From positions 62,001 to 126,000 of the forward strand of contig NZ_CP133188.1 in the NCBI RefSeq assembly GCF_030913635.1: DNA of 64,000 nt, read 5' to 3'. Positions 1 through 64,000 of the stretch are shown piece after piece (the stretch's first letter is position 1; the number at the start of each line of letters is the position of its first letter). The DNA is from Sedimentibacter sp. MB35-C1. Lineage in GTDB: Bacteria; Bacillota; Clostridia; Tissierellales; Sedimentibacteraceae. The translations under genes and the position numbers were made by a program. A model generated the notes under the pieces. It was not told where the DNA came from. It made no database searches and saw only the letters and a list, made by a program, of their open reading frames with translations.

Positions 1-1572
1 ATATTCATCAACACTTTGTACATATGTGGGAACATCTATCCCTTCAAATATACTTTTTAGCCCTTTGACTGCTTCTATTCGATAATTTTCATCTGCATCC
101 GTGTCAAATCCGTAAAAATATGACAGTTCTTCCATTTTATTTTCGTCAGTATTAAATAAATTATATATCTTCTCAATGGTGCTCGTGTTATCAACTACCA
201 CATAGCTGCTGTATGTCATTGTATCAACCTTTTCAATCACGGAATCAAACGAATTCATATATTCATTTACAGATATTTTATACCCGTTAAAATCCAAGTT
301 GTTTCCCTTAACATCACCATCAGCACTGAATACAAGGGCTTCTCCTTCTTCTAGTGAAACCGACCTAGCTTCAAGTTTGTTGTACTCGTCCTGCGTCATA
401 AAAATAAGGACATAAAAATTATCTGACGCATAAGATTCATTAGTGGCGGGCATAAACACAGCTCCATCTCTCACTGCATATACACTCATGGATCGATATC
501 TGACAATATTCTTTTGCTCCAGCTTGTATTCAGATGAAACCATATTTATATACCAATCCAATTCCTCAGCTTTTTCTTCCGACACATTGTCCGCACTGAT
601 CAAAATATTTCGCTGAAATCTACCTCTTAAAGCATCCTCTACCCCCACATACAATGAAATTGTAGATGAAATCATTATAATCACAGCAGTGGATAAAATA
701 CATATATTTGCAAGCCCTGCCGCGTTTTGTTTCATTCTGTACATCATTCCCGAAACAGAAATAAAGTGTTTTGAATTATAGTAATATTTTTTGTTGTTTC
801 TAAGCATTTTCAGCACCGCAATACTTCCTGCCGTAAATAAGCAGTATGTCCCAACCATTACAAGTAATACAGCAATAAAAAATAAGTTGAGAGCGGCCAA
901 AGGAGATTCAACGGTAATCGCAATATAATAACCGGCTGCTAGAGTTATGATTCCAATGAGAGCAATTATCCACTTTGTCTTTGGTTCTTTTTCCCCTGTT
1001 TTTCCACCTTTCAATAACTCAATCGGATTTGATAAATGAACCTGATGAATATTGTAAGCAAGGTTTATAACAAATATACCGCTGAACAGCAGGACTGTTA
1101 CCAGCACAGATGTCGCAGGAATTTCAAAACCAAATACAGCTTCAATGGAAATTAATTTAAATAAGAACAATATTATAAGTTTGCTGAGAAGAATCCCCGA
1201 AAGTATTCCTGCCAATATTGCAACAGCCGCAGTAATCAATGTTTCATAAAACATTATTTTGGCCACATGTTTTTTTTCCATTCCCAGCACATTAAACAGT
1301 CCAAATTCTTTTTTTCGCTGTTTGATTAAAAAGCTATTTGTGTAAAATAAAAATATGGTAGAAAAAATCCCAATTACTATAGCCCCCAAGTACATAATAG
1401 CTCTTAGAGACTCACTGTCACTGACAATTCCTATACTGTCAGCAACAGTAAGAAAGCTCATGTTATAAAACATCATAATTGTTCCTATGCATGCAAAGAT
1501 ATAAGGAATATACATCTTTGAGTTTTTTTTAATATTGTTCAAGGCTAACTTCTGATAAAAAAATTTACTCAT
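1..1572 (-). CDS. ABC transporter permease, BceB/FtsX-like (3' part beyond window)
   Basis: Open reading frame read by eye on the minus strand from ATG at 1572 to the window edge, about 524 codons without a stop, so the C-terminus is missing. The protein starts MSKFFYQKLALNNIKKNSK, has several hydrophobic segments, an FtsX-like region with the phrase KEFGLFNVLGMEKKH, and later a long polar stretch fitting the large extracellular loop of BceB-type permeases. Family members export or remove peptide antibiotics such as bacitracin from lipid-linked targets and also signal to the partner kinase. The ATG overlaps the end of the ATPase gene by 8 nt (ATGAGTAA), which implies translational coupling. 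The BceB-like assignment rests on this gene order and topology; a generic FtsX permease is the alternative. Confidence 0.85.
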   Translation of the reverse strand, partial: MSKFFYQKLALNNIKKNSKMYIPYIFACIGTIMMFYNMSFLTVADSIGIVSDSESLRAIMYLGAIVIGIFSTIFLFYTNSFLIKQRKKEFGLFNVLGMEKKHVAKIMFYETLITAAVAILAGILSGILLSKLIILFLFKLISIEAVFGFEIPATSVLVTVLLFSGIFVINLAYNIHQVHLSNPIELLKGGKTGEKEPKTKWIIALIGIITLAAGYYIAITVESPLAALNLFFIAVLLVMVGTYCLFTAGSIAVLKMLRNNKKYYYNSKHFISVSGMMYRMKQNAAGLANICILSTAVIIMISSTISLYVGVEDALRGRFQRNILISADNVSEEKAEELDWYINMVSSEYKLEQKNIVRYRSMSVYAVRDGAVFMPATNESYASDNFYVLIFMTQDEYNKLEARSVSLEEGEALVFSADGDVKGNNLDFNGYKISVNEYMNSFDSVIEKVDTMTYSSYVVVDNTSTIEKIYNLFNTDENKMEELSYFYGFDTDADENYRIEAVKGLKSIFEGIDVPTYVQSVDEY

Positions 1573-2332
1573 TTTGCACCCCCCCGGTTGCAATCATAGT
1601 CAAAGTATCCGATATTTTTTGATACATGTCCTCATTAGACATATTTGCCCTGTATATTTGATGATATATGCTTCCGTCTTTTATGAACAGCACTCTTTTA
1701 GCATGACTTGCAGCCTTCACACTGTGGGAAACCATAAGAATAGTCTGCCCATCTTTGTTCAGTTCACTGAACAGCTTTAAGACCTCGTCGGAAGAGCGTG
1801 AATCAAGAGAACCAGTAGGTTCGTCAGCAAGTATTACCTCAGGTTTTGTAATAAGCGCCCTCGCTATGGCAGCTCTCTGCTTTTGTCCTCCTGAGATTTC
1901 ATAAGGGTATTTATTTAAAATTTCTTCAATACCAAGTCTTTTGGAAATCGGTTTTAATTTATCTCTCATTTCTTCATATTTTTCCCCTGCCAGAACCAAC
2001 GGAAGAAAAATATTATCACGCACTGAAAATGTGTCTAGCAAATTGAAATCCTGAAAAACAAAACCAAGATTATCTCTCCTAAATGCTGATATTTCCTTTT
2101 CGTCGATTGATACTATATTTTTCCCATTTAATAATACTTCTCCGCTTGTCGGCTTATCGAGAGAGGCAAGTATATTCAGCAAAGTTGTTTTACCCGAACC
2201 CGATTCACCCATGATCGCTGTATATTCTCCACGTTCAACTGAAAATGATATGTTTGCCAATGCCTGAACAGGATTTCCCGCAAATCTTGTTGAATATATT
2301 TTCTTTAAATTATTTACTTCTAATAGTGACAT
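1565..2332 (-). CDS. ABC transporter ATP-binding protein, BceA-like
   Basis: 255 residues, the usual length for BceA/MacB/LolD-type ATPases. Walker A GESGSGKT lies at about residues 42-49, the Q-loop in FVFQDFN, the signature ISGGQKQR, Walker B VILADEPTGSLD and the switch His in MVSHS. It should power the permease encoded immediately downstream, acting at the cytoplasmic face of the membrane. The start is supported by AAGGAGGAAGCT just upstream. It follows a two-component system in the same orientation with a gap of about 105 nt, the standard arrangement of antimicrobial-peptide sensing and detoxification modules. The substrate cannot be read from the sequence; bacitracin-like or lantibiotic peptides are an inference from the module type and the neighbouring uppP. 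Confidence 0.93.
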   Translation of the reverse strand: MSLLEVNNLKKIYSTRFAGNPVQALANISFSVERGEYTAIMGESGSGKTTLLNILASLDKPTSGEVLLNGKNIVSIDEKEISAFRRDNLGFVFQDFNLLDTFSVRDNIFLPLVLAGEKYEEMRDKLKPISKRLGIEEILNKYPYEISGGQKQRAAIARALITKPEVILADEPTGSLDSRSSDEVLKLFSELNKDGQTILMVSHSVKAASHAKRVLFIKDGSIYHQIYRANMSNEDMYQKISDTLTMIATGGVQNE

Positions 2333-2437
2333 AGCTTCCTCCTTAAATTTACTTCCTGTTCATAATATCAAAAAAGAAAAATGCACTGCCATAACTTCAG
2401 CTTACATTTCCCCTATCATCCTTACAGTTTAGTAAGG

Positions 2438-3445
2438 TTATTCAAATTCAACGTTTTGAGTTTCAAGTTTTACTTTTACTTTTGTTCCCTTTCCTACTTC
2501 CGACTCAATTTCAATTGAATGCGACAGCCTGTTCAATATCTGCCTGCACAAATACAATCCAATTCCCGTTGATTTTTTATCTGCTCTGCCGTTGTATCCA
2601 GTGTAGCCCTTTTCAAAAACTCTCGGCAAATCTTCCTTTTCAATTCCTATTCCCGTATCTTCAATAACCAGCGTACATGGCCTAGTTTCATCCATGTATA
2701 TTGAAATTTCGCCGGAGTTGGTGTATTTAAGCGAATTGGAAATTAATTGCTCAATAACGAATACAAGCCACTTTTCATCAGTCAAAACATACATATTTAA
2801 ATTTTCGTATACTAAATTTATTTTTTTACGAATAAATAATTTGGAATATTTCCTTACAACCTGCTTAACCATATTATCAAGGGAATATTTTTTAAACAAT
2901 AAATCAGAATTTAAATTTTCGAGCCTGATATACTGAAGTACCATTTCCACATATTGCTCCGTTTTAAAAAGCTGCTCCAAAAGCTCCTCATTTATCTCAG
3001 ATTTTTCGGATTGTAGTATCAGGCGCATTGCTGAAATCGGAGTTTTTATCTGATGTGCCCATATTGTGTAGTAATCAAGCATATTTGAATAGCTTTTATT
3101 TTTTTCATTAATAATATCAACCCTGTGCCTGTCTATTTTTTTAATTAATTCCTGATAGTCTTCTTCAATTATGCTTAATGTATCCGGAAATTTATAATCA
3201 GATACACAGATATTGTCCATTATTTCTTTAAGGGCCCTGTGCCGTTTGTAAAATTTAACAAAGCACAGCATATATACTGCCGCAATAAAGGCAACTGTTA
3301 ATAAAACTGCATAAAGTATAGGTTCTAATGGCAACGAATAAAGAAAAAAAACTGATACAAAGATAATCAGCGATATAACTCCAGATACTGCAAAAAAGAT
3401 ATTTTGCTTTAAATATAATAAGAACATTTTGAATACATCACTCAT
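2438..3445 (-). CDS. Sensor histidine kinase, BceS-like (intramembrane-sensing)
   Basis: 335 residues from ATG 3445, which lies one base after the response-regulator stop and has GGTGG at a good distance; a longer reading from 3496 would overlap that gene by 50 nt. The N-terminus has two hydrophobic helices with almost no extracellular loop, as in BceS-type kinases that sense through their ABC partner. The DHp motif is WAHQIKTPISAMR (His at about 137 in this reading), followed by an HATPase_c domain with N-box ISNSLKYT, G1 EDTGIGIEKED and G2 STGIGLYL. It should autophosphorylate and pass phosphate to the regulator encoded upstream. Gene order regulator-kinase-ATPase-permease supports the BceRSAB-type assignment. 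Confidence 0.93.
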   Translation of the reverse strand: MSDVFKMFLLYLKQNIFFAVSGVISLIIFVSVFFLYSLPLEPILYAVLLTVAFIAAVYMLCFVKFYKRHRALKEIMDNICVSDYKFPDTLSIIEEDYQELIKKIDRHRVDIINEKNKSYSNMLDYYTIWAHQIKTPISAMRLILQSEKSEINEELLEQLFKTEQYVEMVLQYIRLENLNSDLLFKKYSLDNMVKQVVRKYSKLFIRKKINLVYENLNMYVLTDEKWLVFVIEQLISNSLKYTNSGEISIYMDETRPCTLVIEDTGIGIEKEDLPRVFEKGYTGYNGRADKKSTGIGLYLCRQILNRLSHSIEIESEVGKGTKVKVKLETQNVEFE

Positions 3446-3446
3446 A

Positions 3447-4118
3447 TTATTCCACCATATATCCCATTCCCTTTTTTGTTTTAATAAAATTTTCAAGACA
3501 TATTTCAGACAACTTTTTGCGAAGACGTGTCATATTTACCGTAAGAGTATTATCATCAATAAATTGGTCGTTTTCCCAAAGGTGTTGCATAATTTCATCT
3601 CTGGAAACCGCAGTTCCCATGTTTTCCATAAGTATCTGCAAAATTTTGTATTCATTTTTTGTCAATTCAATCCTATTCTTTTCGTATGTCAGTGATGCAT
3701 CGCTCATGTTTAAAATAACACCATTATATTCTATGGTGTTCATCTGTCCGTGCAGAGAATATGACCTTCGCAAAAGAGCTCCCAGCTTTGCCGTAAGAAC
3801 ATTCAAATCAAAAGGCTTTGCAATAAAATCATCTCCGCCCATATTAATTGCCATTACAATATTCATATTATCTGAAGCAGAGGATATAAACATTATTGGA
3901 ATCTTTGAAATTTTACGAATTTCGCTACACCAGAAAAAGCCGTTATAAAAAGGAAGCATAACATCAAGCAGAACAATATGAGGTTCAAATTTCTTGAAAT
4001 CTTCAATTATATTTTTAAAATTGTCCACACAAAACACATTATAGTCCCACTTTGAAAGATGAGCCTTCAAGGTTTTTGCAATAGTTAAGTCATCCTCCAC
4101 AATCATAATTCTATACAT
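3447..4118 (-). CDS. OmpR-family response regulator, BceR-like
   Basis: 223 residues from ATG 4118 (MYRIMIVEDD), chosen because GGAGGAATT lies directly upstream; an upstream in-frame GTG at 4136 would put that site inside the gene. The receiver domain has the acidic pair EDD, the phosphoacceptor Asp in VLLDVMLP, the conserved Ser in FISSAS and Lys in IAKPFD. The C-terminal half is a winged helix of the Trans_reg_C type (NEYKILQILMENMG, TVNMTRLRKKL). It probably activates the ABC transporter genes downstream when the kinase is stimulated. It has its own sigma-A-like promoter and is separated from uppP by a terminator, so it begins a new transcription unit. Confidence 0.93.
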   Translation of the reverse strand: MYRIMIVEDDLTIAKTLKAHLSKWDYNVFCVDNFKNIIEDFKKFEPHIVLLDVMLPFYNGFFWCSEIRKISKIPIMFISSASDNMNIVMAINMGGDDFIAKPFDLNVLTAKLGALLRRSYSLHGQMNTIEYNGVILNMSDASLTYEKNRIELTKNEYKILQILMENMGTAVSRDEIMQHLWENDQFIDDNTLTVNMTRLRKKLSEICLENFIKTKKGMGYMVE

Positions 4119-4151
4119 AATTCCTCCAAAAAACACATTGTTTATTATGTT

Positions 4152-4180
4152 AGTATAATTCCATTTCCATTTATTATCAA
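4152..4180 (-). promoter_or_regulatory. Promoter of the BceR-like operon
   Basis: On the minus strand TTGATA, a 17-nt spacer and TATACT, ending about 34 nt before the response-regulator start codon. This is a near-consensus sigma-A promoter at optimal spacing and sits after the uppP terminator. Confidence 0.6.
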
Positions 4181-4191
4181 TAAAATTAACG

Positions 4192-4225
4192 AAAAAATCC
4201 GGTTTGCTTAAACCGGATTTTTTTT
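4192..4225 (-). terminator. Intrinsic terminator after uppP
   Basis: AATCCGGTTT and its complement AAACCGGATT flank a short GCTT-type loop; runs of T follow on the minus strand and runs of T also follow on the plus strand, so it can act in both directions. It lies 2 nt past the uppP stop codon. Confidence 0.85.
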
Positions 4226-4227
4226 AA

Positions 4228-5049
4228 CTAGCCTGCAATTGCAAAATAACCTATAACTATTGCTCCCAAAATAATTCTATACCACCCGAATGCTTTAAAA
4301 TCGTTGTTCTTTATATACTTCATTAAAAATCTGATAGCTGCCAGCGATACAACAAAAGCTACAACCATACCCGTCAATAATACCGCCAGCTCCAGCCCTG
4401 TAAAATTCAGTCCAAATTTAAACAGCTTCAGAGCACTGGCTCCGAACATAACAGGAATTGACAGGAAGAAAGAATATTCCGCAGCTATGTATCTTGAGCT
4501 CCCCAGTATTATTGCTCCCAAAATGGTAGCACCGGAACGCGATGTGCCCGGAACAAGTGATAATACCTGAAAGACTCCTATACCCAATGCCATCATATAA
4601 GACATTTCACTGAAGCTTTTTATCTTGGAGCTTTTTCCTCTATTGCGATTCTCAATCACTATGAAAAGTATACCATATATAATAAGGGTAACTGCCACGG
4701 TTTGGAAATTATAAAAATTTTCGTCAAACCAATCATCAAACAGTAATCCAAGAACTGCCGCCGGCAGCACTCCTACAATAACCTTTAACCATAGCAGTAT
4801 GGTATCTTTTTTCTGCTTTGAAGTCTTTCTCGGCGAAAAAGGATTCAGCCTGTGAAAATATAACAGAACCACTGCCATAATAGCGCCGAGCTGAATAACC
4901 ACCCTGAACATTTCCATAAATGCTTCAGATGCATTAAATTTAATAAACTCCTCTACAAGTATCATGTGTCCTGTGCTGCTTATAGGAAGCCACTCTGTAA
5001 TTCCTTCCACTATTCCCAAAAACGCTGCCTTTAATAATTCAATGTACAT
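4228..5049 (-). CDS. uppP: Undecaprenyl-diphosphatase UppP (BacA family)
   Basis: 273 residues, the normal length of UppP. It carries the two family signatures, [10 protein letters not shown] near residue 18 and [10 protein letters not shown] near residue 167, within a multi-helix membrane protein. The enzyme dephosphorylates undecaprenyl pyrophosphate at the membrane to recycle the lipid carrier for peptidoglycan, and its overproduction gives bacitracin resistance. GGAGG lies 7 nt before the ATG. It is directly upstream of, and codirectional with, the BceRSAB-like genes, so two independent bacitracin-countering functions are adjacent. Its 5' leader contains two small hairpins (5082-5098 and 5104-5117); only a weak promoter match (TTGATT, 17 nt, TTATAT near 5148-5176) is visible. 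Confidence 0.96.
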
Positions 5050-5243
5050 TTAATTTCCTCCAAATTCTATGCAAGTAAAGCACACGGCATTTCCGTGTTA
5101 AATCGGATAAAAATCCGGTACAACCTAAATAATGCACTACCATATTAATATAATACCATTCTATGTATAAAATCAATAGTTAATTCAGACATTTAGAAAT
5201 AAGGAGTTGATCGTCTTTTTTCTGGTTATTAAAAATTACAAAT

Positions 5244-5275
5244 AAAAAGAGACCTTATATCTCGCAGGTCTCTCT
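5244..5275 (-). terminator. Intrinsic terminator after hypD
   Basis: On the minus strand AGAGACCT, a 10-nt loop and AGGTCTCT followed by TTTTTATTT, starting about 10 nt after the hypD stop. Confidence 0.85.
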
Positions 5276-5284
5276 TATAATCAA

Positions 5285-7657
5285 TTAATTAAAACTTTGT
5301 TCAGTTCTATCTATTATCTCATCCTGAAGTGCTTTTTCAAGATTGTTAAAGTGGTCTGAATATCCCGCTACCCTAACAATCAGATCCTTGTATTCATCAG
5401 GATGCTTCTGTGCATCTAGAAGCGTGCTTCTGTCAACTACATTAAACTGTATGTGATGGCCTTCCATTTCAAAGTACGCTCTTACAAGAGCAGATACATT
5501 ATCAATTCCTTCCTGTCCAGCTATTGATGAAGGTGTGAATTTCTGGTTAAGCAACGTTCCTCCAGTTGATGTATGATCCATCTTTGCACATGAATTAATT
5601 ACTGCAGTTGGACCGTTTCTGTCAGCACCTTTTTCAGGAGAAATTCCATCTGTAACAGGTTTTTCGTTAAGCCTTCCGTTTACTGAAGCTGTCATTACAG
5701 AACCGAAATAAATATGGCATGTTGTAGGGAGCATATCTATCTGGTAAGTCCCTCCGCACACAGTCTTTCTTCCTCTTATTCTGTCTCTTATATTAGTAAA
5801 TATATCAAGCATTATATTATCTGCATAATCATCATCATTGCCGTATTTAGGAGTATGGTTCAATACTAAATTATGAAGCATTTCGTATCCTTCAAAATTA
5901 GCTTTAGTAGCTGCAACCAGCTCACTCATTGTGAAACGTTTCTGCTCATATACATTGTATTTTACAGATGCAAAACAGTCTGTAATTGTCCCTATACCTA
6001 CTACCTGTATATATCTAGTGTTGTACTTAGATCCGCCTGCATTATAATCTCTTCCGCTTTCCATACAGCCTGTTGTAAGAACTGACATGAACGGCGAAGG
6101 CATGTGCTCAGCAAATATTTTTTCAATTACGTTATTTCCTCTTATTTTAACGTTGATAATATATTCAAGCTGTTTATAAAATGCTTCTCTTAACTCATCG
6201 AAAGTTTTAAATTCTTCAGGATTACCAGTTTTTAATCCTATTTGCTTGCCAGTATACTTATCGTATCCGTTATTCATCATAAGTTCAAATACTTTCGGAA
6301 CATTCAGATACCCTGTGAGAACATATGCTTCTCTTCCGTGGCAACCTGTTTCAACACATCCGCTTGAGCCACCAAATCGTGCATCTTCCAATGTCTTTCC
6401 AGCATTCATAAGCTCGCTAATTAATTCTTCAGTATTGTAAAATGCAGGCTGTCCCCAGCCTTTTCTGGATATTTCAACAGCTCTATTCAAGAATTCATCA
6501 GGTGTCTTTTCACTTATTTGTACATTGGAACTTGGCTGTAACAATCTCATTTCATCCATTGTATCAAGTATGATATAAGATACGTCATTTACACCGTCTT
6601 CACCTGTATATGGATTTATACCACCGGTATTTAAATTTGCAAAATCAGTGTATGTTCCGCTTTCTTTTAAAGTTATTCCAACTTTTGGAGGTGCAGGTTG
6701 GTTGTTGAATTTAATCCAAATGCATTCCATCAGTTCTCTGGCCTTATCATAATCGATTATGCCGGCTTCTGAATCATTTTTGTAAAACGGATATAAATAT
6801 TGATCAAGCCTTCCAGGTGAAAATGCATCCCATGTATTCGTTTCTGTTGTAACCCCTATATGAACAAACCAGTACATCTGCAATGCCTGAGCATATGTTT
6901 CAGGCTTGTGTGCCGGTACTACATCACAATTGCCAGCAATCCACAGAAGTTCTTTTTTCCTGTTAGCATCTGTTTCTTTTTCAGCTAACTCTCTGGCATA
7001 TGCTGCATATCTCTGTCCGTAAATTATTATTGCATCACAAGAAATAGCCATTGCTTCAAGCTGTGCTTTTTTGTCATATGCATTAGCATCATTTAAAAAA
7101 TCTAATTGTTCTATAGTTTCTTCTATTTCTTTTTTAAACTCCAAAAATCCCTTTTTATAAAATTTATCGTCTGCAACAGTATGCCCTGGCGCTCTTTGTT
7201 CCATAAACTCCGTAAACATTCCAGCTGCGTAGCAATCTTTCCACTCCTGAGTCATAGAAGCTAAAATTTTATCTCTAGTAGATTTGTTCTGCCAATATGG
7301 AAGAATTTTTTCTGCCTGAACCCCCTTGTCTTCTTCGTTAACCTTAAAATTAATATATTTTCGGTCGTTCATTACCGTCATATCTTCTACAGTGTGTGCG
7401 CAAAGCTCCGGAAATGTAGGAACAACCTGTGGCCCTTCACTTTTTTCTCCAACTATCAGTTCCCCTTCGCCAATGTAAAGCTTTCTTTTTTCCATATAAT
7501 TTTTAAAATTCATCGCACGAAGTACCGGCGTTTCAACTGCACCAAAATATTTTTGATAAAATTCAGTTTCCAGCAATGCTCTTTCAAGGCTAACCCTTGG
7601 CTGTGTCGTTACGCTTTCCTGTCTTAATTTTTTAGTCCTTTCAGTGTATCCTCTCAT
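5285..7657 (-). CDS. hypD: Glycyl radical enzyme, trans-4-hydroxy-L-proline dehydratase (HypD-like)
   Basis: 790 residues. The thiyl-radical loop reads SGCVETGC (Cys434, Glu436) and the C-terminal glycyl radical motif RVAGYSDHF places the radical Gly at 765. The loop sequence SGCVETGC followed by EAYVLTGY, together with WDAF (Asp277) and PGHT (His159), matches what I recall of HypD and not pyruvate formate-lyase, glycerol dehydratase or choline lyase. HypD dehydrates trans-4-hydroxyproline to pyrroline-5-carboxylate, feeding proline formation and Stickland fermentation. It starts one base after the hypE stop with GGAGG upstream. No proC is adjacent here, unlike in several clostridia. Assignment to HypD over other dehydratases is from remembered family sequence, so it deserves an alignment. 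Confidence 0.88.
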   Translation of the reverse strand: MRGYTERTKKLRQESVTTQPRVSLERALLETEFYQKYFGAVETPVLRAMNFKNYMEKRKLYIGEGELIVGEKSEGPQVVPTFPELCAHTVEDMTVMNDRKYINFKVNEEDKGVQAEKILPYWQNKSTRDKILASMTQEWKDCYAAGMFTEFMEQRAPGHTVADDKFYKKGFLEFKKEIEETIEQLDFLNDANAYDKKAQLEAMAISCDAIIIYGQRYAAYARELAEKETDANRKKELLWIAGNCDVVPAHKPETYAQALQMYWFVHIGVTTETNTWDAFSPGRLDQYLYPFYKNDSEAGIIDYDKARELMECIWIKFNNQPAPPKVGITLKESGTYTDFANLNTGGINPYTGEDGVNDVSYIILDTMDEMRLLQPSSNVQISEKTPDEFLNRAVEISRKGWGQPAFYNTEELISELMNAGKTLEDARFGGSSGCVETGCHGREAYVLTGYLNVPKVFELMMNNGYDKYTGKQIGLKTGNPEEFKTFDELREAFYKQLEYIINVKIRGNNVIEKIFAEHMPSPFMSVLTTGCMESGRDYNAGGSKYNTRYIQVVGIGTITDCFASVKYNVYEQKRFTMSELVAATKANFEGYEMLHNLVLNHTPKYGNDDDYADNIMLDIFTNIRDRIRGRKTVCGGTYQIDMLPTTCHIYFGSVMTASVNGRLNEKPVTDGISPEKGADRNGPTAVINSCAKMDHTSTGGTLLNQKFTPSSIAGQEGIDNVSALVRAYFEMEGHHIQFNVVDRSTLLDAQKHPDEYKDLIVRVAGYSDHFNNLEKALQDEIIDRTEQSFN

Positions 7658-7658
7658 A

Positions 7659-8561
7659 CTAACCTCCTATTTTTACTTCATATCCTTCATCTATAAACAT
7701 GTTTTTAAATTGCTGAAGTTTTTCGTCAGATGGCTTAGACATTATCTCTTCTTCATAAGAAATGCCAAGCTTTTTATATTTGTGCATCGCTATATCATGA
7801 TACGGCAATAAGTTGACTTTTTTTATATTAAGCTTTTTAATAAACTCTATTGTTTTCTTAATATGATTTTCATTGGCATTTATTCCTTCAATTATGGGCA
7901 TCCTTATATTTATGCCGTCATGAAGCTCTGACAACTTTTCCAGATTGCTTAAAATTAATTTGTTTGACGTTCCGATATAGCGCTTATGCTTTTCATCATC
8001 CATAAGCTTAATATCATACAAGAACAAATCTGTATATTCTGATATTCGCTGCAAACTGTCATAGTTTACTGCACCGCTGGTATCAACTGCAGTATGAATA
8101 TTCTCGGCTTTTAATCTCTTCAGGAATTCCTCTACAAAATCTATCTGCGCCAAAGGCTCTCCGCCGGAAACGGTTACCCCTCCTCCAGACTTGTTATAAA
8201 ACACTCTATCCTTCAAAGCCTCTTTCATTATTTCTTCGATTGTATACTCTTTGCCCACAACCTGTCTTGCACCTGGTATGCAGTAAATTTCACATAAACC
8301 ACAGTGCTTACACAACTTTTCATCAGTTGTAACAACGTTATTTTTTACGCTTATTGCATTTTCCGGACATGCTTCTTGACAATTCAAACATGAAACACAT
8401 TTGTCCTTATCAAAAAGCACTTGTTTATTATATTTTTGGCTTTCTGGATTGTGACACCACAGGCAGCTTAGGGGACATCCCTTAAAAAAAAATGTTGTCC
8501 TTATGCCCGGGCCGTCATGAACAGAAAATTTTTGAATGTTAAAAATATTAGCTTTAGTCAT
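7659..8561 (-). CDS. hypE: Glycyl radical enzyme activating enzyme (HypE-like, radical SAM)
   Basis: 300 residues from ATG 8561; an in-frame GTG at 8567 is rejected because it overlaps the GGAG ribosome site. The radical SAM cluster motif is CPLSCLWC near residue 30, and an inserted ferredoxin-like region has two 4Fe-4S motifs (CVSCLNCQEACP and CKHCGLCEIYC), as in activases of the non-PFL glycyl radical enzymes. The motif SGGGVTVSGGEPL follows. The protein reductively cleaves S-adenosylmethionine to install the glycyl radical on HypD encoded 1 nt downstream. Both genes lie behind a sigma-54 promoter, and a sigma-54 activator is divergently encoded. Confidence 0.93.
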   Translation of the reverse strand: MTKANIFNIQKFSVHDGPGIRTTFFFKGCPLSCLWCHNPESQKYNKQVLFDKDKCVSCLNCQEACPENAISVKNNVVTTDEKLCKHCGLCEIYCIPGARQVVGKEYTIEEIMKEALKDRVFYNKSGGGVTVSGGEPLAQIDFVEEFLKRLKAENIHTAVDTSGAVNYDSLQRISEYTDLFLYDIKLMDDEKHKRYIGTSNKLILSNLEKLSELHDGINIRMPIIEGINANENHIKKTIEFIKKLNIKKVNLLPYHDIAMHKYKKLGISYEEEIMSKPSDEKLQQFKNMFIDEGYEVKIGG

Positions 8562-8594
8562 ACACACTCCAATTTATATATTCATATATATGCT

Positions 8595-8611
8595 TGCAAT
8601 TTTCTTGCCAA
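8595..8611 (-). promoter_or_regulatory. Sigma-54 (-24/-12) promoter of hypE-hypD
   Basis: The minus strand reads TTGGCAAGAAAATTGCA: a GG at -24 and a GC at -12 separated by exactly 10 nt, matching the sigma-54 consensus. It lies about 34 nt before the hypE start, with a divergent sigma-54 activator gene 0.4 kb away. Confidence 0.85.
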
Positions 8612-8671
8612 GAAAATACATGTTAAAATTTCAATATATGTATTATATATCGTATTTTTTGTACAAATATT

Positions 8672-8704
8672 TCACATAACATGTGACGGTTTTTTTGACA
8701 TGTG
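8672..8704. promoter_or_regulatory. Candidate enhancer sites for the sigma-54 activator
   Basis: TCACAT-AAC-ATGTGA is a perfect inverted repeat at 8672-8686, and ACATGTG recurs at 8679 and 8698. The spacing of about 60-110 bp upstream of the -24 element suits an upstream activating sequence. A TTTGTACAAA palindrome lies at 8658-8667. Further ACATGT copies are seen near 8619 and 8938. Binding by the neighbouring regulator is an inference. Confidence 0.45.
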
Positions 8705-8969
8705 TATCAATATATTTATTTGCATTTTACGACTCTCATTGCTCAAGAATTATAGCAGTTCAGAAACTTCACCCTCCTTAACATAAATTTTGCAGTTTCT
8801 AATAAGGTAGCAAATATTATGCCAATATTAGCAAAATATTACGCATCAGGAAAACACTTACTTTTAGAGTATAGGTAGAATAGCTCTATTTTTAACATGC
8901 ATAAATTCCAGACAAAAAATGTAAGCTTTTTATTACACATGTATAGAAGGCCATAATAAGATTTAACTA

Positions 8970-8997
8970 TTTACTTAAATTATATTTGTGTTATAAT
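8970..8997 (+). promoter_or_regulatory. Promoter of the sigma-54 activator gene
   Basis: An extended -10 element TGTTATAAT (TATAAT at 8992-8997) with a weak -35 (TTTACT) about 16 nt upstream, 30 nt before the ATG at 9028. Confidence 0.5.
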
Positions 8998-9027
8998 AGC
9001 CATAATAAAAAAACTTCAGGTGATTTT

Positions 9028-10422
9028 ATGGATTATAAAAATATATTAAAACTGGTTTCCGAAAATCTGTATTGCGGTATATTTATAGTAGATAAGAACG
9101 GGAAAGTCATTTTCTACAACCAATCAATACATGACTTGGCTGGGCTTAAAGTGGAAAACGCTATCGGAAAACATCTTCTGGAAATATTTCCTCGACTGAC
9201 CGAAGAAACCAGTACAATAATGAGAACGCTGAAAACCGGCGAGAGTTTAAAAAACTATGTTCAAAATTATTATAACTATCAGGATCGAAAGGTTACTATT
9301 TTTTCAAGCACTATACCCTTACATGAAAATGGTCAGCTAGAAGGTGTTATTGAAATTTTTTCTGATGTTGAAAAATATAATAATTTGAATAAAAGCAAAA
9401 AACGAAATAAAGTTAACGGAAAAGCCGTATACACTTTAGACAATATTATCGGAAGCAGTAGTTTAAAGGTCGATTTAAAAAATAAAATCAAGAAAACTGC
9501 CAACAGCAATTCGCCTGTTCTTGTTTACGGAGAAACCGGAACCGGAAAGGAACTTGTTGTTCAATCCCTTCACAATGAAAGCAACAGGCGTGGAAAACCT
9601 TTTATCGCGCAAAACTGTGCCGCGATTCCAAGTACATTGTTTGAAAGTATACTATTCGGGACAAAGCTGGGAAGCTTTACAGGCGCACAAAATTCTATGG
9701 GACTTATTGAAGCGGCAGATGGCGGAACGCTGTTCCTTGATGAAATAAATTCAATGGATATAACATTACAGGCTAAACTGCTGAGGTTCCTTCAGGAAAA
9801 TCAAATCAGAAGAATAGGTGATAACACGGCACATGATGTAGACGTAAGAATAATCACCGCATTAAACGAAAATCCCTATGAGGCAATTAAATCAGGAAAA
9901 TTAAGAAGCGACCTGTTTTACAGATTGAACGCCATTAACTTCTACGTAGCTCCTTTGAGAGAATGCAAAAGCGATATTGTTGAACTAAGCAACTACTTTT
10001 TACACCATTTCAGCCAAAAATTAAATAAGAATATAGCAGGGTTTTCTGACGAAGTACTGCTTTTTTTCCAAAACTATTCATGGCCCGGAAACGTAAGAGA
10101 ACTCAGGCATTCAATTGAGCATGCAATTAACATTACAGAAGGCAACATAATAACCATGAACGACATGCCGGATTACGTTATTATCAATCAGCAAAAGGAC
10201 ATTATAAAATGTTGCAATTCTGATATCCCTTTAGCAAGCCCTGCCTACACAGGGCCACTGTACGAGCAAGTAGAAAAATTTGAAAGAAATGTAATAGTTA
10301 ACGCGCTAAAGCAATATGGCTGCAATATATCAAAAACTTCTAAGAAATTAGGTGTGCCCAGACAGACCTTATATTATAAAATGGACAAATTAAAAATCCG
10401 GATGGATAAGACTCCAGAATAA
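9028..10422 (+). CDS. Sigma-54-dependent transcriptional activator (PAS, AAA+, Fis HTH)
   Basis: 464 residues from ATG 9028, preceded by AGGTGA; the upstream TTG at 8986 lies in the promoter and is rejected. An N-terminal PAS domain covers about residues 1-115, then an AAA+ domain with Walker A GETGTGKE, the sigma-54 contact loop GSFTGA (a GAFTGA variant) and Walker B GGTLFLDEI, then a Fis-type helix-turn-helix (NISKTSKKLGVPRQTLYYKM). It should hydrolyse ATP to open sigma-54 promoters, and the only such promoter seen nearby is that of hypE-hypD, divergently transcribed. The PAS domain may sense hydroxyproline or redox state; neither can be read from the sequence. The overall role resembles PrdR-type regulators of Stickland pathways. 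Confidence 0.9.
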   Translation: MDYKNILKLVSENLYCGIFIVDKNGKVIFYNQSIHDLAGLKVENAIGKHLLEIFPRLTEETSTIMRTLKTGESLKNYVQNYYNYQDRKVTIFSSTIPLHENGQLEGVIEIFSDVEKYNNLNKSKKRNKVNGKAVYTLDNIIGSSSLKVDLKNKIKKTANSNSPVLVYGETGTGKELVVQSLHNESNRRGKPFIAQNCAAIPSTLFESILFGTKLGSFTGAQNSMGLIEAADGGTLFLDEINSMDITLQAKLLRFLQENQIRRIGDNTAHDVDVRIITALNENPYEAIKSGKLRSDLFYRLNAINFYVAPLRECKSDIVELSNYFLHHFSQKLNKNIAGFSDEVLLFFQNYSWPGNVRELRHSIEHAINITEGNIITMNDMPDYVIINQQKDIIKCCNSDIPLASPAYTGPLYEQVEKFERNVIVNALKQYGCNISKTSKKLGVPRQTLYYKMDKLKIRMDKTPE

Positions 10423-10476
10423 ATAACAGCATAAAAAAAATATGACACAACTACACTTCTGCATTTGAAAGCATAT

Positions 10477-10512
10477 AACAAGTCCTGTGCGAAAAATCGC
10501 ACAGGGCTTGTT
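10477..10512. terminator. Strong hairpin between convergent genes
   Basis: AACAAG(T)CCTGTGCG pairs with CGCACAGG(G)CTTGTT around an AAAAAT loop. It separates the activator gene from dinB, which converge. No T-run follows on either strand, so it may be a weak bidirectional terminator or an RNA stabiliser. Confidence 0.6.
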
Positions 10513-10535
10513 CGTATAATTAGTTTACAAACACC

Positions 10536-11720
10536 TTACTTATCAATTATTGCTCCGGGCTTAATAATAGATGCACCATACTTTTTACGTATATCGTAAA
10601 TAGTTTTTTCTATCATATCTGTTTTGTTTGAATTCATGTCTCTGCTGTCTTCACACACATCAAACAACGATATTTGTTCTGATTCATAATTTTCAAATCC
10701 GCTGAGACTTATTCCTATAAGCCGTATGGGTTCGCGATTCCAGTTTTTTTCAAAAAGCTTTACCCCGGCAGAATATATATCTCTTACCAGACATGTAGCC
10801 AGAACCGTCATCTGCCTTGTAATACTTTTAAAATCAGAATACTTTATGCTTATTTGTACGGTACGTCCTTTTTTTGCATGACTGCGTGCCGTCATACCCA
10901 CACTGTCCGAAAGCTCAAATAATACAGCCTTTATATATTCCATATCAGTTGTATCATGAGGAAGAGTAGTGGATCTTCCAATTGATTTCATGTCTCCGTC
11001 CGAGTTGCATTTGACTGGTGATAGGTCTATTCCGTTAGCCAAAAGTGAAATCTCTAAACCCATTTTACCAAGTTTTTTTACAAGGTATTCTCTGTCAAAC
11101 ACAGCTAGATTCATAATTGTGTATATTCCCATACCCTGAAGTTTAAAGGCTGTCTTCTTACCGACACCATACATACTTCCTACAGGTAAAGGCCACATTT
11201 TTTCCTTTATGTCCTTTATCCAAAGTTCGGTAATGCCATGAGGTTTCTTCATTTCCGATGCCATTTTTGCTAAAAATTTATTTTCAGAAATTCCGATAGA
11301 GCACCATAGATTTAATTCGTTATTAATTCTGCGCATAATTTTTTCAGCCGCCTCACGTGGCTCGCCAAAAATCCCTCCGCATCCAGTCATATCAAGCCAG
11401 GCCTCATCGATACTGTTTTGTTCTATGACAGGCGTAAATGATGACAAAATCTCCATTACTTCTCTTGATTTCTGGTGGTAGAAACCATGATCCGGAGGAA
11501 TTACAACTAATTCAGGGCAAAGTTTGTAAGCATCCTTGAGAATCATAGTTGTTTTGATTCCGCGTTTTCTTGCCTCATAATTTGCTGTTAGAATTATTCC
11601 CGATCTGTTTTCGGGATCACCTGCCACAGCTGCAGGTTTTCCTGTGATTTCAGGATGTCTGGTTTGTTCGCAGCTTATAAAAAAAGCATTCATATCAACT
11701 AAAAAAACTACTCTATCCAA
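10536..11720 (-). CDS. dinB: DNA polymerase IV (Y-family, DinB)
   Basis: 394 residues. The N-terminus has the catalytic motif FLVDMNAFFISCEQ and later NSIDEAWLD, the usual SIDEA metal-binding motif of Y-family polymerases; helix-hairpin-helix and little-finger regions follow. A beta-clamp binding motif QISLF is visible near the C-terminus (YESEQISLF). The enzyme carries out error-prone translesion synthesis. It begins 8 nt after a small gene that may be cotranscribed, with AGGTGA as ribosome site. No LexA-type operator was recognised at its 5' side, because the promoter would lie upstream of the preceding small gene. Confidence 0.93.
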   Translation of the reverse strand: MDRVVFLVDMNAFFISCEQTRHPEITGKPAAVAGDPENRSGIILTANYEARKRGIKTTMILKDAYKLCPELVVIPPDHGFYHQKSREVMEILSSFTPVIEQNSIDEAWLDMTGCGGIFGEPREAAEKIMRRINNELNLWCSIGISENKFLAKMASEMKKPHGITELWIKDIKEKMWPLPVGSMYGVGKKTAFKLQGMGIYTIMNLAVFDREYLVKKLGKMGLEISLLANGIDLSPVKCNSDGDMKSIGRSTTLPHDTTDMEYIKAVLFELSDSVGMTARSHAKKGRTVQISIKYSDFKSITRQMTVLATCLVRDIYSAGVKLFEKNWNREPIRLIGISLSGFENYESEQISLFDVCEDSRDMNSNKTDMIEKTIYDIRKKYGASIIKPGAIIDK

Positions 11721-11728
11721 ATTATCAC

Positions 11729-12046
11729 CTACTGTGAATCTGTTCCGAATCCTGACATTGTAAGGAAACCAATCTTAAAAAATGATTCAACATCAATTAC
11801 AACATCATTATCTTCAGGCATGTATACGGTTTTTGAAACATAGACATCTATTCCATCAATATTCACCTTATTGTACTCTTCTGCAGATTTTGGCTTTTTT
11901 GCAAACACCTCTGGAACGGGAACAACTGCAAAGTCTCCGTTAGTTCTGTATCCCGGAAACTCGATTACAATGGATGCTTTTCCTTTTTTCTCGAGATACT
12001 TCAAAGCTTTCTCAGTTATCTTGATTTTATCGTATTTTGTTTCCAT
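11729..12046 (-). CDS. Conserved hypothetical protein, possibly HesB/IscA-like fold
   Basis: 105 residues, with RBS AAAGGATG upstream and a TATAAT about 30 nt before the start. The opening ITEKALKYLEKKGKASIVIEFPG resembles the beginning of HesB/IscA-like and CC/Se-motif proteins, but no cysteine is present anywhere, so it cannot be an Fe-S scaffold of the usual kind. It directly precedes dinB with an 8-nt gap. The family resemblance is weak and by eye only; function unknown. Confidence 0.65.
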   Translation of the reverse strand: METKYDKIKITEKALKYLEKKGKASIVIEFPGYRTNGDFAVVPVPEVFAKKPKSAEEYNKVNIDGIDVYVSKTVYMPEDNDVVIDVESFFKIGFLTMSGFGTDSQ

Positions 12047-12184
12047 ACATACATCCTTTTTTTAATATTTTATCTATTATATCATAAATTTTAGATATGC
12101 AAATTAAAATCCAAAATTTATCAGCTTGTACAAAGATTACTTTTAAGTTAAACTAAGAATATATTCAATTGAGAAAGGATTTTT

Positions 12185-13543
12185 ATGAGCAGCAGAATAA
12201 ATTTAACAGAAGGAAGCATAAGGTACACATTAGTTAAGCTTGCTCTTCCTATAATGGGAACAGGCTTTATTCAAATGGCATATAATCTTACTGATATAAT
12301 ATGGCTGGGCAGAGTTAGCACCGGTGCAGTTGCAGCCGCTGGAACGGCAGGTTTTTTCATGTGGTTTGGAGCTGCATTAATTTTAATTTCTCAGGTAGGT
12401 GTAGGAGTAAATGTAGCACAGTGTCTCGGAAGAAATGACGTGGAAAATGCCAAGAAATTTATAACAAACGGATTTCAGCTTGATTTCTTTATAGCAGTAC
12501 TATACTCCTTGATTTTGTTTAGTTTCAGACATCAGCTTATAGCGTTTTTTAATCTGGATGACAAAGATGTAATTGAAATGGCAGTAAACTATCTGGCAAT
12601 CATAGGCACAGGAATCACTTTCCACTTTTTAAATCCTATTTTCTCGGCAATTTTAAATAGCTCCGGAAACAGTCTCACTCCTTTTAAAATAAACACCATA
12701 GGTTTGATTGCAAATATAATAATTGATCCCATCCTTATATTCGGACTGGGCCCCCTTCCAAAACTGGGGATAAACGGAGCGGCACTTGCAACCATAATGT
12801 CACAGATTTTTGTAACAATCATCTTCCTCATAACAGGAAAACTCAACAACAATCTGTATTCACATGTAAAACTTTTTGAGAAGCCTGATATTAATTTTAT
12901 ATGCAAAATAGTAAACATTGGAATTCCGCCTTTTCTTCAAACAGGCATTCATGCATTCATAAATATGTTTATAACAAAAATTGTTGCCGGGTTTGGCCCG
13001 GTTGCCGTAGCAGTTCAAAGCATAGGGTCAAATATAGAATCCATAACATGGATGACAGCTGACGGATTTTCAGCTGCAATTTCGGCATTTACCGGACAAA
13101 ACTACGGAGCCGGAAAAATAGAGCGCATTAAGGAAGGATACAAACAAGGAATACAAATACTTGGAGGAATCGGAATACTTTCAACCTTGCTTCTAATTTT
13201 TGCAGCAGAGTTACTGTTCACCATATTTGTTCCCGATGATCCACAGGCAATAAGAGAAGGCATAACCTATTTAAGAATACTCGGAGCATCTCAATTTTTC
13301 ATGAGCATTGAAATAGGAACAACAGGCGCATTTAACGGCCTTGGAAAAACACTGCCTCCAACAATTAACGGGGTTATTTTAAATGCACTTAGAATACCTG
13401 CCGCAATAATTTTAAGCTCTACTGCAATGGGCTTATCCGGCGTATGGTTCAGTGTCAGCATGTCTTCCATAATAAAAGGGATAACTCTATTCGTGTGGTT
13501 CAAGTTTGCATCAAGAAATTTATCAGCGAAAAAAATTGATTAA
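12185..13543 (+). CDS. MATE family efflux transporter
   Basis: 452 residues, typical MATE length, with about twelve hydrophobic segments. It starts SSRINLTEGSIRYTLVKLALPIMGTGFIQMAYNLTD, the normal MatE N-terminal pattern, and contains GAALATIMSQ and the second-half motif FTGQNYGAGK characteristic of the duplicated MatE domain. It should export cationic drugs or metabolites using a Na+ or H+ gradient. RBS GAAAGGA is upstream; a possible promoter is TTGTAC, 17 nt, TAAACT before it. It stands alone, transcribed divergently from the small gene preceding dinB. The substrate is unknown. Confidence 0.92.
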   Translation: MSSRINLTEGSIRYTLVKLALPIMGTGFIQMAYNLTDIIWLGRVSTGAVAAAGTAGFFMWFGAALILISQVGVGVNVAQCLGRNDVENAKKFITNGFQLDFFIAVLYSLILFSFRHQLIAFFNLDDKDVIEMAVNYLAIIGTGITFHFLNPIFSAILNSSGNSLTPFKINTIGLIANIIIDPILIFGLGPLPKLGINGAALATIMSQIFVTIIFLITGKLNNNLYSHVKLFEKPDINFICKIVNIGIPPFLQTGIHAFINMFITKIVAGFGPVAVAVQSIGSNIESITWMTADGFSAAISAFTGQNYGAGKIERIKEGYKQGIQILGGIGILSTLLLIFAAELLFTIFVPDDPQAIREGITYLRILGASQFFMSIEIGTTGAFNGLGKTLPPTINGVILNALRIPAAIILSSTAMGLSGVWFSVSMSSIIKGITLFVWFKFASRNLSAKKID

Positions 13544-13642
13544 AGCAATAAATAGTATAGTTATAATAAATCTACATATTCTTATTATATGGTGTCAAAG
13601 CATAATTTAAGAGGAATTTTTCATAATTGAAAGGAGAACACT

Positions 13643-13819
13643 ATGACTATACATCCAGATAATGAAGTAGATTTACTACTGCAAACTGAAGCCAAACAGT
13701 TTATAGATCAAATGAAAGCAGAACCAACCTCGAACAGAGAGGTAAAAAAATTTATAGAACTCGAAAAGAAAAAATATAAAAAACCTGATAAATTTAAGGA
13801 TATGATTAACAAATATTAG
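13643..13819 (+). CDS. Small lysine-rich protein, 58 residues
   Basis: Too short for most gene callers. ATG 13643 is preceded by AAGGAGAACACT, an excellent ribosome site, and the frame stays open for 58 codons. The protein starts MTIHPDNEVDLLLQTEAKQF and ends with a strongly basic, probably helical tail rich in Lys and Glu. I recognise no family. It lies 57 nt before the cupin gene in the same direction and may share its transcript. Coding status rests on the ribosome site and the open frame. Confidence 0.6.
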   Translation: MTIHPDNEVDLLLQTEAKQFIDQMKAEPTSNREVKKFIELEKKKYKKPDKFKDMINKY

Positions 13820-13876
13820 CAAATGATGTTTATGTGCATAAGATATTGTTATAAGATAGGAAAGGAAGGAAAAATA

Positions 13877-14515
13877 ATGTACAACACTTATAATAAATAT
13901 CCCCGTGCAAATTACTTGAATAGACCCTGCTATGGCTCAAACCCTATGTATGATTTAAGAAGGATGAATCATTACCAATATTTTTATCCAATGTACACCG
14001 AATACTATATGAAAAGATATCCAAATAATTTATATCCTTCTGAAAAATATGTCTCAGGCACTGATTACAGACTGCAAGAAGCCAACCATTATACCATCGG
14101 TCTCATAGACTATGGACCCGAACCATTTGCTGTCAATATAAGAGACGCTGTTTTACAAAATAATGACTACCGCACTTCCCTTTGGACAGGAGATCATCTC
14201 CAAATTACTTTAATGAGCATTGAACCCGGAGAAGATATAGGCTTGGAAATGCATCCGGACGTGGATCAGTTCATAAGAGTTGAACAAGGTGAGGGAATTA
14301 TTAGAATGGGAAGCACCGGAGAACTTGATGAATTTATAGAGGAAGTGTATGATGATTACATCTTCGTAGTACCTGCAGGAAAATGGCACAATCTTATTAA
14401 TACAGGAGCTGAGCCTTTAAAAATTTACTCCATATATGCCCCGCCGAACCATCCGCACGGAACCGTGCAAAGAACTAAAGCCGAAGCTGAAGAAGCCGAA
14501 GAATATAATCATTAG
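13877..14515 (+). CDS. Cupin domain protein
   Basis: 212 residues from ATG 13877, which has AAGGAAGGAAAAATA upstream; the longer reading from 13823 lacks such a site. The first 75 residues are rich in Tyr, Asn and Arg (YNKYPRANYLNRP) and look disordered. The remaining part is a single cupin: motif 1 around MHPDVDQFIRVEQGEG and motif 2 PAGKWHNLINTG, with metal-ligand His residues kept in both, though motif 1 lacks the second His of HxH. The end is acidic (AEAEEAEEYNH). Such proteins are common in spore-forming clostridia. Substrate unknown. Confidence 0.85.
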   Translation: MYNTYNKYPRANYLNRPCYGSNPMYDLRRMNHYQYFYPMYTEYYMKRYPNNLYPSEKYVSGTDYRLQEANHYTIGLIDYGPEPFAVNIRDAVLQNNDYRTSLWTGDHLQITLMSIEPGEDIGLEMHPDVDQFIRVEQGEGIIRMGSTGELDEFIEEVYDDYIFVVPAGKWHNLINTGAEPLKIYSIYAPPNHPHGTVQRTKAEAEEAEEYNH

Positions 14516-14538
14516 CAAGAAATTGGGTCAATTAATTA

Positions 14539-14567
14539 TTGACAAATGATAAATACAGTATTAATAT
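14539..14567 (+). promoter_or_regulatory. Promoter of the NifX-like gene
   Basis: TTGACA, a 17-nt spacer and TAATAT, a near-consensus sigma-A promoter about 55 nt before the start codon at 14622. Confidence 0.75.
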
Positions 14568-14621
14568 TAATTGTTAACATATGTCAAAAATTATATTAAT
14601 ATTATTAAAATGGAGGTTATT

Positions 14622-14984
14622 ATGAAAATCGCATTACCATCTAGACAAAATAAAATTGATTCTCATTTTGGACATTGTGAGTATTACACAGTTTATACTG
14701 TTGATAAAGATAAAAAACAAATATTATCCGAAGAAATTATAAACTCGCCTGCAGGATGCGGATGCAAATCAAATATTGCGCAAGTTCTATCCGAAGCAGG
14801 CGTAAAAGTAATGCTTGCCGGAAATATGGGAGACGGTGCTGTAAATGTTTTACACAGTGCAGGTATTGAAGTCTTAAGAGGATGCTCCGGAGATGTTAAG
14901 AGCGTAGCTATGAGTTGGCTTGAAGGAAAGCTTAACGACTCAGGAGAATCATGTCACGAACACGGGCATGATTGCAGCCATTAA
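14622..14984 (+). CDS. NifB/NifX-type dinitrogenase iron-molybdenum cofactor domain protein
   Basis: 120 residues from ATG 14622, preceded by GGAGGTTATT. The protein starts MKIALPSRQNKIDSHFGHCE, the standard opening of the NifX/NafY cofactor-binding fold (ribonuclease H-like), and contains SPAGCGCKSNIAQVL. The C-terminus is rich in Cys and His (CHEHGHDCSH). Free-standing copies are common in anaerobes without nitrogenase and are thought to handle metal clusters. No nif genes are in the window. It has its own promoter and terminator, so it is monocistronic. The exact role is unknown. Confidence 0.87.
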   Translation: MKIALPSRQNKIDSHFGHCEYYTVYTVDKDKKQILSEEIINSPAGCGCKSNIAQVLSEAGVKVMLAGNMGDGAVNVLHSAGIEVLRGCSGDVKSVAMSWLEGKLNDSGESCHEHGHDCSH

Positions 14985-15017
14985 TATTATCGGATATAAA
15001 ATTTTATTCAAACAAAA

Positions 15018-15052
15018 ACAGACAGCATAAGATTTTTTATGCTGTCTGTTTA
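15018..15052 (+). terminator. Intrinsic terminator after the NifX-like gene
   Basis: ACAGACAGCATAA pairs with TTATGCTGTCTGT, followed by TTTATTATGTTT. It lies between the convergent NifX-like and yitT genes. Confidence 0.85.
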
Positions 15053-15085
15053 TTATGTTTAAAGTATACGAACGATTCAATACGA

Positions 15086-15964
15086 TCATTCCTTTGCATT
15101 AATATTGATAAATCTGCTCCCTCTCCCCCATACAGAAATCATAGGAAGAACTTTTACAAAGGCTTCCGGATCTGTTTCTTTTATAAATTTCTGTATTTTT
15201 ACGGACTGGCTTGGTGAGCACACCGATTCTATCTGAATTTTTTCCTTTTTGGTGTAGCCGCCCTTTGTATTATATATTGTAATTCCCCTGCCAATTTTAA
15301 ACATGATGTAATCTCCTATTTCTTCATGCTTGCAGCTTATTATTTCCAGTTTGTAAAGTTTTGTTCCTAATCCTACTATTACATAATCGCATATTTTAGT
15401 AACAATAATTTGGCTTATAACAGAATATAATGCAATATTTCTTCCGAATACAAATCCAGATATAATAATTATCACTCCATCAAGAGCAAGCATAATATAG
15501 CTGACACTGATAGAAGGAAATATTTTTCTATTCAAAATTCTAGAAATTGTATCGGTTCCCCCAAAGGAAAATCCTCGCCTTAATATCATCCCAACTCCTA
15601 TTCCGTAAAAAATCGAAAAATATATTGTTGCAAGAAGCAGGTCATTTTCCACAAATTTGAATTCAATAGATTGCATCCCTAATAATATAGTGGGATATAG
15701 AATTGATACAGATGCTATTTTCATAACCTCTTTTTTGCCCATGAGCAAAAATGCCACAATAAGTATAAAAAATGTTATAAAATAATAAATATAGGAGTAG
15801 TTTATATTAATATATTTTTCCATAATTATTGACAGGCCTGTTATTCCGCTGGTAATAAGCCCGTTCGGTTTAAGTATATAATTAACGGAAAATGCTGTGA
15901 CAAAACACCCTGCAATTAAATAAATAATATTACCAAGCAGGTTCATAATAACATTTCTTTTCAT
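15086..15964 (-). CDS. YitT family membrane protein (DUF161/DUF2179)
   Basis: 292 residues. The N-terminal two thirds hold five or six hydrophobic helices with phrases typical of the family (NYILKPNGLITSGITGLSII and RRGFSFGGTDTISRIL), and the C-terminal third is the soluble DUF2179 domain (GRGITIYNTKGGYTKKEK). The start has GGGGGAT at the right distance. The function of the family is not established; transport roles have been proposed. A 14-bp perfect palindrome (15990-16003) lies just downstream of a TATAAT at 16009-16014. Confidence 0.9.
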   Translation of the reverse strand: MKRNVIMNLLGNIIYLIAGCFVTAFSVNYILKPNGLITSGITGLSIIMEKYININYSYIYYFITFFILIVAFLLMGKKEVMKIASVSILYPTILLGMQSIEFKFVENDLLLATIYFSIFYGIGVGMILRRGFSFGGTDTISRILNRKIFPSISVSYIMLALDGVIIIISGFVFGRNIALYSVISQIIVTKICDYVIVGLGTKLYKLEIISCKHEEIGDYIMFKIGRGITIYNTKGGYTKKEKIQIESVCSPSQSVKIQKFIKETDPEAFVKVLPMISVWGRGSRFININAKE

Positions 15965-15989
15965 ACATCCCCCAAGCCATATTTTGATA

Positions 15990-16003
15990 GCGATTACAAT
16001 CGC
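15990..16003. promoter_or_regulatory. Palindrome at the yitT transcription start
   Basis: GCGATT-AC-AATCGC is a perfect 14-bp palindrome that lies 5 nt downstream of the minus-strand TATAAT (16009-16014), the classical repressor position. The operator role is inferred. Confidence 0.35.
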
Positions 16004-16145
16004 AAGTAATTATACATCATTATCCTCTGTTCAACAACAGTAATATACTGCATAAGTTAAAAAACTTTTAGCACTTGCAATACCCAATTGTATTAACAAG
16101 AAACATTGTGCAGATAAAACATATTATATAGCAGGAGGGATGTAA

Positions 16146-16832
16146 ATGAAAAATAACTGCTTTATGGCAGACATCAGCATGAAAAAATATGAACGCACAT
16201 TCAGATATAACGATGTTGAAGTTCTGAAACTTACCATCAAGTACCCGGTTGTAAATATGATGTACAATCCTCACTCTGAGATAGTTATCAATAATCAAAT
16301 ATCAACGGACGTCAGAGAATATATGCGTTATGCCGGATATCTGTATAAGCAGGCCGTCAATTTTTATCATGATTCTAAAAAAAATGATTTTCCGTTTCAT
16401 ACTTATGAAGCCTATATGGAATACACAGTTACGTATAATGAGAACTGCTTTCTAAGCATGTATTATGACAAGTACGAATTTACGGGAGGCGCTCACGGAA
16501 ACACTGTAAGAAGCTCGCATACCTGGGAACTATGCAGCAGTATGTTAATTGAGCTATGCAACTTATTCAGACCCGGCACAGATTACAAATATTTTCTTAC
16601 TGACAAAATTATAGCACAGGCCGGACAAAATTTAAGACAAAACCCCGGCATTTACTTTGGCGAATACGAAAGCCTAATAGTCAAAAATTTCAATGAAAAC
16701 AGTTTTTATCTGACACCAGAAGGACTGACATTATATTATCAACAATATGACATAGCTCCATATTCAACGGGAATTGTCCAATTTACAATTCCATATTCAG
16801 AAATTCAATGGTATCCGAGATGTTCATTTTAA
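16146..16832 (+). CDS. DUF3298/DUF4163 (RsiV-like) domain protein
   Basis: 228 residues, with AGGAGGGATGTAA before the ATG. The N-terminal half fits DUF4163 (YPVVNMMYNPHSEIVINNQI) and the diagnostic turn FTGGAHGNT leads to DUF3298 (TPEGLTLYYQQYDIAPYSTG, the usual substrate-like loop). This fold is found in the sensory domain of RsiV anti-sigma factors and in PdaC deacetylases. Here there is no signal peptide, no membrane segment and no catalytic deacetylase domain, so the protein seems to be a free-standing cytoplasmic version. A terminator follows directly. Role unknown. Confidence 0.85.
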   Translation: MKNNCFMADISMKKYERTFRYNDVEVLKLTIKYPVVNMMYNPHSEIVINNQISTDVREYMRYAGYLYKQAVNFYHDSKKNDFPFHTYEAYMEYTVTYNENCFLSMYYDKYEFTGGAHGNTVRSSHTWELCSSMLIELCNLFRPGTDYKYFLTDKIIAQAGQNLRQNPGIYFGEYESLIVKNFNENSFYLTPEGLTLYYQQYDIAPYSTGIVQFTIPYSEIQWYPRCSF

Positions 16833-16842
16833 AGTTTAGCTT

Positions 16843-16870
16843 AAAAAAACGGAGTCATGCTCCGTTTTTT
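16843..16870. terminator. Intrinsic terminator
   Basis: AAAACGGAG-TCATG-CTCCGTTTT with A and T runs on both sides, so it works for the DUF3298 gene on the plus strand and for the convergent GGDEF gene on the minus strand. Confidence 0.88.
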
Positions 16871-16935
16871 ATATCGTCTATAGACACTTCATTATACAAA
16901 TTAGAGGAAAAAATGTTTGACGTGCTAGTCGGCAA

Positions 16936-18576
16936 TTATTCTGAGAGGCATTTAATAAAAGTCTTATTTCTGCCGGCTTCTTTTGCTCTGTACAGCTGCT
17001 TGTCAGATTCTTCAAGCAGTTTTTCAAAAGAATTAATGTCTGAGGCTCTTCCCAGCACTCCGCCAACACTTATAGTCGTTATTTTTATTTCATCGTCAAA
17101 GATATAGTGCATCCCAAGTTTTTCAACTTCTTCTCTAATTAAATTTCCTAATTCTAAGGCTTGCTCACAATTTAAGCCTTTTGCAAAATAAACAAATTCT
17201 TCTCCGCCGTATCTTCCAAATATCTCTTTTTTAGCTTCCTTTATTTCATTAATGCACACGGCCACTTTCTTCAGGCATTCATCGCCCTTCGAATGCCCCC
17301 AGAAATCGTTATATCTCTTAAAATTATCTATATCAATCATTAACAATATCACTTCTTCGCTATTTTTCTTGCAGCTCTGCCACATGCTGCTGATATGTCT
17401 GCTTATCGCCCTTCTGTTCGGTATTCCCGAAAGCTCATCTTCATAAGCTTTTTTTTCTAATATTTCATTAGATTCTTTTGTTTTTTCTAGTTCAGCCCTT
17501 TGTTTTAATATTTCATTTTCAAGTCTTTTCTTTACATTCTCAAATTTGTCGTTATCCTTATAATGCCCAAGCTCTATTCTTAATATTTCGAGTTTATTGC
17601 CTAAATTAAGAGCACTGATTTCTTTTCCTATCCGATCATATTTTTTATAATATAAAAGAGCGGTCTTATAATTATTCTTCTTTTCATAAAGTTGAGAAAT
17701 TAATTTATACACATCACACAACTTTTTCTTTGCCCCAAGACTTTCTGCATAATTCAACGCTTTATCGTAGTAATACAAAGATTTATCTATATCCCTTTCC
17801 AGATTTAGTCCTGCAATACTTACCAGTACATCTATTGCGTAGTATTTATTGTCTAAATTATCTAATCTGCTCAAAGAGTATATAAAATACTCCTCAGCCA
17901 TAATGTGATTTCCAATATTAAAATAAACCTTACCCAGTTTATTTTCGACTTCTCCCAAGGTAACCATATCATTTTTATTTATAAGTATATCGTAACTTTT
18001 AGTAAAATACTTCAACGCATAATAATACTTTTCCTCTGCATAATATATCTCTCCTATGTTGCTGTAAATCGAAGCGGTGTTTAAAATATATTCTTTTTCA
18101 GAAGTAACCTCCAAAGCTTCAAAGTAATATTCCAGCGCTTTATTATATATTCCTGATTCCCGGTATACTTCACCAATATTATTTAAAACACAGCTGAATA
18201 AAAAATCATCCTTAATATTTGAGTAAAGTTCCTTTGTTCGTAAAAAATATTTTAAAGCATCCTCATACATTGAACTGTAAAAATAAGCAATACCAATTAT
18301 ATTCGATGCTTTTGCCTGACCTGAAATATCTTCTTCCTCTTCAAATATTTCCAATGCCTTCAGTGAACATTCAAGCATGTTATTTATTTTAGACTTTGCT
18401 CTGTATGCAAAAGCCATACTTGTTAAAGCATATCCTTCTTCAATTTTAAGGTTATGTTTTCTGGACATAGTATAAGCTTCAAAGCTTATTTCATATGATT
18501 TATCAGGATTAACTGCAGATAAGTGCTTTGCTTCTTTTAATTTTTTATAAATTTCATCTGTTATTGTTTTCTTCAT
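16936..18576 (-). CDS. TPR-repeat diguanylate cyclase (GGDEF)
   Basis: 546 residues. About residues 15-340 are tandem tetratricopeptide repeats with the usual spacing (for example NIGEVYRESGIYNKALEYYFEAL and NIGEIYYAEEKYYYALKYF). A coiled coil at about 350-385 leads into a GGDEF domain with DELSGIPNRR and the active-site motif RYGGEEF at about 455-461. No transmembrane segment is visible, so it is a soluble enzyme that makes cyclic di-GMP and is probably controlled by a protein or peptide bound by the TPRs. The position of the product-inhibition I-site (RxxD) reads AKKE, so this inhibition is probably absent. It is monocistronic with a shared terminator. Confidence 0.93.
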   Translation of the reverse strand: MKKTITDEIYKKLKEAKHLSAVNPDKSYEISFEAYTMSRKHNLKIEEGYALTSMAFAYRAKSKINNMLECSLKALEIFEEEEDISGQAKASNIIGIAYFYSSMYEDALKYFLRTKELYSNIKDDFLFSCVLNNIGEVYRESGIYNKALEYYFEALEVTSEKEYILNTASIYSNIGEIYYAEEKYYYALKYFTKSYDILINKNDMVTLGEVENKLGKVYFNIGNHIMAEEYFIYSLSRLDNLDNKYYAIDVLVSIAGLNLERDIDKSLYYYDKALNYAESLGAKKKLCDVYKLISQLYEKKNNYKTALLYYKKYDRIGKEISALNLGNKLEILRIELGHYKDNDKFENVKKRLENEILKQRAELEKTKESNEILEKKAYEDELSGIPNRRAISRHISSMWQSCKKNSEEVILLMIDIDNFKRYNDFWGHSKGDECLKKVAVCINEIKEAKKEIFGRYGGEEFVYFAKGLNCEQALELGNLIREEVEKLGMHYIFDDEIKITTISVGGVLGRASDINSFEKLLEESDKQLYRAKEAGRNKTFIKCLSE

Positions 18577-18771
18577 TTAAGTCCCCTAATGTTAAAAGTA
18601 CTCTAAATATTATACTGTAAATCGTTCATATTTTCCATAAATTAATATAAACTACCATTTACCTTTTTTCTCATGTGGCACAGTCATATTAATATTTCTA
18701 CGCCGGTTTCATGTCATTTAAATAAAAAAGAAATGCACCATAAAACAATCATTGCACACTCCTTTTTTATC

Positions 18772-19212
18772 TTATTTTTTTGGTTTTACCCTGATTTTTA
18801 TAAGTGTCTCAATATCACTTAACTGCTCAGCGCCCCTCACCTCTATCATAAGCCATCGGCCGCCGGCAGAAAATGCAGCTTTATTATATAAATTAGCAAC
18901 ATAATCTGTAATCATTCCTGCCTCTATAGCTGCTTTCGCCTCATCATCTTCTTTTACTCCTACTACAACCAGAGCAATAAAATAATCTTTCATAGGATAA
19001 AGCGTACATAGAGATTTTCCGCTCTTTTTATATTTTACATTCCATCCCGGTTGTAATGAGCATTTGCTGTATGACATTTGGCAGCTTACCTTATATGTAT
19101 CTTCAATAAATGAAATGAGTTCATTCCATATAGGTTTCGATTTACCTATATAGCATTTTATATCTTCCATAGAAGGCATACTGCTTATATCGAATAATTT
19201 ACTCCATTCCAT
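18772..19212 (-). CDS. DUF3788 family protein
   Basis: 146 residues from ATG 19212, which has AAGGA six nt upstream; an ATG at 19227 overlaps that site. The sequence follows the DUF3788 pattern: an N-terminal PIWNELISFIEDTY, a central GWNVKYKKSGKSLCTLYP and a C-terminal SAGGRWLMIEV. The fold is expected to be small alpha/beta and cytoplasmic; function is not known. It follows the B3/4 gene by 16 nt and very probably shares its transcript. Confidence 0.8.
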   Translation of the reverse strand: MEWSKLFDISSMPSMEDIKCYIGKSKPIWNELISFIEDTYKVSCQMSYSKCSLQPGWNVKYKKSGKSLCTLYPMKDYFIALVVVGVKEDDEAKAAIEAGMITDYVANLYNKAAFSAGGRWLMIEVRGAEQLSDIETLIKIRVKPKK

Positions 19213-19228
19213 AACAATTCCTTCCATT

Positions 19229-19945
19229 CTAAATTTCTAATTCTTTGTTCGATATATCCATGTATGTAATCTGGGCAGTTCCGCCCAAATACCTTGTCGT
19301 AAGCTCTGCAAGCGCCTCTGCCGCATTTCTCAAATCATCTTTTCTATCCGCATCAACCGATTCGATAATAAGAAACGCATTGCGTGTATCTTCAGTGAGC
19401 ATTGTACGTTGCCCGTCGCGCCAGTTCCAGCACCTGCAAACAACTCCTTCATCATCTTTATAAACAATTTCTCCGGGCAGGGCATTGCTGTATTCTTCAT
19501 CTCCGAGAGCCAAAAAAAGCTCTTCTCCGGTCGCCTTTGTCAAAAGCAAATCTCCCTTGAAAGTGTCAATGTCTTCTCCACCGCAGGGCAGTCCGTACTT
19601 CAGCGAAACAGAATTGTATATGTCTACAAGAGGATTAAGCGTACCCACTTCCGTTCCTTTATCAACCCGCTTAAGCAATGCTTCGATAGAGCAGCGCACT
19701 CCTTTTTTGGTTTTAAATTTTTGATATGCTTTCCTCCAAACAGAAATGGCTTTGTTTTCACTGAAGACCCCTTCTGTCAGATATTTTTTTGCCTCTTTAT
19801 TGCTATTTTCCAGCATTTCTATAATATCAGGCCTGACATCTTCGGCAGCTTCTTCGCTGTTGTTAATTCCCTTAGCCAAAACCACAGCAATTTCTACATC
19901 AGGAAATACTTCCCAAAATTCTTCTGCTATTATAAATTTACTCAT
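19229..19945 (-). CDS. B3/4 tRNA-editing-like domain protein
   Basis: 238 residues from ATG 19945 (MSKFIIAEEFWEVFPDVEIAVV), with AAGGAGAAACACAA upstream. It matches free-standing B3/4 proteins, which share the fold of the beta subunit editing domain of phenylalanyl-tRNA synthetase: VWRKAYQKFKTKKGVRCSIEALLKR, NPLVDIYNSVSLKYGLPCGGED and a C-terminal NWRDGQRTMLTEDT. Such proteins may hydrolyse mischarged tRNA, but most are uncharacterised. It is followed after 16 nt by a DUF3788 gene on the same strand. Confidence 0.85.
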   Translation of the reverse strand: MSKFIIAEEFWEVFPDVEIAVVLAKGINNSEEAAEDVRPDIIEMLENSNKEAKKYLTEGVFSENKAISVWRKAYQKFKTKKGVRCSIEALLKRVDKGTEVGTLNPLVDIYNSVSLKYGLPCGGEDIDTFKGDLLLTKATGEELFLALGDEEYSNALPGEIVYKDDEGVVCRCWNWRDGQRTMLTEDTRNAFLIIESVDADRKDDLRNAAEALAELTTRYLGGTAQITYMDISNKELEI

Positions 19946-20128
19946 TTGTGTTTCTCCTTTCACATAATTAACAATCTGTTATTACGTACTTCTTTATTAA
20001 CATCTACTTATTAATATACACTTATTACGTTAATATGGCAACGATTTTATCTATCATATATATACAATAATTACAAAATATATATTTATTGGGATAAAAA
20101 TATATTTTTAATATTTTTAAAATTATTA

Positions 20129-20157
20129 TTGACAAATGTACATCATCTGATTATTAT
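20129..20157 (+). promoter_or_regulatory. Promoter of the ilvB T-box leader
   Basis: TTGACA, 17-nt spacer, TATTAT, directly upstream of the T-box RNA. Confidence 0.8.
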
Positions 20158-20180
20158 AAGTAATAATTAAATAATCGGCT

Positions 20181-20398
20181 ATGAAAAAGAGAGTAGGTAT
20201 ATAAAGCTTTTTAGAGAGCAGAACCCCGTGCTGCAAGTTCTGCAAGCAATGTATATCGAAGGTAGCTTTTGAGCTTTTAACTTGAAATAGCAGTAGAGTT
20301 AAACGGATTCACCGTTACAGTATCAAGTGCCTATATGGAATTAAGGTGGTATCGCGGGTTTTTTCGTCCTTTGTTATGAAAACGCCTGCTTTTTTTAT
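20181..20398 (+). promoter_or_regulatory. T-box riboswitch, probable Ile specifier, upstream of ilvBN
   Basis: The conserved T-box sequence AAGGTGGTATCGCGG is at 20343-20357, followed by TTTTTTCGTCCTT that can pair with AAGG as the terminator, then a T-run before ilvB. Stem I shows the AGTA motif (GAGAGTAGG) on the 5' side and the AGAGAGC element. The specifier is read as ATC (Ile) at 20255-20257 because it is followed by GAAG and, 12 nt later, TGAGC; the Phe T-box in this window has exactly the same spacing. Uncharged tRNA-Ile would stabilise the antiterminator and switch on acetolactate synthase. Confidence 0.9.
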
Positions 20399-20443
20399 AC
20401 CTATATTTTTTATACCGAATTTATGACGAAAGGAAGTGTTTGC

Positions 20444-22096
20444 ATGAAAATTAAAGCAGCAGAAGCAATTGTAAAATGTTTTGAAATAGAAAACACAGAT
20501 GTTATTTTTGGATATCCGGGTGGCGCAGTCCTTCCGCTTTATGAAGCCCTGAGAAATTCAAATATAAAACATGTGCTAGTACGCCAGGAGCAGTCTGCGG
20601 CTCACATGGCAAGCGGATATGGACGAGCTTTGAACAAAACCGGCGTATGTATTGCAACATCAGGCCCCGGAGCAACTAATTTAATAACCGGCATAGCAAC
20701 AGCGTACATGGATTCTATACCTCTTGTAGTTATTACAGGGCAGGTCAGTTCAAACAGCATAGGCAGAGACATGTTTCAGGAAGCTGATATAATAGGGGCA
20801 ACTGAATCTTTTACAAAAAACAGCTACCTGGTGAAAGATGCAAATGAGCTCCCCAGAGTTATAAAAGAAGCCTTTTATATAGCATCTACAGGAAGGAAAG
20901 GTCCGGTACTCATTGATATTCCAAGGGATGTTCAGGAAAAAACAATAGATTTCATATATCCTCAAGAGATAAATATACGTGGATATAAACCTACATTTAT
21001 CGGTAATCCTAGGCAGGTCAAAAGAGCTGCGGATATGATAAATAAATCTCATAAACCTGTAATATGCATAGGTGGAGGCGTAAGGTCAGGAAACGCTATG
21101 GAGGAACTGGAATTATTCGTTGAAAAATGCAAAATACCTGTTGTTTGCTCCCTCATGGGAATCGATTCTTTTGATAATGACAGTCCGTATTTTGCCGGGC
21201 TCATAGGCTCACACGGATACCCTTTTGCAAACAAAATGATAAATGAATCTGATCTGCTTATTGTTATCGGAGCGCGTTTTGCTGACCGCACTACTTTTAT
21301 GATGGAAAAAAGCAACCACAGGCAAAATATAATACATATTGATATTGACCCTGCGGAAATAGGCAAAAATTTTGAAACACGAATTCCTGTAGTTGGAGAC
21401 GCAAAAGAAACTCTCAACAGCCTCCTGGAATACAGCTACAAATTAGATACCGCAGACTGGCTGAAGGATGTACAGACAAGGCGTAAAAATTATCTTAAAA
21501 AACTTTTTGCTAAAAAAGCATCTCTGAACCCAAAACTTCTTATAAACAAAATATCAAGTTTCATGGAAAATGGAAGCATATGGGTTGCAGATGTAGGGGT
21601 TAACCAAATATGGGCCGCGCACAGCTTTATAGCAGGCAAAAACAAAAAATTCCTAACTTCCGGAGGTTTGGGAACAATGGGATACAGTCTTCCCTCTTCA
21701 ATAGGTGCAAAGCTGGCAGCTCCCAGGAAAAAAGTTGTAGCTTCAATGGGAGACGGCGGATTTCAAATGCTTATGAGCGATCTTGCAACTGCAAAAGAAT
21801 ATAGTGCGGGCGTAAAATTTATTATATTTAACAACAAGAAGCTGGGGATGGTAAGAGAGCTGCAAAAAAACGCATACAACGAGAACTCTTTTTTTGGAAT
21901 TGACCTTGGCTTTAATCCAAATTTTATGAAACTAGCGGATGCTTATGGAATCAAAGGAATGAAAATAGCAGACGACAGCGAAGCAGATCATGCAATACAG
22001 GAAATATTTAAAGATAATGAACCATTTATTTTAGAATGTATAGTTGATCCTGACATACCTTCAGTTCCGCACATGGGAGGCGAAAACTATGAATAA
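20444..22096 (+). CDS. ilvB: Acetolactate synthase large subunit
   Basis: 550 residues from ATG 20444 (MKIKAAEAIVKCFEIENTDV), preceded by AAAGGAAG; the ATG at 20423 would place that site inside the gene. It carries the TPP enzyme features: GYPGGAVLPLYEAL, the catalytic Glu in RQEQSAAHMASGYGRA, a central FAD-binding-type domain, and the C-terminal TPP motif GDGGFQM followed by FNN. It condenses pyruvate with pyruvate or 2-ketobutyrate as the first common step of Val, Leu and Ile synthesis. It overlaps ilvN by 8 nt and is regulated by the T-box upstream. Confidence 0.96.
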   Translation: MKIKAAEAIVKCFEIENTDVIFGYPGGAVLPLYEALRNSNIKHVLVRQEQSAAHMASGYGRALNKTGVCIATSGPGATNLITGIATAYMDSIPLVVITGQVSSNSIGRDMFQEADIIGATESFTKNSYLVKDANELPRVIKEAFYIASTGRKGPVLIDIPRDVQEKTIDFIYPQEINIRGYKPTFIGNPRQVKRAADMINKSHKPVICIGGGVRSGNAMEELELFVEKCKIPVVCSLMGIDSFDNDSPYFAGLIGSHGYPFANKMINESDLLIVIGARFADRTTFMMEKSNHRQNIIHIDIDPAEIGKNFETRIPVVGDAKETLNSLLEYSYKLDTADWLKDVQTRRKNYLKKLFAKKASLNPKLLINKISSFMENGSIWVADVGVNQIWAAHSFIAGKNKKFLTSGGLGTMGYSLPSSIGAKLAAPRKKVVASMGDGGFQMLMSDLATAKEYSAGVKFIIFNNKKLGMVRELQKNAYNENSFFGIDLGFNPNFMKLADAYGIKGMKIADDSEADHAIQEIFKDNEPFILECIVDPDIPSVPHMGGENYE

Positions 22097-22568
22097 TGAA
22101 AAAGTTATTTTATCAATCCTCGTAGAAAACTATTCCGGAACTCTCAGTAAAGTAGCAGGTCTTTTCACCAGAAGAGGCTACAATATTGACAGCCTGAACG
22201 TAGCTGAAACTCAGGATTCCGGCATTTCAAGAATTACAGTTGCCGTTACCGGTGACAGCTATATTATAGAGCAAATCACAAAGCAGCTTCACAAGCTCAT
22301 AAATGTAATCAAAATAACCAATTTGTCAAAAGAGGATTCCGTACAAAGGGAACTGATGATGGTAAAAGTTAATTCAGGGACAAAGCGTGGGGAAATCATA
22401 CAGATTGTTGATATATTCAGAGCCAGCATAATTGATGTGAGCAAAAAAACAATGATTATATCAATATCCGGTGATGAGGAAAAGAACAATGCCTTCTTTG
22501 AACTGCTGAAGCCATATGGAATTCTTGAAATGACAAGGACGGGTCCCACAGCTTTAGAAAGAGGATAA
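22089..22568 (+). CDS. ilvN: Acetolactate synthase small (regulatory) subunit
   Basis: 159 residues from ATG 22089, which overlaps the end of ilvB (ATGAATAA) and has GGAGGC at a suitable distance. It has the N-terminal ACT domain (LSILVENYSGTLSKVAGLFTRRGYNIDSLNV) and the C-terminal ALS_ss domain ending with GPTALERG. The protein stimulates IlvB and carries the site for feedback inhibition by branched-chain amino acids. The operon here ends after ilvN; ilvC, ilvD and leu genes are not in the window. Confidence 0.95.
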   Translation: MNNEKVILSILVENYSGTLSKVAGLFTRRGYNIDSLNVAETQDSGISRITVAVTGDSYIIEQITKQLHKLINVIKITNLSKEDSVQRELMMVKVNSGTKRGEIIQIVDIFRASIIDVSKKTMIISISGDEEKNNAFFELLKPYGILEMTRTGPTALERG

Positions 22569-22622
22569 TTAGAATCCAAGCATTTTCTAACTGGTTAATT
22601 TTTTCTGCCTCCTGACATTAAA

Positions 22623-22685
22623 ATATGCTCCTCTTGCAATGTATAGTTTTTGTTATTAAAACCGTCCATTACATGAGGAGCATAT
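22623..22685. repeat. Long inverted repeat between ilvN and the surface-protein gene
   Basis: ATATGCTCCTC at 22623-22633 and GAGGAGCATAT at 22675-22685 are perfectly complementary, separated by 41 nt with partial further pairing (TGCAATG / CATTACA). It lies between convergent genes. No T-run follows, so it may terminate weakly in both directions or protect transcript ends. Confidence 0.6.
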
Positions 22686-22707
22686 CAAAGCTATCTCTTA
22701 TTTTTAG

Positions 22708-25700
22708 CTATTTATACAATGCCATGAATCTACGCAGCATTTCTGCCATTTCAGCTCTTGTTGTACCTTCCATCGGAGCAAGAAGCGCGTCCTCTCTTCC
22801 TTTTATTATGCCATTACCGACTGCCCATTGTATTGCAGATACAGCATATTCAGAAATTGCACTGCTGTCTGAATATTTAGATAAATCTGCGCTTATTCCT
22901 ATACTATATTTTTTATACATAGCATATCTGTAAAGCATGGATGCAAACTGCTCACGTGTTATTCCTTCATTCGGGCCGAACCTTATTTCATTTATACCGT
23001 TTACAATTTTGCTTTCATGAGCCCACGCCACTGCATCAGTATAATATTCCCCTTTTTCAATATCAATGAAAGAAGAATTGCCGACAGCAGGTTTACCTTC
23101 CATCCTGTAAAGTACCGTTGCAAGCATCCCTCTTGAAACTGGCATGCCGGGTCCAAACATGTTAGTCTCCGTACCTATCATCAGACCGTTTTCCACGACA
23201 AATTTAATTGCTTCATAATACCAGTCTGTTTCCATTACGTCTTTAAAAGGATTTATATATTCCACAGGATATTCCTGATCTTTATCTTTTGCTTTGTCCT
23301 GCGAACCGTTACCGCTGTCTTCACCTTCTCCGGAATTATCATTTGTATATACCGCATCAAAGGAGGCACCTTGTTGGCTAAAATCAAATGACGCTATATA
23401 TATGCTTTCACCTTCTATGGACAATTCTCCGGCACCTGAATCGTAAAGCTGTTTTGAAGCAATTATCTTTTCGTCCGCATCTTTTAATTTTACAATAATA
23501 TTTCCTCCTGATATTTTTTTAAAGGAATTATTTAATGCTTCAACATAAATGCGGGTATGGCCGTTCTCTGAGTTCATCATGCTTGTCAGAGAAACTTTTT
23601 CCGTATTTTTTTCTATCAGGCTTCTTATTGTAACATAATCATAATTGTTTGTTGCATCTGCATCCTCGATAATTTTTCCGTCTTCCTCCAGTACTGCATC
23701 AAAAAATATTCTTACACCTTCATCCGGTATTTCTCCGTCTTTCAATATGCCCATAAGCGAATCTTCATCTAGCATAATATTTTTTTTCAGCAATCCGCCG
23801 TTAATTATATCAAAGCTCTCTGAATCGGAGATTGTCAAGGAAGCAATAGGCATACGGCTAAAATCAGGTGTATCATATGCATTAAGCTTTATTACATGTC
23901 TTCCCTCGGTCAGCTCAGAAAATGTATCGTTATGCAGAAATACGCTTAATAAACGCTCTCTTTCAAATTCCTTTTCTATATCTATTCCATATATTTCTAC
24001 ATCTGGGACATCCATTTTAATGGTGCCCGATATTATGTCCGAAGTTGACGAGTATTCTGCTTTTATCGTATAGTCCGGATTTTCAATGGTCTCCGGAACT
24101 GAATAAATAAAATTGATATCCTTGTATTCGCCTGGCATAATATAATTGTACTCTCTGGATTCGTAAACATCTCCTCCAAGATTTATACTTATGCCTTCCA
24201 CCGGCTCTATTCCCCTGTTATAGAGCCTGAACATAATAGGCATTTTCGTACCGGGCAGAATCTCTTTATTAGAATAATATATTTCATTAACAGTCAATTT
24301 GTTACTATATGCAGCAGATGCATATGCCAGCTTGCTGCTTTCATTTTTAGTACCGTAATCTGTTATTTGAAGTGTGAAGTTTATTTTTCCGCTACTATCT
24401 ACATATGAATCGAAAAAATCAACTATGTTACTTTTATCAAGCTCCAAAAGTTTAACTTCAGGAGATATTGTTATGCTTCCTTCATCATCCTCAATGAATT
24501 TCCTTCCCCACAACGAATAATTATATTCTTCCGAATCAAAGTCAGGCTGCACCCATACAACAGATAAATCCTCTAACCTTTCGGCACCATCAGTAAATTT
24601 AAAGCTACTGTAATCTGCAGTATCGGAAGCTTCAATCTCACTTTCAAATTGCACGTATGCTCTTCCTTTTCCGTCAACAGAAGCCATTCTTATAGTACTT
24701 CGTTCTTCAGGCTCATCGGCATGTCTTGGATTCCATCCCACAATAAATCGTTCCTTACCATCGGGGAATATTGCGGATGTAATACGAGGACTTTCATCTC
24801 TGTGATCATTGTTTGTGATTCTGATATTATTTACAATATTTCCGGTCTCGTCAATTACAGCACAATAAATTTCAGTATTTTCTGTTTCTTTGATTTTAAC
24901 TTCATATGTAATTGCTGAGATGCCATCGGACAGCATCTTTGCACTAATGCCTACCACATTGTCAACACTTCCGTCAAAAAGACATTTTTCTTCACTCCAA
25001 TTACTTCCGTCAAATATGCGATACATAATATTATTTCTGCCGTCAAAATCTAGCGGATTGCTAATATCTCCGGCATACAGGCTTCTCCAAGCAACTATTG
25101 CGTTAACTCCGTTTGAAGCCACTGCAGGAGACATATCTGGTACAGAATTATTTGTGAGGCGAGTTGTAGTAAAACCAGAGCCGTCATATATTGCACCCAT
25201 AATTTCAGTTCCTGCCATCATTTCTTGAATATCTGAAGCTGAAGCCTCACTACCTTCACTATACACCTCGTCATTGATAACACGAGTCCATGCAGCTGCC
25301 GCTCCGTCCGCTGTCCCGTCAACATCCGCATCCGTATCCGCATAACCGGAACTATCTATCTCATCACCTTCTGGAAACAATCCTCCTGATTTTTTAGAAA
25401 AACACACTGACATATCTTTTATATCCTCACTATTCATATCAGATATATATACCATCAGCTCTCCGTCAGACGTAACAACAGGATTTGAATATGGGTAAGC
25501 ATTAGTCTGCATAGCTGTTATATCCTCTGCAGAAACCCCCCTTGCCATTGTATTTTGTACATTCCACTGTCTGTCATTTTTCAAATATCCTCTTCCTTCA
25601 AAAGTAGCACTTTCATCTTGGGATGGTGTTGACGCAAGTGAAGGCACATCACTGCTTCTAAAGAGCTTATTTAATCCTGCAGAAGAGTAGGAGGAATTGT

Positions 25701-28700
25701 ATATCCTGTTTATATTGTTATAATCATTGTATGTCCATGTCTTGTTTACTTCACCTATTTCAAAAGAACCGTCGATAGTAGCAATAATCAGCTTTATTTC
25801 ATATTCTATTCCAACTTCACCTTTAACGGTTATCCTTTGTCCGTTGCTGTTCTTTTTTTCACTATTCAGCCATAAATACCGCTGATCAAGCTCTGTCTTG
25901 CCATAAGGTCCGGCTTTTAGGCTTACAACATCATAATCCCTGCCTATACCGCCGAATCCTCTGATATAAATAGAAGGCTGAAGCTCAGTAATATATATTC
26001 TGTCTGATCTGTCTTCACTCAATATTGTCTTTAAACCTACCATGCCCTCTCCTCCGGCTAAAAACTCTGCCGTCACAGGAACTAATCCTATCCAAGTGTT
26101 ATAAACATGCTTATAATGATATGCTCCGCCTATATGAATGAATGACTTCAATATGACGATTTTCCATTCATGGTCATCAATATCGTAAATTATCTCACAG
26201 TCCAGGTATGCGCCGCCGCCGTACATTTTTTTGTTAGAGCCGTAACCTCCTTTGTATATCTCCATAAAAATTTTGCTGTCCCACATATGATTGTTCCAAA
26301 AATCGCTGTAAGCAGGCATATAGTTGTACTGAAGTGATGCTCCTTCATCTTTACTGTACACGCCTGACTTAACGTATTTGCTCAGATCTCCTACAGAAAT
26401 CTTTATGACTCCTCTTAATACAAGAGGATTATCCGTAGGCATGATTTCAAGTCTGGCAGTTTTGGATTCCGTAGAATATTCACTTAAAAAATCCAGGTTT
26501 ACCCCAATATATGAGCTTTTTCCGCCTGACCCAAGCAATGATGGTCCTTTAGTAGAATTGATAACTTCGCTGCTAATTTCCTTAAGTTCTCCTGCTTCCA
26601 GTGTATCCAGCCCGACAATGCCACTGAACTGATTTACCTTGTAGTTTGTGGGAAGGTTTATAATATCCAGCCCGCTTTTACTCTTTACGGTAATTTGCAT
26701 GCCGAGGATTCCTTCTTCACCCTTTTCCAAATTAGTAGCATACTGCTGCAAATCAAACTCGCTTTTTATTAATACAGTATCAGAAAATTCATGTGACTCA
26801 ACTTCGGTATTCGTTAAATACTTCTTACCGTTATCCGTTTTATCTTCAAATTTCACCTCATAGCTGCTGTCAAAATCTCCCTTGTACATAATTTCCGTAT
26901 TTAAGGAGATTTCCTTTAGCTCATCCTCTATTATTACATTATTGGGAACTACCTGTTCATTTCCTTCTATCACAACTCTTTGGCTTAATATATTAAATCC
27001 GTTTTCAATTCTTGAATCATAATTGTTTCTTAATAAAACAATGTCACCGAATATAACACCGTTATATTTATAAGAGTATGCTCTTTCGCTGCCTATCTTC
27101 ATAAATACAGGACTGCAAGAACCTTCGGGAATATTAATTTCGAATACATATTCTATCTTGTCATCTGGAGTAATCGGATCTGTTTCAATTTCGTTAATAA
27201 ATTCCGACGGATCTAAATTTAATGTACAAATGGAGTCAGGAGCATTTACAAGCTGTTCCTCTCTTCCGTCTTTTCCGTTAATTTTGGCATTGGGACAATA
27301 TATGCCATTCCTGTATACACCTCCCTTGATTAATATATCTCCGCTGTATCCGTCATCTTTATTATAATTTGAAACATACACATTAAACATAACTACACGC
27401 TCAGAACGATTAAACATAATATTGTTCTGTACGTAGAGGCCGTTATAATTTGATTCTTCCTGCTTTGCCTTAAGAACATCACCTCTAAGTATGTATTTGT
27501 CGTACAATTCGCTTTGCTCAGGACTAAACTCTACATCACCCTTAATTCCGCTTTCTTCATAAATAGCAATTCTTCCGCTGCTATCGGTATAAGCCGTTTT
27601 AAGGTATCCTTCCCCATTTCTGTAGGACACCTGACTTTTTTGCACAGGGTAAACTTGAAATAGGAATAATTTATCCCGAAGCTCATCAACAGTAACATCA
27701 ACTCTTGATTCCGTTCCAGTAAGAACATGTGTTGCTGTAACATATGATTCTCCTTCTGATATTCCTTCAAGCTGCAGCTTAGTATCAGGAGGCAGCGAAA
27801 CGCCATAGTCTACACTGTTAATCACACCTCCATTTTTGTATTTCAGCGATATTTTGCTTTCATCACCCACGGACCATACTATTTTATCTAGAATTTTACT
27901 CCACTTGCATTGGACATAGTTCAGATTTATATCATAATTTAATAATATATTCCTGTTAAGGTCCAGTATTTCTTCACTTGTCATATTAGAAAACTCTTCC
28001 GCACTAATGAAAAAGCTTTCTCTGTTTTTTCCATCAATAGCTATTTTAAAAGCTTCTGAATTATAAACATACAGAATATATGAATCATAGGAGCTGCTTT
28101 CGTCGAGCTCATTTCTTGCCTTAAGCGATACGGTATAGGTATCATATAGCCTCGCACTGTCAACAGCTCTTATGCTTATATTTAACTCTTTCCCGGAATC
28201 ATCAGCATTATCCGTATAAAATACTGGAGTCATTTCATCGTTTCTCGTTACAGAAAGATAAGCTTCTGTTGAAGGGTTTTTATTTTCAATATCAAATTTT
28301 ATACTTAAATTTTGATCGTCCGTAACATAAAAATTATCCGGCTTGCTTAAAACTGCTCTTGCAGGGAGACTTTTCACGCGAATGTTAGCTGCAGCTGAGA
28401 ACAATATGCCTGTTTTCAAATCCCTTGCTGATATTTCAAGTATGTAGCTGTACTTATCCCTTGAGGATATTTCTGAAAGATACTGCTTATCCACGGTATA
28501 GCAAAAAACAGATTCAGCATCAGTCAAGCTCGAAATATTGTGAAATACATGATTTCCCTTGCTAAGCTCATCTCCGTCATACACTGCCTCGTACAGATCA
28601 TAAAAATATTCAGTTGCCGTTTCTGTTTCACCAAGTTCATCGTTCCTTGACATTATGTTGGTAGAATAATAAATCCTTACATCATTCCCTTTTATCGCTT

Positions 28701-30915
28701 CAATATTTTTTGACCATCCACTAATATTTAAAAATGCTGAATTTGTATCAACAACTTCCAAAATATCAGTGTATATAGTAAACTGTTTGCCTGGCAGCCC
28801 CGCATTCATGGCAGTCAAGCCGAATTTTACGCTTCCTGCCTTCCCTGTAAGGGAAATTGCTCCGGATGTGGTAATAGAAGCAATTGTATCATCGCTGCTT
28901 GACCACTTAAAATCCTCCGGCTTCTGCCATGTAGCATCATTTTTTATATTGCAGCCTAATGAAATTGCATCTTCACTGCCGGAAGATATTTTATTTCCAT
29001 CAGGCCAGCCAGTGTATATAATCTCAAAATCGGTTTCATCATCAATATAAACAATATGAGGTACAGTGTACTTCTTTGACAGTGAATACAGCATAATAAA
29101 CTCATTTGCTGCGTTTTCGTCAAAGTATATCTCAGCGACATATTCTATATCAGTACTGGAAATGTTAGCAGGAGCTTCAAATTCACCTCTGAATTCTGAC
29201 ACGAAGGCATCTTCTTTTATGCTATAAAAAGGAACGTCAATTGCATTTCCGTCACTCCCTACAACTCTTGCCTTAATTATATCTATCAGCCCATCCTCCT
29301 GCCTGTGTTCATTGAGAAAAAAAACCATTTCTTTATTTTTCTTTACGGATATTTTTATCTCAGCATGTGCATTTATATTGCCTGTCTGATTTATATCTAT
29401 GGATGTTTCCGAGCAGTATGAAAACAGCTCTCCCAAACTGTATGGCTTAAGAGATACAGTTGTGATTTCATAAATGTTTGATTCACTGTCCTCTTGTTCT
29501 TTTCCTGAAACATCAGTGGAGCCGTATATTTCTGCTATAACTATAGTTCCTTCAAAATCATCGCCCATATTATATAAAAAACTTACAGTTTCCGAAACTG
29601 TACCGTTATCTTCCTCAGGGTACAATAATACACCATTTGCTTTTATACTAATATTGTCTGTCAAAATAGGTTCGTTATAAGTAACCGTAAGCGGTACCTT
29701 CTCTCCCAAGGCAAATTCTCCTTCCGGTGCACCGACACGCACAGGATAAGGTTTTACCTTATCTTCAAAGTTCATTTGATTTTGAAGATAATTATCGTCC
29801 TGGTCACAAAAAACGGTATATATATCATCTGTAAGATATGAATAGTCAAAAGCTATGCCAAGTGATCTGATAATGCCGTTTGCTTCAGCTTCCGGTCCAA
29901 GCCCTAATTCTAATATAGGAACATTCTCCAATTCAAAATTAATTCTATCTTTTCCGCCAACGAAAATATTTTTTTCCAAGGCAGTCTCTGAACCCCATAT
30001 ATAGTCCCTTTTCATAATAAATTTGACATCTCCGAACGCCTCTTCGTCGTTAAGAAAGTATCCATGCATTAAGTTAAGGTGAGTGAATATTCCTGTATCT
30101 ATCATAGTTCTTACATCACCAGCTATAGCTGTACCAGTTGTTATGCATATATCATCCCCAGTATTTTTATACTTGCCTGGAATATCTGGAAAAACCAGCG
30201 CATTTTGTATTTTAGAAATATCAGCCATGTAGACATTCTTTGCCCTGTTATAGCTTTGTCTAAAATCAAAATTATTTTTTATTTTCACAGGTACTGTCAT
30301 GCACTCAGAATCTTCTTCGAATAATGCATTTTTTATATTGGAACAGCATATATAAAAAATCCTGTCTCCGCACCAAAATTCTCCTGCGCTTGACTTTAGT
30401 GGAATTTCAGATTCAGGGTTATTTACAAGCTTTTCAATATTTATATTTAAGTGTTTTTCAGTTTCTCCGGCCTCAAAAATAACAGAGCCTGTTACAGCAC
30501 CGTTAAAATGCTCAGACTCCAATGCACTGCCAGGATATACTTCATAATCAAATGAAACAGTTTTATAGCTTGAATTGCTCAGCTTAAATTTTATCACAGC
30601 TGTCTTTTCTGTTTCATAATCCGCATATATGGGATTATTTATTTCATATGTAACCCTGGTATCAAAATCTATATCTGATGGAGATATTGAATAACTTTCA
30701 CTTACATCTGAATAAACTGCTATTCCTCTTGTGTTAATCTGATTAAACAGAGAATTTAATGATGCTTCATACTCAGATTGCGGAACATACGATTGATCGC
30801 CTCCACTTTCGTAATCGTTTTCACTGTACGCATATACTGGGAGTGAGCTGATAAAAATACACATGGACAAAATAAAACTTATAATTCGATTAACTTGTTT
30901 CATGTTACACCTCAT
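22708..30915 (-). CDS. Giant SLH-domain cell-surface protein (~2735 residues)
   Basis: About 2735 residues. A signal peptide is clear (basic start, hydrophobic core, cleavage expected after PVYA). ATG 30915 is preferred because GGAGGG is 8 nt upstream; ATG 30903 (with GAGGTG) is possible. The body is almost all beta-rich extracellular modules: a Calx-beta-like segment near 90-200, bacterial Ig-like segments (VTYNEPILTDNISIKANG; a BIG2-like FKWSSSDDTIASITTSGAI), a propeller-like region (TRLTNNSVPDMSPAVASNG) and a CARDB-like segment (KMPIMFRLYNRGIEPVEG). An acidic linker leads to three SLH repeats at about 2560-2735 (SRGM, TREQ, TRAE motifs) for binding to cell-wall polymer. No enzyme motif is recognised; adhesin or S-layer-associated scaffold is likely. 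A TetR gene precedes it by 51 nt. Confidence 0.92.
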   Translation of the reverse strand: MRCNMKQVNRIISFILSMCIFISSLPVYAYSENDYESGGDQSYVPQSEYEASLNSLFNQINTRGIAVYSDVSESYSISPSDIDFDTRVTYEINNPIYADYETEKTAVIKFKLSNSSYKTVSFDYEVYPGSALESEHFNGAVTGSVIFEAGETEKHLNINIEKLVNNPESEIPLKSSAGEFWCGDRIFYICCSNIKNALFEEDSECMTVPVKIKNNFDFRQSYNRAKNVYMADISKIQNALVFPDIPGKYKNTGDDICITTGTAIAGDVRTMIDTGIFTHLNLMHGYFLNDEEAFGDVKFIMKRDYIWGSETALEKNIFVGGKDRINFELENVPILELGLGPEAEANGIIRSLGIAFDYSYLTDDIYTVFCDQDDNYLQNQMNFEDKVKPYPVRVGAPEGEFALGEKVPLTVTYNEPILTDNISIKANGVLLYPEEDNGTVSETVSFLYNMGDDFEGTIVIAEIYGSTDVSGKEQEDSESNIYEITTVSLKPYSLGELFSYCSETSIDINQTGNINAHAEIKISVKKNKEMVFFLNEHRQEDGLIDIIKARVVGSDGNAIDVPFYSIKEDAFVSEFRGEFEAPANISSTDIEYVAEIYFDENAANEFIMLYSLSKKYTVPHIVYIDDETDFEIIYTGWPDGNKISSGSEDAISLGCNIKNDATWQKPEDFKWSSSDDTIASITTSGAISLTGKAGSVKFGLTAMNAGLPGKQFTIYTDILEVVDTNSAFLNISGWSKNIEAIKGNDVRIYYSTNIMSRNDELGETETATEYFYDLYEAVYDGDELSKGNHVFHNISSLTDAESVFCYTVDKQYLSEISSRDKYSYILEISARDLKTGILFSAAANIRVKSLPARAVLSKPDNFYVTDDQNLSIKFDIENKNPSTEAYLSVTRNDEMTPVFYTDNADDSGKELNISIRAVDSARLYDTYTVSLKARNELDESSSYDSYILYVYNSEAFKIAIDGKNRESFFISAEEFSNMTSEEILDLNRNILLNYDINLNYVQCKWSKILDKIVWSVGDESKISLKYKNGGVINSVDYGVSLPPDTKLQLEGISEGESYVTATHVLTGTESRVDVTVDELRDKLFLFQVYPVQKSQVSYRNGEGYLKTAYTDSSGRIAIYEESGIKGDVEFSPEQSELYDKYILRGDVLKAKQEESNYNGLYVQNNIMFNRSERVVMFNVYVSNYNKDDGYSGDILIKGGVYRNGIYCPNAKINGKDGREEQLVNAPDSICTLNLDPSEFINEIETDPITPDDKIEYVFEINIPEGSCSPVFMKIGSERAYSYKYNGVIFGDIVLLRNNYDSRIENGFNILSQRVVIEGNEQVVPNNVIIEDELKEISLNTEIMYKGDFDSSYEVKFEDKTDNGKKYLTNTEVESHEFSDTVLIKSEFDLQQYATNLEKGEEGILGMQITVKSKSGLDIINLPTNYKVNQFSGIVGLDTLEAGELKEISSEVINSTKGPSLLGSGGKSSYIGVNLDFLSEYSTESKTARLEIMPTDNPLVLRGVIKISVGDLSKYVKSGVYSKDEGASLQYNYMPAYSDFWNNHMWDSKIFMEIYKGGYGSNKKMYGGGAYLDCEIIYDIDDHEWKIVILKSFIHIGGAYHYKHVYNTWIGLVPVTAEFLAGGEGMVGLKTILSEDRSDRIYITELQPSIYIRGFGGIGRDYDVVSLKAGPYGKTELDQRYLWLNSEKKNSNGQRITVKGEVGIEYEIKLIIATIDGSFEIGEVNKTWTYNDYNNINRIYNSSYSSAGLNKLFRSSDVPSLASTPSQDESATFEGRGYLKNDRQWNVQNTMARGVSAEDITAMQTNAYPYSNPVVTSDGELMVYISDMNSEDIKDMSVCFSKKSGGLFPEGDEIDSSGYADTDADVDGTADGAAAAWTRVINDEVYSEGSEASASDIQEMMAGTEIMGAIYDGSGFTTTRLTNNSVPDMSPAVASNGVNAIVAWRSLYAGDISNPLDFDGRNNIMYRIFDGSNWSEEKCLFDGSVDNVVGISAKMLSDGISAITYEVKIKETENTEIYCAVIDETGNIVNNIRITNNDHRDESPRITSAIFPDGKERFIVGWNPRHADEPEERSTIRMASVDGKGRAYVQFESEIEASDTADYSSFKFTDGAERLEDLSVVWVQPDFDSEEYNYSLWGRKFIEDDEGSITISPEVKLLELDKSNIVDFFDSYVDSSGKINFTLQITDYGTKNESSKLAYASAAYSNKLTVNEIYYSNKEILPGTKMPIMFRLYNRGIEPVEGISINLGGDVYESREYNYIMPGEYKDINFIYSVPETIENPDYTIKAEYSSTSDIISGTIKMDVPDVEIYGIDIEKEFERERLLSVFLHNDTFSELTEGRHVIKLNAYDTPDFSRMPIASLTISDSESFDIINGGLLKKNIMLDEDSLMGILKDGEIPDEGVRIFFDAVLEEDGKIIEDADATNNYDYVTIRSLIEKNTEKVSLTSMMNSENGHTRIYVEALNNSFKKISGGNIIVKLKDADEKIIASKQLYDSGAGELSIEGESIYIASFDFSQQGASFDAVYTNDNSGEGEDSGNGSQDKAKDKDQEYPVEYINPFKDVMETDWYYEAIKFVVENGLMIGTETNMFGPGMPVSRGMLATVLYRMEGKPAVGNSSFIDIEKGEYYTDAVAWAHESKIVNGINEIRFGPNEGITREQFASMLYRYAMYKKYSIGISADLSKYSDSSAISEYAVSAIQWAVGNGIIKGREDALLAPMEGTTRAEMAEMLRRFMALYK

Positions 30916-30966
30916 TGATATTTCCCTCCATAAAATAATCCGCATAACATTATCAAAACTTCAGAG

Positions 30967-31560
30967 CTAAGGCTTCATTTGGTTAAGCACCATATTAACC
31001 AGCCTCATACCATATGATGAAAGCTGAAACATTCCTTTTTTCAAGCACCAGTCATATAACACTCCACGTATACATGTTGTTAAAAATGACATAATTTCTT
31101 CTGTTTCCAATTCATCGGTAATCTCTTTTTTTATCTTGGCTTCCTCAATCAAGACTCTGAGCTGTTTATAATATTCCCTTTCCGGCGAAATGATAAAACG
31201 CTCTGTATTTAGATCCTTAATCTGTGACGAATACATAACTGAAAGAAATTCAAGTCCAACTTCGTTTTCCATAAAATAAAAAACAAAATTAATTAGGGAA
31301 AATATTTTTTCCATAGTGTCTTTACATTTTCTATCTGTCTGAGCAAATTTTTCGTAAGCCTCGTCAGCAAATGGAATCATGCCGGAAATCAAACTTTCCT
31401 TTGTTTTAAAGTGAGTATAAAACCCACCTTTTGATGAATTTGCTTCCTTGATTATCTCGTCTACTGTTACACTGTTGTACCCTTTTTCGGCAAAAAGTTT
31501 TCTTGCACAATCAATAATCCTTTTTTTAGTTTCATTTGCTTGTTTTGTTCTCTTATTCAA
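30967..31560 (-). CDS. TetR/AcrR family transcriptional regulator
   Basis: 197 residues from a TTG start at 31560, which has GGAGGAAAAAT upstream; no ATG fits, and an upstream GTG would place the ribosome site inside the gene. The N-terminal TetR helix-turn-helix is clear (IIDCARKLFAEKGYNSVTVDEIIKEANSSKGGFYTHFKTKESL), and the C-terminal ligand-binding domain is divergent. It is followed after 51 nt by the giant SLH protein gene on the same strand, with no terminator seen between, so the two are probably one operon. A perfect 18-bp palindrome just after its own -10 element suggests that it represses both genes until an unknown ligand arrives. Confidence 0.9.
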   Translation of the reverse strand: MNKRTKQANETKKRIIDCARKLFAEKGYNSVTVDEIIKEANSSKGGFYTHFKTKESLISGMIPFADEAYEKFAQTDRKCKDTMEKIFSLINFVFYFMENEVGLEFLSVMYSSQIKDLNTERFIISPEREYYKQLRVLIEEAKIKKEITDELETEEIMSFLTTCIRGVLYDWCLKKGMFQLSSYGMRLVNMVLNQMKP

Positions 31561-31590
31561 ATTTTTCCTCCTTTTTATACAGACCAAAGT

Positions 31591-31608
31591 CACAGACTAT
31601 AGTCTGTG
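31591..31608. promoter_or_regulatory. TetR operator candidate
   Basis: CACAGACTATAGTCTGTG is a perfect 18-bp palindrome located 6 nt downstream of the -10 element of the TetR promoter, a position that would block transcription. A partial half-site (ACAGAC) lies near 31580. Confidence 0.7.
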
Positions 31609-31613
31609 CAAAT

Positions 31614-31642
31614 ATTGTATACTTTGAAGATAGTAATGTCAA
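31614..31642 (-). promoter_or_regulatory. Promoter of the tetR-surface protein operon
   Basis: On the minus strand TTGACA, 17-nt spacer, TACAAT, immediately before the 18-bp palindrome. Confidence 0.78.
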
Positions 31643-31720
31643 CTACTTTTGCGTACAGAAACCCCAAAAGATAAACTTAATCAATTAATCATGCAATTAT
31701 TTATATATCATTTGTACAAC

Positions 31721-31749
31721 TTGACATATGATATTTTAAGCTGTATTCT
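31721..31749 (+). promoter_or_regulatory. Promoter of the arsR-type gene
   Basis: TTGACA, 17-nt spacer, TATTCT; about 95 nt before the start codon at 31845. Confidence 0.6.
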
Positions 31750-31796
31750 ATTTAGTAAACAAGCTGTTCATAACAAGCACAGCCGTTTTTTATTTA

Positions 31797-31815
31797 TTAA
31801 ACAAACATTGTTTAA
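31797..31815. promoter_or_regulatory. ArsR-type operator candidate
   Basis: TTAAACAA-ACA-TTGTTTAA is an inverted repeat with 8-bp arms, 29 nt before the ArsR-type start codon, in the untranslated leader. Binding by the encoded regulator is inferred. Confidence 0.5.
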
Positions 31816-31844
31816 CTTTACAAAATAAGGCGGATATAAACTAA

Positions 31845-32192
31845 ATGGATAATTTTTTGAATATTATGAAGGCAATTTCAGATGAAAACCGTTTAAAAAT
31901 TATAGAACTTCTGATTGAGTATGATTTTTGCGTAGGAGCGCTTGCACGTCAACTTAATATATCGGAAGCTGCTGTTTCTCAGCACCTTAAAGTATTGAGA
32001 AATGCAGGTATCGTATCAGGTGAAAAAAGAGGTTACTACACTCATTATGATGTAAATAAAAATTTACTTATAAAAGTCTCTCAGAAAATAACCAAGCTAG
32101 TCTCCTGCGATATTGAGCGCAAGGGCTGCCTCCAGCATCTTACGGGTGATCACCAATACTGTGAGAATGAAAAGAATCCATCAAAAAAGTAA
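31845..32192 (+). CDS. ArsR/SmtB family transcriptional regulator
   Basis: 115 residues. The winged helix-turn-helix is clear: MKAISDENRLKIIELL, then CVGALARQLNISEAAVSQHLKVLRNAGIV and the wing GEKRGYYTHYDV. A single Cys in FCVGALA sits where the ELCVCDL metal site of ArsR lies, but the second Cys is missing; further Cys residues near the C-terminus (SCDIERKGC, YC) could take part in metal binding. It precedes a small Cys/His-rich protein gene by 72 nt in the same direction, so a metal-responsive pair is plausible. Its own operator candidate lies upstream. Confidence 0.9.
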   Translation: MDNFLNIMKAISDENRLKIIELLIEYDFCVGALARQLNISEAAVSQHLKVLRNAGIVSGEKRGYYTHYDVNKNLLIKVSQKITKLVSCDIERKGCLQHLTGDHQYCENEKNPSKK

Positions 32193-32264
32193 AAAATTTT
32201 ATAATAAAATAAATATTATATTGTGCTATAATATAATAAATTATTAATAATTGGAGGGCGTTTA

Positions 32265-32579
32265 ATGATAATCGATAACAACCCGAAAGAAAAAGAAGCT
32301 TTAGAAGCGCACAGAAGAGGAGATCGTTCTCTTTACAAAAAACTTCAAGATGAATTTGTTGCAGAAGTAAAAGAAAGTCTTGGAAAAGAAGATCATTGTA
32401 GTTGTAAGGAGCCTTGCAAATATCACGGCAAATGCATTGAATGCGTTGCAATACACAGAGCTCACGGAGATCATCTACCGAACTGCTTCAGAAACATAAT
32501 TAATGAAAGAATAGAAAATCTTTCAGCATTGACAGAACACAGTTTTAAAACAAGCCTTCCTGAGGATGTGATTGAATAA
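32265..32579 (+). CDS. Small Cys/His-rich protein, probable metal-binding
   Basis: 104 residues with GGAGGGCG before the ATG. The N-terminal 40 residues are charged and helical. The centre holds a dense cluster of ligands: Cys45, Cys47, Cys51, His54, Cys57, Cys60, His64, His67, His70, Cys74 (for example CKYHGKCIECVAIHR). That arrangement is what one expects for one or two zinc or iron sites, and similar small proteins in clostridia are annotated only as hypothetical or as LPS-related by name. It follows the ArsR-type gene. No enzyme motif is seen. Confidence 0.8.
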   Translation: MIIDNNPKEKEALEAHRRGDRSLYKKLQDEFVAEVKESLGKEDHCSCKEPCKYHGKCIECVAIHRAHGDHLPNCFRNIINERIENLSALTEHSFKTSLPEDVIE

Positions 32580-32584
32580 TAACA

Positions 32585-32617
32585 AAAAAGGTTTAAGGAT
32601 TTCCCTTAAGCCTTTTA
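32585..32617. terminator. Intrinsic terminator, bidirectional
   Basis: AAAAGGTTTAAGG and CCCTTAAGCCTTTT form a stem around ATTT, with A and T runs on the flanks, between the Cys/His-rich gene and the convergent lipoprotein gene. Confidence 0.75.
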
Positions 32618-32634
32618 AATATGTTTACATATTT

Positions 32635-33171
32635 TTATTTTATGTTGACTTCATATCGTTCATTTTTTTCTTCATTAGACGCAATAATACTATAGCTCTC
32701 GCAGTCTTCATATATTTCGTAAATAAGGTAGCCTATTTCACTTATACCCGGTGATAATTTTCTTTTTTCAATATGGTTGTTTATATTTCCAATAGTGTTA
32801 GGATACGGATAAAATTCACGACCGCTTTTATCTTCCAGTTTCAAATCAGGTATATATTCAAACTCTTTATCTGTTGTATTCTTAAGTTCTAATACAACTA
32901 ATACAAATTTAAACCCATCTGTCGCATACGCCGTTGAACCGTAATATGAGCTGATTAACTTGTCTTCTTCGGCACCTCTTATTTTTAAATCAAATGTTTC
33001 TAGAGCAATTTCATCGCCAATTTGTTTAGTTATGCGAACAGTTTCAACTTCAGATTTTGAAGAATAGGTGCAAGCCGACAGACTTATAATAAGAAATGCA
33101 ACCAAAATGCAACATATGAAATAGCTAATGTATTTGTAAATCTTCCCAGTAAGCAAAAATTTTGTAACCAT
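32635..33171 (-). CDS. DUF4352-like lipoprotein
   Basis: 178 residues from ATG 33171 (GGAG upstream; an in-frame GTG at 33186 overlaps the site). A hydrophobic N-terminal segment ends with the lipobox LSAC, so the protein is predicted to be lipid-anchored at the outer face of the membrane. The mature part reads as a beta-sandwich of the DUF4352 (telokin-like) type: GFKFVLVVLELKNTTDKEFEYIP, LEDKSGREFYP and a terminal SPGISEIGYLIYEI. Such domains occur in exported clostridial proteins with unknown roles. No partner gene is obvious. Confidence 0.82.
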   Translation of the reverse strand: MVTKFLLTGKIYKYISYFICCILVAFLIISLSACTYSSKSEVETVRITKQIGDEIALETFDLKIRGAEEDKLISSYYGSTAYATDGFKFVLVVLELKNTTDKEFEYIPDLKLEDKSGREFYPYPNTIGNINNHIEKRKLSPGISEIGYLIYEIYEDCESYSIIASNEEKNERYEVNIK

Positions 33172-33289
33172 GTTCTCTTTCTCCACATATTAGACTATGT
33201 ATTGCCCGTATAAATTGATGCTGTACTTATAACCATCCATTTAAAGAATGTTCTGGTACTAACATATAGACATCTATAATTGTCAATTC

Positions 33290-33874
33290 TCAAAGTATTT
33301 TTTGAACCCATTCCCATTCCAGGCACCAAAATCCTGCCTGCATATCAGGAAATAGTAAGTCTCCCTGATCCTTGACAAGATTGTCATAGCGAAACAAGTT
33401 ATTCCAGCTTCTTGTCAGTTCGCCTTTCAGCTGAGGATAAAACGGTGTAAGGAACACATTTCCTTCATAGTCCACTCCATGCTGAACAAGCTTTTGATTA
33501 TATGAATCTTCTTCTTGTTGGTTTTTTCCTATATATCGTAAATTCAAGCGCTTGTTCCAGTCAATCATTCTAAAAAATACTACCTTTTCCACGGGTACAT
33601 GAAGCTGCAAAATTTGACACCCGCTATGCTTCTCAATGTATTTCGGATCACCATATCCCCAAACAGCCGACTCTGCTTCAACGGGTCTGGAAACAATTTT
33701 CTCAGCATTTGATACATACCATTTGTAAGCATCAACAAATGTCGTGGCAACTTCGCCGTACTTTTCTTTAATGAATTTCATTTTTGCGGTATGGTGTCCA
33801 TTTTTTTTCAATTGTTCTAAAACGTTTTCGGTTTGTATAGTATAAAGAGTTACTTTTCTATCTTTGTTATCCAT
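33290..33874 (-). CDS. DUF3841 family protein (copy 2)
   Basis: 194 residues in the reading from ATG 33874; ATG 33892 is an alternative. The sequence follows the DUF3841 pattern: YKWYVSNAEKIV, a central LQLHVPVEKVVFFRMIDWNKRLN and a C-terminal PFYPQLKGELTRSWNNLFRYD. It is a diverged paralogue of the gene just upstream, whose 3' end it overlaps by 25 nt (43 nt with the earlier start), so translation is probably coupled. No membrane segment or known catalytic motif is seen; function unknown. Confidence 0.82.
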   Translation of the reverse strand: MDNKDRKVTLYTIQTENVLEQLKKNGHHTAKMKFIKEKYGEVATTFVDAYKWYVSNAEKIVSRPVEAESAVWGYGDPKYIEKHSGCQILQLHVPVEKVVFFRMIDWNKRLNLRYIGKNQQEEDSYNQKLVQHGVDYEGNVFLTPFYPQLKGELTRSWNNLFRYDNLVKDQGDLLFPDMQAGFWCLEWEWVQKIL

Positions 33875-34407
33875 TCTTTTTTCAACTCCCATAATGTTCC
33901 TACACGAACAGGGCTTAAGGTAATACTTTCATCAAAAATCCTGTCCCAGCTTTTTATAATTTTTTTCTTAATTATCGGAAAAAACGGTGACATATATGCT
34001 GAACAATCGTTTGTTCCGTAGCTGCTAAGCATCTTGTCGTGCTCCCTCTGATCAGCCCTGTCTTTTGGTATATAGCCATAATTTACAATTCGTCCCCATT
34101 TTTCAATATCTACTGTAATAAGATCTTCTTCATTCACTTCAATTTCCAGCAATACATTTCCTTCACTGTTCGGTATTTTTTCGCTTTCCTTTAAAGATAC
34201 CCAAATAGGATATTCCGCATCATCAGGCACAGGCGCAATTTCTTCAGCTGCCTTGCGATACCAATTATAAACATCAAAGTATAGCTGTGCGTGGTCCTCC
34301 ATCTTCTGCTGTATGTATTCCCTTTTCACAATATAGCGTCCATTTTTATCTAAATCACCTAAAATATTAGCATTTTGCTTCGTCCATACCCTTACCTTGC
34401 TTCCCAT
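33850..34407 (-). CDS. DUF3841 family protein (copy 1)
   Basis: 185 residues from ATG 34407 (MGSKVRVWTKQ), preceded by AAGGAGTGTATAC; a reading from 34485 would add a hydrophobic start without a ribosome site. Shared features with the next gene include an N-terminal R/T-V-x-T element, YDVYNWYRKAAEEIAPVP-like and LLEIEVNEEDLITVDIEKWGRIVN segments, and PFFPIIKKKIIKSWDRIF near the end. The two copies are clearly homologous but well diverged, an old tandem duplication. Function unknown. Confidence 0.82.
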   Translation of the reverse strand: MGSKVRVWTKQNANILGDLDKNGRYIVKREYIQQKMEDHAQLYFDVYNWYRKAAEEIAPVPDDAEYPIWVSLKESEKIPNSEGNVLLEIEVNEEDLITVDIEKWGRIVNYGYIPKDRADQREHDKMLSSYGTNDCSAYMSPFFPIIKKKIIKSWDRIFDESITLSPVRVGTLWELKKEWITKIEK

Positions 34408-34582
34408 GTATACACTCCTTCCAGCAACATTAATTGATAATATTATAACAAACAATAGAATAGGCGTCAATGATTCAAGGTACAACTATAATATTAAGAA
34501 GTCCATAAAATCAATAATTATTTATGCATAAATTTAAAGTGTATTTAATATATTACTACAAAATGAAAGGAGTTATACATAT

Positions 34583-35047
34583 ATGAACAAAAAGATTACA
34601 ACTTTGCTTGTGAGCATTTTAATTCCTCTTACAGTCGGTCAAATTTCTGCAATGCTTACACAAAACGGCTTATCCTCTTTTAGCCAAATCAATATGCCTG
34701 CATTAATGCCGCCTTTTTTTATTTTCCCCATCGTTTGGACAATTTTATATATACTGATGGGCATATCATCATACATAGTCTTTACTTCACACAGCCATTA
34801 CAAAAAATCCGCATTACAGTGGTATTTTGTACAACTGTTTTTAAATTTTATGTGGTCCATAATTTTTTTCAATCTTCAAAATTACTTAATGTCTTTCATT
34901 CTGCTTCTAGTCCTTATAGCCTGCATTATTATAATGATTGTACAATTTTATAGAGTAAAGCCAATAGCAGCATATTTGCAAATACCTTATCTTCTATGGT
35001 GTATATTTGCAGCGTACTTAAATTTTCAAATTATAATATTGAATTAA
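34583..35047 (+). CDS. tspO: TspO/MBR family protein
   Basis: 154 residues, the expected length, with five hydrophobic helices. Family motifs are present: PPFFIFPIVWTILYILMGISSY in the first half, NFMWSIIFF in the middle and PYLLWCIFAAYLNFQI at the end (the conserved W-x5-YLN). Bacterial TspO binds porphyrins and is linked to stress and tetrapyrrole handling at the membrane. RBS GAAAGGAG precedes the ATG. The gene is monocistronic and ends at a terminator shared with hydF. Confidence 0.93.
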   Translation: MNKKITTLLVSILIPLTVGQISAMLTQNGLSSFSQINMPALMPPFFIFPIVWTILYILMGISSYIVFTSHSHYKKSALQWYFVQLFLNFMWSIIFFNLQNYLMSFILLLVLIACIIIMIVQFYRVKPIAAYLQIPYLLWCIFAAYLNFQIIILN

Positions 35048-35106
35048 TTATTCATCACATATTCTGCTAAAATATTAATGCATGGATATGCATATTATAA
35101 ACAGAC

Positions 35107-35148
35107 AAAAAGACTATGTTTCCACTTTAAAGGGTACTATAGTCTTTT
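35107..35148. terminator. Bidirectional terminator between tspO and hydF
   Basis: AAAAGACTAT and ATAGTCTTTT form a 10-bp stem; the A/T ends give T-runs in both directions. Confidence 0.8.
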
Positions 35149-35162
35149 ATCAATTAGCAATA

Positions 35163-36362
35163 TCACATATAACTATCAATATCAGGAAACATAGCTATGC
35201 TTCGCTCTAATATTCCCTGCATGTATGCAATCAAAATTCCATAGTTTGTAAACGGAACCTTCATGTCCTCTGAGCATTTTTGGCGGTACTTCATCTCCCT
35301 ATCGTTAATCATACAGCCTCCGCAGTGAACAACCAGCTTAAAGCTGCTCAAATCGTCCGGAAATTCCGTTCCGGAAGTAAATTTAAAATCAATGTTTTTC
35401 TTGGTTCGGTTTTTAATCCACCGCGGTAATTTTACTGTACCGATGTCCTCGCACTGCCTATGGTGTGTACACCCCTCCGAAATCAGAACTATATCGCCGT
35501 CTTGCAGCAAATCAACAGCTCTGGCTCCGTTTACAGCTGTTTTCAGCACACCTTTGTATCGGGCCATCAAAATAGAAAAAGATGTTAGATAAATATCCTC
35601 CGGAGTTTCGGCGTTCACCCTTTCAAACACCTGGCTGTCTGTAATAACTATTTTCGGCTTTCTACCAAGGTTTTCAAGAGTTTTCTTAAATTCAGATTCT
35701 TTTACCACAACAGATACTGCATTAGCTTCCAAAATATCTCTGATTGTTTGCTGCTGAGGAAGTATGAGCCTTCCTTTAGGTGCAGCTTTATCAATGGGCA
35801 CTACCAAAACAGCAAAGTCTAACGGGTTCAGTATATCTCCGACAATCTTAAGCTTAAAATCATCCGCACGTACCAAACTCCCTATTTTTTCTTTGAGCTC
35901 TTCAATATTTTCTCTTGTTTTTGCGCTGACATAAATGCTGTTTTCATTTAAGGATTCTTTTTTTTTGTTCAAATCAGCCTTGTTATATGCAAGAATATAC
36001 GGGATGTTTTTCTTTTTAAAGAGTAAAATGAGCTTTTCTTCCTCTTCGGACTTTCCTTCAACGGCATCAATTACAAGAACAGCAACATCGGTTTTATTTA
36101 ATACCTGCTGCGCTTTTTTGATGCGAAGCGCTCCAAGCTCTCCCTCGTCATCAATTCCCGGAGTATCTATCATCACAACAGGACCCAGAGGCAAAAGCTC
36201 CATTGATTTATAAACCGGATCTGTTGTAGTTCCTTTTATATCAGATACAACTGCCATATCCTGGTTGGTTACAGCATTCATAACGCTTGATTTACCGGCA
36301 TTTCTTTTTCCGAAAAAGCTTATGTGAATCCTGTTTGCGGCAGGCGTTTCATTTAGTCCCAT
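35163..36362 (-). CDS. hydF: [FeFe]-hydrogenase maturation GTPase HydF
   Basis: 399 residues from ATG 36362, with GGAGGTATGT upstream. The N-terminal GTPase domain has the P-loop GKRNAGKS, the switch GTTTDP, DTPG and NKAD. The C-terminal domain has the cluster-binding Cys of CTHHRQC and the HCGGC motif typical of HydF, with the conserved GDIVLISEG before it. HydF is the scaffold on which the 2Fe subcluster of the H-cluster is assembled before transfer to the hydrogenase. It is the last gene of the operon TM1266-hydE-hydG-hydF, 10 nt after hydG. Confidence 0.95.
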   Translation of the reverse strand: MGLNETPAANRIHISFFGKRNAGKSSVMNAVTNQDMAVVSDIKGTTTDPVYKSMELLPLGPVVMIDTPGIDDEGELGALRIKKAQQVLNKTDVAVLVIDAVEGKSEEEEKLILLFKKKNIPYILAYNKADLNKKKESLNENSIYVSAKTRENIEELKEKIGSLVRADDFKLKIVGDILNPLDFAVLVVPIDKAAPKGRLILPQQQTIRDILEANAVSVVVKESEFKKTLENLGRKPKIVITDSQVFERVNAETPEDIYLTSFSILMARYKGVLKTAVNGARAVDLLQDGDIVLISEGCTHHRQCEDIGTVKLPRWIKNRTKKNIDFKFTSGTEFPDDLSSFKLVVHCGGCMINDREMKYRQKCSEDMKVPFTNYGILIAYMQGILERSIAMFPDIDSYM

Positions 36363-36372
36363 ACATACCTCC

Positions 36373-37791
36373 CTAGAATCTGAAATCCCGGCTGCCGCGG
36401 CTGATTTTTCCCAGATTTTCAAGAACTATTTTCCTTACCTTCTCTTTAGGAATGTTAGAAATTTCATGCAAAATCAACTTGTCCCCTGCATCCTTTGTTT
36501 CAGGAGAAGCATAGTCCTCCAAATATTCCTTTAACGTCATGAGTGCATTTGGATGGCAGCAATTATGTATCTGTCCGCTTTTTAAAAGCTGCATGAAACG
36601 GTCTCCTGTCCTTCCTTCTCTGTAGCAGGCCGTGCAGAAGCTTGGAATATATCCAAAATCTATAAGCCATTTAACGACTTCGTCAAGTGTTCTGTTATCG
36701 CTAAGCTCAAATTGTGCCGAATCCTCTTCTTCAGGCTCGGTCTCTGCATAGCCTCCCACAGTTGTTTTAGAACCTCCGCTCAGCTGAGATATACCAAGAT
36801 GCAGAACTCTCTCACGACATTCCTTGCTTTCCCGTGTAGACACTATCATTCCTGTGTACGGAACACTTATTCGGATACAGGCTACCAGCTTTGCGAACGT
36901 ATCTTCATTTATTCCGTTATCAAATGCAGACGGATCAATATCATCCGCAGGTCTGATCCTCGGTACGCTGATAGTGTGAGGCCCAACGCCGAACGCTGCC
37001 TCAAGATGCTCTGCATGCATTACCAGAGCAGCAAATTCATATCTATACAGTTCAAGTCCAAACAATACACCCAGGCCAACATCATCTATCCCGGCTTCCA
37101 TAGCCCTGTCCATAGCCTCTGTGTGATATGCGTAATTATGCTTTGGCCCTGTGGGGTGAAGCTTTTCATAGCTATCCTTGTGGTACGTTTCTTGGAACAG
37201 AATATATGTACCGATTCCGGCCTCTTTCAGCTTTCTGTAGTTTTCAACGGTTGTTGCTGCAATATTTACATTTACACGTCGTATTGAACCATTTTTGTGC
37301 TTAACGCTGTATATGGTATCAATTGATTCCAAAATATACTCAATAGGATTATTTATAGGATCTTCTCCAGCTTCCAATGCAAGCCTCTTATGTCCCATAT
37401 CCTGCAATGCTATAACCTCACGTTCAATCTCTTCCTGTGTCATCTTTTTTCTGGTAATGTGTTTGTTTTTGAAGTGATACGGACAGTATACACATCCGTT
37501 GATGCAATAATTTGACAGATACAACGGAGCAAACATAACTATGCGGTTTCCGTAAAAGTCTTTTTTTATCTGCTCTGCAAGTGCATATATTTCCTGATTC
37601 TTCTCTTCCAGCTCACAGTCCAAAAGAACTGCTGCCTCTCTGTGGGTAAGACCCTTTCTAAGACGGGCTTTTTCGATAATACTATCAATAAGTTCTGTAT
37701 TTTTCTTGTTTTTTTCTGCATACTCAAGCGTCTTGAGCACTTCGTCGTGACAGATAAACTCCTCTGCTTTTGATGATTTTGGATTATACAT
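36373..37791 (-). CDS. hydG: [FeFe]-hydrogenase maturation radical SAM protein HydG
   Basis: 472 residues. The radical SAM motif is CINGCVYC (CxxxCxxC). The C-terminal region has the second-cluster cysteines of HydG in CTACYREGRTGDRFM, and the phrase ALEAGEDP is typical. HydG cleaves tyrosine to p-cresol with formation of CO and CN- for the H-cluster, so its activity consumes the same amino acid that the neighbouring aro operon produces. It lies between hydE (45 nt upstream) and hydF (10 nt downstream). Confidence 0.96.
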   Translation of the reverse strand: MYNPKSSKAEEFICHDEVLKTLEYAEKNKKNTELIDSIIEKARLRKGLTHREAAVLLDCELEEKNQEIYALAEQIKKDFYGNRIVMFAPLYLSNYCINGCVYCPYHFKNKHITRKKMTQEEIEREVIALQDMGHKRLALEAGEDPINNPIEYILESIDTIYSVKHKNGSIRRVNVNIAATTVENYRKLKEAGIGTYILFQETYHKDSYEKLHPTGPKHNYAYHTEAMDRAMEAGIDDVGLGVLFGLELYRYEFAALVMHAEHLEAAFGVGPHTISVPRIRPADDIDPSAFDNGINEDTFAKLVACIRISVPYTGMIVSTRESKECRERVLHLGISQLSGGSKTTVGGYAETEPEEEDSAQFELSDNRTLDEVVKWLIDFGYIPSFCTACYREGRTGDRFMQLLKSGQIHNCCHPNALMTLKEYLEDYASPETKDAGDKLILHEISNIPKEKVRKIVLENLGKISRGSRDFRF

Positions 37792-37836
37792 ATTTTCTCC
37801 TCTCTTTATCGGGTCAGAATCTCTTTCCCTTCAGTT

Positions 37837-38892
37837 TTATTTATTGCAGGAACGATGGTCGCCACGGGAAACTACTACACGGCAGCCTATACCTTCCATT
37901 CGTTTCTGCATGCAAAACCTGCATTCGGCGGCTTCATCACCTGTGCAGATTTTATTATCATATAGCATATATTTATTTCTTACGGCAACAGGAGACAGGT
38001 TCGGCATTACTACATTACCGCCGGCCTGAATTCCTTTTTCGCGCCCAAGGGGATCAATTGTACCTAAAGCCGTTGTTGTGGGCATTAATACTTCAGGAAT
38101 CATCAGCCTTACGAGCCCCAGCATAAACAATGTCAATTCTAATGTTCCGCTCTCTTTATGGGCAAATGGTGTGTCGCTATGTGGAATAAACGGCCCTATT
38201 CCCACCATATGCGGCTGCAGTTCTTTTATAAACATCAAATCTTCTACAAGGGTTTCGACAGTCTGATAAGGAGACCCCACCATAAATCCGCACCCAACCT
38301 GGTATCCGATTTTTTTCAAATCAAAAAGGCAGGCTTTTCTGTTTAACAAAGAAAGGTTTTCCGGATGAAGCTTCTTGTAATGTTCTTCATTAGCTGTTTC
38401 ATGGCGCAAGAGGTACCTGTCGGCTCCGGCATCATAAAATGCCTTATAGCTTTCATAGCTTCTCTCCCCTATTGACAGCGTCACAGCGCAGTCTGGATAA
38501 CAATTTTTTATAGACTTAATAATATGCACCATCTTTTCATCCGTAAAGTATAAATCTTCGCCGCTCTGCAGTACAAATGTTCTGAATCCAAGGTTATATC
38601 CTGTATTGCAGCAGTTAAGAATATCCTCCTCGGTCAGCCTATAGCGTTCTGCTCCAGCATTGCTTTTTCTAATCCCACAGTAATAGCAGTCATTCCTGCA
38701 GTAATTAGAAAATTCAATCAGCCCTCTGATATACACATCGCAACCATAATTTGCTATTTTCACCTGTCTTGCTCGTTCAAATAGATATTCTGCAATTTCC
38801 GGAGTTCTTCCTTCAATCAGCGACTTAAATTCTTCAGTGGTAAGATTATGAGCCTTGTGCAGTTTATCAATAAGATACTTCATCCTATCCAT
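37837..38892 (-). CDS. hydE: [FeFe]-hydrogenase maturation radical SAM protein HydE
   Basis: 351 residues. The radical SAM motif is CRNDCYYC, followed by GIRKSN, and the substrate-channel phrases LQSGED and RHETA are those of HydE; GFMVGSPYQT and HSDTPF follow. HydE supplies the dithiomethylamine or its iron precursor for the H-cluster. The start overlaps the end of the TM1266-like gene by 8 nt (ATGGATAG), so translation is coupled; no strong ribosome site is seen for it alone. Confidence 0.95.
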   Translation of the reverse strand: MDRMKYLIDKLHKAHNLTTEEFKSLIEGRTPEIAEYLFERARQVKIANYGCDVYIRGLIEFSNYCRNDCYYCGIRKSNAGAERYRLTEEDILNCCNTGYNLGFRTFVLQSGEDLYFTDEKMVHIIKSIKNCYPDCAVTLSIGERSYESYKAFYDAGADRYLLRHETANEEHYKKLHPENLSLLNRKACLFDLKKIGYQVGCGFMVGSPYQTVETLVEDLMFIKELQPHMVGIGPFIPHSDTPFAHKESGTLELTLFMLGLVRLMIPEVLMPTTTALGTIDPLGREKGIQAGGNVVMPNLSPVAVRNKYMLYDNKICTGDEAAECRFCMQKRMEGIGCRVVVSRGDHRSCNK

Positions 38893-39151
38893 CGCTCGTT
38901 TTTGCAGGGAACTTAGAATATACTGCTTTACTGCTCACTCCCGGCAATTTCCCCAGCTTGCCTGAAAGGGCACTGATTACATCGTTAGGCGCATCCACTG
39001 CAATACTAATAATACTAATATCCTTTTCCTTATATGGAATTCCCATTCTACCTATGATATACATGCTGTAATCATGCAGAATTCCGTTTAGTTTCTCAAC
39101 CGAATCAATATCTTCTACAATTACTCCTATAATAGCAACTCTTGTTTCCAT
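38885..39151 (-). CDS. TM1266-type putative iron-only hydrogenase system regulator
   Basis: 88 residues from ATG 39151, with GGAGGGTTAAC upstream. It is an ACT-like small domain (TRVAIIGVIVEDIDSVEKLNGILHDYSMYIIGRMGIPY, then ISIISIAVDAPNDVISALSGKLGKLPGVSSKAVYSKF). Proteins of this family stand at the head of hydrogenase maturation operons and are annotated as regulators. The gene overlaps hydE. The operon promoter and a leader with a terminator lie upstream, so regulation may act on the RNA. Confidence 0.9.
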   Translation of the reverse strand: METRVAIIGVIVEDIDSVEKLNGILHDYSMYIIGRMGIPYKEKDISIISIAVDAPNDVISALSGKLGKLPGVSSKAVYSKFPAKTSDG

Positions 39152-39171
39152 GTTAACCCTCCGTTTATAAT

Positions 39172-39193
39172 AAAAAAAACGCCAAAAAGGCGC
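39172..39193 (-). terminator. Terminator in the leader of the hyd maturation operon
   Basis: On the minus strand GCGCC-TTTTT-GGCG(T) followed by eight T residues, located between the promoter (39275-39303) and the first gene (39151). An intrinsic terminator in front of the operon implies attenuation. The loop side contains GCCTTT, complementary to AAAGGC at 39225-39230 upstream in the leader. Confidence 0.65.
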
Positions 39194-39268
39194 AGAATTC
39201 CACAATTAATCATGTACTTGCCCGGCCTTTCACCTCATATCCCGTATTCGGTGTCAGATACAGCTATT
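39194..39268 (-). promoter_or_regulatory. Candidate regulatory leader RNA of the hyd operon
   Basis: About 75 nt of leader upstream of the leader terminator, containing a small stem (TATC...CCG-AATA-CGG-GATA) and the GC-rich segment AAAGGCCGGGC in an otherwise AT-rich region. AAAGGC can pair with GCCTTT of the terminator loop side and so form a competing structure. I could not match it to a riboswitch family I know, and no T-box motif is present. The regulatory role is inferred from the architecture. Confidence 0.45.
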
Positions 39269-39274
39269 TATTTA

Positions 39275-39303
39275 ATTATATTAGATTTAATTTTTTTTTG
39301 CAA
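39275..39303 (-). promoter_or_regulatory. Promoter of the hyd maturation operon
   Basis: On the minus strand TTGCAA, 17-nt spacer, TATAAT. The predicted start gives a leader of roughly 117 nt before the first gene. Confidence 0.7.
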
Positions 39304-39413
39304 CCAATATATCACATATTGTTAAAAAAATTTCAAATGTTTTATTGAATTCGAATAGTACTCTGCCATATCGCCAAAATAAATTCTACATGCAAAGTAT
39401 TTTAAAAAAACTA

Positions 39414-39442
39414 TTGACAAAACATAATTTTAGTAATATCAT
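39414..39442 (+). promoter_or_regulatory. Promoter of the pheA T-box leader
   Basis: TTGACA, 17-nt spacer, TATCAT, just before the T-box RNA. Confidence 0.75.
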
Positions 39443-39448
39443 ACTAAA

Positions 39449-39751
39449 AACTCAATAATAAAACTGCTATGACAGAAGAAAGTAAATTTGAAGAAGCTAC
39501 CAGGGAGTATTCGCCATTGACTGCAAGCGAATATTAGAATAATCATTTTGAAGTTCCTTCTTGAGCACTCGGCTGAATTAAGTAAGCTTGAGCGTACTTC
39601 CTGCGTTACAAGGATAGAATATCGGATTATAATCTCGTATTCGAAAAAAGAGCGGCATATGCCGAATTTGGGTGGTACCACGGAACAGTTGAATTTTAAC
39701 CTTTCGTCCCTATATTGTTAACAATATGGAGGCGGAAGGTTTTTTATTTTA
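39449..39751 (+). promoter_or_regulatory. T-box riboswitch, Phe specifier, upstream of pheA
   Basis: The T-box sequence GGGTGGTACCACGG is at 39670-39683. A terminator follows: AACCTTTCGTCC pairs with GGCGGAAGGTT around an ATATTGTTAACAATAT element, then TTTTTTATTTT; TTCGTCCC is shared with the antiterminator. Stem I has the AGTA motif (AAAGTAAA) 5' of it. The specifier is read as TTT (Phe) at 39547-39549, followed by GAAG and TGAGC 12 nt on, the same layout as the ilvB T-box. The gene downstream makes phenylpyruvate, which fits tRNA-Phe sensing. Confidence 0.92.
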
Positions 39752-39770
39752 TAAAGAATGGAGGTAAGAT

Positions 39771-40856
39771 ATGACACAATATAGTAATTTAGTTGCTGAA
39801 ATGAATAAATATGATGATTTAATGAAAGATATATTTGAAAAGCGAATGTCTTTATTAGATCAAATTGTTTCAGCAGAAAGCAGCGTCTCAGACAAAATAA
39901 CTTCCGTCAAAAATAATGAAACCAACAATAAATACTCTATTGAATATAATTATTTTCTTGACAACTTATTGTCTTTGGACAGCAATTACAGATATAAAAG
40001 AAGCAGACATAATAATAAATGCTCTGTTAATTATACTACTGATCCAATTGAAATTGATAATGTCTGCTATCAGGGCCTGCCTTTTTCATATTCAGAAGGA
40101 GCGGCAAAAAATCTGTTTAAAAATAAAAATTACATTAATAAATCAACATTTGAGGATGTATTTAAAGATGTTCACAACGGAAATGCTGAAGCTGGAATCG
40201 TACCTGTGGAAAACTCAACTGCGGGTTACGTTACTGACGTTTATGATCTGCTATTGAGATATGATTTATATGTAAATTATAATTACATCAGAAAGGTGGA
40301 TCACTGCATTGCAGGAACCATGGACTCCTGCATTAATGACATAGAAGTTGTGTATTCACATCCTCAGGCAATCATGCAATGCAAGGATTATATAAACTTA
40401 CGCGGGTTTAAGGCAATAAATGAAACAAACACGGCAGTTGCGGCTCAAAAAATATATTTAATGAACAGCAAAAGTGCTGCATGTATTTGTTCGCCTGAAG
40501 CAGCTGAAAACTATGGTCTAAAAATCCTTGAGAATAATATTAATTCAAAACATAATTACACCAGGTTCGGGGCAATATCAAAATACCTGATTGCTGACGA
40601 AAGCCATAATAGAATCAGCATAGTATTTACGGTACCTCATGAAATAGGAACACTTGATAAAGCTCTGGCTCTGTTTTCCTACTACAACATAAATTTATCA
40701 TATATTTACTCTAGGCCTGATTTGGGAAGTCCTTGGAAATACTTGTTTTATTTGGATTTCGAGGGAAATATCTTAGACAAAAGAATACAAACTATTCTTT
40801 GTCAGCTTGAACAAAAACTCCCATTTTTTAAAATTCTGGGTAGCTTTAAATACTAA
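39771..40856 (+). CDS. pheA: Prephenate dehydratase with degenerate chorismate-mutase-like N-terminus
   Basis: 361 residues, with GGAGGTAAGAT before the ATG. Residues ~90-270 are a prephenate dehydratase domain (QGLPFSYSEGAA, GIVPVENSTAGYV, and the catalytic TRF in YTRFGAIS). Residues ~280-361 are an ACT domain (RISIVFTVPHEIGTLDKALALF, YSRPDLGSPWKYLFYLDF) for Phe feedback. The first ~85 residues look like an AroQ-type helix bundle (KRMSLLDQIVSAE) but lack the usual catalytic Lys and Arg positions, so mutase activity is doubtful; a separate AroQ is encoded in the next operon. It converts prephenate to phenylpyruvate and is controlled by the Phe T-box. Confidence 0.92.
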   Translation: MTQYSNLVAEMNKYDDLMKDIFEKRMSLLDQIVSAESSVSDKITSVKNNETNNKYSIEYNYFLDNLLSLDSNYRYKRSRHNNKCSVNYTTDPIEIDNVCYQGLPFSYSEGAAKNLFKNKNYINKSTFEDVFKDVHNGNAEAGIVPVENSTAGYVTDVYDLLLRYDLYVNYNYIRKVDHCIAGTMDSCINDIEVVYSHPQAIMQCKDYINLRGFKAINETNTAVAAQKIYLMNSKSAACICSPEAAENYGLKILENNINSKHNYTRFGAISKYLIADESHNRISIVFTVPHEIGTLDKALALFSYYNINLSYIYSRPDLGSPWKYLFYLDFEGNILDKRIQTILCQLEQKLPFFKILGSFKY

Positions 40857-40908
40857 ACATGCGGCATGTATTGACTGCGTAAAATTATTAATAATTATAA
40901 ATTTTTTA

Positions 40909-40936
40909 TTGACAAGTTCAAATTATGTGTTAGAAT
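40909..40936 (+). promoter_or_regulatory. Promoter of the tyrosine leader/aroF operon
   Basis: TTGACA, 16-nt spacer, TAGAAT with an extended TG (TGTTAGAAT), 34 nt before the leader-peptide ATG. It shows that the aroF operon is transcribed independently of pheA. Confidence 0.75.
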
Positions 40937-40969
40937 AGCTTAAACGATATTTGAAGGAGAAAATTTATA

Positions 40970-41107
40970 ATGGAATTTATAAATAACTTTTATGCAACTA
41001 ATTTATATAGCCGTTATCAGAGTAATTATTACTATTATTATTACTTTTATTGTTATATAAAAAAACTGCATAAATATATTTATAAAGGATTAATGCCGGC
41101 ATTTTGA
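40970..41107 (+). CDS. Tyrosine-rich attenuator leader peptide (45 residues)
   Basis: ATG 40970 has GAAGGAGA nine nt upstream and the frame runs to TGA at 41105. Of 45 residues 13 are Tyr and 4 are Phe, including the run YYYYYYFYCY (41027-41056). The codons TAT AAA GGA that follow at 41081-41089 are the exact complement of TCCTTTATA (41179-41187), which forms the 5' arm and loop of the terminator before aroF. Ribosomes stalled at the Tyr run would leave this antiterminator strand free; ribosomes that read through would cover it. This is the classical trp/phe attenuator layout with Tyr as signal. The peptide itself needs no function. Coding is strongly supported; the mechanism is inferred. Confidence 0.87.
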   Translation: MEFINNFYATNLYSRYQSNYYYYYYFYCYIKKLHKYIYKGLMPAF

Positions 41108-41173
41108 TAAAAAATGCTTTGCCTGTTTTATCTCAGGTAATTTAAATTTTTCTCATCTTATAAGAAATTATTG

Positions 41174-41200
41174 GAGAGTCCTTTATAGGGCTCTTTTTAT
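41174..41200 (+). terminator. Attenuator terminator before aroF
   Basis: GAGAGTCCT pairs with AGGGCTCTT around TTAT (9 bp with G-U pairs), followed by TTTATTTATTT. Its 5' arm and loop (TCCTTTATA) can instead pair with TATAAAGGA at 41081-41089 inside the leader peptide gene. An isolated weaker hairpin is GCATTTT/AAAATGC at 41099-41117. Confidence 0.8.
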
Positions 41201-41236
41201 TTATTTAGGACAAAATACAAATCGGAGGACAGAAAA

Positions 41237-42250
41237 ATGATATTAATTATTAACAAACTTGCAACTGAAAAGGAAATTTCTTCAATAAAGGAGAAAATCT
41301 GCAGCATGGGCTGCCAACCACACGAGTCGATAGGAATGAATTACAGAATTATAGGTATTGTCGGAGACACCCATAACATTGACCAAAGCGTATTTCAAAA
41401 AAACAGAATTATCGATAACGTAATTCGCATACAGGAACCATACAAAAAAGCTAACCGATTATTTCACCCGGACAACACAGAAATAAAAGTAGGTAATGAA
41501 ACCATAGGCGGTAATAAATTGGCAATAATAGCCGGGCCATGCTCTGTTGAAAGTGAAGAACAAATTTTATCCATAGCAAAATCCGTAAAGGCATCTGGAG
41601 CAGGATTCTTAAGAGGAGGCGCTTTTAAGCCTAGGACTTCACCATACAGCTTCCAAGGACTGAAAAAACATGGGCTTGAACTTTTGAAATACGCCAAAAA
41701 AGAAACCGGCCTTCCTATTGTTTCAGAAATTATGTCAACAGAATTTCTTGATGACTTTGTAGAGGATGTTGACATCATTCAAGTCGGTGCCAGAAATATG
41801 CAAAACTTTGAGTTACTGAAAGAACTTGGAAAAATTAATAAACCTATTCTGCTGAAAAGAGGACTATCCTCAACCATAGAAGAACTTCTTATGTCTGCCG
41901 AATACATTTTAGCCGGTGGCAACGAAAATGTAATATTGTGTGAAAGAGGCATACGAACATTCGAAAAATACACAAGAAACACATTGGATCTAAGTGCAAT
42001 ACTTGCAATTAAAAAGCTTAGCCATTTACCTGTAATTGTAGATCCAAGCCATGCAACTGGCTTATGGTGGATGGTGGAAGCACTGTCAAAAGCAGCTGTT
42101 GCTGTAGGAGCCGACGGACTAATAATTGAGGTTCACAATGACCCTGAAAATGCATTGTGCGACGGAAGTCAGTCTGTTAAACCAAACAGATTTGATGATA
42201 TTATGAAAAAGTTAAAACTAATTGCTGAAATAGAAAACAAAGCTATATAA
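41237..42250 (+). CDS. aroF: 3-deoxy-7-phosphoheptulonate (DAHP) synthase, AroF type
   Basis: 337 residues, the size of the Thermotoga/Bacillus-like type I-beta enzyme. Residues 1-75 form a ferredoxin-like regulatory domain that in this family binds tyrosine, and the barrel follows with IIAGPCSVESEEQ, RGGAFKPRTSPYSFQG, VGARNMQNF, LLKRG and VDPSHATG. It condenses phosphoenolpyruvate and erythrose-4-phosphate, the first step of the shikimate pathway. GGAGGACAGAAAA precedes the ATG. It is the first gene of the operon behind the Tyr-rich leader, so tyrosine may act on both enzyme and transcription. Confidence 0.96.
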   Translation: MILIINKLATEKEISSIKEKICSMGCQPHESIGMNYRIIGIVGDTHNIDQSVFQKNRIIDNVIRIQEPYKKANRLFHPDNTEIKVGNETIGGNKLAIIAGPCSVESEEQILSIAKSVKASGAGFLRGGAFKPRTSPYSFQGLKKHGLELLKYAKKETGLPIVSEIMSTEFLDDFVEDVDIIQVGARNMQNFELLKELGKINKPILLKRGLSSTIEELLMSAEYILAGGNENVILCERGIRTFEKYTRNTLDLSAILAIKKLSHLPVIVDPSHATGLWWMVEALSKAAVAVGADGLIIEVHNDPENALCDGSQSVKPNRFDDIMKKLKLIAEIENKAI

Positions 42251-42270
42251 AGGTTAGAGAGGTGTTGAAA

Positions 42271-43128
42271 TTGAAATCCATGTCTGATTTAAATATAACC
42301 ATAGTTGGGATAGGCTTAATCGGAGGTTCTTATGCCAAAGCTATAAGAAAAAACATAAAAACCAACAAGTTATGGGCAATTGATATAAATGTAGATGCAT
42401 TGAATGAAGCTGAATCATCAGGCGTAATAGACAATGGATATACAGAACCGCAGTATCCTCTCGAGCATTCCGATCTGGTAATATTATGCACATATCCTAA
42501 TGCCACCATGGATTTTTTGAAAAACAACATGAGATCTTTTAAGAAAAATGCGCTTATTACAGATACTATGGGGATGAAAAACAAAATTGTTTCAGATATC
42601 TTAAGCATAATGAGGGATGACCTTGAATTTATAGGAGGGCATCCCATGTCAGGAAGGGAGTTAGTAGGTTACAACCATTCTGATGCCGATATTTTTAAAA
42701 ATGCACAATACATTCTGACCCCAAGCAAAAACACCTCGGACAGCTCTTTAATAATGTTAAAGCAAATAATAAAAAGCATAGGCTTTAATAAAATTATTGA
42801 AATGTCACCTCAAACACACGATGAAAAAATTGCATTCACCAGTCAGCTTCCTCATATTATAGCATGCACGTTAATGAACAATGCAAGTCTTGACAATAAT
42901 TTTCAATGCGTGGGCGGAAGCTTTAAGGATGCTACAAGAGTGGCAGACATTAATTCTCAGCTATGGAGTGAACTGATACTGGAGAATAAGGATAATATAT
43001 TAAATGAGATCAGTAATTTTATTTCAGACATAACTGACATCTATAATGTTATTAAGTGCAACGATAGAAACAGCCTGGAATTTTTCATGAACAAAAGCAG
43101 AGCAAGAAGAAAAGAGATGAATATATGA
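42271..43128 (+). CDS. tyrA: Prephenate dehydrogenase
   Basis: 285 residues from TTG 42271, the start best placed relative to the ribosome site AGAGAGGTG; a GTG at 42262 lies inside that site and an ATG at 42280 is too far. The N-terminal Rossmann motif is GIGLIGGSYAKAI, followed by HPMSGRE with the conserved His, the serine-containing DTMGMK and the dimerisation helix phrase FTSQLPHIIACTLM. It oxidises prephenate to 4-hydroxyphenylpyruvate with NAD+. No ACT domain is present, unlike pheA. It overlaps aroB by 4 nt (ATGA). Confidence 0.94.
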   Translation: MKSMSDLNITIVGIGLIGGSYAKAIRKNIKTNKLWAIDINVDALNEAESSGVIDNGYTEPQYPLEHSDLVILCTYPNATMDFLKNNMRSFKKNALITDTMGMKNKIVSDILSIMRDDLEFIGGHPMSGRELVGYNHSDADIFKNAQYILTPSKNTSDSSLIMLKQIIKSIGFNKIIEMSPQTHDEKIAFTSQLPHIIACTLMNNASLDNNFQCVGGSFKDATRVADINSQLWSELILENKDNILNEISNFISDITDIYNVIKCNDRNSLEFFMNKSRARRKEMNI

Positions 43129-44189
43129 CAGTACTAAATGTAACCCTTCAGACAAAAAAATATGATATAATGATGGAAAAAGGAATTATTAATAATATCG
43201 GGTTTGAAATAGAAAAACTATATGGCGGGAATAGAATTGCTGTTATTACAGATAAAAATGTATATTCATTGTATGGCGAGCTAGTAAAAAATTCATTAGA
43301 ACATTGCGGTTTTAATGCGAGCTTTATTATACTGGAGCCCGGCGAAAAAAGCAAATCCATGACAGTGCTCGAAAGTGTATATACCCGCTTGCTGGAATCA
43401 AAAATAACCAGAGGCGACATGATAATTGCTTTGGGAGGAGGAGTTGTAGGCGATTTAGGCGGATTTGCTGCATCAACCTATTTGAGAGGTGTAGACTATG
43501 TGCAAATTCCAACTTCCCTTTTAGCACAAATTGATTCTAGTATAGGCGGAAAGGTAGCTGTGAATCTGGAGCAGGGCAAGAATTTAGTCGGAAGCTTCTA
43601 CCATCCGAAAAAAGTTCTTATAGACCCCGAGGTACTTAATTCTCTTCCTGATAAATTTATCAAGGACGGCCTGGGAGAAGTAATAAAGTATGCGTGCATT
43701 AAAGATTCAGAGCTTTATGAATTATTGATGCGCATAAAATCTAAAGAAGAATTACTAAATAATATTGATACTATCATTTTCACATGCTGCAATATTAAAA
43801 GAGAAATAGTTGAACAAGATGAACGAGATACCGGGATACGAATGATATTAAATTTCGGCCACACATTAGGTCATGCTGTTGAAAAATACTATAATTACGA
43901 GACATACACTCACGGAGAAGCGGTGGCAGCAGGTATGTATTTTATAACACAGAAAAGCGAGGCTCTCGGATATACCGAACCGGGAACATCTGAAAAAGTA
44001 AAAAATCTGTTGACAAACTTCAGTATAGATTACAGTTTCCCCAACATTGACATGAATTATATAGAGGAAACAATTCTTTTAGATAAAAAAAATATTTCAG
44101 AGAATATAAACTTAATTTTATTGAAAAAAATAGGTGAAGCTTATATAGCGCAAATGCCTGTTAAAAATATAAACAACTTCCTAAAGTAA
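43125..44189 (+). CDS. aroB: 3-dehydroquinate synthase
   Basis: 354 residues, typical length. The NAD+-binding and catalytic regions read LGGGVVGDLGGFAASTYLRG, PTSLLAQIDSSIGGKVAVN, KNLVGSFYHPKKVLID, and the metal ligands GLGEVIKYA, NFGHTLGHAVE and HGEAVAAGM. It converts DAHP to 3-dehydroquinate. It overlaps tyrA and precedes aroA by 20 nt. The order tyrA-aroB-aroA-aroC is within one uninterrupted operon. aroD (3-dehydroquinate dehydratase) is the one pathway step not found in this window. Confidence 0.96.
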   Translation: MTVLNVTLQTKKYDIMMEKGIINNIGFEIEKLYGGNRIAVITDKNVYSLYGELVKNSLEHCGFNASFIILEPGEKSKSMTVLESVYTRLLESKITRGDMIIALGGGVVGDLGGFAASTYLRGVDYVQIPTSLLAQIDSSIGGKVAVNLEQGKNLVGSFYHPKKVLIDPEVLNSLPDKFIKDGLGEVIKYACIKDSELYELLMRIKSKEELLNNIDTIIFTCCNIKREIVEQDERDTGIRMILNFGHTLGHAVEKYYNYETYTHGEAVAAGMYFITQKSEALGYTEPGTSEKVKNLLTNFSIDYSFPNIDMNYIEETILLDKKNISENINLILLKKIGEAYIAQMPVKNINNFLK

Positions 44190-44209
44190 ATCTGAGCAGG
44201 AGAATACAA

Positions 44210-45481
44210 ATGAACAGCATAACGATAAAACCTTCTAAACTTAAAGGAGAAATAAAAGCACCTCCATCAAAAAGCTTAAGCCACAGAGCAATAATATGCG
44301 CTTCTTTATGCAGCAGTGGCGAAAGTTTAATAGACAATGTTGTTTTATCAGAGGATATAAAGGCTACCATAGAAGGCATGAGAAGTCTCGGTGCAAAAAT
44401 AAACTTATTTGAGAACAGCAACGGTACATACAGCTTGCGTATAAAAAGGGAAACCGATAAAATACAAACGACTCATATTGACTGCAGAGAATCAGGCTCA
44501 ACTTTAAGATTTATGATTCCCCTTGGCTCAATATTGTCAGAAGAATGCACTTTTACAGGCTCCGGCAAGCTTGTTGAGAGGCCTTTAGATGTTTATTATA
44601 AAATATTTGACGAACAAAAAATCAAATATAAAACAACTGGCGGTTTACTCCCCTTGTCTGTGCATGGTTCACTAATAAGCGGCAGCTACAAGGTTTCAGG
44701 CAATATCAGTTCACAGTTTATATCGGGACTTCTGCTTGCTCTTCCATTGCTGAGCGGTGATTCAACGGTTAAAATTAAAGGCCCACTGGAATCAAAGGGC
44801 TACGTTGATTTAACACTTGATATATTAAGCAATTTCAAAATTAATATTGTGAACAATGGCTATAAGGAGTTTAAAATTCATGGGAATTCCGTGTATGAGC
44901 CTGCAAACTATACAGTTGAAGGAGACCTGTCGCAAGCTGCTTTTTTCCTTGTAGCTCATGAAATCGGAAATGATTTGATATGTAACGGATTTGACAGCAG
45001 CACAAAACAGGGAGACAAGGAAATACTAAACATAATAGAAAAATACAAGCACATAGAAATAAGCAGCAATGAAGAAATCATAATTGACGCATCTCAAATA
45101 CCGGATTTAGTTCCGATTTTAGCAGTGCTTGCATCGCTGAAAAACGGAATAACAACGAAAATAATTAATGCGGAGCGCCTAAGAATAAAGGAATCAGATC
45201 GCTTAAGGGCAATCTCTACCGAGATGAATAAGCTTGGAGCAAGTATAAGGGAATTGCCAGACGGACTATTAATAAAAGGATTAAACAGTTTAGCAGGAGG
45301 TGCCGCAGTAAACAGCTGGAATGATCACAGAATTGCAATGTCCCTTGCAATAGCGGCAACAAAATGTGAAAAAGAAATTATATTGGAAAATCATACAGCT
45401 GTAAATAAATCATACCCTTCATTCTGGGATGATTATAAAGCTTTGGGAGGTATGTCAGATGAGTTCGATGTTCGGCAATAA
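44210..45481 (+). CDS. aroA: 3-phosphoshikimate 1-carboxyvinyltransferase (EPSP synthase)
   Basis: 423 residues. Signature segments are APPSKSLSHRAIICASLC (phosphate binding), ESGSTLRFMIPLG, the Ser-Gln of NISSQFISGLLLALPLL, VEGDLSQAAFFLVA and AERLRIKESDRLRAI, and HRIAMSLAIAA near the end. It adds enolpyruvate from PEP to shikimate-3-phosphate and is the target of glyphosate. The loop at residue ~95 reads SGSTLR, whereas most plant and enterobacterial enzymes have GTAMRP, so a class II-like, possibly tolerant form cannot be excluded. It overlaps aroC by 23 nt. Confidence 0.95.
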   Translation: MNSITIKPSKLKGEIKAPPSKSLSHRAIICASLCSSGESLIDNVVLSEDIKATIEGMRSLGAKINLFENSNGTYSLRIKRETDKIQTTHIDCRESGSTLRFMIPLGSILSEECTFTGSGKLVERPLDVYYKIFDEQKIKYKTTGGLLPLSVHGSLISGSYKVSGNISSQFISGLLLALPLLSGDSTVKIKGPLESKGYVDLTLDILSNFKINIVNNGYKEFKIHGNSVYEPANYTVEGDLSQAAFFLVAHEIGNDLICNGFDSSTKQGDKEILNIIEKYKHIEISSNEEIIIDASQIPDLVPILAVLASLKNGITTKIINAERLRIKESDRLRAISTEMNKLGASIRELPDGLLIKGLNSLAGGAAVNSWNDHRIAMSLAIAATKCEKEIILENHTAVNKSYPSFWDDYKALGGMSDEFDVRQ

Positions 45482-46559
45482 ATTAAAAATAAGTATTTTC
45501 GGTGAATCTCACGGCGAAGCCATAGGCGTGGTTATAGACGGACTTCCGCCTGGAATCAGGTTGAATCACGACTATATTAAAAAACAGATGCTGCGCAGAG
45601 CACCCGGAAGAAGCAGCCTTTCCACTCTAAGAAACGAAAAAGATTTATACCATATTGTAAGCGGCTATTTTGAAGATAAAACAACAGGCTCTCCATTATG
45701 CGCAATTATATACAATGAAGACAAGAAATCAAAGGATTATGATATTTTAAAGGATACCATGAGACCCGGTCACAGTGATTATCCCGGGTTTGTAAGATAT
45801 GCCGGATGCAGCGATTATCGAGGCGGCGGCCATTTCTCCGGTAGAATAACTGCACCTTTGGCATTTGCCGGTGCAGCTGCAATGCAAATACTTGAGGAAC
45901 ATAAAAATATTTTTATCGGCAGCCGTATAAAAAGCATATGCAAGATTAAGGATGATGATATTTCTGAAATAGAAACCAATACTCTTAAAGACTTGCGCAA
46001 CATGAATTTTCCCGTTATTTCTGATGAAAAATCAGCACTGATGCAGGCAGAGATACTTAAAGCAAAAGATGAAGGTGACTCTGTGGGAGGCGTAGCAGAA
46101 ACATTTATAATTAATACTGATGCAGGCCTTGGTCAGCCCTTCTTTGATTCAGTAGAAAGCAAGCTGTCACATATGATATTTTCCATACCGGCCGTCAAAG
46201 GAATAGAATTCGGAGCCGGTTTTGATATAACCAGTATGAAAGGCTCAGAAGCAAATGATTCATACTGTATGAAGGAAAACAAAATTATTACCGAAAGTAA
46301 TAATAACGGCGGGATAACAGGAGGAATTACAAACGGTATGCCCATAGTGTTCAGAACAGCTATAAAGCCTACACCGTCTATAGCAGTTACCCAGAAGACC
46401 GTTAACGTTTCATCTATGAAAAACACTGAACTGACTATATCAGGACGTCACGATCCATGCATAGTACCAAGGGCACTGCCTGTTATTGAGGGTGCTGCAG
46501 CACTGGTGATACTCGACTTAATATTGGAAAGGGAAGGTGAAATATGGAACCAAAAATAG
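45459..46559 (+). CDS. aroC: Chorismate synthase
   Basis: 366 residues from ATG 45459, with GGGAGG at eight nt. The sequence has the family signatures FGESHGEAIGVVIDGLPPG, RRAPGRSSLSTLRNE, RPGHSDYPG, GGGHFSGRITA and GRHDPCIVPRALPV. It produces chorismate from EPSP by an FMNH2-dependent anti-1,4 elimination. Its start lies inside aroA and its end inside aroQ (16-nt overlap), a tight coupling. The FMN reductase partner is unknown here; the family is monofunctional in most bacteria. Confidence 0.96.
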   Translation: MSSMFGNKLKISIFGESHGEAIGVVIDGLPPGIRLNHDYIKKQMLRRAPGRSSLSTLRNEKDLYHIVSGYFEDKTTGSPLCAIIYNEDKKSKDYDILKDTMRPGHSDYPGFVRYAGCSDYRGGGHFSGRITAPLAFAGAAAMQILEEHKNIFIGSRIKSICKIKDDDISEIETNTLKDLRNMNFPVISDEKSALMQAEILKAKDEGDSVGGVAETFIINTDAGLGQPFFDSVESKLSHMIFSIPAVKGIEFGAGFDITSMKGSEANDSYCMKENKIITESNNNGGITGGITNGMPIVFRTAIKPTPSIAVTQKTVNVSSMKNTELTISGRHDPCIVPRALPVIEGAAALVILDLILEREGEIWNQK

Positions 46560-46828
46560 ATTTAAATAAAGTAAGAAATGAAATTAATTCAATAGATGCT
46601 GATTTAGTAAAACTTTTAGAAAAGAGATTTAATTTAGTGTTGAAGGTTGGAGAATATAAAGCAGCACACAATCTGCCGGTATTAGATGAAGCAAGAGAAA
46701 AAATTGTTATTGAAAAATGCAAGAATCATTTAGAAAACGAGAAGTACAAAACCTATATGGAAAAAGTTTTTACACAAATTATGAATACCTGCAAGGATAT
46801 TCAAAAAAATGAAATTAAAATATTGTAA
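46544..46828 (+). CDS. aroQ: Chorismate mutase, AroQ type
   Basis: 94 residues, a stand-alone AroQ helical bundle. It starts IDLNKVRNEINSIDADLVKLLEKRFNLVLKVGEYKAAHNLPVLDEAREKIVIEK, with the active-site residues expected for AroQ: Arg in VRNEI, Arg in EKRFNL, Lys in GEYK, Asp in LDEARE. It converts chorismate to prephenate for both pheA and tyrA. This suggests that the mutase activity missing from the pheA N-terminus is provided here. The start overlaps aroC and aroE follows after 14 nt. Confidence 0.94.
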   Translation: MEPKIDLNKVRNEINSIDADLVKLLEKRFNLVLKVGEYKAAHNLPVLDEAREKIVIEKCKNHLENEKYKTYMEKVFTQIMNTCKDIQKNEIKIL

Positions 46829-46842
46829 AGAGGGATCTGTTA

Positions 46843-47646
46843 ATGGAAAATTTATATGGCTTAATAGGCGAAAGGCTTGGACATACCTTCTCACCTCAAA
46901 TTCATAATAAAATAATGGAAGAAACTCATACAAGCGGTCATTACGGACTGTTTGAAGTAAAAAAAGAAAATTTACAATTTGTTGTTAACGGATTAAAGGC
47001 ACTTGGTTATAAAGGCGTAAACGTTACTATACCATATAAATTGGACATAATTAAATATCTTGACTTTCTCAGCCCAGAGGCTTCGAAAATCGGAGCCGTA
47101 AATGTAGTGAGCATAGATAAAAACGGTGCATCCACAGGATACAATACGGACTATTATGGGTTTGGAATGATGCTGGATCATGCAGGTGTGAAAATTGAAA
47201 ATGAAACAGCTGTTGTTCTGGGTACCGGCGGTGCATCAAAAGCAGTAACGCAGTATCTAAAGGACAGCGGTATAAAAGAATTAATTCTGGTATCCAGAAA
47301 TGCAAAATCGGCAAAAGAAAAATATCCGGATGATAAAATTATTACGTACAATGAATTAAATAAATTATACAGCTGTTCTATGGTAATCAACTGTACTCCC
47401 ATAGGCATGTTTCCAAAAACCGAGCAAAGTCCGCTTGATAAAGAGCTTTTGAACAAATTCAACACGGCTGTAGATTTAATTTACAATCCGCCAAACACTC
47501 TATTTCTAAAGGAAGCAAAAGAAAAGGGCTTAAAAGCAATAAACGGACTATACATGCTTGCCGCACAAGCTGTTAAATCACAAGAAATATGGAACAAATC
47601 AAAAATCGAAGCAAAAGTTATAGATAATATACTAGATATGTTTTAA
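46843..47646 (+). CDS. aroE: Shikimate dehydrogenase
   Basis: 267 residues. The shikimate-binding N-terminal domain has GERLGHTFSPQIHN and GVNVTIPYKLDIIKYLD (catalytic Lys in the usual NVTxPxK), and NTDYYGF follows; the NADP-binding fold has VVLGTGGASKAV and INCTPIGMFP. It reduces 3-dehydroshikimate to shikimate. RBS GAGGGATCTG. It sits between aroQ and aroK with gaps of 14 and 15 nt, so it belongs to the same transcript. Confidence 0.95.
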   Translation: MENLYGLIGERLGHTFSPQIHNKIMEETHTSGHYGLFEVKKENLQFVVNGLKALGYKGVNVTIPYKLDIIKYLDFLSPEASKIGAVNVVSIDKNGASTGYNTDYYGFGMMLDHAGVKIENETAVVLGTGGASKAVTQYLKDSGIKELILVSRNAKSAKEKYPDDKIITYNELNKLYSCSMVINCTPIGMFPKTEQSPLDKELLNKFNTAVDLIYNPPNTLFLKEAKEKGLKAINGLYMLAAQAVKSQEIWNKSKIEAKVIDNILDMF

Positions 47647-47661
47647 CAGGAGATTTATATT

Positions 47662-48162
47662 ATGAATAAAAACATAGTAATAATAGGAATGCCCGGAAGC
47701 GGCAAAAGCACCGTAGGTTATATGCTATCCCAAAAAATGAACATGGACTATATAGATATGGACAAATATATAGAGACAAATGAAAACAAAACCATCAAGG
47801 AAATGTTTCAAATAGGCGAAGAATATTTCAGAGATGTTGAAACAAAACACACTAAGGCATTGAGCAAATTAAATTTCCACGTAATAGCCACAGGCGGCGG
47901 AATTGTAAAAAGAAAAGAAAATATCAAAATGCTTAAAGAAAACTGCATCATGATATTTTTAAACAGGCCTCTGGACAACATAATTCGAGATATTGACACA
48001 AACATAAGACCGCTTCTGGCAGACGGAAAAAATAAATTATACCAGCTGTATAATGAAAGGTTTCCTTTATACAAGGAGTATTGTGATATTGAGGTAATAA
48101 ACGACCGTGAAGTTTCTCATGCCGTAGAGCAAATCACAAAGCTTGTAGCAAATGAAATCTAA
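47662..48162 (+). CDS. aroK: Shikimate kinase
   Basis: 166 residues. The P-loop is GMPGSGKSTVG, followed by MDYIDMDKYIE (shikimate-binding Asp), the conserved Arg in EYFRDVETK, the GGG of ATGGGIVKR and RPLL in the lid. It phosphorylates shikimate at the 3-OH. Last gene of the operon. No T-tailed terminator is visible directly after it on this strand; the hairpin at 48219-48253 may serve. Confidence 0.94.
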   Translation: MNKNIVIIGMPGSGKSTVGYMLSQKMNMDYIDMDKYIETNENKTIKEMFQIGEEYFRDVETKHTKALSKLNFHVIATGGGIVKRKENIKMLKENCIMIFLNRPLDNIIRDIDTNIRPLLADGKNKLYQLYNERFPLYKEYCDIEVINDREVSHAVEQITKLVANEI

Positions 48163-48211
48163 AAAATCTCTGGTATTTCAGACTACCTTTAACTTAAATC
48201 AATCAAATATT

Positions 48212-48253
48212 AAAAAAACTGTTCTTTGGAGAAATTATAATCCAAAAGAACAG
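48212..48253 (-). terminator. Terminator after the ferritin-like gene
   Basis: CTGTTCTT(T)GGA pairs with TCCAAAAGAACAG around a 10-nt loop; on the minus strand seven T residues follow. It may also limit read-through from aroK. Confidence 0.8.
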
Positions 48254-48282
48254 TATCCGTTTGCTTTAAATGCTTTATAACG

Positions 48283-48495
48283 TTAGCTTTTACTTCTATC
48301 CGCCTTCATCATTTTTTCAAATGCCTCGTAGCGGGTTCTCAGAGCCTTCTCATGATTTTCTTCATCTGATTTTAATTGTTCAAAAAATTTTTTAACTTTT
48401 GGATCATCTGCTTTTTCAGCAAGCATTTGGTAATGTTTCTGAGCTCGTATTTCGTCCTCGATTGCTTCTAAAATTCCTTCCAGTATCTGCTGCAT
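48283..48495 (-). CDS. Small ferritin-like/rubrerythrin-type protein
   Basis: 70 residues from ATG 48495 (MQQILEGILEAIEDEIRAQ), preceded by AAGGATGG; the longer reading from 48561 lacks a good site. It is a single two-helix hairpin with carboxylate ligands in EAIEDEIRAQKHY and the ExxH motif in DEENHEKA, i.e. half of a four-helix ferritin bundle, so it must dimerise to make a di-iron centre. It has a basic tail. Small ferritin-like proteins of this type are widespread in anaerobes and are linked to oxygen or iron stress. It shares an unusual promoter motif with the PP2C gene at 52.5-53.6 kb. Confidence 0.83.
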   Translation of the reverse strand: MQQILEGILEAIEDEIRAQKHYQMLAEKADDPKVKKFFEQLKSDEENHEKALRTRYEAFEKMMKADRSKS

Positions 48496-48587
48496 ACAAC
48501 ATCCATCCTTTATATAAGTTTTGTATCTTGCCGGTTTAATATAATAGTTTTCTTCAACCAAACATCTCCGGTTTTATGCCTGTTAAA

Positions 48588-48621
48588 ATTATAGCATAAA
48601 TATCTCTTATAATCTACTTGA
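48588..48621 (-). promoter_or_regulatory. Promoter with conserved TCAAGTAGAT element (copy A)
   Basis: On the minus strand TCAAGTAGAT, then 15 nt, then TGCTATAAT (extended -10). 29 of 34 positions are identical with the sequence at 53639-53672 in front of the PP2C gene. The conserved decamer overlaps the -35 region, where no TTGACA is present, suggesting an activator or a special sigma factor. Confidence 0.65.
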
Positions 48622-48667
48622 ATGTTAATTGAAAAGAAGAATCATAAGTGATTATTTTTATAAACTA

Positions 48668-49906
48668 TTATTCATCTTTTACTGCTACAAGATTGTCATT
48701 ATTATTTGCCTGATTATACAGTAGGCCTTTAAATATCAGCAGTATTGATACTACAATTACCCCTGCGGAAATTATCCACACTACAGGTATTGAAGTGTGT
48801 TTAATTATAATGCTGTTCACAACCGAACCAGTTAATCCCCCTGTCTGAAGAATCAATGAATTAACAGATAACACGGATGCTCTTATTTCATTAGGCACTT
48901 CTTCGTTTAATATCACACCTTCCGGTATGCTTGCCATACCGAAAATCAAATACACCAATGCATAAAGCGCTATAAAAGAAGCAATGTTCAATTGCAAAGC
49001 CATTATTATCAATGATAATGACAGAAATACTCTTAGAATTAAATACATTTTTTTAGCGTTAATCTTTTTAATTAGCACACCTGATACAATATGTCCTGCC
49101 ATAGCCGCAGCTAAATACAAAAATGCCATAACGCCGAGAAGCGCCATAAAGCCTTCATCCCCCATCAGCGTTATGAAATGAGGCTGCCAATACACCTCTA
49201 ATGCATAGAGTAAAAATCCCGTTGAAAAAACAGAAATAAAAATGCAAATAATAGTCCTGTTTTTTAATATAAATGCAGAACTACTTTTAACATGTTGTTT
49301 TAATGATATTCTTTTTTCTGTTTCTATTGCAGCTGTTTCCTTAATAAAAATAAATGCAAGCATAAGAACTGTAAGCGTTAATATTATTTTGATTATAATA
49401 TTTAAATCGTATGTTCCTAATAATGTAAAGTAATTTTTTGAAATTTCAGGAAATAATCCGCCGGTTAATGCTCCCGCCGATAATCCCAATGCATCCAGTA
49501 CATTTATCCTTGTGGTTACTTTATGCAATGCGACCTTTCCAAATGAATCAATGTATGAATCAATAAACAGAGCTTCAAACGATCCAGAAGATATTGCTCT
49601 GGTAAGCCCCTGCATAAAAATTCCCATACATATTGCAGCTATACCCTTTCCAAATAAGAAAAATAATGAACTTATCAAGGATACAATCAATGATATACAA
49701 AACGTCCTTTTTCTTCCAACAATATCTGCCATTATTCCCGTAGGCAGTTCGAAAATAACTACGGTAACTGCATACATGCCTATTATTAATGATAAATTAC
49801 TCATGGATGCGCCTTTATCCATAAGCAATAAACTTAATATAGGAACCATGAGGCCATTTATATATGAATTGAGGAAAAATATCAGAGAATATATGTTTAA
49901 TCTCAT
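48668..49906 (-). CDS. MFS transporter
   Basis: 412 residues with about twelve hydrophobic segments. The MFS loop-2 motif is recognisable in GIMADIVGRKRTF, after SNLSLIIGMYAVTVVIFELPTG. Its start lies 2 nt after the stop of the ArsR-type regulator, so the pair is one operon. A drug or metabolite exporter controlled by the regulator is the natural reading. Substrate unknown. Confidence 0.9.
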   Translation of the reverse strand: MRLNIYSLIFFLNSYINGLMVPILSLLLMDKGASMSNLSLIIGMYAVTVVIFELPTGIMADIVGRKRTFCISLIVSLISSLFFLFGKGIAAICMGIFMQGLTRAISSGSFEALFIDSYIDSFGKVALHKVTTRINVLDALGLSAGALTGGLFPEISKNYFTLLGTYDLNIIIKIILTLTVLMLAFIFIKETAAIETEKRISLKQHVKSSSAFILKNRTIICIFISVFSTGFLLYALEVYWQPHFITLMGDEGFMALLGVMAFLYLAAAMAGHIVSGVLIKKINAKKMYLILRVFLSLSLIIMALQLNIASFIALYALVYLIFGMASIPEGVILNEEVPNEIRASVLSVNSLILQTGGLTGSVVNSIIIKHTSIPVVWIISAGVIVVSILLIFKGLLYNQANNNDNLVAVKDE

Positions 49907-49908
49907 AA

Positions 49909-50499
49909 TTAACCATTCCTGTCATTATCATTTAAATCTGATCTATATGCAATCAAAGCATACTCAAAGGGGTGAGTATTGTCTGAAGCTCTTGAATGTT
50001 TTTTTATAAAATCGTCTATAATGCTGAACAATTCATTTGCCTCATGGGTAGTTAAATGAACAACGCCTGTCAATTGATCTACTAATCTATTTCCATTTCT
50101 GTACTCTTCACTTATTAATTCTCTCTTTGACGTTATCAGCTCATTATAACCGTTATATGTTTCATTTATAATGCTTCTTGCCAGAGCATCACGTTCCAGT
50201 GATAAGCCATCATTTAAATCCTGTCCTATGCTGACAGTCTTGTCAGATAATCTAAGATACCTGGCTGTTATGCCGTTTATAATTTCGTTGTGGTCAAATT
50301 CGATTATTCCAATCTGCTCCAACTGCTTAATATGATGCTGTGCCGAAGATGGCGAAGTGTTCAATTTGTCGGCGATATGTTTAGAAGTTACCGACCTGCC
50401 TTCTCTGCTCATTATTTTTATTATTTTTTGTCTGACAGGTGACATAAAAATCTTCAATTCTTTATCGGTTCTAAGTACAATGTAGTTTTTTCTTTCCAT
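49909..50499 (-). CDS. ArsR-type winged-helix transcriptional regulator
   Basis: 196 residues from ATG 50499, with GGGAGGTTGAAT upstream; a TTG at 50505 overlaps the site. The N-terminal winged helix is ArsR/HTH_20-like (SPVRQKIIKIMSREGRSVTSKHIADKLNTSPSSAQHHIKQLEQIGII), and the C-terminal ~110 residues are helical and charged. It precedes the MFS gene and its promoter region carries four TGTAAC half-sites, so it is probably an autoregulated repressor of the pump. Confidence 0.88.
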   Translation of the reverse strand: MERKNYIVLRTDKELKIFMSPVRQKIIKIMSREGRSVTSKHIADKLNTSPSSAQHHIKQLEQIGIIEFDHNEIINGITARYLRLSDKTVSIGQDLNDGLSLERDALARSIINETYNGYNELITSKRELISEEYRNGNRLVDQLTGVVHLTTHEANELFSIIDDFIKKHSRASDNTHPFEYALIAYRSDLNDNDRNG

Positions 50500-50517
50500 A
50501 TTCAACCTCCCAATATC

Positions 50518-50568
50518 GTTACATTTATTATAACATTACATTTTATGTAACGTCAATATAAATGTTAC
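50518..50568 (-). promoter_or_regulatory. Promoter with four operator half-sites upstream of regulator-MFS operon
   Basis: On the minus strand TTGACG, 18-nt spacer, TATAAT (50527-50556). The spacer is TTACATAAAATGTAATGT, which contains the inverted repeat TTACAT-AAA-ATGTAA; further half-sites ATGTAAC (at 50518-50524) and GTAACAT (50562-50568) flank it, giving four regularly spaced copies. Confidence 0.65.
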
Positions 50569-50703
50569 TACTTTCTACTTATTATTATGATATATATTTT
50601 TTTGCAAATAAAGAAGGATTTGCGAATGACACAAATCCAAGTGTTACAGCATACTTTGATTCAATACGCTGCGTTTTTATGCATGCTCCTTCGTACTTGG
50701 AGC

Positions 50704-51192
50704 TTATTTTAAAAAGTATTCAAGTGAATCATAGCTGACAACAGATCTCAGCAGCTGAATGTGTTTAATCTCATCATCATTAAATCCTGCTATGCCTTTT
50801 TGTAGCAAAAAAGCGTTATACCCTCTTTCAATGGCGCCGTTGTATGTAAACAACACGCAGTACTCTGCAGCAAATCCACTTATAACAACACAGTCCACAC
50901 CTTCATTCTTAAGAATGGCATCCAGCTCTGTTTTCCAAAAAGCATTGTTAAAAGATTTATGTACAAAAAAATCATCATCTGATATTATTAATTCATCCAC
51001 ACATTTAAAGCCGTCCGTTTCCGGTCCTCCTGATTCTAAATCTTGTATAATTACTACAGGATACTTTTTTTTGCGGAAATATTGACTTATTTCATTAATA
51101 TATTCTACTGCCCTTTCAAAGGATGCTTTACAAGATGTTTCTTCTTTGCAATTTTTTTGCATATCCACTATTAAAAATGCTGTTTTTGACAT
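50704..51192 (-). CDS. Isochorismatase-like cysteine hydrolase
   Basis: 162 residues, a compact member of the family. The catalytic triad is visible: Asp10 in IVDMQKN, Lys79 in VHKSFNNAF, and Cys112 in SGFAAEYCVLFT. This arrangement is used by nicotinamidases and isochorismatase-like amidases. The metal-binding loop of nicotinamidases (DxH) is not obvious. The gene follows no operon neighbour closely and precedes SagB-like genes in transcription order only by being downstream. Substrate unknown. Confidence 0.88.
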   Translation of the reverse strand: MSKTAFLIVDMQKNCKEETSCKASFERAVEYINEISQYFRKKKYPVVIIQDLESGGPETDGFKCVDELIISDDDFFVHKSFNNAFWKTELDAILKNEGVDCVVISGFAAEYCVLFTYNGAIERGYNAFLLQKGIAGFNDDEIKHIQLLRSVVSYDSLEYFLK

Positions 51193-51258
51193 AACACTCT
51201 CCTAATAATTGTATTTACTGCGAATAGTTAAGCATATAACACTATATTTCTTGTTGCA

Positions 51259-52020
51259 TTATATAACTCCAACAGGCGATATGTATATTATAAACTCATT
51301 TTCTCCGTCAAGTCCAAGCAAATTGTCAACTAATTCCTGATCAAATTCAGCCATCGCACATGCTCCGCAGCCTATTGCTCCGCTGCTTAGATACAAATTT
51401 TGCATTACATGCCCTGCATCAAGCAGCATTAACTTATGTGATTCCAAAAGAAATCTCCATTCGCATCTGTATGGAACTGCGCTGTAGAAAAAAACAACTG
51501 CTGCTTTTGCGGCAAATGTCTGCCCCCTCAAGCTATCAGATATTTTATTTTCAAGTTCGTCAACTGATTTAATAAATTCTAAGGAGTGTTCCATTGGTAA
51601 GTAATGATATATACCTTTTTCTAGCCCCTCTACATTTAAAACCGTCAAATATGTTTCAAACGCATGCCTTGCTCCTGCAGACGGAACTGGCCTAACTGTT
51701 GCATAATTATTTCCTCTTATTTCTTTAATTCCCTGAGTAGTCCACAGCAGGAATGATAATTGGTCAATAGTTATGCTTTCATTTTTATAAACACGGTGAG
51801 TTTTTCTTTCCTGAACCAATTTTAAATAATCAGGCTCTTTTATTAATGAAGAAAATTCTTTGCTTAGTTTAATAGCAGTATTGCTCATAGGTGCTTTTGT
51901 CAAAGGCGGCTGAGGAAGCTGCTTTTGCTGATCAGATTTGTGTCTTTCCTTAGCAAATGTACTTTTCATAAATTCTCTGTTACTGCGTATTTTGTTTTTT
52001 ACATCTTGATTTTTTTCCAT
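51259..52020 (-). CDS. Nitroreductase-fold SagB/ThcOx-like oxidoreductase
   Basis: 253 residues. The family patterns include LVQERKTHRVYKNESITIDQLSFLLWTTQG, RPVPSAGARHAFETYL, GIYHYLPMEHSLE and DAGHVMQNLYLSSGAIGCGACAMAEFD. These belong to the FMN-dependent SagB-type dehydrogenases. In peptide biosynthesis SagB oxidises azolines to azoles, but free-standing copies without YcaO, precursor or transporter are common and their role is unknown. No RiPP partner gene was seen nearby. RBS: a GGAGGACAT sequence precedes the ATG. Confidence 0.88.
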   Translation of the reverse strand: MEKNQDVKNKIRSNREFMKSTFAKERHKSDQQKQLPQPPLTKAPMSNTAIKLSKEFSSLIKEPDYLKLVQERKTHRVYKNESITIDQLSFLLWTTQGIKEIRGNNYATVRPVPSAGARHAFETYLTVLNVEGLEKGIYHYLPMEHSLEFIKSVDELENKISDSLRGQTFAAKAAVVFFYSAVPYRCEWRFLLESHKLMLLDAGHVMQNLYLSSGAIGCGACAMAEFDQELVDNLLGLDGENEFIIYISPVGVI

Positions 52021-52070
52021 ATGTCCTCCTCAATTGTTCAAATCCTACATTTAGTATGATGTAGTTTTAT

Positions 52071-52367
52071 TTAGTCCAATATTTTTTCAAATAGCAAACT
52101 ATCTATCCACTTTCCATGTTGTAGCATATACTGATTGTACTTTCCGACAAATTGTTTTCCCGAATCTACTACCGTGTACATATAGTGCATACCTTTATCT
52201 TGTTCACAAACCAATTCTTTAACAATTTGAACAAAAAAATTATAGTTGTAATATTCATCTATTCTAGGCAATCCAATATTTTTAAAATATACTCTATTTT
52301 CTTTTTCAAATTCAAACAGCTGATCTATATCACTCAACGTTAAAAGTTTTATGCTAACGGATTCCAT
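52071..52367 (-). pseudogene. GNAT acetyltransferase with internal deletion
   Basis: 98 residues from ATG 52367 (MESVSIKLLTL), AAGGTATT upstream. The first ~75 residues fit a RimJ/RimL-type GNAT N-terminus (LLTLSDIDQLFEFEKENRVYFKNIGLPR) and the last ~25 (FVGKYNQYMLQHGKWIDSLLFEKIL) match the extreme C-terminus of the same family, where FEFVGKY normally follows the NGF helix. The acetyl-CoA-binding region (R/QxxGxG/A) that should lie between is absent, yet the frame is kept. The gene is therefore probably a deletion derivative without activity; a small functional protein is possible. Confidence 0.7.
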
Positions 52368-52451
52368 AATACCTTTTCTCCTTCTTAAGAACAAATCATA
52401 ACTTTGTAATTCTGCATCATTAGAACAACTTAATTTAACATAGTTTAAAAT

Positions 52452-53591
52452 CTATGATAATTTTACCACAACTAATGTTATATCATCATTGATTTTTTCA
52501 AGTTTTAGAAAATCATTAAAATCTTTGTGGACTTTTTTTACTATGTCATCGGGCTTCAGCTTATATATTTCAGTAAACAGCTTTTTAAGCCTGGTCTCAT
52601 AAAATTCATTGTTTGATCTTTGCTCCGGCAGTCCGTCAGACATAATAAACAGCGTCATTTCCGGAGACAAGGGCAGAGACTGGTCTGCATACTTGTACAA
52701 GTCTGTGCCTATTGCAGTTGAAACCGGGAGACTTGCTTTGTTCAACTCTGTTACATATCCATTGTTTCTTATAAGTACGGGACACATGTGAAATCCCGCA
52801 TTACAATAAGTCAGCTCATTTGTCCTTAAATCAAATACGGATAAAAAAATGCAGACAAGATATTCTACCGGATATCCTTCATTCATATACTGCTCGACAA
52901 AAAATTCCATAATTTCTTTAGGTGATAGCACCTGCCCTGGTATATGTTTTAGTGTAAAGTAGCTTCTTATAGTATCCTTAACAAAAATAGCCAGCATTGC
53001 ACTGTCAAGTCCATGTCCCGATACGTCAGCCGCAAAGCATACATATTGTTCAAAATAATCATTAAGCAACCCGTTGTCTACTTTAAATACATCGAACAAA
53101 TCCCCGCCCAGTTCCTGCGCCGGAATATACAAGGAGGCAAAAGAGATATTTTCTGAGCTTGGAAGGCTTTCTGGAAGAGACTGCTTATGAATTTTAATGG
53201 CATTTGCAATTTCAACATCCAGCTTTTTACGTATTTTTTCATACTCGGCATATTTTTCGTTGCCGTAAATATATATGTAGTTATTCTTTTTAAATGTCCT
53301 TACATGAAGTTTAATATGTCCTTGCTTGCCTTTTAATAATAATTCTTCCGGCTCAGAAGGTTTTTCCGTTGTGTCTGCAATAAAAGATTTAGTTTTATTT
53401 ATCTGAAAGTCAGCAACAATGTCCAAAAATTTTTTTTGTTTTAGTTCATTGTCAGTATAGCCCAAATATGACTGCATAGCCCTGTTGGAGAAAATAATTC
53501 TTCCATCTAAGCTACAAACCAAAAAATGATCATCAATCATATAAGCTATAGTTTCATTTATTTCCAGTGTATTAAAATTTTTCTCCGTCAT
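52452..53591 (-). CDS. PAS-PP2C (SpoIIE/RsbU-type) serine/threonine phosphatase
   Basis: 379 residues. A PAS domain covers about residues 10-115 (IDDHFLVCSLDGRIIFSNRAMQSYLGYTDNEL). The PP2C domain has the metal-binding Asp in LGGDLFDVF, AADVSGHGLDSAMLA, MSDGLPEQ and DDITLVVVKL at the end. Such phosphatases dephosphorylate anti-anti-sigma factors in partner-switching systems of stress or sporulation; no STAS or anti-sigma gene is adjacent. RBS AGGAGGAAGC. Its promoter motif is shared with the ferritin-like gene. Confidence 0.93.
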   Translation of the reverse strand: MTEKNFNTLEINETIAYMIDDHFLVCSLDGRIIFSNRAMQSYLGYTDNELKQKKFLDIVADFQINKTKSFIADTTEKPSEPEELLLKGKQGHIKLHVRTFKKNNYIYIYGNEKYAEYEKIRKKLDVEIANAIKIHKQSLPESLPSSENISFASLYIPAQELGGDLFDVFKVDNGLLNDYFEQYVCFAADVSGHGLDSAMLAIFVKDTIRSYFTLKHIPGQVLSPKEIMEFFVEQYMNEGYPVEYLVCIFLSVFDLRTNELTYCNAGFHMCPVLIRNNGYVTELNKASLPVSTAIGTDLYKYADQSLPLSPEMTLFIMSDGLPEQRSNNEFYETRLKKLFTEIYKLKPDDIVKKVHKDFNDFLKLEKINDDITLVVVKLS

Positions 53592-53638
53592 TGCTTCCTC
53601 CTGTCTTACGTGATTGTCATTTTTTTATCTTTCTTATG

Positions 53639-53672
53639 ATTATAGCACATATATCTTTTGTTATCTACTTGA
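53639..53672 (-). promoter_or_regulatory. Promoter with conserved TCAAGTAGAT element (copy B)
   Basis: TCAAGTAGAT, 15 nt, TGCTATAAT on the minus strand, about 48 nt before the PP2C start; identical to copy A at 29 of 34 positions. Confidence 0.65.
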
Positions 53673-53817
53673 TAATTAAATGTCATAAATGTATTTCAAA
53701 CATTTCTGCTGAAATAAGCCTCAGTAATTATTATCCATATTTTGTTTTTTTAAGAAACATTTACAAATAAATATTGTCAGGGTATTATATATATAACTAC
53801 TTTTAAGAAGGTGAATT

Positions 53818-56106
53818 ATGAAAAAATTAATTATTGTACTTATCTTCTGTATTGTTTTAACATCCTGCAAAAATACGTACAAAACAAATGATGATATTAC
53901 CAATAATGATTCCGGCATAAATGTATCCGTAGAGCCAGAGATGCCTGAGGAACCCGAAAATCCAGTGGAACCTGAGAAATCTGAAAAACCTGAAAACCAA
54001 GAAAATGCTGTGGATAATAGGTTTTCTCTTATGGATTTGACAGAGGGACAGCTTGAAAGCATTCATCTTGAAATGAGAGATGATAATCGATGGTTATTTT
54101 CAGGCGATCTGGGATCGTCTATTAGATTGTCAGATTGTGAAATTGCAGTTTCCGACTACAACTACAAAATTTTAAGAAATTCCAGCCAGGCTCTATATTG
54201 CAACGGAATTGACATCGAATACGGAACTGGTGCTATAGATACTGCCATAGCAAGCAGGGATTATTTGTATTTTAAAAATAAAGGCATGGCTGATGAATCT
54301 TTTAAAACTGACTACAATATTTTGAATGGTGATATGATATTATCTCTGGAATGCACTGATTCTGATATGTCTAATATGGAAATAAAAGAAATTAAGTACA
54401 GTTATTCTATTGATAATTTGACCTTGTACGGATTTATTAAAAAAAATCAAGATGGCTGCAACGTTATAATTGACCCTGCCTACATGAAAGGGATTCCTGT
54501 ATATCACCCAAGAAGTGAATTATGCAGATATGAGATTAACGGTATTGATATAGAGGCAGACACACTCAGTTTGACAATTACTAAAATTGATGAGTCTATT
54601 GAAAGTTATTTAGAAAGTTTAGGTGCAGATTATGTTTATGCCCGCCTGCAGTTCAACAATTTTAGTTGCAGCTACGGAACAGTGTCGGGATATAATTCAA
54701 CTGCCGAGCTTTGCGGATACAATTTAATTTCTGAGGATGCCGAAAAAATACTGTCTCAGCAATTTACTATAGAAAACAGCGGCAAAAGCAGTGAAATGAC
54801 GACTGCATATAATATTTTAACTTCAAATTATAATACCTTAATTTCTGATTCTGTTGTAGGTATCTCCCTTCTTGATCTTGATTTTGATGGAACTCCTGAG
54901 GTTATGGTTTCCAAATACCCAGATAACTGGAACCAGATGAAAGATGAAAATGGTGTTGAAACAATAGATGTGGATGTTTACCGCATTGACGGAGATAATC
55001 TTGTATATATTGATACACTCTGGAATTATCATACAGTGGTTTATGAGCTTGGCAACAGATTGGGTATTAAAAAACTCGATGACGGCAGTAAAGCATGGTT
55101 CAACATGTCTTATAAGGACAGAAACAGCGGTGAAATTTCCGATACGGATTATCTGTTTAATTTAGAAGGAGACAAACTTGTATTCACAGAGGTCTTCAGC
55201 AAGGACTCCCATGACACTTACTATTATTATGGAGAACCGATGGTGTTTGAAGAAGAAACTTTTTTTGATGAATCCCTTGGCGAGGAATTTACAAGGCTTA
55301 AATGGGGAGAATTCAGTTCAATTTATGGAGACTGGGCACTTATAGGATGGATAAAGGAGGACTATTGCAAGGATATGAAAGATTCTTCCTTTAGTCTATA
55401 TAATTATTCCATGTCTGTAGCTGTACCGGGTGAAAAGCCTTACATAATCCCTGTGACAGAACGCATGCTCAGCTACTATATTGCTGACTTGGTTGATTCC
55501 TATTACCTTGGCACATACGATTCTGGCAAGCAATATTATGAATATAAGTTTCTGGGAGATTTTGCAAAGCCCATAATATATTTATACCCTGCAGAAAAAG
55601 CTGATGTTTCTGTACGGCTTGATTTTAACGGAGAGCTTACATGCACATATCCTGATTACAACGGCGGCTGGAATGTTACGGCTGAACCTGACGGAACTTT
55701 GATAAATAAAGCCGATGGAAGGAAATATTCATACTTATTCTGGGAAGGGGAAGGAACCGCAAGCTGGGATCTGTCAAAGGGATTTATTATTGCCAGAGAA
55801 GACACTTCACAATTTTTGCAGAATAAGCTTCAATACATGGGGTTAAATTCCGAAGAAATAAACGATTTTATCGTGTACTGGCTACCTCGAATGAATAAAA
55901 ACAAATATAATTTGATAACATTCCAAACAGTCGCCTATGAAAAAAGCGCAAAGCTTAATATTACTCCCAAGCCCGACAGCCTATTGAGGATATTTATGGT
56001 TTACAAACCTCTAAACCAACCTATCGATATTGTCCCTCAAGAGCTTAAGACATTTACACGGGAAGGCTTTACAGTAATTGAGTGGGGAGGCTTTGAACTG
56101 GAATAA
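53818..56106 (+). CDS. Large lipoprotein with a C-terminal KPIIYLYP domain
   Basis: 762 residues. The lipobox is LTSC after a hydrophobic start, so it should be lipid-anchored outside the membrane. Residues ~40-65 are a Glu/Pro-rich spacer (EPEMPEEPENPVEPEKSEKP). The middle holds beta-rich sequence and, near residue 360, LLDLDFDGTPEVMV, a calcium-loop-like motif (DxDxDG) as in FG-GAP repeats. From residue 582 (FAKPIIYLYPAEKADVSVRLDFNG) to the end is a ~180-residue domain that I recognise from many uncharacterised clostridial exported proteins, with WNVTAEPDGTL and a Trp-rich core (YLFWEGE, IVYWLPRMN). RBS AAGAAGGTG. Function unknown. Confidence 0.8.
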   Translation: MKKLIIVLIFCIVLTSCKNTYKTNDDITNNDSGINVSVEPEMPEEPENPVEPEKSEKPENQENAVDNRFSLMDLTEGQLESIHLEMRDDNRWLFSGDLGSSIRLSDCEIAVSDYNYKILRNSSQALYCNGIDIEYGTGAIDTAIASRDYLYFKNKGMADESFKTDYNILNGDMILSLECTDSDMSNMEIKEIKYSYSIDNLTLYGFIKKNQDGCNVIIDPAYMKGIPVYHPRSELCRYEINGIDIEADTLSLTITKIDESIESYLESLGADYVYARLQFNNFSCSYGTVSGYNSTAELCGYNLISEDAEKILSQQFTIENSGKSSEMTTAYNILTSNYNTLISDSVVGISLLDLDFDGTPEVMVSKYPDNWNQMKDENGVETIDVDVYRIDGDNLVYIDTLWNYHTVVYELGNRLGIKKLDDGSKAWFNMSYKDRNSGEISDTDYLFNLEGDKLVFTEVFSKDSHDTYYYYGEPMVFEEETFFDESLGEEFTRLKWGEFSSIYGDWALIGWIKEDYCKDMKDSSFSLYNYSMSVAVPGEKPYIIPVTERMLSYYIADLVDSYYLGTYDSGKQYYEYKFLGDFAKPIIYLYPAEKADVSVRLDFNGELTCTYPDYNGGWNVTAEPDGTLINKADGRKYSYLFWEGEGTASWDLSKGFIIAREDTSQFLQNKLQYMGLNSEEINDFIVYWLPRMNKNKYNLITFQTVAYEKSAKLNITPKPDSLLRIFMVYKPLNQPIDIVPQELKTFTREGFTVIEWGGFELE

Positions 56107-56110
56107 GAAA

Positions 56111-56145
56111 AAGGTGCCTTAACATACTAAATGCTTAGGCACCTT
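56111..56145 (+). terminator. Terminator after the large lipoprotein gene
   Basis: AAGGTGCCT and AGGCACCTT form a 9-bp stem that begins a few nt after the stop; T-rich sequence follows. Confidence 0.75.
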
Positions 56146-56187
56146 CTTATAATAAATTGTTCAAGCCGCATTTTATATAGTTAGTTA

Positions 56188-56280
56188 TTATAACTGAGAA
56201 ATCTCTTTTGTTACTTTCAGGAATTCATCAATATCATTACATCGTGGCAGTGAATAAAATACCGGTTTAACATTTAAATT
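56188..56280 (-). pseudogene. Possible gene remnant (C-terminal fragment)
   Basis: On the minus strand 30 codons before a TAA read as VKPVFYSLPRCNDIDEFLKV and so on, ending EISQL. The style (charged helix at the end) resembles the extreme C-terminus of class V aminotransferase-like enzymes, but the reading frame is closed upstream by TAA and no start is present. It could be chance. Confidence 0.25.
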
Positions 56281-56450
56281 TTAAATTTGCTGCAATGGCG
56301 CATCAATAAGTTACACTCTTCTTTTATAACAATTCCTAAATACTTGGGAATTCGTCAATTTAATTTGCACTAACTTTAATTATATTATATAATGGCTACA
56401 GTTTTGAATCATAAACTACATGGATATATAAACATATGAAAGGTTAACAA

Positions 56451-57311
56451 ATGAATTCAAGAACAAAAGGGATTTTTCACATTTTACTGGCGGGGTTGGC
56501 TTTCGCCTTTATGGGTCTATTTATACGTCTGTCCGGAGATTTGCCGGCAATACAAAAAAGCTTTTTCAGAAATCTTATTGCTTTTGCTGTAACTTTTAGT
56601 ATATTTATCAAAAACGGAGAAAAAATACAGATCAAAAAAGAGAATTACAAGTTTCTTATTTTGAGATCTACATTCGGCACCATAGGAATTATATGCAATT
56701 TTTATGCTCTTGATCACATGGTTTTATCAGATGCTTCCATGCTGAATAAGCTGTCACCGTTTTTTGTTATCATATTTTCTTATTTTATTTTAAAAGAAAG
56801 GATTACTATATTCCAAGGATTAATGGTTTTAACCGCCTTTTTAGGAGCAGTTTTTATAGTAAAACCTACGGGAAACATAAGCAGCTTTCCGGCAATAATA
56901 GCAGCACTTGGCGGAATGGGTGCCGGAGCAGCTTATACAATGGTGCGATTATTGGGAAAAAGAGGCGTTGAAAAGAAAATCATCATTATGTTTTTTTCCG
57001 GCTTTTCATGCATTGCAAGCATTCCCTTCATGCTGGGAAGATTTGCACCAATGTCCTTAAACCAGCTATTACTTCTTATTTGCGCTGGAATAATGGCAAC
57101 TGTCGGACAATTTGCGATAACCAAGGCATATTTTTATGCTCCTGCCAAGGAAATATCCATATATGATTACTCTCAAATTATATTCTCAGCATTAATAGGC
57201 TTTGCTTTTTTGCAACAGATTCCGGATCTTCACAGCGTATTAGGCTATGTTATTATATGCTTTTCCGCAGTCAGCATGTATTTATATAATAGCAGGCATG
57301 TTGAAGCTTAG
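56451..57311 (+). CDS. EamA/DMT family transporter
   Basis: 286 residues, ten hydrophobic helices in two EamA repeats. The N-terminal repeat reads GIFHILLAGLAFAFMGLFIRLSGDLPAIQKSFFRN, and the family phrases DASMLNKLSPFFVIIFSYFILKERIT and DYSQIIFSALIGFAFLQQIPD mark the ends of the two repeats. Members export amino acids or small metabolites. RBS AAAGGTTAACAA. Monocistronic, with a terminator at 57322-57351. Confidence 0.92.
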   Translation: MNSRTKGIFHILLAGLAFAFMGLFIRLSGDLPAIQKSFFRNLIAFAVTFSIFIKNGEKIQIKKENYKFLILRSTFGTIGIICNFYALDHMVLSDASMLNKLSPFFVIIFSYFILKERITIFQGLMVLTAFLGAVFIVKPTGNISSFPAIIAALGGMGAGAAYTMVRLLGKRGVEKKIIIMFFSGFSCIASIPFMLGRFAPMSLNQLLLLICAGIMATVGQFAITKAYFYAPAKEISIYDYSQIIFSALIGFAFLQQIPDLHSVLGYVIICFSAVSMYLYNSRHVEA

Positions 57312-57321
57312 TGAGTGCAAC

Positions 57322-57351
57322 AAGGACCTTCCCTATAAAGAGTCGGTCCTT
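57322..57351 (+). terminator. Terminator after the EamA gene
   Basis: AAGGACC and GGTCCTT form a 7-bp stem with a 16-nt loop, followed by ATTTTATTTTT. Confidence 0.7.
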
Positions 57352-57515
57352 ATTTTATTTTTATCAGAGGGCATAAAAACTTATATTAATAAAGGAATAT
57401 TCCCATGAAAATTTGTAAAATTACTTATATTACAATAATATTAAAACAGTTTATTTTTTGATTAATTTCATCTCCTATGCAAATAATAACAGCATAAAAT
57501 GAAAGGAGAAAATAT

Positions 57516-57695
57516 ATGAATAATCCAAAAAATTCAATATCTGCTGAAGCGAAACAAGCATTACAGCAATTTAAAATGGAAGTTTCAAGAGAACTAAGCA
57601 TAGCAAACCCTCAGGAAAAAAATCGCGCAAACATGACATCCAGGCAAAACGGTTATGTTGGAGGATATGCCGAAAAAGGGCAGTCAATTAAATAG
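57516..57695 (+). CDS. Alpha/beta-type small acid-soluble spore protein (SASP)
   Basis: 59 residues, found by eye; ATG 57516 follows GAAAGGAGAAAATAT. The sequence SAEAKQALQQFKMEVSREL and TSRQNGYVGGYAEK match the two conserved blocks of alpha/beta SASPs (EVAxELGI and TSRxNGxVGGxM). Such proteins coat spore DNA and protect it from UV and heat. It shows that the organism forms endospores. The second block ends early (GGYAEKGQSIK), without the usual MVKKMI helix. A strong terminator follows. Confidence 0.86.
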   Translation: MNNPKNSISAEAKQALQQFKMEVSRELSIANPQEKNRANMTSRQNGYVGGYAEKGQSIK

Positions 57696-57734
57696 ACGGT
57701 AAGCAAGATCACTCATAAAAGGCATGGACTCTAT

Positions 57735-57769
57735 CTATGATAGTAATAAAATACTATCATAGTTTTTTT
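57735..57769 (+). terminator. Terminator after the SASP gene
   Basis: CTATGATAGTA pairs with TACTATCATAG around ATAAAA, then TTTTTTTA. Confidence 0.9.
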
Positions 57770-57890
57770 ATATGACATCCGGCTCGTATTTCTATTGTAA
57801 TAAACTACTCAGCTTACAATCCAAGACTACTCATCTATTAAACTTTTATGCAAATTACACATTTGTATAATTTTACTATTCAATTTCCTA

Positions 57891-57951
57891 TTGACAAATA
57901 AAACAATCAGATTATAATAGTTCATAAATAAACTGTTTATTATTAAACTAT
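57891..57951 (+). promoter_or_regulatory. MarR promoter with 35-bp imperfect palindrome
   Basis: TTGACA, 16-nt spacer, TATAAT (57891-57918). Beginning at the -10, 57917-57951 is a palindrome centred on T57934: the core AATAAAC-T-GTTTATT is perfect and 14 of 17 positions match overall. This fits autorepression by MarR. Confidence 0.7.
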
Positions 57952-57968
57952 TATTTGAGGTGAAACTT

Positions 57969-58409
57969 ATGATTAACGGTGCAGAATTACTTTTGAGTCT
58001 TCAAACCATTACGAGATTATTTGAAAAATACGGAAAGCAGGCTTGTGATCTACTTGAGTTGAATATGACGGAAATGAGAGTGTTGATGTTTCTTATTAAC
58101 AATCCTGATAAGGATACAGCAAGTGACATAGTCAATTTATTTTTTTTCCCAAAAGCAAGCGTATCAATTACCATTGATACACTAATAAAAAAAGGTTACT
58201 TGGAAAGATTACCCGACAAGAATGATCGCAGACGCATTCATCTAAATGTGATTAAAGATATAGACATGCTTAAAGAAATTTTTGTTTCATTAAAAAACAA
58301 CTTCTTTTCACAGTTATATACAGGTTTTACTGAAGAAGAAATAAATCAGCACCAAAAATTTTATGAAAGAATAGTTAATAATGCTATAAACGGACTTAAT
58401 GAGGAGTAA
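57969..58409 (+). CDS. MarR family transcriptional regulator
   Basis: 146 residues from ATG 57969, with GAGGTGAAACTT upstream; a GTG at 57960 overlaps the site. The winged helix has LLELNMTEMRVLMFLINNPDKDTASDIVNLFFFPKASVSITIDTLIKKGYLERLPDKNDRRRIHLNV, including the DxRxxxL-type wing. It is followed by a MATE pump gene after 5 nt, the same arrangement as mepR-mepA of staphylococci, so it is likely a drug-responsive repressor of the pump. Confidence 0.92.
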   Translation: MINGAELLLSLQTITRLFEKYGKQACDLLELNMTEMRVLMFLINNPDKDTASDIVNLFFFPKASVSITIDTLIKKGYLERLPDKNDRRRIHLNVIKDIDMLKEIFVSLKNNFFSQLYTGFTEEEINQHQKFYERIVNNAINGLNEE

Positions 58410-58414
58410 ACATA

Positions 58415-59791
58415 ATGCAACTTGAGAGCAGCAATGAATTTTTAGGCAAAGAACCAATAGGAAAACTTCTACGAAAGCTGGCAATACCAACTATAACTGC
58501 ACAGCTTATAAATATGATGTATAACATAATTGACCGTATGTACATTGGGCATATGCCAAATAACGGCGCTCTTGCCCTAACAGGTGTAGGTGTATGTATG
58601 CCAATAATTATGATAATAACTGCATTTGCCATGCTTATTTCCTCCGGCGGTGCTCCCCGTGCTTCAATTATGATGGGGGAAGGAGATGTTGATGAAGCAG
58701 AGAAGGTTCTCGGCAACAGTTTTACATTTCAAATTATTATATCTATAATTTTAACAATTGTACTGTTGATTTGGAATCGTGATATTTTAATGGTGTTCGG
58801 TGCAAGTGAAAACACTATTCAATACGCCACGGCATATATGAGCGTTTATGCCATCGGTACATTTTTTGTTCAAACCACATTAGGTATGAATGCATTTTTA
58901 ACTGCACAGGGCTTTGCAAAAACAGCAATGATTTCTGTGTTGATTGGTGCAATTACAAATATAGTATTAGATCCTATTTTTATATATGCTCTGAATATGG
59001 GTGTCAGCGGTGCGGCACTTGCAACAATAATTTCGCAATTTTTATCTTCTGTTTGGATAATACTTTTTTTGACCGGAAATAATACCATACTAAAAATACG
59101 ACTGTCAAACATGCGCTTAAAAGCAATTTATATTTTGCCAAGTCTTGCCTTAGGTCTTGGATCATTTATTATGTCCGCAAGCGAAAGCCTTCTTGCCGTT
59201 TGCTTCAACTCTTCACTGCTGAAGCATGGAGGAGATGTAGCTGTGGGAGCCATGACAATTATTGTCAGCGTTCTACAATTTGCAATGCTTCCCCTACAAG
59301 GCCTCGCTCAGGGAGCTCAGCCTATTTCAAGCTACAATTTCGGTGCAAAGAATTCCCAAAGAGTAAAGGACACATTTAAACTTTTATTAAAAATAAGCCT
59401 TGGTTTTTCTACAATCATATGGCTGATGATTATGCTGTTCCCTCAGCTTTTTATCCGTATTTTTACTGACAACTCAGGGCTTATGAGTTTTTCAATCAGC
59501 GCAATAAGAACATATTTTACTGTTATGTTTATATTTGGAGTACAGATTGCTTGTCAAATGACATTTATATCAATAGGAAACGCTAAGTCTTCAATAATTG
59601 TTGCCGTAGTTAGAAAATTCGTTCTTCTCATACCGCTAATATATATAATGCCGCAGATTTTCAAGAACAATCAGGTGTTGGCAGTTTATGCGGCAGAGCC
59701 TGTTGCCGATATAATCGCTGTAATATTTACAGCAATTTTATTTACAGTACAGTTTAAAAAGAGTTTAAATTCATTAGTGAGTTTCTATTAA
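58415..59791 (+). CDS. MATE family multidrug efflux transporter (MepA-like)
   Basis: 458 residues, about twelve helices in two MatE repeats. Typical phrases are GKLLRKLAIPTITAQLINMMYNIIDRMYIGH, ISSGGAPRASIMMGEGD, GVSGAALATIISQ and QGLAQGAQPISSYNFGAKN. RBS GAGGAG precedes. The gene follows the MarR regulator directly and AraC/GyrI-type regulator gene downstream after 90 nt. Length, motifs and the MarR partner point to MepA-like cationic drug export coupled to Na+ or H+. Confidence 0.93.
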   Translation: MQLESSNEFLGKEPIGKLLRKLAIPTITAQLINMMYNIIDRMYIGHMPNNGALALTGVGVCMPIIMIITAFAMLISSGGAPRASIMMGEGDVDEAEKVLGNSFTFQIIISIILTIVLLIWNRDILMVFGASENTIQYATAYMSVYAIGTFFVQTTLGMNAFLTAQGFAKTAMISVLIGAITNIVLDPIFIYALNMGVSGAALATIISQFLSSVWIILFLTGNNTILKIRLSNMRLKAIYILPSLALGLGSFIMSASESLLAVCFNSSLLKHGGDVAVGAMTIIVSVLQFAMLPLQGLAQGAQPISSYNFGAKNSQRVKDTFKLLLKISLGFSTIIWLMIMLFPQLFIRIFTDNSGLMSFSISAIRTYFTVMFIFGVQIACQMTFISIGNAKSSIIVAVVRKFVLLIPLIYIMPQIFKNNQVLAVYAAEPVADIIAVIFTAILFTVQFKKSLNSLVSFY

Positions 59792-59881
59792 AATAAATTT
59801 ACCTCAGTTATAAAAAGGGCATACACAGTCAAGCGATATCTAACCCTCTGTGGTATTCTACTCTCAAAGGAGGTGCATATC

Positions 59882-60787
59882 ATGCACGCATGGGAACAAA
59901 TACAGCAAACCATAGAATTTATTGAGGACCATTTAGGCGAGGAAATTAATATTGAAAGCCTTGCAAAGACAGCAGCACTTTCCCCATTTTATTATCAAAG
60001 ACTTTTCAGTCGATTAGTGAAAAAACCCGTGGCAGAATATGTGAAACTGCGACGTATGGCAAAAGCAACAGAAATACTGTGCCAAAAAGACATGCGTATC
60101 TTAGATATTGCTTTGGAGCTTGGCTTTTCATCGCACAAACTTTTCTCCAGAACGTTTAAAGATACCTTTGGAATGACTCCGGACGAATATCGTAAAAATC
60201 CGCAAACACTCAACAGAATGACCAAACCAGAGTTATTGCTACGATATACTCTCATTGACGAGGGGGTTCCGCTTATCACTGATGGCATTGTTCTTGAAAT
60301 TAACAGGCGTCAACTTACAGAACCAATCCAATTTATCGGCCTTAAAAAGAAGATGCCTGCTCAGTTTGTAGAAGGATTGGGAATCGAATCCGGTGTGAAC
60401 GCATTGGATACACTTTGGCGAAAATTTCATAATCAAAAGACAGCTGAGCTTGGACTTGCTGCAGATGCAGAGGAAATAGGTGTATCCTATCCCTGCACTG
60501 ACACAAAATTTTTTAATTATTTTGCAGGAGCAAAAGCAGAAACAACGGCAATCACAAACAGCTGTGCTAACTGGGAGCTGCCGAAGGGAGACTATATTGT
60601 ATGTTCATTTGAAGCTGAAAACTTTGAATTGCTGGTAATGGATGCGCTTCACAAATCAAATCAATATCTCTTTTCCACATGGTTACCAAAGCACAATCTA
60701 CAAATAGAACCTTTTGGTGCAGAGCGCTACAAAAGCCACACTCCGGAAACTACAAGCATGGAAATATGGCTAAAAATAGCTAAATAA
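59882..60787 (+). CDS. AraC family regulator with GyrI-like effector domain
   Basis: 301 residues from ATG 59882, which has AAAGGAGGTG six nt upstream; the in-frame GTG at 59873 is part of the ribosome site. The N-terminus is a double AraC helix-turn-helix (IEFIEDHLGEEINIESLAKTAALSPFYYQRLFSRLVKKPVAEYVKLRRMAKATEILC, then ILDIALELGFSSHKLFSRTFKDTFGMTPDEYRK). The C-terminal ~180 residues are a GyrI/BmrR-like small-molecule domain. Rob- and BmrR-like regulators of this layout control drug efflux; the upstream MATE gene is a natural target. Confidence 0.9.
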   Translation: MHAWEQIQQTIEFIEDHLGEEINIESLAKTAALSPFYYQRLFSRLVKKPVAEYVKLRRMAKATEILCQKDMRILDIALELGFSSHKLFSRTFKDTFGMTPDEYRKNPQTLNRMTKPELLLRYTLIDEGVPLITDGIVLEINRRQLTEPIQFIGLKKKMPAQFVEGLGIESGVNALDTLWRKFHNQKTAELGLAADAEEIGVSYPCTDTKFFNYFAGAKAETTAITNSCANWELPKGDYIVCSFEAENFELLVMDALHKSNQYLFSTWLPKHNLQIEPFGAERYKSHTPETTSMEIWLKIAK

Positions 60788-60814
60788 GCAGCCAGACAGT
60801 CAAGATTATAAATC

Positions 60815-60848
60815 AAGCCACCAGCATATGTAGTAAAGCTGATGGCTT
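60815..60848 (+). terminator. Hairpin after the AraC-GyrI gene
   Basis: AAGCCA(C)CAGC pairs with GCTG(A)TGGCTT; only AATTAATTG follows, so termination may be weak. Confidence 0.55.
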
Positions 60849-60979
60849 AATTAATTGTTAGCTTTACTTTCTCCATATTTATTTACCTCTAACTTTTTTA
60901 TGAAGCTTCTGACCATATCAAAGCTTTATGCGAGAAGCTGTCTTGTTAATCTCTGGTAGTAAAAATTATACCCTATATT

Positions 60980-61531
60980 TTATAAATTATTTTTTGTTAT
61001 TACTAAAAAATTTTTTGGAGAATATCCTGTTTCTTTTTTAAAGTTCGAGTAAAAGGCAGACATACTTCCAAAACCACATTCAAAAACACTATCAACAATA
61101 GCTGCTCCTTCAAGCAGCATTTCTTTAGCTTTCTTTATCCGCACAAAACGCAGATATTCCGTCATTGTTTTACCATAGGATTGTAGAAATAATTTATTCA
61201 GGTAGCTTTTGTTCACACCCAGATTTTTAATATGTTTTGTAAGCTTTTCATTATCGTCAAAATGCGTATCTATCACATCTTTAGCTTTCTGAGTCAATTC
61301 CTCTGTCGGGAAGAACTCCAGAAGATCAGGCCGGCATCTTTTACAGGGGCGATATCCGGCGTCCATTGCCTGCAGTTTATTATCAAAGAAAACTACATTA
61401 GTTTTAAGAGGAGATTTTGATTTGCAAGATGGTCTGCAAAAAATCCTTGTAGTTTTAACTGCATAAAAAAATTTACCATCACTGTCAGCATTATTTTTAA
61501 TTACCGCTTTCCATTTTTCTTCATTTGTCAT
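60980..61531 (-). CDS. AdaA-like methylphosphotriester-responsive AraC regulator
   Basis: 183 residues. The N-terminal Ada metal-binding domain has the four zinc cysteines Cys32, Cys36 (FCRPSC), Cys63 and Cys66 (RPCKRC). An AraC-type helix-turn-helix follows (LGVNKSYLNKLFLQSYGKTMTEYLRFVRIKKAKEMLL, VFECGFGSMSAFYSNFKKETGYSP). Methyl transfer from DNA phosphotriesters to Cys32 switches such proteins into activators of alkylation repair. There is no O6-methylguanine transferase domain, as in AdaA of Bacillus. It precedes the Fe-S protein gene convergently not, but in the same direction by 12 nt. Confidence 0.92.
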   Translation of the reverse strand: MTNEEKWKAVIKNNADSDGKFFYAVKTTRIFCRPSCKSKSPLKTNVVFFDNKLQAMDAGYRPCKRCRPDLLEFFPTEELTQKAKDVIDTHFDDNEKLTKHIKNLGVNKSYLNKLFLQSYGKTMTEYLRFVRIKKAKEMLLEGAAIVDSVFECGFGSMSAFYSNFKKETGYSPKNFLVITKNNL

Positions 61532-61543
61532 AGAAACTACCCC

Positions 61544-62200
61544 TTAGTGTTTATCAATATAATCTTGCAATTGTTCGTGCCATTTTACAGTATCATATAT
61601 CTGTGGTTCAGTTATTTCCATCATTAGAAGGTCAATTAAATGTCTAGGTTTTTTCCCTCCAATATGCATTGACTTCACACATGAAACGCAGTATACACAA
61701 ACTTCGTCGCAAGGCATTGAGTCTGCTCGTTTTTTCATTTTTTCGCGAACCTTTTTAACAGGCATTTTAGGGTAAAAGTCATCTCCGCAGCATATCGATC
61801 TTGTGCCTGAAAATTCTGCTTCTATAATATTAATGTTCATTTTCTTAAGAAGGTTACGCACTGCCTCATGTACTTGAGGCTTTTCACGAATTGGACAAGG
61901 GTCATGCACCGATAGCTCTAAACCTTTGTAGTCAGGATATTGAAATGTATCCAATTTATCAAGCACTTCCCATAAAGAAATGGTTGATATACCCTCATAT
62001 AAGCTTCTAAAGCGCCTGTCGCATCCAGCACATACATTGATAATCAGCGAACCTGATTTAAGCTGCGGGTTATGACGACAGCACACTTTATGCAATTCAA
62101 CTTCCCCATAGTTTTTATTCAAGAATTCTATAATTTTATTTTCAACTTCAGGCTTATATATGCTCAAAGCACAGCCCGGATTAAAATACGTTTTCATCAT
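61544..62200 (-). CDS. CCG-domain (heterodisulfide reductase-like) Fe-S protein
   Basis: 218 residues, AGGAGGAAATATA before the ATG pair. Cysteine motifs are abundant: YFNPGCALSIY, VCCRHNP, VCAGCDRR, HDPCPIR, ICCGDDFYP and CVYCVSCVKSM. These include two CCG-like motifs with the C...CCG...C pattern of HdrB-type domains, which bind a non-cubane Fe-S cluster in thiol/disulfide chemistry. It is followed 12 nt downstream by the AdaA-like gene on the same strand. Partner proteins (HdrA, HdrC) are not in the window; function unknown. Confidence 0.8.
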   Translation of the reverse strand: MMKTYFNPGCALSIYKPEVENKIIEFLNKNYGEVELHKVCCRHNPQLKSGSLIINVCAGCDRRFRSLYEGISTISLWEVLDKLDTFQYPDYKGLELSVHDPCPIREKPQVHEAVRNLLKKMNINIIEAEFSGTRSICCGDDFYPKMPVKKVREKMKKRADSMPCDEVCVYCVSCVKSMHIGGKKPRHLIDLLMMEITEPQIYDTVKWHEQLQDYIDKH

Positions 62201-62300
62201 TATATTTCCTCCTGTCTAAATTTGCGCTTAGCTAAGGTACCTTCATTTACTACTTAATTTTAACAGGTGATAAATTAAAAATCTTCTTGATTTTAGATTT

Positions 62301-62366
62301 CTAATTTTTATTTTTCGCAGTTTCCACTGCTCTTCTAAGACCTATCCACCAATCTTGTCTTATACT
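62301..62366 (-). pseudogene. Possible gene remnant (C-terminal fragment)
   Basis: On the minus strand 21 codons before a TAG read SIRQDWWIGLRRAVETAKNK and one more residue. The composition is protein-like, but an in-frame TAA lies just upstream and no start exists. It may be debris of a deleted gene between the Fe-S protein and the lipoprotein genes, or chance. Confidence 0.2.
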
Positions 62367-62487
62367 TTATTCTCCTGAAAATTTATCAATGCTATTAGTT
62401 ATTGGTACTTCCGAAAATACTATCGCAATTATTCGTAATTCTCCCATAAGCAATTAATTCATCATTAAGATATTCCCTACAATTTCC

Positions 62488-63588
62488 TTATTTTATAACG
62501 TCTTCACCGCTTATATCAAATTGTGGTAAGGTTATTAGCTTATCATTTGCTTCCTTGATAAAGGTAATATTAGCTAGGTACCTTCCTTTTTTCTTTTTAT
62601 GGAATATCTCCGCTTGAAATAAAAGTTCACCAGTTGGTATATCTATTATAACCAACTCGTTGATACGTTTTCCGTCAACCCCAAATGTCCCATAAAGCTT
62701 ATCTCCATATTGCTTAAAGCTTCTGCCTTCGTAATAGGATACATAATTATATTCACTGCTTGCTGTAATCCTCTTTATATCCCTAACATTAAAATCAGTG
62801 TCAAAATACAAAAGAATAGGCTTATAAGTCTCGTCCTCCGTACAAAGTGCTACAATTGTGTCACCTAGCTTAGCTAGCTTTTCCAACCTAACAATATTAT
62901 CTACTTGGATTGATAATGCTTTTGACTCATCTGTATTTGCATTATATTGATTTATATTCATTATATTATCCTTGATATAAGCTCCATAAAACATATTATT
63001 ATCAATTAGATTAGGTGACATAGATGGCAATTTAATAGTCCTATATGCCATTGATTCAATATCAATATTATATATAATTTCACCACCACATACTAAGGTG
63101 CTATCAGTAGCATCCAGTATGTGAAAACTTTCTTTAGTATCCAGTTCTAAATAAAGAGATTTTAGTTCACCATCAATAAGGAAATATAATTCGCTACGTT
63201 CATTATCAGTACCTACAAAGACCTCATAGCGCTCATTGCAATAGTATTCATCAAGCTCCATAGGCTGCAGATTATCAAAAAGTCCTTGTTTTTTACCAAG
63301 CTCAACAAGTTTTTTAAAGGAATCCTCCGGATAAGTTAATCCACCAAAGCCTCCGACAGTAGGGCTTTGGTTATATACAACCTTGTCCTTCCAATAAAAA
63401 TTCTCCTTTTTTGAAGACTTCGCAATACCTATTTGATAATACAATATTGCATTTAACTCTGTATTATCTAAATTATCCACCTTAATTTCATATGAAATAT
63501 CATCTGCTATTGTTAATTTACTGCTACTATCTTTACTGCATCCACTTAGTACCAATATTAATAGTACAGTTAATATTAATTTTTTCAT
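62488..63588 (-). CDS. Lipoprotein, beta-propeller-like
   Basis: 366 residues. The lipobox LSGC ends a short signal segment, so it is a predicted membrane-anchored lipoprotein. The mature part has repeated beta-rich blades with alternating hydrophobic strands (GDTIVALCTEDETYKPILLYFDTDFNVRDI, GDKLYGTFGVDGKRINELVIIDIPTGELLFQ), which suggests a propeller-like fold. No signature sequence for an enzyme or transporter was found. It lies upstream of no clear partner and is transcribed in the same direction as the amidohydrolase fragment. Function unknown. Confidence 0.75.
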   Translation of the reverse strand: MKKLILTVLLILVLSGCSKDSSSKLTIADDISYEIKVDNLDNTELNAILYYQIGIAKSSKKENFYWKDKVVYNQSPTVGGFGGLTYPEDSFKKLVELGKKQGLFDNLQPMELDEYYCNERYEVFVGTDNERSELYFLIDGELKSLYLELDTKESFHILDATDSTLVCGGEIIYNIDIESMAYRTIKLPSMSPNLIDNNMFYGAYIKDNIMNINQYNANTDESKALSIQVDNIVRLEKLAKLGDTIVALCTEDETYKPILLYFDTDFNVRDIKRITASSEYNYVSYYEGRSFKQYGDKLYGTFGVDGKRINELVIIDIPTGELLFQAEIFHKKKKGRYLANITFIKEANDKLITLPQFDISGEDVIK

Positions 63589-63658
63589 ATATTCTTTCTC
63601 CCTAGATAGTGTAATAAATATAAGTTAGCATATACATGTTGTTGGTTAGTTCTCTTGT

Positions 63659-64000
63659 TCATCTTACTCTGCTTCCTTGAACCCACACTTCTTTTATATT
63701 AGATGACTCTGACAGTAGCAGTATTTTATGAAGCAAATCTTCAGGATTTTTTTCTTTGTAGAATCTTGGTATATTATTTTCTATGTTTATTATTTGTACA
63801 TCAAATGAATAGCCTTTATCAAGTTTTCCTATTGGTAAATTCAGCGCTGTGCCACCTGCTGCGGTAGCAGAGTAAAAAGCATTATTAATAGTTATAGAAG
63901 AGCATGATCGCCCTCTCTCGTCACGACACAGCGAAGGATTAACACCTTCTTGCAGCATTCTTGAAGATATTACAGCTTGCCTTATAGATTGATACATGCT
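63659..64000 (-). CDS. Amidohydrolase C-terminal part, guanine deaminase-like (5' part beyond window)
   Basis: 114 codons from the window edge to the stop at 63659. The sequence NAFYSATAAGGTALNLPIGKLDKGYSFDVQIIN is the C-terminal element of the amidohydrolase family (the loop after the barrel, followed by the composite beta-sandwich strand), and NPEDLLHKILLLSESSNIKEVWVQGSRV resembles the end of guanine deaminase and related chlorohydrolase-type enzymes. The metal-binding residues lie outside the window. The exact substrate cannot be decided. Confidence 0.7.
   Translation of the reverse strand, partial: SMYQSIRQAVISSRMLQEGVNPSLCRDERGRSCSSITINNAFYSATAAGGTALNLPIGKLDKGYSFDVQIINIENNIPRFYKEKNPEDLLHKILLLSESSNIKEVWVQGSRVR

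Follow-up and report, generated by a model that had tools for sequence, protein, structure and literature searches.

In low-GC Gram-positive bacteria, the genes for aromatic amino acids are usually described as being under T-box or TRAP control. Against this background, the aroF operon of Sedimentibacter sp. MB35-C1 raises a question: what is the role of a short, tyrosine-rich open reading frame (ORF) that lies between pheA and aroF and is followed by a terminator? The window, as used here, is the whole 64,000-nucleotide stretch of DNA that was analysed and that contains the locus; comparison was extended to related genomes. The original prediction placed a promoter, a leader ORF and a terminator in front of an operon running from aroF to aroK, and all three were found at the predicted positions.

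The leader region between pheA and aroF

The locus is made up of the following features:

39771..40856, + strand: pheA, prephenate dehydratase domain (Pfam PDT, 2.7e-51), the upstream neighbour of the leader
40909..40936, + strand: promoter-like TTGACA-16-TAGAAT, with TG before the -10 element and 11 of 12 consensus bases
40970..41107, + strand: leader peptide ORF of 45 aa with 13 Tyr, AAGGAG ribosome site, ATG at 40970
41027..41056, + strand: control-codon run YYYYYYFYCY, from reading of the sequence and comparison of seven leaders
41081..41089, + strand: segment 2, TATAAAGGA (codons Y38 K39 G40), antiterminator 5' strand
41173..41196, + strand: intrinsic terminator hairpin (segments 3 and 4), 10 pairs followed by a T-rich tract
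41179..41187, + strand: segment 3, TCCTTTATA, terminator 5' arm and loop, complement of segment 2
41237..42250, + strand: aroF, DAHP synthase (NF006421, 3e-150, above cut-off)
42262..43128, + strand: tyrA, prephenate dehydrogenase (best NCBIfam match 5.9e-61, under the curated cut-off)
43125..48162, + strand: aroB, aroA, aroC, chorismate mutase, aroE and aroK (NCBIfam and Pfam matches)

Downstream of the leader the gene order is aroF-tyrA-aroB-aroA-aroC-chorismate mutase-aroE-aroK, with aroE identified by TIGR00507, which scored over its cut-off, whereas the other aroE models fell under theirs. With its near-consensus hexamers and the TG before the -10 element, the promoter-like site is a strong one, as described earlier. 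Promoter-like sequences, judged by eye, also occur 5' of the leader in relatives, where a start for the ORF is present too. The leader ORF has the predicted 45 residues and 13 Tyr codons. Its cluster had been described as ten aromatic codons and has to be corrected to nine (eight Tyr and one Phe) plus one Cys. At eight Tyr per 10 residues, the run is the densest among the 463 ORFs of at least 30 aa in the window, the next best having five; 30 dinucleotide shuffles of the whole 64-kb window also reached at most five. Segment 2 also contains or adjoins two Tyr codons, and a ribosome stalling at these would favour termination. None of six leader peptides had any match in NCBIfam at E 1, and three of the six had one weak sub-cut-off match each in Pfam, taken as chance. 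The leader had no match among plasmids by blastn, and no Rfam match was obtained at the window leader.

T-boxes are among the usual sensors for such genes, and three of those in this genome are relevant here:

20172-20374: T-box before an acetolactate-synthase-like gene (20423-22096, three TPP-enzyme domains)
39460..39714, + strand: T-box leader before pheA (Rfam RF00230, scoring 96 bits where the cut-off is 93)
G000:C1:1188278-1188478 (L173): T-box before tyrS, with tyrS at 1188553

In the genome of the window (G000), 27 T-box matches were obtained, of which 24 exceed the Rfam cut-off. The T-box covariance model gave no match at the aroF leader, its only matches in the window being those before the acetolactate-synthase-like gene and pheA. 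When the specifier is read by position, as the three bases that follow GAA-N, the likely specifiers are UUC for pheA, UAC for tyrS and GUA for the acetolactate-synthase-like gene. With the likely UAC, Tyr-tRNA seems to be sensed in this genome by two means, a T-box at tyrS and a leader peptide at aroF.

Competing folds and the proposed switch

The perfect 9-nt complementarity between 41081-41089 and 41179-41187, the first of these lying 24 nt past the Tyr run, was confirmed. In the 801-nt region, three terminator-like sites were counted over the two strands, where 0.2 would be expected. When the RNA was folded, the antiterminator formed while segment 2 was free and the terminator once segment 2 was masked, as had been proposed. 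In these calculations a stalled ribosome was taken to cover everything upstream of 41073, and RNAs starting at this position and ending at 41188, 41192, 41196 or 41199 all had the antiterminator as their best fold. With the end at 41203 the two structures were nearly equal (antiterminator -29.5, terminator -29.6 kcal/mol), and at 41210 the terminator was better by 2.2 kcal/mol (-31.7 vs -29.5). Masking of 41073-41101 allowed the terminator to form at 41203. Since the longest fold prefers the terminator, antitermination would depend on timing; competing folds of this kind are what a kinetic switch should be expected to give, short of proof. In the RNA from 40940 to 41210 folded whole, the terminator is present and the ORF start pairs with the region of segment 2; this may be the protector pairing (segment 1 with segment 2) of a leader that no ribosome occupies. 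Two hairpins predicted between the segments may bring segments 2 and 3 together.

The region combines four of the features by which leader-peptide attenuators are recognised: a short ORF with a start codon and ribosome site behind its own promoter, a run of codons for an amino acid that the operon makes (9-13 Tyr in all seven leaders of this type described below), an antiterminator pairing downstream of the control codons that involves the 5' arm of the terminator, and an intrinsic terminator ahead of the first structural gene. On the evidence of sequence and comparison, the aroF leader is conserved and very probably a ribosome-mediated transcription attenuator that reads charged tRNA-Tyr. In the proposed mechanism, RNA polymerase would start at the 40909 promoter and a ribosome would translate the leader. 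With ample Tyr-tRNA, the ribosome would pass the Tyr run and cover segment 2 at the time the terminator is made, so that segments 3 and 4 would pair and transcription would stop before aroF. During Tyr shortage, the ribosome would stall within 41027-41056 with its leading edge short of segment 2, 24 nt further on; segment 2 would then be free to pair with segment 3, the terminator would be blocked, and aroF, tyrA and the rest would be transcribed. The stalling-dependent switch between antiterminator and terminator had been part of the original prediction and gains support from the folds above and from the conservation of the run, the spacing and the terminator arm.

Related leaders in the genus and across Clostridia

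The same kind of leader was found upstream of aroF in four relatives (G015, G009, G019 and G003), which together with the window leader gave a profile of five rows, two of them with an identical peptide. Searched against 25 genomes of the genus, this profile gave six matches at E <1e-15, of which five are in the profile by construction and one, in G024, is new; none of the remaining matches was better than 0.005, and no further leader copy was found in the genus with this profile. Among 100 genomes drawn from the order, four matched (G000, G003, G024 and G469), the last of these belonging to another family. The Tyr-type leader is therefore present in seven genomes, six of the 25 searched in the genus and one outside its family.

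Each of the seven leaders contains 9-13 Tyr, 3-6 Phe and no Trp codons, with a Tyr-dominated run in all of them. The distance from the end of the run to segment 2 (the YKG codons) is 24 or 27 nt in all seven, and the terminator, matched as a text pattern, reads GAGTCC...CTC followed by T-rich DNA in each, with an arm beginning TCCTT. Segment 2 is TATAAAGGA in five genomes and TACAAAGGA and TATAAGGGA in the remaining two. Its pairing with segment 3 comprises nine Watson-Crick pairs out of nine in G000, G015, G024 and G469. In the other three it is reduced to a core of 5-6 pairs, or 7-8 of nine counting G-U: six Watson-Crick pairs and one G-U in G009, five and two in G019, and five and three in G003. 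The prediction had been staked on conservation of the Tyr run and the complement in relatives; the run, together with the spacing and the terminator arm, stood in all seven, and the complement stood in full in four and in reduced form in three. Because segment 2 is the same in five of the seven, the evidence among these leaders is one of conservation more than of compensation; partner-specific pairing comes from a separate, wider family. A whole-leader duplex test gave p values of 0.023 (G000), 0.030 (G015) and 0.033 (G024), against 0.14 (G009), 0.55 (G019) and 0.18 (G003).

Between the window leader and that of its nearest relative (G015), all four codon differences in the ORF are synonymous, which supports translation of the leader. 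Other pairs of leaders, excepting this one and the near-identical pair G019/G003, differ by 10-23 nonsynonymous and 4-9 synonymous codons, mostly outside the run and segment 2. Since most differences are nonsynonymous, the peptide as such appears only loosely held. In G024 (L110) the leader and terminator lie directly before tyrA, identified by sequence, and no close aroF was found in that genome, the best match being 6.8e-4.

Other copies of aroF are arranged differently. Among those with upstream DNA searched, L017, L034 and L035 have a T-box at gathering score, and L036 and L037 have leaders that are T-box-like by eye and below the cut-off. In two of the genomes with a Tyr-type leader, a second aroF, with such a T-box in front of it, precedes the Tyr-leader aroF by about 1.4-1.5 kb (L034 in G003:C39 and L035 in G019:C3). 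Both also have a third copy with no visible leader (L032, L033), giving three differently arranged DAHP synthase genes. Rfam searches at gathering score over 20 and 14 whole loci returned nothing at the leaders, the sole matches being the T-box in L017 and a group II intron fragment in L062.

More distant aroF loci led to a second type of leader. Four of them (L011, L012, L014 and L022) have aromatic leaders with W-G and S-A-G, and L021 has one without W. A pattern scan for the motif FYFSWGYFYFSAGYF in 84,980 species genomes gave 61 loci (L044-L104), 42 of which (L060, L087, L090 and L097 are examples) were accepted by eye as a short ORF with a start and an S-A-like continuation, and 19 were dropped. 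In the accepted set W-G is fixed by the scan pattern and S-A-G, which was not preset, is nearly constant. These 42 loci are not independent, as L012 (G011) and L014 (G032) apparently derive from the records L087 and L091, and L062 and L066 are near-identical. The next gene, called by eye from its N-terminal sequence, is aroF in 27, aroK in five, a sodium symporter in three, chorismate mutase in two and aroE in one; one more (L089) has an unassigned ORF and then aroF, and three have no readable gene. Checked against Pfam, seven of eight tested calls fit, and the ORF of L089 matched part of Iso_dh above the cut-off. The leader ORFs of this wide family may well be missing from annotations.

A profile built from 25 wide-family leaders gave 29 matches at or below 1e-9 and two weak ones, in 18 genomes, most of them already known; among the additions are L164, which precedes a DAHP synthase with no match to the ferredoxin-like domain, and L163, in which W-S replaces W-G. 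A strict DNA pattern matched none of 391 class genomes, a result that says nothing about absence, as an over-tight codon also excluded known members.

The wide family allowed the pairing of segments 2 and 3 to be compared across partners. A stricter finder located the terminator in 38 of the 42 loci (L052, L070, L080 and L101 were dropped), and these together with six Tyr-type leaders made up 44 leaders for a permutation test with fixed windows, the hand-found L011, L021 and L022 being left out. The mean energy of a leader's own duplex was -9.93 kcal/mol, against -7.37 kcal/mol for permuted partners, with none of 20,000 permutations as low; for 30 less redundant leaders the values were -10.33 and -7.72 kcal/mol, again with none of 20,000, ancestry being ignored in both cases. 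For one of these 30 leaders the own partner ranks first, and for 15 it is among the best five. Five leaders (L095, L082, L071, L085 and L055) showed no excess over their own shuffles (z above -1 or near 0), two of which, L095 and L082, have good pairing at +47 to +71, outside the test window. The best duplex site overlaps +64 to +100 in 29 of the 38 wide-family leaders, and in the Clostridium group a segment on codons N-E-F (AATGAGTTT), about 70-85 nt past the motif start, pairs with the terminator sequence AAGGCTCATT. When the entire leader region was tested against shuffles, p <=0.05 was reached in just 15 of 47 leaders, three of six for the Tyr type; position and partner permutation are better evidence of pairing than this test.

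Codon choice in the 42 wide-family leaders is nearly invariant: over two motif positions, 71 of 72 Ser codons are AGC; two Phe are each encoded by TTT in 42 of 42; the Gly codon that follows Trp is GGC or GGT in all 42; and GCT or GCC encodes Ala in 38 of 38. Such choice points to selection at the level of RNA. Within the ORF, a hairpin of CUGGGGCU with AGCGCURG is paired in 91.4% of cells and, once slid, in no more than 50.3%; it is unproven because neither two-sided change nor an excess over shuffles was found in the wide family. It might conceivably serve as a pause site. The +1 frame of wide-family leaders (L012:1148-1321, L011 and L014) encodes a hydrophobic peptide, for example FILAGATFILALVTFIIKK, across the motif, which is probably a by-product of the codons. 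At L062, L066 and L084 the gene after the aromatic leader encodes a sodium:solute symporter, with a Pfam SSF match at L062 and L084, which may be an importer of aromatic amino acids.

The Tyr-type leaders occupy the same place, follow the same plan and share KK after the run with the wide family. However, hhalign of the two leader types gave P 0.012 and a probability of 3.7%, the wide-family profile did not find the window leader, and W-G and S-A-G are absent from all seven Tyr-type leaders. A common origin of the two is possible. One genome of the window's genus, G011 (L012), has a Clostridium-like aromatic leader with aroF, which reflects either transfer or contamination of a metagenome-assembled genome, and G011 was therefore left out as evidence for the genus.

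The signal that is read and relation to known attenuators

The composition of the leaders bears on what the ribosome would respond to. Tyr and Phe might be sensed together, with the Phe codons before and in the run also stalling ribosomes: there are 3-6 of these in each leader and at least one within the run, Phe, Tyr and one Trp occur together in the wider Clostridial leaders, and the AroR peptide of C. glutamicum responds to Phe though it holds Phe-Tyr-Phe, according to a review (PMC11802643). Tyr nevertheless outnumbers Phe in all seven leaders (9-13 vs 3-6) and Trp is absent, and in G024 the leader adjoins tyrA; pheA has a T-box. Joint sensing is on these grounds unlikely. It is far less probable still that a nascent Tyr-rich peptide arrests the ribosome and senses free tyrosine rather than tRNA charging, in the way that the TnaC nascent peptide arrests the ribosome with tryptophan. 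Such arrest would account for the positions kept outside the run (S-N before it, KLH and IYKG after it) and for the nearly constant S-A-G of the wider family, but RNA pairing can explain much of this conservation (YKG is segment 2, and codon choice in the wide family is invariant), the N-terminal halves vary, and arrest by excess Tyr would need the opposite sign for a biosynthetic operon.

The Tyr run might, finally, be a drifting AT-rich simple repeat and the terminator a plain end of the pheA transcript, with no switch at all. The run does consist of TAT, TAC and TTT repeats, the DNA around it is AT-rich, and relatives differ in the length of the run by two to three codons. Shuffled sequence falls well short of the observed Tyr density, the stretch from pheA to the terminator contains a promoter-like site, the TAC/TTC exchanges by which G000 and G015 differ leave the residues unchanged, and segment 2, the spacing and the terminator arm are kept in seven genomes, all of which make this explanation scarcely credible. 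For an attenuator reading charged tRNA-Tyr, the targets aroF and tyrA fit control by tyrosine, while pheA has its own T-box.

The two leader types can tentatively be joined in one account, which is possible without being favoured. A Clostridial aromatic leader-peptide regulon would include aroF, a second kind of DAHP synthase, aroK, aroE, chorismate mutase and the sodium symporter, with a conserved peptide in which Phe and Tyr codons are mixed with a single one for Trp and whose control codons also form an RNA hairpin; in one lineage the leader would have become a Tyr-only sensor of aroF-tyrA, and a Phe T-box would have taken pheA. If this is true, the two branches are read separately, one by the ribosome and one by tRNA binding. 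A single genome with T-boxes at pheA and tyrS and an apparent Tyr-codon attenuator at aroF-tyrA offers a clean setting in which to ask why evolution picks one sensor of tRNA charging over another within one pathway. The wider family supplies many antiterminator/terminator pairs to compare and operons to annotate. The main value of the finding lies in this wider regulon and in the use of different sensors on the branches of one pathway.

Among known systems, T-boxes bind tRNA directly, without a leader ORF. T-box riboswitches (RF00230) place genes of the same pathway under tRNA-charging control, here before pheA and tyrS. The enterobacterial trpL and pheL attenuators, named in a review, have in common with the window leader a short ORF with control codons for the regulated amino acid, competition between antiterminator and terminator and a position before a biosynthetic operon. 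In contrast to these, the control residue here is Tyr, segment 2 lies inside the ORF and the host is rich in T-boxes. For the AroR-aroF attenuator of Corynebacterium glutamicum, the primary paper is reportedly that of Neshat in 2014. Two articles (PMC11802643, PMC4046766) report attenuation by aroR, a leader peptide that there too precedes aroF, with the differences that it carries Phe-Tyr-Phe and that the host belongs to the Actinobacteria; Tyr availability was without effect, according to the review (PMC11802643). A candidate uORF with terminator before aroF, the uORFC-13-1 motif, has been proposed in Acholeplasma (PMC8632094); compared by its published description alone, it names Phe codon(s), has 24 representatives and contains an extra base-paired substructure. 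Stav 2019 (PMC6429828) lists candidate Phe/Tyr uORFs at shikimate genes in genomes that include Clostridium novyi, similar in their Phe/Tyr codons and, in the passages available, given no mechanism; these may be part of the wide Clostridial family. A His leader peptide has been reported in bacilli (PMC2965389), and the available part of PMC2494555 contains nothing on aroF. Across titles, abstract openings and passages of the literature on the mechanism, the pathway, the taxa and Tyr-codon leaders, no account of a comparable Tyr-only attenuator was found, and peptide strings matched no paper.

The claim that such an attenuator is unusual in this position can accordingly be kept in part: it holds for a genome with many T-boxes, and it is weakened by the peptide attenuators before aroF reported or proposed elsewhere. 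Because attenuators before aroF are known or proposed, the window leader is best described as a Tyr-dedicated variant of a known mechanism; what is new is its dedication to Tyr, its host and its pairing with a T-box on the sister branch.
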